Source: Ignavibacteriales bacterium (lineage in GTDB: Bacteria; Bacteroidota; Ignavibacteria; UBA10030). From it: 19,162 nucleotides of DNA. How positions within the stretch are numbered: the stretch's first letter is position 1; the number at the start of each line of letters is the position of its first letter. The notes under the pieces are model-generated. The model worked only from the letters and a program-made list of their open reading frames with translations, ran no database searches and had not been told where the DNA came from. The translations under genes were made by a program, and so were the position numbers. Location: positions 1-19,162 of the forward strand of contig JACRFF010000118.1 in NCBI GenBank assembly GCA_016218005.1, written 5' to 3'. Shown one piece after another: positions 1-19,162 of this stretch.

Positions 1-1974
1 GAAAATGCCGTTCAAATAGGTGGTGCCCAAGCTATCCCAGTTGACGGAAGTGGAGATATTGACACCACCGCCTGTTCTCGGAATTCCAAGCAAGTTATTG
101 TTCCTCCACACAGCGCTGCCGCAGAGCATATAAAGAATACTGTTGTTGTTCGGGTCGATGACAAATGGATTGATGAATTGGTAGTACGCGCCCGCTCCTC
201 TGATAGGATCAACTTTTGCAAAATCTGTTGAGCCAAGCAAATACGTGTTGCCTTGTTGAGATGATACCAGCGCATATTGTCCGCCGTCAAAGAATTGAAT
301 GTAGGCGCCATCTCCGGAAAAAAGACGCGTCCATGCATCGGTTCCACTTGCTGAAGTCGCTTGCCACGTGCCGTTGTCTTGCAACCCGCCGCCGATGGAA
401 GCGTCGCCGTTGGTGCCGTGATCGAGCGCGACAGTATAGAATTGCGAAGTAACGTAGCCGTTGTTCAATGATGTCCAAGCAACCGTTGTGGCTGTCACAT
501 CATTCGTGATTTGAACGCCGCCATCGTTGCCAGAATAATAGACTGTGGTCGCTCCCGGTTTGAACATACCGGAGTGCTGATCGGAATGGTGATTGGTGTA
601 GCCGGCGTACGTCGTCGGACCTGAGTAGCCTCCGATGCGTTTCCAGTTGGTGGTTGAAGCAAAACCATCTGTTGACCGGTACAGGTTGATCGCCCCGAGC
701 ACCAAGAAGTTTGCGTCGTCGGGTTTTACGCGCAACACCATGTCGTAGCCGCCTTGTGTATCGATAATGGCGTTGCCGGAAAGTCCAGACTCATTTGGAA
801 GATTGAGACTTCGATTCGACCACGATGCGCCAGTCCCCACAACGTATGTCAGTTTCCAAAGTTGATGGCTGTTGAGCTGATCGACGCCATTGGTTCCAGA
901 GGTACCTTGAACGAAGAAGTATGCCGTGTTCGCATCCGAGGGCGCAATGCCGATAACGATACGGCTGTACGACGCCGGGAAGCCGGCAGGCGTGATGTTT
1001 TCCCACGTTGTGCCATCAGTGGAACGCCAGATGCCTTGGTTCGTTGCATTCCATGTAGCACCGTTGACGTCCAATGCGCTTCCGGCATAGTACACGACGC
1101 CGGTAGAAGACACCGCCACATCTGTTAATCGAGAACCACTGGGGAATCCTCCTCGGACTGTTGTCCAAGAAGCGCCGCCATCTGTCGACCGTTGCAGGCC
1201 GCCGATCGTTGCTGCGTAGACTTCATCTTGGCTGGCGTTCGCAGGATTTGTTGCAACGTTCCATACATAGTCAAATGTTTGATCGAAGGTTTGGGGAACC
1301 CCCGTTGATGTCGCTGTGAGAATATTCCACGTCGCGCCGCCGTCGGTAGATTTGAAAACGCCGTCGCCGCGGTACGATGCGCCCCCTCCCGATGAGGAGT
1401 TGCCAACCAGTTCACCCGTGCCATAGTACCACGTGCCGGTCTTTCCTGTGCGCGTATCCTGCGCAAGGCAACTTACGCTGTGAAGAGAACTCGCCACCGT
1501 TGTCTTCGACCAAGATGTACCTCCATCAATCGAACGCCACATGCCGCCGGAAACGCCGCCGGCCAATAACGTGTTTGTGTTGGAAGCGTCAATCGCAAAA
1601 GCGCGTGTGCGCCCGCCAACGTTGTATGGGCCGCGCTTGGTCCATGTCAACGCCTGCGTCGCGGCAGATTTTCCAAGCTCGATGTAGCGATCCTTCACCG
1701 GCAGTGTTTTGGCAAACTCCAATTCCTTTCGGCGGATGTCGGGTGGAATAAGACCGGTGGCGGGATCGTGAAGGCGCGTCCACTCGTATCGTTCGCGGGC
1801 TTCGGCATCTTCTCCCACTTCGTACATTGCGCTCGCGCTGAATTGCTCTGGAACCGGCATCAATCCGCGATAGCGCACGGCATGATGTCGATGAGAAGAT
1901 GAAACAACTAACAGCATCGTGCACAGAGCAACCGCCGCCGCCATCACAAATTGTAGCAATCGAATCTGTTTCAT
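1..1974 (-). CDS. Exported BNR/Asp-box beta-propeller protein, partial (3' end off window)
   Basis: I translated this frame from the ATG at 1974 and found no stop before the left edge, giving 658 codons of an unfinished protein. It starts with a short basic stretch and a hydrophobic segment (about residues 4-27), read as a signal peptide or anchor. Asp-box (BNR) motifs of the form S-x-D-G-G-x-[ST]-W follow at about residues 145 (RSIDGGTSW), 206 (KSTDGGATW), 260 (RSTDGGASW) and 315 (RSTDGTTW). Such motifs mark sialidase/sortilin/YVTN-like beta-propellers. A good ribosome site (AAAGGAGAG) lies 7 nt before the start. Family knowledge: FCB proteins of this build are usually secreted and often end in a type IX sorting domain, but that end is outside the window. 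Substrate or partner is unknown; sialidase catalytic activity cannot be claimed. It lies 24 nt downstream of the lipoprotein gene ending at 1999, so the two are probably cotranscribed. Confidence 0.85.
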   Translation of the reverse strand, partial: MKQIRLLQFVMAAAVALCTMLLVVSSSHRHHAVRYRGLMPVPEQFSASAMYEVGEDAEARERYEWTRLHDPATGLIPPDIRRKELEFAKTLPVKDRYIELGKSAATQALTWTKRGPYNVGGRTRAFAIDASNTNTLLAGGVSGGMWRSIDGGTSWSKTTVASSLHSVSCLAQDTRTGKTGTWYYGTGELVGNSSSGGGASYRGDGVFKSTDGGATWNILTATSTGVPQTFDQTFDYVWNVATNPANASQDEVYAATIGGLQRSTDGGASWTTVRGGFPSGSRLTDVAVSSTGVVYYAGSALDVNGATWNATNQGIWRSTDGTTWENITPAGFPASYSRIVIGIAPSDANTAYFFVQGTSGTNGVDQLNSHQLWKLTYVVGTGASWSNRSLNLPNESGLSGNAIIDTQGGYDMVLRVKPDDANFLVLGAINLYRSTDGFASTTNWKRIGGYSGPTTYAGYTNHHSDQHSGMFKPGATTVYYSGNDGGVQITNDVTATTVAWTSLNNGYVTSQFYTVALDHGTNGDASIGGGLQDNGTWQATSASGTDAWTRLFSGDGAYIQFFDGGQYALVSSQQGNTYLLGSTDFAKVDPIRGAGAYYQFINPFVIDPNNNSILYMLCGSAVWRNNNLLGIPRTGGGVNISTSVNWDSLGTTYLNGIF

Positions 1975-1998
1975 AACAGCACTCTCCTTTGGTTTGGG

Positions 1999-2481
1999 TT
2001 ATTGAATTTCATATCGCTCGACGACGACAGTGGCTGAGCCGCTGGGCGCGTCGCCGCCGCCTATCAAATCGGTTTTGATGACACTGCCAACGCTCAAGCC
2101 CGGCAGGTCGGGCTTCATGTTTGGAAACAACTTACCCGTCGCACCTGTGGTATAGAGGAAGCGCACTTTCAATTCGGAATTCACCGCCGGCGTAGACCCG
2201 AACGATGACCCAACCCCAAGAACACTCGCAATGCGCAGCGTTGCCGTGCAAGGAGCTTTGCCGCACGGACTTTCTCCTTGTTTGTCCAGCGTCGAATCGA
2301 TGGACACAACTTTGGCAATAACGCGGCAAACATTTGGCGCCACGGGTTCTTTCGGGTACGCCGCATCCACCGGAGGGGTGGCGTACTTCGGTTTTTCCTG
2401 CGTGCGCGGCGCCGCTTCTTGCGTTTGCCTTGTGCATCCCACAAGCGCAATCAACAGCAATGGTAAAACTCGTCGCTTCAT
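1999..2481 (-). CDS. Small lipoprotein of unknown function
   Basis: This 160-residue protein begins with a type II signal sequence. Basic residues MKRR are followed by a hydrophobic core and the lipobox LVGC, with Cys16 as the predicted lipidated residue. A low-complexity Thr/Gln/Pro/Lys-rich linker (about 17-45) leads into a compact domain of about 110 residues containing three cysteines (around CRV, CGK and CTA) and alternating beta-strand-like hydrophobics. I do not recognise the family. The start is well supported by AAAGGAGGAAGC immediately before the ATG. The stop lies 24 nt before the start of the BNR-protein gene, which suggests a two-gene transcript of envelope proteins. The product is expected to be anchored in the inner or outer membrane facing the periplasm or surface; which side cannot be seen. 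Confidence 0.8.
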   Translation of the reverse strand: MKRRVLPLLLIALVGCTRQTQEAAPRTQEKPKYATPPVDAAYPKEPVAPNVCRVIAKVVSIDSTLDKQGESPCGKAPCTATLRIASVLGVGSSFGSTPAVNSELKVRFLYTTGATGKLFPNMKPDLPGLSVGSVIKTDLIGGGDAPSGSATVVVERYEIQ

Positions 2482-2727
2482 GCTTCCTCCTTTATGATGA
2501 TCATTACCAAAACCGTTCTTCGTTCCAAGGGTCGACTATTTTTCTGCTGCCGTTGCCCTGGCGGCAGCCTCGACTTTCGCCTGCCCGACTATGCCCGCCA
2601 GAACGCCCGCCTGCCATCCCTGCCTGTCAGCAGCAGGCTGGGGTCGGGCAGGGCTTTATCGGGCTGGCTGGTCAGGCCGGGCTTTCTTCCCCAACAGATT
2701 CACGCACCCTCCTTGCCGCCTATCCGA
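2482..2727. repeat. Palindrome-rich intergenic spacer
   Basis: This 246-bp gap between two minus-strand lipoprotein genes holds no convincing gene but has strong dyad symmetry. GCTGCCG at 2546-2552 pairs with CGGCAGC at 2562-2568 across a 9-nt loop. CTGCCCGAC at 2581-2589 pairs with GTCGGGCAG at 2643-2651 and encloses a smaller dyad, GCCTG/CAGGC. The CCTGCC/GGCAGG-rich wording resembles dispersed GC-rich palindromic repeats of FCB genomes. It could act as a transcription terminator or RNA-stability element after the gene ending at 2728. No T-run follows either stem, so rho-independent termination is not shown. Confidence 0.5.
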
Positions 2728-3246
2728 TTATTGCCGTTGGCGCCGCTGAGCCGCCTCCATCAACTGAGTTATGGTTTGAATGTCGGCAGAACGTTGAGCG
2801 TGCACCACCTTCCACACGCCGTCGCGTTTTTCCAACACCCACGTGGTCGGAAGATACTCATCCATCAATTGGCCGAACAGCGTGTACGATTGACGCTGGA
2901 TGAAAAAAGCATAGCCGCTGTTGTGGTACGCTTTAACAGTGAGGTTCTCGATCCGCGATTGATAGTCGCGTAGATTTCCCAGCGCTGAACGAATTCTGCG
3001 CTTGGTGGTATCGATCGGCTCAGACGTTCCCCAATACGTTACGTAGTAAACATCGGGCGCAAAGTACTCGTTGATCAAGCTGTCGGTATCGATTGAAACG
3101 CCGCGATATGCCTTTGCGATGGCGGCATGATAATTCTCCACGCGCTTACTCAACGCCGCCTCTTCGCTCGCAAGGTCGGCGGTTTCTTGCTGCTGCGAGC
3201 AACTGCTCAGCAAACCGAGAGCGCACAACACGACAAAAAATCTCAT
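2728..3246 (-). CDS. Lipoprotein with NTF2/SnoaL-like (DUF4440-type) domain
   Basis: I place the start at the ATG at 3246, not at an in-frame ATG further upstream. From 3246 the protein opens with a clean lipoprotein signal (MRFFVVLCALGLLSSC, lipobox LSSC, Cys16) and AAAGGAAATCGC precedes the codon. The remaining roughly 155 residues resemble the cone-shaped NTF2/SnoaL fold. A long helix (about 30-55) with ENYHAAIAKAY is followed by YFAPDVYYVTYWG, a central helix, and strands ending in the typical W-K-V-V-H-x-Q-R-S motif (around 150-158). Members of this superfamily include small enzymes and many binding or association domains of unknown ligand, so no reaction is assigned. It stands alone, divergent from the polysaccharide block and 246 bp from the next minus-strand gene. 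Confidence 0.8.
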   Translation of the reverse strand: MRFFVVLCALGLLSSCSQQQETADLASEEAALSKRVENYHAAIAKAYRGVSIDTDSLINEYFAPDVYYVTYWGTSEPIDTTKRRIRSALGNLRDYQSRIENLTVKAYHNSGYAFFIQRQSYTLFGQLMDEYLPTTWVLEKRDGVWKVVHAQRSADIQTITQLMEAAQRRQRQ

Positions 3247-3498
3247 GCGATTTCCTTTGTAATCGTTTGGGTCGTTGTGTGGGGTGCGTGCGTTGATAAT
3301 GCCGGCGTGGTGGAACATGGCTGCGCATCGCACAAAAAAGAAAACCCCTCGTCCGCGAAGAATATAGAAACCGTCTAACGGAAATGCAACCCGTTACATC
3401 ACAATTATTCTTGCGGCGCAGTTAAGTGAATTTAATAGCCCAGGCTTTGTGTCTCCTCTCATTATTCGATACCTTGTGTCAAATTTTTCCAGAGGAAC
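3247..3498. promoter_or_regulatory. Divergent intergenic region with an inverted repeat
   Basis: This 252-bp spacer must carry the promoters of the divergent lipoprotein gene (leftward) and the large DUF2334 gene (rightward). I see an inverted repeat TAACGG (3376-3381) / CCGTTA (3391-3396) with a 9-nt spacer, of a size that could be an operator, and an AT-rich stretch from about 3400 to 3490. No -35/-10 pair is good enough to name. AGAGG just before the ATG at 3499 is a weak, closely spaced ribosome site. Confidence 0.3.
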
Positions 3499-6400
3499 AT
3501 GAAACATACGCTCGTCTTTCTTATCCTTAGCCTTGCCGTTGGCGTATCATCCACGCTTTGGGGATATCCAAAACCTCAGGATGAAGCCGCTCCCAAATCT
3601 ATCCTCATCATTGTGCAGGGATCATCCGACCTCAAGAGTCCGGCGGTCGGTGAAGGCCGGCAGCTTGCCGCCCTGATGGGTCATTTCCGCACACGCACGA
3701 CGCTCAAAGGAACGTCCGAGTATCATCCGGGTGAGATGAGCTACTTCGATGTTGTATTCTACGTCGGCTTCGACGTCCACAATCAACCGCCGCAACGATT
3801 GCTGGAGGAGGTCTATTCCTCCCGGAAGCCCTTTGTGTGGCTCAACACGGGCATGGACGATTTTAGCCGGCGGTTCGACCTCAAAAAGAGATTCGGCTTT
3901 TCTATCTCCGGCATCGATTCAACATCCAATTTCGATCAGGTGCGAAGCGGCAGCCAGCCCCCGCCCGACTACGTCGTTCGGACGGGTCTGGCGGGCAGCG
4001 TGTTCACCAAAGGCGACCCTCATCTGACGTTGATCCAACCCACCAATCCCTCGCTCTGCAAAATCGTGGCAACCGCCAGCAACGCTCAGCGCCGCCGGGA
4101 GATGCCGTACATCATCCGTTCCGGCAATTTCTGGTATGTTGCTGATTCTCCGTTCGCCTACGCCACCGCGGGAGATCGATACAATCTGTTCGCGGATCTG
4201 CTTCACGATATTCTTGGCGAGCAGCACGAAGAATCGCACCAAGCCACGATCCGCATTGAAGATGTTACGTTGTTTGATAACCCGAACAGCTTGCGAGAGA
4301 TTGCCGACATTCTTTCGAGCCGCGACATTCCGTTTCTCGTCGGCGTAATTCCGTTCTTTGTCGATCCGGGCGAGGGAACGCGACTCAGTCTTTCCGACAA
4401 ACCCGAGTTGGTCGATGCGCTTCAATACATGGTGCGCAACGGCGCAACGATTGTTATGCACGGCGTTACCCATCAGTATAAAGGTGTTACGGCCGCCGAT
4501 TTCGAATTCTGGGATGACGGCACGAACTCTCCCATCAAAGGAGAGACGGAGGATGGTATTGCGAAAAAACTGGAGCTTGGCATTCAGGAGTTCATGCGCA
4601 ATGGACTTTATCCGCTCGTGTGGGAGACGCCGCACTACACGGCTTCGTTCAAACTGTATCGAACAGTCAGCAAGTTCTTCAGCACGGCGTGCGAGCAGCG
4701 TCTTTCCATCGAGAATGTCGACTACAGCCAGTTCTTCCCGTACATCATCTACAAAGATTTGTTCGGCCAAACGGTTTATCCGGAAAACCTCGGCTACATC
4801 CCGCTCAATCCCGATAAGAAGGCAAGCGAGGAGTACGTCGCTCAAGTGCTCAACGGAGCCAAAGCCCAACTACAGGTTCGCGATGGCGTGAGCACGGTGT
4901 TCTTTCACAGCTTTCTCGACCTCAACCTGTTAAAGGAAATTGCTGACGGCCTGCGCTCGCTCAACTATAATTTTCTCGACATGCGCGAGCAGACACATTG
5001 GGTAAAACTTGCCGACCGCGTCATTCTCTGTGGAAGTCAATCCTATAGCATCAAGCTGAAGGATCAGTATCTTCTGGAAGCATACTATGACGCCGAAGGA
5101 GAAATCAGGCAGCGCATCGTTTCTCCTCATCGCCTCTCCGGCGAAGTTTCGAAAACGATTGACTTGAAACCCGGCGAGTATTACAAGGCTGAGCCGACGG
5201 AGTTCCGCGAGCACGAACCCACGTTCACCGAAAAAGTGACGAACGCCGCCGGCAAGCTGTACGAAAATGTTTTCAAATCCGATGAAAGCTGGAGGCCGCT
5301 CCGCCCCACGCTGTTGTGGAACCAATTTGCGCGCGGCGCAAGCCACAACGACCAAGCATCGTTTGCAGCCGTTTTGAACAGCGTCTCCGTTTTGGTCGAT
5401 ACTCTTTTTATTGGCGAGCCGTACGAATTTTCGAGAACGAACTTGCTCATCGTTCCCAACGGCATCGTCGATTCGTTGACGGAGAAACAGCAAGCCGTTC
5501 TGACTCAATACGTCGCCGCCGGCGGCAATATGATTCTCGACGGCAAGAGCGAGCTGGCGGAGCGGCTCGGCATTTCGTTCGCTCAATCGCAACTGCGGGT
5601 CTTCCGTATTCGCGACCGCTTCTTCCCCGAAGAGCAGATCGTGTGGAAATTCCCGGAGTTAGTTCCGAAGTTCGAGCTTGACAACATCGAGCGAACATTT
5701 TGCGTAGATGAAATCACCGAGGCGCCGTTGCTGGTAGGAACGAAATTCGGAAAAGGCCGGGTGATGTTTTTCAGTTCACGCTTCGACCCGAACTCGCCGC
5801 TGGGATATTCGCGTTATCCGTACCTGCTCGACCACGTGCGCCGGTATTTCCACCTGCGCCCGTTCATTCAGCGCGAGAAGTTAGAAGTGTACTTCGAGCC
5901 GGGGAACCGAACGACCTACAGCATCGAAAATCTTGTCCGGTCGTGGGCGAGCCACGGCATCCGCGTTGTGCACGTCTCGGGTTGGCATCAATACCCCAAA
6001 TACACGTACGACTACGACCGGTTGATCCGTCTTGCTCACGCCAATGGTATTCTCGTCTATGCGTGGCTGGAACCGCCGCAGGTCAGCAAGAAATTTTGGG
6101 ATGAACACCCAGAGTGGCGCGAGAAAACATTGAAAGGCGACGACGCTCCCGCCGCGTGGCGATATACCGTGGCGCTGACAGACAGCGGATGCGTCTTTGC
6201 GATGACCGCCGAGTACGTTCAGCTTTTGCAGGCACACGATTTCGACGGCGTGAATCTTGCCGAGTTGTATTTTGAATCCGGCAAGGGATTCGAGACGCCG
6301 AAGCAATTCGCGCCCGCGCATCCTTCGGCGCGACTTGAATTGAAGCGCGAGCGAGGCATTGACTTAGACAAAGTGTTCGACCCCGAATCGCCGTTCTATT

Positions 6401-7515
6401 GGAAATCGAATCCGACGGTACACGAGGTCGTTGTCAACTATCGAATTCGCAAACTGCACGAGGTGTACGAACGATTGCTTTCGTCTATCTATCGCATTGC
6501 GGCAACGAAACCGGGATTTCAGGTCATCGTGACGGCGATGGACAGCTTCGGTTCACCGGAATTGCGCGAGCAGCTTGGCGTGGATATGAACGACGTGCTC
6601 GGTCTTCAAAAAAAATACGGCTTCGTGCTGCAAGTGGAAGACCCGCATTCTCGCTGGTCAACCGACCCACTGCGGTACGAAGCGATTGGAAAACAGTATG
6701 CAGAATTGCTCGGCGACCGCTCCAAGTTGATGCTTGACCTCAACATCTACACCTTCCGCGAAAAGGAGAAGGTGCTTCCGTTCCCAACGCTGATTCAGAC
6801 CGGCACGGAAAGTTTTCTTCTTGTTCGGTCTGCCGCCATCGGCGCACCGCGGCTGACGATCTACTCCGAACAATCCGTCAATCCACAGGATATGACGTTC
6901 CTTCCCTACACCTTGGCGCACGATGTTCAGTATGCGGAATCGGATGATGGCTGGATGGTGCAATCCCCAGCTGCCTTTACGCTCAAACTGCCGCGTGAGA
7001 TTTCCGATTTGAGCATCGACGGCACGCCGCAGCCGATGTTCCGCGATCAACGGTTCCTCGTCCCCGCAGGAAAACATCGCATCGCCGTCAATCGAACTCC
7101 CGTAGGTTCGTTCTCCACGCACGAACTGCAGACTCGGATTCTTTCTTCCACCGGCAACATTCTTTCGTGCGCGTACGGTTTTCGAGATGCAACCATCGAA
7201 TACTCTTCCGACGCACGCATGCTCGTCTCGCTGAGCAATGTTCCAACCGACGTTTCCGTGGATGGGCAGGCCATTGCTTTCGCTCCCATGAAAGGAAATG
7301 ATTGCTACAGTGTGTTTCTTCCCGCGGGGCGGCATCAAGCACGCATCGTCACCGGCGATCAGTTTTCGTACGGCGTCAGCGTTACGAGCTTGTGGTCATC
7401 GACGGCTATCGCACTCTTCGGAGCCGGAGCGGTTTTGCTTCTACTTATCATGTATATCGGATTGAAAGTCATCCGTCGTACTGCCGCCACCGAAACCGGT
7501 GATACTCATGCCTAA
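3499..7515 (+). CDS. Giant exported DUF2334 deacetylase-like / amidotransferase-like / TIM-barrel hydrolase-like fusion
   Basis: This 1338-residue protein has an N-terminal signal sequence (about 1-22) and a C-terminal transmembrane helix (about 1297-1325) with a short basic tail. Most of it should therefore lie outside the inner membrane. Residues about 30-240 form an alpha/beta region like the N-terminus of Bacillus YdaL. Residues about 250-500 are a DUF2334 domain, a NodB-like polysaccharide deacetylase relative. R-I-E-D-V puts candidate metal ligand Asp255 in place, and H-G-V-T-H gives His321 and His325. Residues about 595-760 look like a class I glutamine-amidotransferase-like fold (LIVPNG at about 650, then AAGGNMILDG). 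Residues about 795-1150 resemble a TIM-barrel glycoside-hydrolase-like domain (GIRVVHVSGWHQYP, YAWLEPPQ, DFDGVNLAELYFE), with acidic residues suited to catalysis but not proven. A beta-rich segment follows. The stop overlaps the next gene, a processive glycosyltransferase, so a role in modifying or degrading the polysaccharide that enzyme makes is the natural inference. Bacillus ydaL-ydaM is the closest known arrangement. Confidence 0.8.
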   Translation: MKHTLVFLILSLAVGVSSTLWGYPKPQDEAAPKSILIIVQGSSDLKSPAVGEGRQLAALMGHFRTRTTLKGTSEYHPGEMSYFDVVFYVGFDVHNQPPQRLLEEVYSSRKPFVWLNTGMDDFSRRFDLKKRFGFSISGIDSTSNFDQVRSGSQPPPDYVVRTGLAGSVFTKGDPHLTLIQPTNPSLCKIVATASNAQRRREMPYIIRSGNFWYVADSPFAYATAGDRYNLFADLLHDILGEQHEESHQATIRIEDVTLFDNPNSLREIADILSSRDIPFLVGVIPFFVDPGEGTRLSLSDKPELVDALQYMVRNGATIVMHGVTHQYKGVTAADFEFWDDGTNSPIKGETEDGIAKKLELGIQEFMRNGLYPLVWETPHYTASFKLYRTVSKFFSTACEQRLSIENVDYSQFFPYIIYKDLFGQTVYPENLGYIPLNPDKKASEEYVAQVLNGAKAQLQVRDGVSTVFFHSFLDLNLLKEIADGLRSLNYNFLDMREQTHWVKLADRVILCGSQSYSIKLKDQYLLEAYYDAEGEIRQRIVSPHRLSGEVSKTIDLKPGEYYKAEPTEFREHEPTFTEKVTNAAGKLYENVFKSDESWRPLRPTLLWNQFARGASHNDQASFAAVLNSVSVLVDTLFIGEPYEFSRTNLLIVPNGIVDSLTEKQQAVLTQYVAAGGNMILDGKSELAERLGISFAQSQLRVFRIRDRFFPEEQIVWKFPELVPKFELDNIERTFCVDEITEAPLLVGTKFGKGRVMFFSSRFDPNSPLGYSRYPYLLDHVRRYFHLRPFIQREKLEVYFEPGNRTTYSIENLVRSWASHGIRVVHVSGWHQYPKYTYDYDRLIRLAHANGILVYAWLEPPQVSKKFWDEHPEWREKTLKGDDAPAAWRYTVALTDSGCVFAMTAEYVQLLQAHDFDGVNLAELYFESGKGFETPKQFAPAHPSARLELKRERGIDLDKVFDPESPFYWKSNPTVHEVVVNYRIRKLHEVYERLLSSIYRIAATKPGFQVIVTAMDSFGSPELREQLGVDMNDVLGLQKKYGFVLQVEDPHSRWSTDPLRYEAIGKQYAELLGDRSKLMLDLNIYTFREKEKVLPFPTLIQTGTESFLLVRSAAIGAPRLTIYSEQSVNPQDMTFLPYTLAHDVQYAESDDGWMVQSPAAFTLKLPREISDLSIDGTPQPMFRDQRFLVPAGKHRIAVNRTPVGSFSTHELQTRILSSTGNILSCAYGFRDATIEYSSDARMLVSLSNVPTDVSVDGQAIAFAPMKGNDCYSVFLPAGRHQARIVTGDQFSYGVSVTSLWSSTAIALFGAGAVLLLLIMYIGLKVIRRTAATETGDTHA

Positions 7516-8782
7516 TCTCGAAGTCGACTTAAGCTTTCTGTTCGTTCTGACCGTCATCATCATCTGGTTTTCGATCGCCTATCAATTCGTGTTGACGGTG
7601 TTCGGTTACATCAACTACGTGAAGTCCATTCGTGAAAGGCGCCAAGTAGATTCGGCATCCCTCGAGTACCCGACGTGCGCCATCCTCATCCCTGCTTACA
7701 ATGAAGAGAGAGTCATCGACGCTACGCTCCAAGCCATGCTCACGCTGCGGTATCCGAAAGAGAAGCTGCGCATCATCATCGTCAACGACGGCTCGACAGA
7801 CCGAACGAAAGAGATCATCGAGCGCCGCGCCGCACAAGATTCCCGCGTGGTCTTGTATGATGTTCCTCGGGGTGAGGGGGGCAAGGGCAAATCGCGAGCG
7901 CTCAATCTTGGGCTTCAACAAGTGCGCGAGGAGGTCGTGGCAATCTATGACGCCGATAATACTCCGGAACCAAACGCGCTGCATTATCTTGTTGCTCAGT
8001 TGACACTGCACCCCGAGCTTGGCGGTGTGATCGGAAAATTCCGCACCATCAATAAAAGCGCCACGCTGTTGACAAAGTTCATCAACATTGAAACCCTCAG
8101 TTTCCAATCCATGCTGCAAGCCGGACGGTGGCAGATGCACAACATTGCCACGCTGCCCGGCACGAATTTCGTCATGCGCACTTCGCTCATTCACCAGTTG
8201 GGCGGCTGGGATGAAGAGGCGCTGACGGAAGACTCCGAGCTTAGCATCCGGGTGTATGAGGCCGGATACAAGATCAAATTCATTCCCTACGCCATTACCT
8301 ATGAGCAGGAACCGCAGGAGTGGCGGGTCTGGATCAAACAACGAATGCGATGGGTGCGCGGAAACAACTACGTGGTGAAAAAATTTTGGAAGGAGATCCC
8401 CAACTTCAAAAGTAAGCGGCTTGCGTTCGACTTGCTCTACACGTTGTCGCTCTACTACATTTTCTTTTTCGGCGTACTATTCTCGGACATTTTGTTTGTC
8501 GTGAGCGCCGCAGGTCTCGTAAGTATTTTTCTGCCGGGTCCCTACACATTTGTTTGGGCCACAGCTTTTGTTTTGTTCATCTTTGAAATCATACTGGCAA
8601 TCTCCTACGATGAAGAAGACCACGCAAAGAATCTGTGGCTGATTGTGATGATGTATTTTTCGTACTGTCAGCTTTGGCTCTACATCGTCATCAAAGCCGC
8701 TTACCACGACTACATCAGAAAAGAAAAGTTCAAGTGGCACAAGACGGAACGGTTCGAAGCGCCCCCATCGCACAGCATCTGA
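7508..8782 (+). CDS. Membrane processive glycosyltransferase family 2 (YdaM/PgaC/cellulose synthase-like)
   Basis: This is a 424-residue inner-membrane glycosyltransferase that should polymerise a sugar from a nucleotide donor and pass it through the membrane. An N-terminal helix (about 8-32) precedes a GT-A domain with the full set of processive GT2 motifs. These are PAYNEE, N-D-G-S (Asp94), D-A-D (Asp148, Asp150), the T-E-D base (Asp242) and Q-R-M-R-W (Gln278-Trp282). Three further hydrophobic segments lie in the last 130 residues. No PilZ domain is attached. I chose the ATG at 7508, which has GGTGAT upstream and an 8-nt overlap with the preceding stop. A GTG at 7499 in the same frame is the alternative and would add three residues. 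The overlap implies translational coupling with the deacetylase/hydrolase-like protein. The polymer is not identifiable; poly-N-acetylglucosamine would fit a deacetylase partner, but this is inference. Confidence 0.88.
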   Translation: MPNLEVDLSFLFVLTVIIIWFSIAYQFVLTVFGYINYVKSIRERRQVDSASLEYPTCAILIPAYNEERVIDATLQAMLTLRYPKEKLRIIIVNDGSTDRTKEIIERRAAQDSRVVLYDVPRGEGGKGKSRALNLGLQQVREEVVAIYDADNTPEPNALHYLVAQLTLHPELGGVIGKFRTINKSATLLTKFINIETLSFQSMLQAGRWQMHNIATLPGTNFVMRTSLIHQLGGWDEEALTEDSELSIRVYEAGYKIKFIPYAITYEQEPQEWRVWIKQRMRWVRGNNYVVKKFWKEIPNFKSKRLAFDLLYTLSLYYIFFFGVLFSDILFVVSAAGLVSIFLPGPYTFVWATAFVLFIFEIILAISYDEEDHAKNLWLIVMMYFSYCQLWLYIVIKAAYHDYIRKEKFKWHKTERFEAPPSHSI

Positions 8783-8789
8783 ATTTGAA

Positions 8790-8818
8790 TTGCACAACGC
8801 ACGATGATTCGCTATATT
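8790..8818 (+). promoter_or_regulatory. Putative tRNA promoter
   Basis: TTGCAC at 8790-8795 and TATATT at 8813-8818 are separated by 17 nt and end 16 nt before the tRNA. The -10 box matches the consensus at five of six positions. The -35 is weak (TTG only), as is common in this group. Confidence 0.45.
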
Positions 8819-8834
8819 TTGCACGAGTCATCTT

Positions 8835-8908
8835 GGCGGGGTAGCTCAGCCGGTTAGAGCGTCGGAATCATAATCCGCAGGTCGTGGGTTCGAATCCCTC
8901 CCCCGCTA
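8835..8908 (+). tRNA. tRNA with CAU anticodon (elongator Met, or Ile2 if lysidine-modified)
   Basis: A full cloverleaf can be folded. The acceptor is GGCGGGG/CCCCGCT with a terminal G-U. Then come TA at positions 8-9, a D-stem GCTC/GAGC, an anticodon loop ATCATAA with anticodon CAU, a five-base variable region AGGTC, and a T-arm GTGGG-TTCGAAT-CCCTC. The discriminator is A at 8908 and CCA is not encoded. It is not an initiator tRNA: there is no 1-72 C-A mismatch, and the three G-C pairs at the base of the anticodon stem are missing. Odd points are a U-C pairing at the top of the anticodon stem (27-43), a U-U in the T-stem (50-64) and G-U at 1-72. The last ten bases belong to a repeated unit found again at 11003. 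Met versus Ile2 cannot be settled by eye. Confidence 0.85.
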
Positions 8909-8914
8909 CAAAGT

Positions 8915-8939
8915 AAAAATCCCCCTTGTGGGGATTTTT
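8915..8939 (+). terminator. Rho-independent terminator after the tRNA
   Basis: A perfect 10-bp stem AAAAATCCCC / GGGGATTTTT surrounds the loop CTTGT, and the T-run is part of the stem's 3' arm and continues past GC. It starts 7 nt after the mature tRNA end, the expected place for the tRNA terminator. The A-run/T-run symmetry means it could work in both directions. Confidence 0.8.
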
Positions 8940-8976
8940 GCTTTGTTCGTAACAGGAAGGTCGAAACGAATCTTTA

Positions 8977-8997
8977 CCCCGCACGTTTTTTGCGGGG
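8977..8997. repeat. GC hairpin inside the 101-bp unit
   Basis: CCCCGCA (8977-8983) pairs with TGCGGGG (8991-8997) around a T-rich loop. The same hairpin is present in copy B at 11081-11101. It lies at the right end of the unit, just before the repeated tRNA tail. It may be structural for the element or a second terminator; no T-run follows it. Confidence 0.6.
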
Positions 8998-8999
8998 CC

Positions 9000-9013
9000 T
9001 CCCCCGCTACAAA
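9000..9013 (+). repeat. Second copy of the tRNA 3'-end sequence (att-like core)
   Basis: TCCCCCGCTACAAA here repeats 8899-8912 exactly. It directly precedes its own terminator, so it looks like the original tRNA tail displaced 101 bp by the inserted unit. Related copies are at 11003-11016 (exact) and 11104 onward (TCCCCCG then diverged). Confidence 0.7.
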
Positions 9014-9049
9014 CGGAACTCAGCATCGTGTTGGGTTCCGTTTTTGCTT
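9011..9049 (+). terminator. Rho-independent terminator, probably the ancestral tRNA terminator
   Basis: AAACGGAAC (9011-9019) pairs perfectly with GTTCCGTTT (9035-9043), and the 3' arm runs into TTTTTGCTTTTT. It abuts the second tRNA-tail copy. Its T-run lies on the plus strand, so it stops rightward transcription. Confidence 0.75.
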
Positions 9050-9054
9050 TTTCT

Positions 9055-9397
9055 AGCAGGTTTTCCACATCGTGAGGTACGGCGGGCAATGCGTTGACAT
9101 GGAACCTGATGACTTCCTCATCCCGGTCTACCACGATCCTTGATATGTATTTCCTATTAGAAGCTTGCGCTCCATCAAGTTGGCCCCAGCGAAGTACTCC
9201 TCAAAGTTGACGACAAAATCCTCCATCATTCTCCGAGCATTCTGAACGTCCACTTGTCGGGAAAACGCATTCGACTCAGACCATCCGAGGAAGTCGCTGA
9301 ATGTCGTTATCCGTTGAAGCTCTTGCTTGAACCTCTCGGCCGGGTTGTCTTTGGAAAGGGACAATACCTTTGCCTTTGATGTCGTCTTGGATTTCAT
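9055..9397 (-). pseudogene. C-terminal remnant of a probable large serine recombinase, frameshifted
   Basis: From an ATG at 9397 the frame reads 89 residues and stops at 9128. It contains a charged, coiled-coil-like stretch (RRMMEDFVVNFEEYFAGANL, then MERKLLI). Just before the stop the reading shifts. If one A is restored near 9154-9155, MERKLLI continues as RKYISRIVVDRDEEVIRFHV in the next frame and runs on to about 9055. That order (helical region, a LLI-R-x-x-x-R-I-V-V-D segment, then beta strands) is what I know from the C-terminal end of large serine recombinases. The N-terminal catalytic domain and zinc ribbon are missing; the ATPase gene lies where they would be. The alternative is a genuine 89-residue orphan protein, but the continuing homologous-looking frame argues against it. 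It suggests a lost mobile element at the tRNA. Confidence 0.55.
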
Positions 9398-9422
9398 GGC
9401 GTATTGAGTCCTCTTACGCCTT

Positions 9423-10568
9423 TTAATCCTCGAGAAACGATTTGAAGTTGACGGCGCTGATACCATCTCCCAGCGCGATCTCTTTTCCTCGATAGACTAC
9501 CCATGAGTGCTTTGCCTCGTGGGAAAGCTGCATGAGAAGTCTCGCCATTTCGGGACGGAATGTATGTCCAGATTTGATCTCAATATGTTCCCGACTTGAC
9601 TTCTGATCGATGATGAGATCGATTTCATTACCGTTGCTTTCCCTAAAGAAAAAGATTTCTGCATCTGTCCGCGTGTGTATCAACCTCTTGCGCGCCTCAG
9701 AAACCACATAGTTCTCGAAGAGTGCGCCGTACATCGGACCATTCTCAAACAACTGTTTGGTGCGAATCCCGGTCAGATAAGAAACGAGTCCTGTGTCGTA
9801 GAAATAGATCTTTGGACTCTTGATGATCCGTTTCCCCATGTTCTTATGAAATGGAAGCAAAAGGAAAACGACATAGGAAGCCTCTAACACCGAGATCCAT
9901 TTTTTGATCGTTGGCACACTGACACCCAGGTCGCGGGCGATTTCGGACATATTCAAAAGTTGAGCGACTCGAGCTGCAAGCATCTGTATGAATCGCCGGA
10001 AGTCTCTGATGTCTCCAATTTCGCTGATATCCCGCACATCACGCGTCAGGTATGTATCGAGATAGGAAGAATACCAATCGTAAGCACCGCGATATTTACG
10101 CCCGACAAGTTCGGGGTATCCACCCTGGTAGAGCGATTGGTCCCGGAGCCTTGTGGGTATCTCTGAAAACTGGAATGGTAACAACGTGAGAAGGCCGATT
10201 CGCCCTGCCAGACTTTCGGACACGCGTTTCATGAAAGCGAATTGACTCGATCCGGTCATGATGAACTTGCCATAGTTGTTCCTGTTGTTATCGACGATGA
10301 GTTTGACATAGTGAAAGATTTCAGGAACGCGCTGGACCTCATCAAATATGACCTTATCCGAGTAGACCTCCATGAATCGCTCGGGATCGGTATGAAACCG
10401 GTCGACCGCATTGAGGTCATCGAACGAGATATACCGGTACTTGGCACCAAGAAGCTTCCGAAGCATGGTGGACTTCCCGGACTGACGGGGTCCGGTCAAT
10501 CCGACGACCGGAAAGAGCTTCAGGTACTCTCGAACTGTTTTTTCGATTACACGAAGATAATAAGGCAT
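9423..10568 (-). CDS. AAA-family ATPase with DUF4143 C-terminal domain
   Basis: This 381-residue protein has a complete P-loop, G-P-R-Q-S-G-K-S (residues 26-33). Its Walker B is V-I-F-D-E-V-Q (Asp76, Glu77), and a sensor-like strand ends in M-T-G-S-S-Q (about 100-105). The region after about 190 carries a helix-turn-helix-like stretch (MSEIARDLGVSVPTIKKWI) and the C-terminal DUF4143 portion with YFYDTGL and an E-I-D-L-I...H-I-E-I-K-S-G nuclease-like core (about 315-335). Family knowledge: these ATPases are very common, patchily distributed, prone to transfer, and of unproven function, with a PD-(D/E)XK-like C-terminus. The gene appears intact. No ribosome site is visible before its ATG, but it has a strong promoter 32 bp upstream. 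It sits between the two copies of the 101-bp unit, probably as cargo or as a later arrival. Confidence 0.88.
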   Translation of the reverse strand: MPYYLRVIEKTVREYLKLFPVVGLTGPRQSGKSTMLRKLLGAKYRYISFDDLNAVDRFHTDPERFMEVYSDKVIFDEVQRVPEIFHYVKLIVDNNRNNYGKFIMTGSSQFAFMKRVSESLAGRIGLLTLLPFQFSEIPTRLRDQSLYQGGYPELVGRKYRGAYDWYSSYLDTYLTRDVRDISEIGDIRDFRRFIQMLAARVAQLLNMSEIARDLGVSVPTIKKWISVLEASYVVFLLLPFHKNMGKRIIKSPKIYFYDTGLVSYLTGIRTKQLFENGPMYGALFENYVVSEARKRLIHTRTDAEIFFFRESNGNEIDLIIDQKSSREHIEIKSGHTFRPEMARLLMQLSHEAKHSWVVYRGKEIALGDGISAVNFKSFLED

Positions 10569-10599
10569 AGTGTTTATGTAATATTAAGGCAACGGTTTA

Positions 10600-10628
10600 A
10601 ATATACATGATTCCGATTTTCCCGTCAA
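10600..10628 (-). promoter_or_regulatory. Strong sigma70-like promoter for the ATPase gene
   Basis: Read on the minus strand, TTGACG (10628-10623) and TATATT (10605-10600) are spaced exactly 17 bp. Each matches the consensus at five of six bases. Transcription would start about 25 nt before the ATG at 10568, giving a short leader without a visible Shine-Dalgarno. Confidence 0.6.
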
Positions 10629-10735
10629 CTTTAAATATTTCCATTATAGAAGGACTCGTCTTATTGCACGATTGAATCATGTTTTGCCAAATCTTTTTCC
10701 ACCCACCTCAAAAATATTGTTGTAAAATAAAGCAT

Positions 10736-10841
10736 CCCCGCAGCAAGCTGCGGGGTATTTCGTTGTCACTCCCGCGTACGCCGGAGTCCAGTCTCTGGAT
10801 TCCCACTTTCGTGGGAATGACGAAGCAAGCTTCGGGGTATT
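10736..10841. repeat. REP-type palindromic element flanked by repeated hairpins
   Basis: A 57-nt core at 10765-10821 has near-inverted ends GTCACTCCC / GGGAATGAC and three internal dyads: GCGTACGC, GAGTCCAG-tct-CTGGATTC and CCAC-tttc-GTGG. It can fold as a cloverleaf. It matches the widespread GTCATTCCCGCG... family of dispersed repeats. On each side lies an 18-bp direct repeat, AGCAAGCT-[G/T]-CGGGGTATT (10742-10759 and 10824-10841). Each of these is half of a perfect hairpin: CCCCGCAGC-AA-GCTGCGGGG at 10736-10755 and CGAAGC-AA-GCTTCG at 10821-10834. Confidence 0.75.
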
Positions 10842-11002
10842 GAACCCGAAAAGAAAATAAATCGTAACGGCAACTCAGATTGGCGACTCTCACGAACGCA
10901 AGACGTTGTCGCAGTTACGATTCTGTTACGGTTCCGGCTGAACTCAGCAGCGGAAACTGTGAAAACTCTCTCAAAGACTTTGATGATACCGTCTTGAGAG
11001 TT
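10842..11002. other. Non-coding stretch with two imperfect hairpins
   Basis: I see no gene here. TTCCGGCTG at 10932-10940 folds on CAGC-ag-CGGAA (to 10955) with a 2-nt bulge. AACTCTC...AAAGAC folds imperfectly on GTCTTGAGAGTT between about 10963 and 11003, immediately before copy B of the 101-bp unit. The second could be a terminator for rightward transcripts or simply a decayed palindrome. Confidence 0.4.
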
Positions 11003-11103
11003 TCCCCCGCTACAAAGTAAAAATCCCCCTTGTGGGGATTTTTGCTTTGTTCGTAACAGGAAGGTCGAAACGAATCTTTACCCCGCACGTTTTTTGCGGG
11101 GCA
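11003..11103 (+). repeat. 101-bp repeat unit, copy B (no tRNA attached)
   Basis: The sequence is the same as 8899-8999 except for the final base, offset 2,104 bp and in the same orientation. It begins with the tRNA-tail sequence TCCCCCGCTACAAA although no tRNA body precedes it. Directly after it (11104) comes TCCCCCG followed by diverged bases, a degraded copy of the same tail. It includes the same terminator-like hairpin (11019-11043). Confidence 0.9.
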
Positions 11104-11479
11104 TCCCCCGTTGCGCCAGCCCACCGAGTGGCGGACTTTGTCATTTTCTCCCTTGTCTCATTAGAAATGGCTATGAGTTACAGAAAGTGCCGTTCCTCAC
11201 TTGAAAAGAAGTCCACAACTGAGTACTATTCTCACAAGCACAGTAATCCGAAGCCGGGTTTATGCACTGCAGTGGCAAGTGGTCTGTACATCATATTCGA
11301 ATTCTCAGTCCGCGGTTTGGGGGCTTCCCCTTCCGGGGGTGAAACATAATTGCACTGAGAGGTCTGGACAAGCGTAACGTTTCCGCAGATGAAGTCGTTC
11401 AGACACCAAGGAGGTCTCTCTTGAGATCGGATGGCGGGGGGAATATCGAATTATCGGGAAGAACGGCAACGGGAAACCG
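11104..11479. other. Long non-coding leader before the secretion/pilus operon
   Basis: I find no convincing gene in these 376 bp. Visible features are a 10-bp palindrome CACTGCAGTG (11265-11274), a G/C-rich dyad near 11322-11340 (CCCC-ttcc-GGGG), and a strong Shine-Dalgarno AAGGAGG at 11408-11414. The operon promoter is probably here but no box pair is convincing. The last 50 bp appear to encode the N-terminus of the GspF-like protein, described with that gene. Confidence 0.45.
11408..11441 (+). promoter_or_regulatory. Ribosome site, candidate ATG and G6 tract upstream of the GspF-like gene
   Basis: AAGGAGG (11408-11414) is followed by TTG at 11421 (6-nt spacing) and ATG at 11431 (16-nt spacing), then a run of six G at 11436-11441. 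Neither start is in frame with the GspF-like gene as the sequence stands. With five G, the ATG reads M-A-G-E-Y-R-I-I-G-K straight into it. With four or seven G, the TTG would also connect. This decides how the protein begins. Confidence 0.5.
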
Positions 11480-12763
11480 TTGCAACGTACGATCAATGCA
11501 TCTTCTTATTTTGAAGCAAAGCGCAAAGCCCTTCGAACGCTTGGTTTTGTAAGCGAATATCCCCTCTCAATAGACAAGAAAAGAATCTACGTCTACCGTG
11601 CGCTTCAAGTCTCACGATTAGTGGATGGGACCCAGGACGCCTATTCACGAAAGGAGGTCGTTGCCTCATTAGAAAAGTACGGTCTCAGAGTTCGATCCGT
11701 TCGACTCCGCCTGTTCAGCACCGCCTCAGCGCCGGCAAATGAAGTGGCAAGCTTCATCGGACAATGCGCGAAACTGACCGAGCAGAAACTTCCCTTCAAT
11801 GAAGTGCTATACTTGCTTGCAGCAAATGTGAAAAACGTGAGCATACGAACTGCGCTGCGTGAGATCAACAACGACTTACGCAACGGAATTGATTCCGCGG
11901 AAGCATTCATGCATCAATCGGGCGTGTTTGGCAAACACGTGGCTTTGCTCATGGGTCTTGCAACCAAGAGCGGCGACATGCATTCCGTGTTTGAAAGCGT
12001 TGCCAAGCTCGTTGAACGCCAAGCAGAATTTCGGAAGAGCCTTTCAAGCTCGCTGATTCTTCCCGCGGTTACGGCGCTCACGTTGGTCGCGGCAATCGGT
12101 TATTATGCCGTGAGTCTGCTCCCGCGCATGATGAAAACGCTTGAACCGGTTATGGCGGAGGTTCCGCCGTTAACGGCCTTGACATTGTCGCTAAGCGAAA
12201 TCGTTCAACAAAACGCCCTGCTGTTTGTCATTCTCGGTTCTCTGCCAATTTTTGGTCTGGCATTTTACCGTTCAACCCCGCAAGGCCTTTTGGCGACGGA
12301 TCGGATTCTTTTGGGTATTCCCTACGTCGGCACAATTTTGCGGAACACGAGCATTGAAATTTTCTGCCGCGTGCTGGGAATTATGTACACCGCCGGAGAA
12401 AACATCGACGCCATCCAAATTGCGGGCGACGCATCCGGCAACGCCTACTTCTCACGGCAAGTTCGAGCAGTGGCAGTTCCTTCCATGTTGAAATACGGAA
12501 CTGAACTCGGCAAAGCATTGGAAACGACCAACCTATTCCCGGAAATGGTGCTCTCCCGATTCCGGACTGCGGCCGATACCGGCAACGTCAAAGCAACCGC
12601 CTTGCAGTTGGCCGACTTTTACCAAACGGAAAACGGTTACGCACTGAAGAATTTAGTGAGCGTGGTCGAACTCTTTGTTACAGCCATTATCATGCTCTCG
12701 CTTGTGTTTTTGACGTACTTGTCTTCCGAAACGGCGTCTATACGTATCGAACACATGCATTAA
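11480..12763 (+). CDS. GspF/PilC-type inner-membrane platform protein (start uncertain, probable upstream frameshift)
   Basis: This is the polytopic membrane platform of type II secretion or type IV pilus machines, which couples the cytoplasmic ATPase to pseudopilus assembly. In the unbroken frame the first usable codon is a TTG at 11480 with no ribosome site, giving 427 residues. The frame stays open back to a TGA at 11390, and the codons before 11480 read EYRIIGKNGNGKP, exactly the first strand of the usual N-terminal module. That module (to about residue 20 of the listed protein) is followed by a second similar one (VYRALQVSRLVDGTQDAYSR, to about residue 75). Two T2SF domains come next, with three hydrophobic segments near 188-215, 245-265 and 402-420. 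The ATPase gene follows 19 nt later. A G6 tract at 11436-11441 is where the missing start would join. Confidence 0.82.
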   Translation: MQRTINASSYFEAKRKALRTLGFVSEYPLSIDKKRIYVYRALQVSRLVDGTQDAYSRKEVVASLEKYGLRVRSVRLRLFSTASAPANEVASFIGQCAKLTEQKLPFNEVLYLLAANVKNVSIRTALREINNDLRNGIDSAEAFMHQSGVFGKHVALLMGLATKSGDMHSVFESVAKLVERQAEFRKSLSSSLILPAVTALTLVAAIGYYAVSLLPRMMKTLEPVMAEVPPLTALTLSLSEIVQQNALLFVILGSLPIFGLAFYRSTPQGLLATDRILLGIPYVGTILRNTSIEIFCRVLGIMYTAGENIDAIQIAGDASGNAYFSRQVRAVAVPSMLKYGTELGKALETTNLFPEMVLSRFRTAADTGNVKATALQLADFYQTENGYALKNLVSVVELFVTAIIMLSLVFLTYLSSETASIRIEHMH

Positions 12764-12782
12764 CACTGACCACTCAATCACC

Positions 12783-14588
12783 ATGACCAAACCGATAGAT
12801 ATGCCCGTTAGAAAAAAAAGGGATCTGGGGGATGTGCTCGTCGAGAAAGGAATCATCCCGCAGGAAATCCTTGCTGAGGCGCTCGAGACGCTGGGGCACG
12901 ACAACCAGAAGACCCGAAGAAATTTGCCGCGCATTCTGGTCGAAGACTTTCGCATCCCGCGAGACTTGGTGTATTCCGAGGTCGCCACATTCTACGCATT
13001 CAAGTCCGTTGACCTCTCTACCACTTCGGTTTCCGACGAGATGCTTGCATTCATTCGCGCAGAGTTTAACAGCTTGCCGGATTTCATGCGAGACTCTGCG
13101 ATTGAACACCGCGTCCTTCCGTTTACGGTCCAACAAGGCCATCCGGCGCGCCTTATTCTCGTCACGCCGGATCCCACCGGAACGGGCGTCCACCTGATCG
13201 CGCGATCATTTTCCTATACCTCCTACGAGATTCGCTACATGCCTCTGGCACAGTGGGAGGAACTGTGGAAGCGCATTTCCATCGACCGTTCGTCGTATTC
13301 GGACAAGCAGGCAGTTTTGGCCGATGCGATGGAGGAAACAGAAACTCAAGAAGAGCGAGAAACATACGAGCAGGCGCTGGAAGACGAAATCAGCCGCAGC
13401 GGACTTGTCGACCTCGTGCAGAGCATTCTGATGGACGCGGTGCGCGCCGGCGCCAGCGATATCCACGTTGTTCCTCGCGGCGAGAAGACGACAGAATTCC
13501 ATTTCCGCATCGATGGCCGGTTAATATTGTGGTACGTCCACAACACCACGCGGGCAGAAGCGGTGGCCGCCGTGGTAAAGGATCGCGCAAAAAATCTCGA
13601 CCGCTTTGAGCGCAATGCGGCGCAAGACGGCTTTGCCCAGCTTTCCATCGACCGTAAGACCATTCGGTTCCGCGTGTCGATCATTCCGGTCGTCGGCAAA
13701 GCGCTGAGGGCAAAGTTTGAATCCATCGTCATCCGAATTCTGCAAGAGCCGAATCTTTCGATTCGCATCGAAGACCTCGGATTCGAGCCGTACTCGGAAC
13801 AGTGCATCCGCAAGGCGTTGGCCAAGCCGCACGGCATCATCATCGTTACAGGCCCCACCGGAAGCGGCAAGAGCACAACGTTGGTGGCGGCGCTGCGCGC
13901 CCGGATGGACCCATCGCTCAACGTCATTACGGTTGAAGATCCGGTGGAATACTTTATCGACGGCGCGCGACAAGTGAAACTCAATCCCAAATTGGATTTT
14001 GAGGGCGCGCTGCGGTCGATCCTTCGCCACGACCCGGATATCGTGATGGTGGGCGAAATGCGAGATCGCATCACGGCCGATATCGCGATCAAGCTCGCCA
14101 ACACCGGCCACCTGACGCTTTCAACGCTGCACACGAACGACGCACCAAGCGCCGTCTCCCGATTATACAAGATGGGTGTTGAACCGTTCCTCATTGCGTC
14201 GGCAATCAATTTGGTCATGGCGCAGCGCTTGGTTCGAAAGCTCTGCCCCAAATGCAAGCGCCCCATCAGCGAGCCGGATGCCGAGCTTTTGAAGCGCGTC
14301 GGCGTTCCACACGAAAAATTAAAGACAACAACGTTTTACGAGCCGGTCGGCTGCGGCGATTGCATCCAAGGGTACAAGGGCCGGATTGCGTTGCACGAGT
14401 CGTTGTACTTCACAAAAGAAATCCGCCGCATGATTTTGCAGTCGGATACGGCAGTTGATGAAGAAGGAATTGCCCGTGTCGCCACCCAACAAGGGATGAA
14501 GTCATTGCGGCACGGCGGAGTAGAATTGCTCTTGAACGGAATAACCTCGTTAGAAGAAGTCGTTTCGGTAACGACAGAAGAAGAGTGA
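12783..14588 (+). CDS. GspE/PilB-type assembly ATPase with MshEN-like N-terminus
   Basis: This is a 601-residue cytoplasmic hexameric ATPase that drives pseudopilus or pilus assembly with the GspF-like protein encoded just upstream. All family motifs are present: Walker A G-P-T-G-S-G-K-S-T (357-365), the Asp box/Walker B around D417-P-D...V-G-E425, and the His box T-L-H-T-N-D (His450). A zinc-binding tetracysteine (C488-x2-C491, C524-x2-C527) identifies an extension ATPase and not a PilT-type retraction motor. Residues about 12-95 resemble the MshEN/T2SSE_N domain in two halves (LGDVLVEKGII... and LPRILVEDFRIP...), a domain that binds cyclic di-GMP in some relatives. Here the first half has R-D-L-G where R-L-G is typical, so binding is uncertain. 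No Shine-Dalgarno is visible before the ATG; translation is probably coupled to the upstream gene. Whether the machine is a secretion system or a pilus cannot be decided. Confidence 0.92.
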   Translation: MTKPIDMPVRKKRDLGDVLVEKGIIPQEILAEALETLGHDNQKTRRNLPRILVEDFRIPRDLVYSEVATFYAFKSVDLSTTSVSDEMLAFIRAEFNSLPDFMRDSAIEHRVLPFTVQQGHPARLILVTPDPTGTGVHLIARSFSYTSYEIRYMPLAQWEELWKRISIDRSSYSDKQAVLADAMEETETQEERETYEQALEDEISRSGLVDLVQSILMDAVRAGASDIHVVPRGEKTTEFHFRIDGRLILWYVHNTTRAEAVAAVVKDRAKNLDRFERNAAQDGFAQLSIDRKTIRFRVSIIPVVGKALRAKFESIVIRILQEPNLSIRIEDLGFEPYSEQCIRKALAKPHGIIIVTGPTGSGKSTTLVAALRARMDPSLNVITVEDPVEYFIDGARQVKLNPKLDFEGALRSILRHDPDIVMVGEMRDRITADIAIKLANTGHLTLSTLHTNDAPSAVSRLYKMGVEPFLIASAINLVMAQRLVRKLCPKCKRPISEPDAELLKRVGVPHEKLKTTTFYEPVGCGDCIQGYKGRIALHESLYFTKEIRRMILQSDTAVDEEGIARVATQQGMKSLRHGGVELLLNGITSLEEVVSVTTEEE

Positions 14589-14609
14589 TTTGGAAGCGAG
14601 AGGTTTGGC

Positions 14610-15122
14610 ATGGGTCAGACGTCGCTCACAGTGGCGTTTCTCATAACCTTAACGGTCATCGTCCTCAACGCAAACAAGATGATCTTGGATAGCGAACAGG
14701 ATTCCATTTCGGGTATGGCACTGCGGGAATCGGCTGACATAGCCGAATCATTGATTTCAGAAATTCAACGAAAAAAGTTTGACCAGAACGCCGTGGTAAC
14801 GTACTATCAGGCACAGAGTGAATTCACGTCGGCAAGCAAATTGGGACCGGAGTCAGGCGAATCCATCAGTCCATCACCCGACGTCTGGCCGTACAAATCT
14901 ATCAAAAATTATACCGACGCCGACGACTACAACGGCTACAAACGGACCGTTGACACTCCGACATTGCAGGGTTATACTGTTGCGTGCAAAGTCTACTATG
15001 TTACGAACACAAATTTTGAGAGCGTGCAAACGAGTCAGCAATATTTTAAGCGGATTACGGTAACCGTCGAGCATTCGCAATATCTCAAAGCGGTCACGTT
15101 TTCAGCACTGGTAGCGTACTGA
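14610..15122 (+). CDS. Pseudopilin-like protein (PilV/GspI-like)
   Basis: This 170-residue protein begins MG and then runs straight into a hydrophobic helix (about 4-22). An amphipathic helix with A-E-S-L-I-S-E-I-Q-R-K-K-F-D (about 46-59) follows, then a beta-rich C-terminal part. The helix-then-globular build and that A-E-x-L-I-x-E-I phrase are what PilV/GspI-type minor pseudopilins show. The canonical prepilin peptidase site (G followed by a hydrophobic residue and Glu at mature position 5) is missing. At most a two-residue leader MG could be cut. GAGAGGT precedes the ATG by 6 nt. It lies 21 nt after the ATPase gene and its stop overlaps the next start (TGATG), so it is coexpressed. The pseudopilin role is inferred from context and shape. 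Confidence 0.65.
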   Translation: MGQTSLTVAFLITLTVIVLNANKMILDSEQDSISGMALRESADIAESLISEIQRKKFDQNAVVTYYQAQSEFTSASKLGPESGESISPSPDVWPYKSIKNYTDADDYNGYKRTVDTPTLQGYTVACKVYYVTNTNFESVQTSQQYFKRITVTVEHSQYLKAVTFSALVAY

Positions 15123-15649
15123 TGGGCGCCATATTCGATATTATCGGTTCGATGATGGTCAAGGGAATGATCCTCTTCCTCGTCTTCCGTCTCACGATGC
15201 AATTTCAAGATGTTCACACGGTGCGTTTGGATCACGCCACGCTGCTGGGAAAGCTCAACACTGCCGCCTCTGTTGTTGGATGGGATATGAAACAGGCCGG
15301 ATACAATTACAGCGGGAATGCTTTTTCAAAGATGGATGAACAGCAGATGACATTCTTTGCGGATGTCAACAATACCGGAACTGCGGTTACGGTAGATTAC
15401 AAGCTTCTTGAAACAGCGGGAGGCGTTCTTAATCTTCAGCGGACTATTGCCGGCGGTGTTCCGTTGACGGTGGCTCAGCACATAACAGAATTCAAAGCCG
15501 AATATTACGACAGCGTTGGAAATTCAACGTCGGATCCTTCGCGGCTGTATTCTGTGCGAGTAACCTTGGTGATCGAATCTGATCAAACGATCGACGGGAA
15601 AAAAAGTTCTGCCACGTGGCGGAAACAGTTGTTCCCGACCAATCTCTAA
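15122..15649 (+). CDS. Pseudopilin-like protein (PilW/GspJ-like)
   Basis: This protein has 175 residues with an N-terminal hydrophobic helix (about 5-25). A helical segment contains N-T-A-A-S-V-V-G-W-D-M-K-Q-A-G-Y (about 42-57), which resembles the D-L-R-Q-A-G-Y signature of PilW/GspJ proteins. A beta-rich domain ends with strands V-R-V-T-L-V-I and a terminal W-R-K-Q-L-F-P-T-N-L, also typical of that family. Like its neighbours it starts M-G and lacks the Glu5 prepilin motif. Its ATG overlaps the upstream stop by one base, a sign of translational coupling. It would sit in the inner membrane or at the pseudopilus tip. Confidence 0.68.
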   Translation: MGAIFDIIGSMMVKGMILFLVFRLTMQFQDVHTVRLDHATLLGKLNTAASVVGWDMKQAGYNYSGNAFSKMDEQQMTFFADVNNTGTAVTVDYKLLETAGGVLNLQRTIAGGVPLTVAQHITEFKAEYYDSVGNSTSDPSRLYSVRVTLVIESDQTIDGKKSSATWRKQLFPTNL

Positions 15650-15661
15650 CGAGGTGAGATC

Positions 15662-16102
15662 ATGGGAAACTCAAAAATTATTCTTCTTGCCGGTTTCATT
15701 CTCAGCTTCGGATTTCTGGTTGCCATGGTGAAGGAAGCCGACCAGCGCATTGTCGTCTTTGGAGAGCAAAACTACTATAAGTACGGCAGTGAACTCGTTT
15801 CCGCCGCCGCCACCAATCTGGCTGTCTACTACCTTTCGACACCATCGTGGAGCGACGGAATGAGGATGAAGGACTATCCTGTGTTCGGCGGCACGCTCAC
15901 CTACACCGTCGACTACGCCGGACTTCCATCCAATCAAGCACGAGTGACGATTCGATCGAAGTATCAAGGGACAACCATCGATCGCATCGCCATTTTGGAA
16001 AAGATTGACCCCACCGTATCGAAGGGGCGGCGCACGTGGAGCCAATGGCAAATTAAGCAGACCATTACTTTTCCATCAACCAGTACGACGAGCGTTTGGT
16101 AG
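15662..16102 (+). CDS. Pseudopilin-like small membrane protein (PilX-like)
   Basis: A 146-residue protein with an N-terminal transmembrane helix (about 5-20). Its second helix contains S-A-A-A-T-N-L-A-V-Y-Y-L followed by W-S-D-G-M-R (about 46-65), the A-N-x-A...L...W pattern seen in PilX-type minor pilins. A beta-sheet C-terminus follows. It starts M-G with no canonical prepilin peptidase site. GAGGTGAG lies just before the ATG and it is 12 nt from the previous gene. The assignment rests on position as the third of three like-built proteins after the ATPase and on the helix pattern; sequence similarity visible by eye is weak. Confidence 0.55.
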   Translation: MGNSKIILLAGFILSFGFLVAMVKEADQRIVVFGEQNYYKYGSELVSAAATNLAVYYLSTPSWSDGMRMKDYPVFGGTLTYTVDYAGLPSNQARVTIRSKYQGTTIDRIAILEKIDPTVSKGRRTWSQWQIKQTITFPSTSTTSVW

Positions 16103-16115
16103 AGCGAAGAACTTC

Positions 16116-17327
16116 ATGGCAGTCCAATCCAATACGCCGCCGCCTGCTGCAACCGCCGCCCGCGCCAAAGGGGTGAAGGAGTGTTTCCTCGAAGCAGACC
16201 GCTTCATCAAGGAAAAAAAATTTGATAAGGCGCGCGAGGAGGTAGAGAAAGCCCAGAAGATCGACCCGCGCAATCCTTACCTCGAAGCATACGTCGAGCG
16301 CATCAAACACTTTGAACAAGTTCATAGTAAGTTCGATGCGTTTGTGGAGGAAAAGAAGCGCGAAGTGGTCGAGCATCCTCCTGCCGCCGCGCCTGCCGCA
16401 GCTCAGGCAGCGGCTCCGGCAGCAGTCCCTCCACCGCCTCCGACCACGCCTCCCACTTTTTCAACTCCATCTCCGCCTGTGCAACCGAGCGCACCGGTCG
16501 TTGCACCCAACATTCAACGGGAGTTGGAAGCGATGCGGCAACAGATCATGAGCTTATCCAATGACCTTCAGCAGGAACGAAAAGTCCGAGAAGAAATTCA
16601 GCATCAACAAGTTCAGGCGCTGGTCGGACAATTCAGAACGGCGCTCGAAAAGGCGTGGCGCTACGGCGCGCCCAAGGAGAAAGAGTTGACCGACTTGCGT
16701 CAGCTTGCCAAGTCATTGAAGATTTCTGATGACGTCGTGGCGTCTACCACGCGCGAAGTGAAGTTGGAAATGTACAGCCGCGCCGCAAAGGAGGTGGTGG
16801 AAAAAGGCAGGTTGCTGAAAAGCTCTTCCTCCACGTTGGACTGGCTGAGAAAAGTTTATCAGGTTAGTGTTACGGAATATCTCGAGTACGAATCTCAATT
16901 CCTGATCGACTTGGTCAGCGACCGTTTTCGCGGAACTCTGATGTTCGTAACCTCAGACGAGGATTGCCGGACGTCGTTGCTTCCGCGGCTCAAGAGTTCC
17001 GGATACGCCGTCGTGCAATCGGAAAATCCCGAAACCGCTCTGGAAAAAATCGAACGGGTTACACCCACCGTCATTCTTTGCGACAGCGCGTTCCCCAAAG
17101 GAAGTTTGAGCGGGTTGCGATTTCTCCAACTCATTCGCGCCAACGGCAAGTATCAATTTCTACCGTTCGTTCTTATCTGCCGGCCTGATGAAACCGAGCA
17201 GATGCAGTCTTCCGAACTGCGGCCCAACGAGTGCTACATTCCGAAGCCCGTCGATTTTGAAGAGCTGTCCACTCTGATTGACGTCCGCCTCGTCCAGTTG
17301 CGCGAATATCTGACATCGTTAACATAA
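16116..17327 (+). CDS. TPR-like/coiled-coil protein with C-terminal receiver domain
   Basis: I use the ATG at 16116, because an upstream in-frame start would overlap the previous gene and add low-quality sequence. The 403-residue product opens with one or two TPR-like helices (about 20-66; A-D-R-F-I-K-E-K-K-F-D-K-A-R-E). A Pro/Ala-rich linker follows at about 88-135, then a coiled coil (about 137-185) and a helical domain of unknown kind (about 190-270). The last 125 residues are a response-regulator receiver, with acidic residues in T-S-D-E-D (about 282-284), phospho-acceptor Asp323 in V-I-L-C-D-S and Lys377 in I-P-K-P. The usual Thr/Ser of the switch strand is replaced by Cys (L-I-C-R), so phosphorylation output may be altered. 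No DNA-binding domain is present. Being in the operon, it may link signalling to the secretion/pilus machine, perhaps through the kinase encoded at 17773. Confidence 0.75.
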   Translation: MAVQSNTPPPAATAARAKGVKECFLEADRFIKEKKFDKAREEVEKAQKIDPRNPYLEAYVERIKHFEQVHSKFDAFVEEKKREVVEHPPAAAPAAAQAAAPAAVPPPPPTTPPTFSTPSPPVQPSAPVVAPNIQRELEAMRQQIMSLSNDLQQERKVREEIQHQQVQALVGQFRTALEKAWRYGAPKEKELTDLRQLAKSLKISDDVVASTTREVKLEMYSRAAKEVVEKGRLLKSSSSTLDWLRKVYQVSVTEYLEYESQFLIDLVSDRFRGTLMFVTSDEDCRTSLLPRLKSSGYAVVQSENPETALEKIERVTPTVILCDSAFPKGSLSGLRFLQLIRANGKYQFLPFVLICRPDETEQMQSSELRPNECYIPKPVDFEELSTLIDVRLVQLREYLTSLT

Positions 17328-17344
17328 GTCGTTAAGGAACTACT

Positions 17345-17725
17345 ATGGGAAAACTTATCCTACTTGCCGAAGATGACGAAGACAACCGCGATTTAGTGGA
17401 GTTCGTTCTTCGACGCAGCAGCACAAGCTATGATCTCATCATGGCGGTCAATGGCGAAGAGGCGGTTGCCCTTGCCAAGAAACGGAAGCCCGACTTGATC
17501 TTGATGGATATGCAAATGCCGGTGATGGACGGATGGACGGCCGTTGCCGTCATCAAAGAAGACCCAAGCCTGAAGGAGATTCCCATTATCGCCTTCACGG
17601 CGCAGGCAAAGCCGGAAGACCGAACGAGAACGCGCGCCTTGGGGTGCGTGGAACACTACACGAAGCCGATGGATCCTGCGGAACTCATCGGCATCATTCA
17701 AAAATATTTGCCGGCTGAATCGTGA
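17345..17725 (+). CDS. Single-domain response regulator (CheY/DivK-like)
   Basis: This 126-residue stand-alone receiver has every key residue: acidic Glu9-Asp10-Asp11, phospho-acceptor Asp55 in L-I-L-M-D-M-Q-M-P, Thr85 in F-T-A-Q-A and Lys107 in Y-T-K-P. No output domain is attached, so it should act by binding a partner protein or as a phosphate carrier. AAGGA is spaced 6 nt from the ATG and it follows the receiver-tailed protein by 17 nt. The kinase gene 47 nt downstream is the likely partner. Confidence 0.92.
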   Translation: MGKLILLAEDDEDNRDLVEFVLRRSSTSYDLIMAVNGEEAVALAKKRKPDLILMDMQMPVMDGWTAVAVIKEDPSLKEIPIIAFTAQAKPEDRTRTRALGCVEHYTKPMDPAELIGIIQKYLPAES

Positions 17726-17772
17726 CGCGAAGAATTCGTCAACGAGCCTCTCAACCGTTCTGAGGAGACACT

Positions 17773-19162
17773 ATGTTCCGATCTAAACTCTATTGGCGCA
17801 TCGTGAGCAACTTTGGATTGCTTTTGTTCATCATGTTTGCGCTAACGCTCCTGACCTTCAAGGTGCTGGGGCAGATGCAGCAGCACTTTGAAGTTGCATC
17901 AAAAGACGTCCGTTCACTCACCTACTTCGAGCAGCTTCGGATATATCTTACCGATGTCCCCGACCGGGCGGACGAGTATTTGTTTACGGGATCGCTGCAA
18001 GCGCAAGCTATGTACGAAGCAGGCTGGAAAGATTTCGACGTGCAAATCAGTCTCTTGAAAAATTTGCTCCCTGATTCATCCGCGCAACGCGATCTGAACC
18101 AGATTCGTCAATTGTTCTACGGTTGGATAGAAGGAATTGGCGACAAGAAAATGTTGCTGCGAAACGCAAATCTCAAAGCTGGAGAACTGGACAAGGAGTT
18201 GAGACGTTTTGCGCAGATGGAAGCCAACATTCAGTACATCCCAACTGCGCGCGATATCCTTCGCGCAAGGTACCGCAACGCCATCGGCACACAATTGTCT
18301 CGGCTCGAATCGGCGTTTTCGCTCAGCACCGACCTCGGCCGCTTTGTGGTGTTAGTGAATCTTTTGTTGGCGGTGTTTGCCATTGCGCTGGGATTTGTGC
18401 TGACGCGTTCGATCACGAAACCGGTGAGGGTTCTCCGGAGCGGCACCAAGAACATTATGGAAGGAAACTTCGAGCCTATCAACGTGCATCGCTCGGATGA
18501 GTTTGGGGAACTCGCAAACGATTTCAATCAAATGTCGTCGATGCTGAGCAACACCTACGGCCGGTTGCAGGCGTATTCGGAACTCGTCACGGCGCTGAAC
18601 ACTCACGATTCGCTGAAGGATGTTGAATCGCACAGCCTTCAACTGCTGTGTCAGCATTCGGGGTCTGCGGTCGGAGCGTTATATCTGGCCGACGAAAATC
18701 TTCAAAGCTTGGAACGGGTCGCCGGATTCGGGCTGAGCATGTCGGAACCGGTGCAGCGATTTCGATTGGGAGAAGGAATTCCGGGCGAGTGCGCCCGGCT
18801 TGGCAGGCAAATCGAAGTGCAAGATATTGCCGCCGCCAGCACATTCATCATCGACACGGGATTGGTGAGAATCGTTCCCGCCTACGTCTTGGCAACGCCG
18901 ATAGTGTTTCAAGAAAAAACGATCGGGGTCATCGTGCTGGGGGCGCCGCAGCCGTTCGACGAGATGCGGAAGGAAATCATCAACAATTCTGTCCCTCAAA
19001 TTGGCGTGGCTATCACCAACGCACGCAACTATGAAGCAACTCAGAAGCTCTCTATCGAAATTGCGCACAAGCACGAAGAGCTGAACATCAAAAACACCGA
19101 GCTTCAGAAAGCGTATCGCGTCAAGTCGGATTTCCTCGCCGGCATGTCCCACGAGCTTCGCA
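17773..19162 (+). CDS. Membrane sensor histidine kinase, HAMP-GAF-HisKA, partial (3' end off window)
   Basis: I translated 463 codons from the ATG at 17773 (TGAGGAG just upstream) with no stop before the right edge. A first transmembrane helix (about 13-33) is followed by a periplasmic helical sensor region of about 150 residues, with the D-E-Y-L-F-T-G phrase of CHASE3-like four-helix sensors. A second helix (about 190-212), HAMP (about 213-265) and a GAF domain (about 285-430, with G-E-G-I-P-G-E and I-V-L-G-A) come next. After a coiled stretch the HisKA dimerisation motif begins: F-L-A-G-M-S-H-E-L-R, with His460 as the phosphorylated residue. The ATP-binding domain and anything beyond it are outside the window, so a hybrid kinase cannot be excluded. 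It presumably phosphorylates the adjacent receivers. Confidence 0.9.
   Translation, partial: MFRSKLYWRIVSNFGLLLFIMFALTLLTFKVLGQMQQHFEVASKDVRSLTYFEQLRIYLTDVPDRADEYLFTGSLQAQAMYEAGWKDFDVQISLLKNLLPDSSAQRDLNQIRQLFYGWIEGIGDKKMLLRNANLKAGELDKELRRFAQMEANIQYIPTARDILRARYRNAIGTQLSRLESAFSLSTDLGRFVVLVNLLLAVFAIALGFVLTRSITKPVRVLRSGTKNIMEGNFEPINVHRSDEFGELANDFNQMSSMLSNTYGRLQAYSELVTALNTHDSLKDVESHSLQLLCQHSGSAVGALYLADENLQSLERVAGFGLSMSEPVQRFRLGEGIPGECARLGRQIEVQDIAAASTFIIDTGLVRIVPAYVLATPIVFQEKTIGVIVLGAPQPFDEMRKEIINNSVPQIGVAITNARNYEATQKLSIEIAHKHEELNIKNTELQKAYRVKSDFLAGMSHELR

Follow-up and report, generated by a model that had tools for sequence, protein, structure and literature searches.

The 101-bp unit that occurs twice in the window (the whole 19,162-nucleotide stretch of Ignavibacteriales DNA analysed here, which is the entire contig of a fragmented 383-contig assembly, G000) probably belongs, as a small, non-coding member, to a group of elements that insert at the 3' ends of tRNA genes, and its two copies would flank a serine-recombinase island that is older and has decayed; a probability of roughly 0.55 is given to this reading. 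According to the model, elements of the group would insert into tRNA genes at the 3' end or close to it, and the tRNA would stay intact; it would then be followed by a new terminator, with its old terminator and 3' tail shifted downstream. The unit may be a satellite or a deletion relic within this group. An older serine-recombinase island may have occupied the space between two copies of the tail, of which a recombinase-like fragment and a DUF4143 gene would now remain, and the unit could have come to stand on both sides either because a copy was made at a second site with TCCCCCG, or as two older copies kept alike by gene conversion. We infer that the unit moves or once moved, that the enzyme involved is either a nuclease of the GIY-YIG type or a recombinase acting in trans, and that events took place in this order.

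A repeat search of the window returned one family, 108 nt long, with two direct copies at 8899-9006 and 11003-11110 (99% identity; spacing 2104), which bears out the twin 101-bp direct units with 100 identical bases described in the initial annotation. The sole mismatch is C at 8999 against A at 11103, after which both copies share TCCCCCG and then diverge. This heptamer lies at all four unit edges, and 8899, 9000, 11003, and 11104 are the sole places where the window has it, with no occurrence on the opposite strand in a whole-window motif search. Copy 1 (8899..8999, + strand) is made up of tail, hairpin, linker, and palindrome: by inverted repeat and fold, a terminator-like hairpin with an A-run on its 5' side and a T-run on its 3' side lies at 8908..8946 (+), and by fold and alignment the palindrome CCCCGC...GCGGGG lies at 8977..8997 (+). 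As RNA, 8899-9013 folds better than 200 of 200 shuffles (z -4.15). Copy 2 (11003..11103, +), found by the repeat and genome searches, has no tRNA attached. The tail TCCCCCGCTACAAA is exact at 8899, 9000, and 11003, the copy at 9000..9013 (+) forming the left edge of the island, and 9 of 14 bases agree with it at 11104-11117; the exact extra tail noted earlier after the first unit is present as described. Where copy 2 ends on the right, TCCCCCG (11104..11110, +) may be either a decayed tail or a tail-like target. A search of the host genome (1.72 Mb, 383 contigs, 81% complete) found exactly two copies of the 101-bp unit. A MITE was considered and rejected, as no inverted pair at the unit ends is found among those listed and the copies number two rather than many dispersed ones.

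The only tRNA that ARAGORN finds in the window is an elongator tRNA-Met (CAT) at 8835..8909 (+; Rfam RF00005, 65.6 bits), whose 3' strand is the first tail and which is joined to copy 1 alone, as had been claimed. As in a tRNA-integrated island, an intact tRNA gene stands at one end and a displaced tRNA fragment, the exact 14-nt tail at 11003 that is itself part of unit 2, at the other. Between the copies, on the minus strand, a fragment at 9051..9155 resembles the C-terminus of a large serine recombinase (tblastn against the window, 51% over 35 aa, E 2e-7); this 35-aa stretch has no Pfam match, and no intact recombinase is found in the window. At 9128..9466 (-) there is a 112-aa ORF without a family, for which no Pfam match and no homologue except the window's own protein were found, and whose C-terminal part resembles, by eye, the stretch preceding the recombinase fragment in a different frame. 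An AAA_14/DUF4143 ATPase gene (9423..10568, -), identified by Pfam and by relatives, also lies in the segment. In G013, a genome of another genus, a comparable pair of recombinase-like ORF and DUF4143 stands at the elongator tRNA-Met, where the unit is absent; the window fragment has no direct match to the G013 ORF in either frame and is tied to it via ORFs of G048 and G065. The 2-kb segment seems to be what is left of an older insertion that has decayed.

The initial annotation offered this segment as a possible 2.1-kb integrated island, and it could be argued that the two 101-bp units are its attL and attR, the site consisting of tRNA tail plus unit and a single integration having taken place, in which case recombination between the copies would delete the island. 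Direct repeats bounded on one side by an intact tRNA, the recombinase-like fragment adjoining the left edge, and the G+C content of the island (0.474 vs. 0.53 in the flanks) all favor this explanation, as does the occupation of relatives' tRNA-Met tails by serine recombinases (PF07508) in G048 and G033 and, at the same tRNA-Met slot in G025, by a 3.4-kb element encoding a tyrosine integrase (PF00589). However, the ends of the G025 element are exact 14-nt tails and not a 100-bp unit; by analogy, the two 14-nt tails that start at 9000 and 11003 are at least as good att candidates as the 101-bp units. The comparable pair in G013 lacks the unit, units stand without an island at other tRNA-Met loci, and no second tail is found on the tRNA strand over 19.7 kb of G013 or 19.8 kb of G033, all of which make the explanation unlikely. 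The opposite strand of G013 holds two weak tail matches (2 and 3 mismatches of 14), and the G048 contig ends 2 kb on.

Units of the same layout are found elsewhere in the order. In a biased sample of four genomes of the order, including three relatives picked because unit DNA matched them, 12 of 136 tRNA genes (Met, Gly, Glu, Asp, and Pro) have a further copy of their own 3' tail downstream, one of 13 recurrences, a second tRNA-Thr gene, having been dropped. Of the readable tRNA-Met loci, 9 of 24 initiator and 4 of 18 elongator ones have like-layout units when up to 2 mismatches in 12 are allowed for the second tail (the initiator matches numbered 32, of which 30 loci were read and six with fewer than 100 bases downstream left out). 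The window unit fits the tail-hairpin-linker-palindrome-tail layout of tRNA-Met units in the order; RNAalifold found 4 pairs across 12 Met units, which is uninformative as to a shared RNA structure. The likeness of the window unit's linker to the tRNA body is not significant (p 0.22), and reaches an uncorrected p < 0.05 in 3 of 15 units, of which that of G011 gives a higher score against the other tRNA-Met. Among 98 genomes of the order, a set in which there is no same-genus genome, 2 have the exact spaced pattern. The pattern occurs in 11 contig records: L239 and L244 follow a tRNA-Met found by ARAGORN, L236 starts inside an apparent tRNA 3' end, and 8 have no preceding tRNA. Left-hand glycosyltransferase loci in 29 relatives yielded neither a tRNA-Met nor a unit-free syntenic counterpart of the window locus. 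As a separate matter, the GTAACAGG motif behind the hairpin was rejected, with 8 of 136 tRNAs matching at +31 to about +88 and 40 matches in 126,322 bases elsewhere; the four GTAACAGG/GCAACAGG/GGATCAGG matches are all at tRNA-Met, and the remainder of the eight look like chance.

The relatives also bear on whether the unit is simply a duplicate of the tRNA 3' end and its terminator, generated by replication slippage or unequal crossing-over and later decayed, with nothing mobile about it. Near-identical tandem arrays exist in G003, behind tRNA-Glu (142 bp), tRNA-Gly (139 bp), and tRNA-Leu (133 bp), and the initiator tRNA of L239 is followed by six units, each containing much of the tRNA body. 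At E. coli tyrT, repeats that include the tRNA 3' end likewise follow an intact tRNA, in a simple tandem array; here, by contrast, the second copy lies 2 kb off beyond an island, and old terminators are displaced in relatives. Tandem duplication predicts the same terminator behind both tails, but at 6 of 9 occupied tRNA-Met loci a different hairpin follows the tRNA and the sequence behind the last tail matches that immediately downstream of the same tRNA in other genomes that lack a second tail nearby, with scores of 44-54 at the six matched loci against a best of 22-39 for seven unit hairpins. The 14 comparison loci were selected for having no second tail within up to 700 bp, and three were later shown to be occupied (the G025 element, the G013 island, and, by eye, a GIY-YIG gene in G038); the six counted matches rest on G010, G052, G031, G003, and G027. 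The G010 elongator locus (score 43) was left out of the six, its best match lying downstream of the initiator tRNA in G010 itself, and among the remaining occupied loci G028 scores 24, equal to background, and G002, with 20 bases only, matches nothing. As a comparison of sequences, these empty and occupied sites favor insertion with tRNA regeneration over plain tandem duplication, which also leaves unexplained the GIY-YIG genes or integrase element at the same position and the copy 2 kb away, and is improbable as an account of the window. An assembly artefact, with one copy misplaced or the contig joined at the repeat, is very improbable. A 108-bp one-mismatch repeat in a whole contig of a 383-contig assembly is a spot prone to short-read assembly errors, but a base difference separates the two copies, their flanks differ, and G013 has a comparable recombinase-DUF4143 pair at the same tRNA.

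Because relatives have both units and unit-free loci, and because of the recombinase-like fragment, the DUF4143 gene, and the pair in G013, both models of the initial annotation are partly right. The integrated island is partly borne out, while the 101-bp units are improbable as its attL and attR. The small mobile unit that regenerates the tail gains from the relatives, in which like-layout units lie between tail and old terminator at some tRNA-Met genes and others are unit-free, but the many dispersed host copies predicted for it came to two, with diverged like-layout units at the host's other tRNA-Met. The displaced old terminator proposed at 9011-9049 is at most putative: an inverted repeat gives a hairpin 3' of the second tail, with T-runs after it (9011..9043, +), but it has no good match to relatives' tRNA-Met terminators.

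For the preferred reading, a small element entering at the tRNA tail, a source of movement may be sought at other tRNAs, where elements of about 300-450 bp have a GIY-YIG nuclease as their sole gene. Of 52 GIY-YIG hits, 49 regions were examined (three of UvrC length were excluded and three others of such length kept); 27 adjoin a tRNA, all on the same strand as the tRNA, and in 9 the same tRNA's tail lies on both sides of the gene. At tRNA-Pro of G020, a unit with a GIY-YIG ORF adjoins a 108-bp unit that retains only the ORF end, palindrome, and tail. No GIY-YIG gene was found among the six window proteins scanned, none of the four PF01541 hits of the host genome falls on the window contig, and none of the host's GIY-YIG hits adjoins a tRNA. 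This last result weighs against the preferred reading, as do the count of two host copies, the 2 of 98 genomes with the exact spaced pattern, the non-significant linker likeness, the absence of a unit-free counterpart of the window locus among the 29 relatives' loci, the unmatched hairpin after the second tail, and the failure of either frame of the recombinase-like fragment to match the G013 ORF directly. In its favor are the restriction of TCCCCCG within the window to the unit edges, the like-layout units and displaced terminators of relatives, the G025 element and GIY-YIG genes in the same slot, the pair of units at tRNA-Pro of G020, and the unit-free pair in G013.

Parts of this arrangement resemble known systems. 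According to the Islander work, islands split a tRNA gene and restore it, their ends marked by the regenerated gene and a displaced fragment (PMC4383910); the intact tRNA and displaced tail copies of the window are similar, whereas the unit is 101 bp, gene-free, of a kind repeated behind many tRNAs, and flanks an older island on both sides. Genes for SegB, a phage homing endonuclease, and for its free-standing GIY-YIG relatives lie beside tRNA genes with duplication around them (PMC13096335). The relatives' GIY-YIG genes adjoin tRNA genes with duplication in the same way but differ from the SegB group so described in lying on bacterial chromosomes between tRNA pieces, and the window lacks a nuclease. 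A palindrome downstream of Methanopyrus tRNAs (PMC5217627) is unrelated.

More tentatively, and with somewhat less than even confidence, these loci may represent a class of minimal homing elements in which a lone small GIY-YIG gene, flanked by tRNA pieces, cuts tRNA genes, inserts, and rebuilds a complete tRNA, a tail type behind it and a head type in front; satellites near 100 bp in size, the window unit among them, would have kept tail and terminator and lost the nuclease. If so, tRNA genes in this group would host integrase islands, one-gene elements of a few hundred bases, and still smaller satellites. The restoration of an essential tRNA at each insertion, the palindromes in displaced tRNA pieces, and the minimum size of a mobile element would then become testable, and repeats at tRNA ends would not necessarily be island boundaries.

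The tRNA-Met gene of the window (8835-8909) is followed by a 101-bp unit whose first copy (8899-8999) begins inside the 3' strand of the tRNA gene and whose second copy (11003-11103) differs at one position, the identity continuing past 101 bp through TCCCCCG, a motif found in the window at the four unit edges only. The unit opens with the tail TCCCCCGCTACAAA, after which come a hairpin preceded by an A-run and followed by a T-run, a linker containing GTAACAGGAAG, and a palindrome, CCCCGC...GCGGGG. No third copy was found elsewhere in the host genome (1.72 Mb in 383 contigs, one of which, complete at 19,162 bases, is the window), and the exact spaced pattern is rare, occurring in 2 of 98 genomes of the order; G091, a member of the same order, carries it. 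Diverged units of like layout do lie 3' of the host's initiator tRNA-Met gene on a different contig, where the second and third tails have 1 and 2 mismatches of 12, respectively. At tyrT of E. coli, repeats including the tRNA 3' end lie behind the intact tRNA. Likeness of the window linker to a tRNA body was not significant (p = 0.22), and the linker is not demonstrably tRNA-derived; of 15 units tested, those of L239 (a metagenome-assembled locus), G011 and G010 reached p < 0.05, uncorrected, with that of G011 scoring higher against the other tRNA-Met. By eye, G011 shows a clear T-arm sequence and G014 a split tRNA.

Recurrence of the tail (12 nt, at most one mismatch, within 700 bp downstream) was surveyed at 136 tRNA genes of the host, G003, G020 and G037, and was found at 13, or at 12 (Met 5, Gly 2, Glu 2, Asp 2, Pro 1) after one that represents a second tRNA-Thr gene is dropped, a rate that is biased because the three relatives had been selected by their match to the unit. 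The controls gave 1/136 upstream and 193/18,280 pairings with the tails of other tRNAs. With up to two mismatches of 12 allowed, a second tail was present at 9 of 24 readable initiator and 4 of 18 elongator tRNA-Met loci. Other arrangements were seen in passing: six units in tandem, four measuring 106 bp and two 128 bp and containing much of the tRNA body, 3' of an initiator tRNA-Met (L239, 982-1672, 'Bacteroidetes bacterium' MAG); tandem 133-bp units with a hairpin and palindromes behind a tRNA-Leu (L011, G003:C4, near 131 kb, minus strand); and a tRNA-Asp hairpin unit present three times around a tyrosine integrase gene (PF00589; L095, G003:C14:65516-70190), the third being inverted and about 3 kb further on.

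The 55 bases 3' of the last tail at nine occupied tRNA-Met loci were compared with the sequence directly 3' of the tRNA at 14 loci chosen as having no second tail within the DNA then examined. Six of the nine matched the same tRNA of another genome (G007, G029 and G016 with G052 and G010; G037 and G008 with G031; G011 with G003 and G027) with scores of 44-54, against best scores of 22-39 for seven unit hairpins; the shuffle controls preserved base composition only, and terminators resemble each other. Outside these six, the elongator locus of G010 (score 43) matched best its own genome's initiator locus, G028 (24) stood at background level, and G002, represented by 20 bases only, had no match among the 14 loci. 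A new hairpin at the tRNA, with the former terminator lying beyond the displaced tail, is expected from an insertion that regenerates the tRNA and not from plain tandem duplication. In the Islander account, a tRNA gene split by an island is also restored by it, the ends of the island being marked by the regenerated gene and a displaced fragment (PMC4383910). The window hairpin 3' of the second tail had no good match in relatives, the best (29) being the window's own unit, and no unit-free allele of the locus was found, 29 relatives' glycosyltransferase loci being without tRNA-Met.

The island of about 2 kb between the copies holds a 35-aa stretch that matches the C-terminal end of the serine recombinase of G048 (51%, E = 2e-7 against this window), an ORF without Pfam family or homologue, and an AAA_14/DUF4143 gene. 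In G013, of another genus in the same family, the elongator tRNA-Met has no second tail within 700 bp and adjoins an ORF related to those of G065 (E = 2e-16) and G048 (E = 2e-8), together with a DUF4143 gene (39% identical); order and orientation are as in the window. Direct comparison gave no match between the window fragment and the G013 ORF, for which Pfam gave no recombinase hit, so the parallel depends on the G048 and G065 links and the common layout. DUF4143 genes occur widely (in 26 of 61 genomes), and of 19 loci searched in relatives only two had a tRNA nearby, so this gene alone says little. The island also contains a 107-bp palindrome-rich repeat (10736-10842); elsewhere in the host genome it has a second copy, 99% identical, at G000:C106:11506-11612 and a 23-base match on C101.

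Other elements occupy this position in relatives. Serine recombinases (PF07508) of G048 and G033 terminate at the tRNA-Met tail, and a shorter ORF of G065 reads like them without a Pfam match; no second tail was found on the tRNA strand in G013 (19.7 kb) or G033 (19.8 kb). The initiator tRNA-Met of G025 is followed by about 3.4 kb bearing a tyrosine integrase (PF00589), at whose far end the exact 14-nt tail returns, followed by what is, by eye, a terminator of the G029/G016 type. Other ORFs of this element (L288, G025:C147:1-4100) resemble, by eye, a RelE/HigA-type pair and a PLD-type nuclease. GIY-YIG genes were surveyed in six genomes (49 of 52 hits examined): 27 of 49 regions had a tRNA within 800 bp, on the same strand in 27/27 (binomial p about 2e-30 for random placing, assuming 45 tRNAs per 3.2 Mb), and in nine of 49 the preceding tRNA's tail was repeated past the ORF (Ser 4, Pro 2, and Asp, Leu and Arg). 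At seven further loci (L218, L219, L220, L223, L228, L229, L172) the ORF lies 5' of an intact tRNA-Ser, -Pro or -Arg, and in all seven collinear pieces of the tRNA 5' part lie upstream of it with palindrome-like inserts between them. At a tRNA-Pro of G020, a 299-bp unit with a GIY-YIG ORF adjoins a 108-bp unit that retains only the ORF end, palindrome and tail. Across the phylum, 8 of 30 GIY-YIG loci adjoin a tRNA (same strand in 8/8, the tail again past the ORF in four), the sample including one locus from the order, outside these eight. The window has no GIY-YIG gene, and none of the host's four GIY-YIG hits has a tRNA within 800 bp. The phage GIY-YIG nuclease SegB widely adjoins tRNAs and drives segmental amplification (PMC13096335); no description of GIY-YIG genes inside split tRNA copies of bacterial chromosomes was found in searches of open PMC papers, judged from titles and the openings of abstracts.

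The small units are most likely satellites or relics of tRNA-targeting elements, which would insert at the tail without destroying the tRNA, with a GIY-YIG nuclease or a recombinase acting in trans as candidate enzymes. The initial annotation had offered an integrated island or a small mobile unit as alternatives; the best explanation as a whole, at somewhat better than even odds (about 55%), is a small tRNA-tail unit, related to such elements, on both sides of an older, decayed island. Points against it are the linker's lack of a demonstrable tRNA origin, the failure to find a unit-free allele of this locus, the rarity of the exact spaced pattern, and the absence of a second tail from the stretches of G013 and G033 searched. 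Near-identical units around a decayed island suggest the copying of a unit, or homogenisation of the copies, once decay of the island had begun. That the unit moves, or once moved, is proposed from sequence rather than from observed movement.
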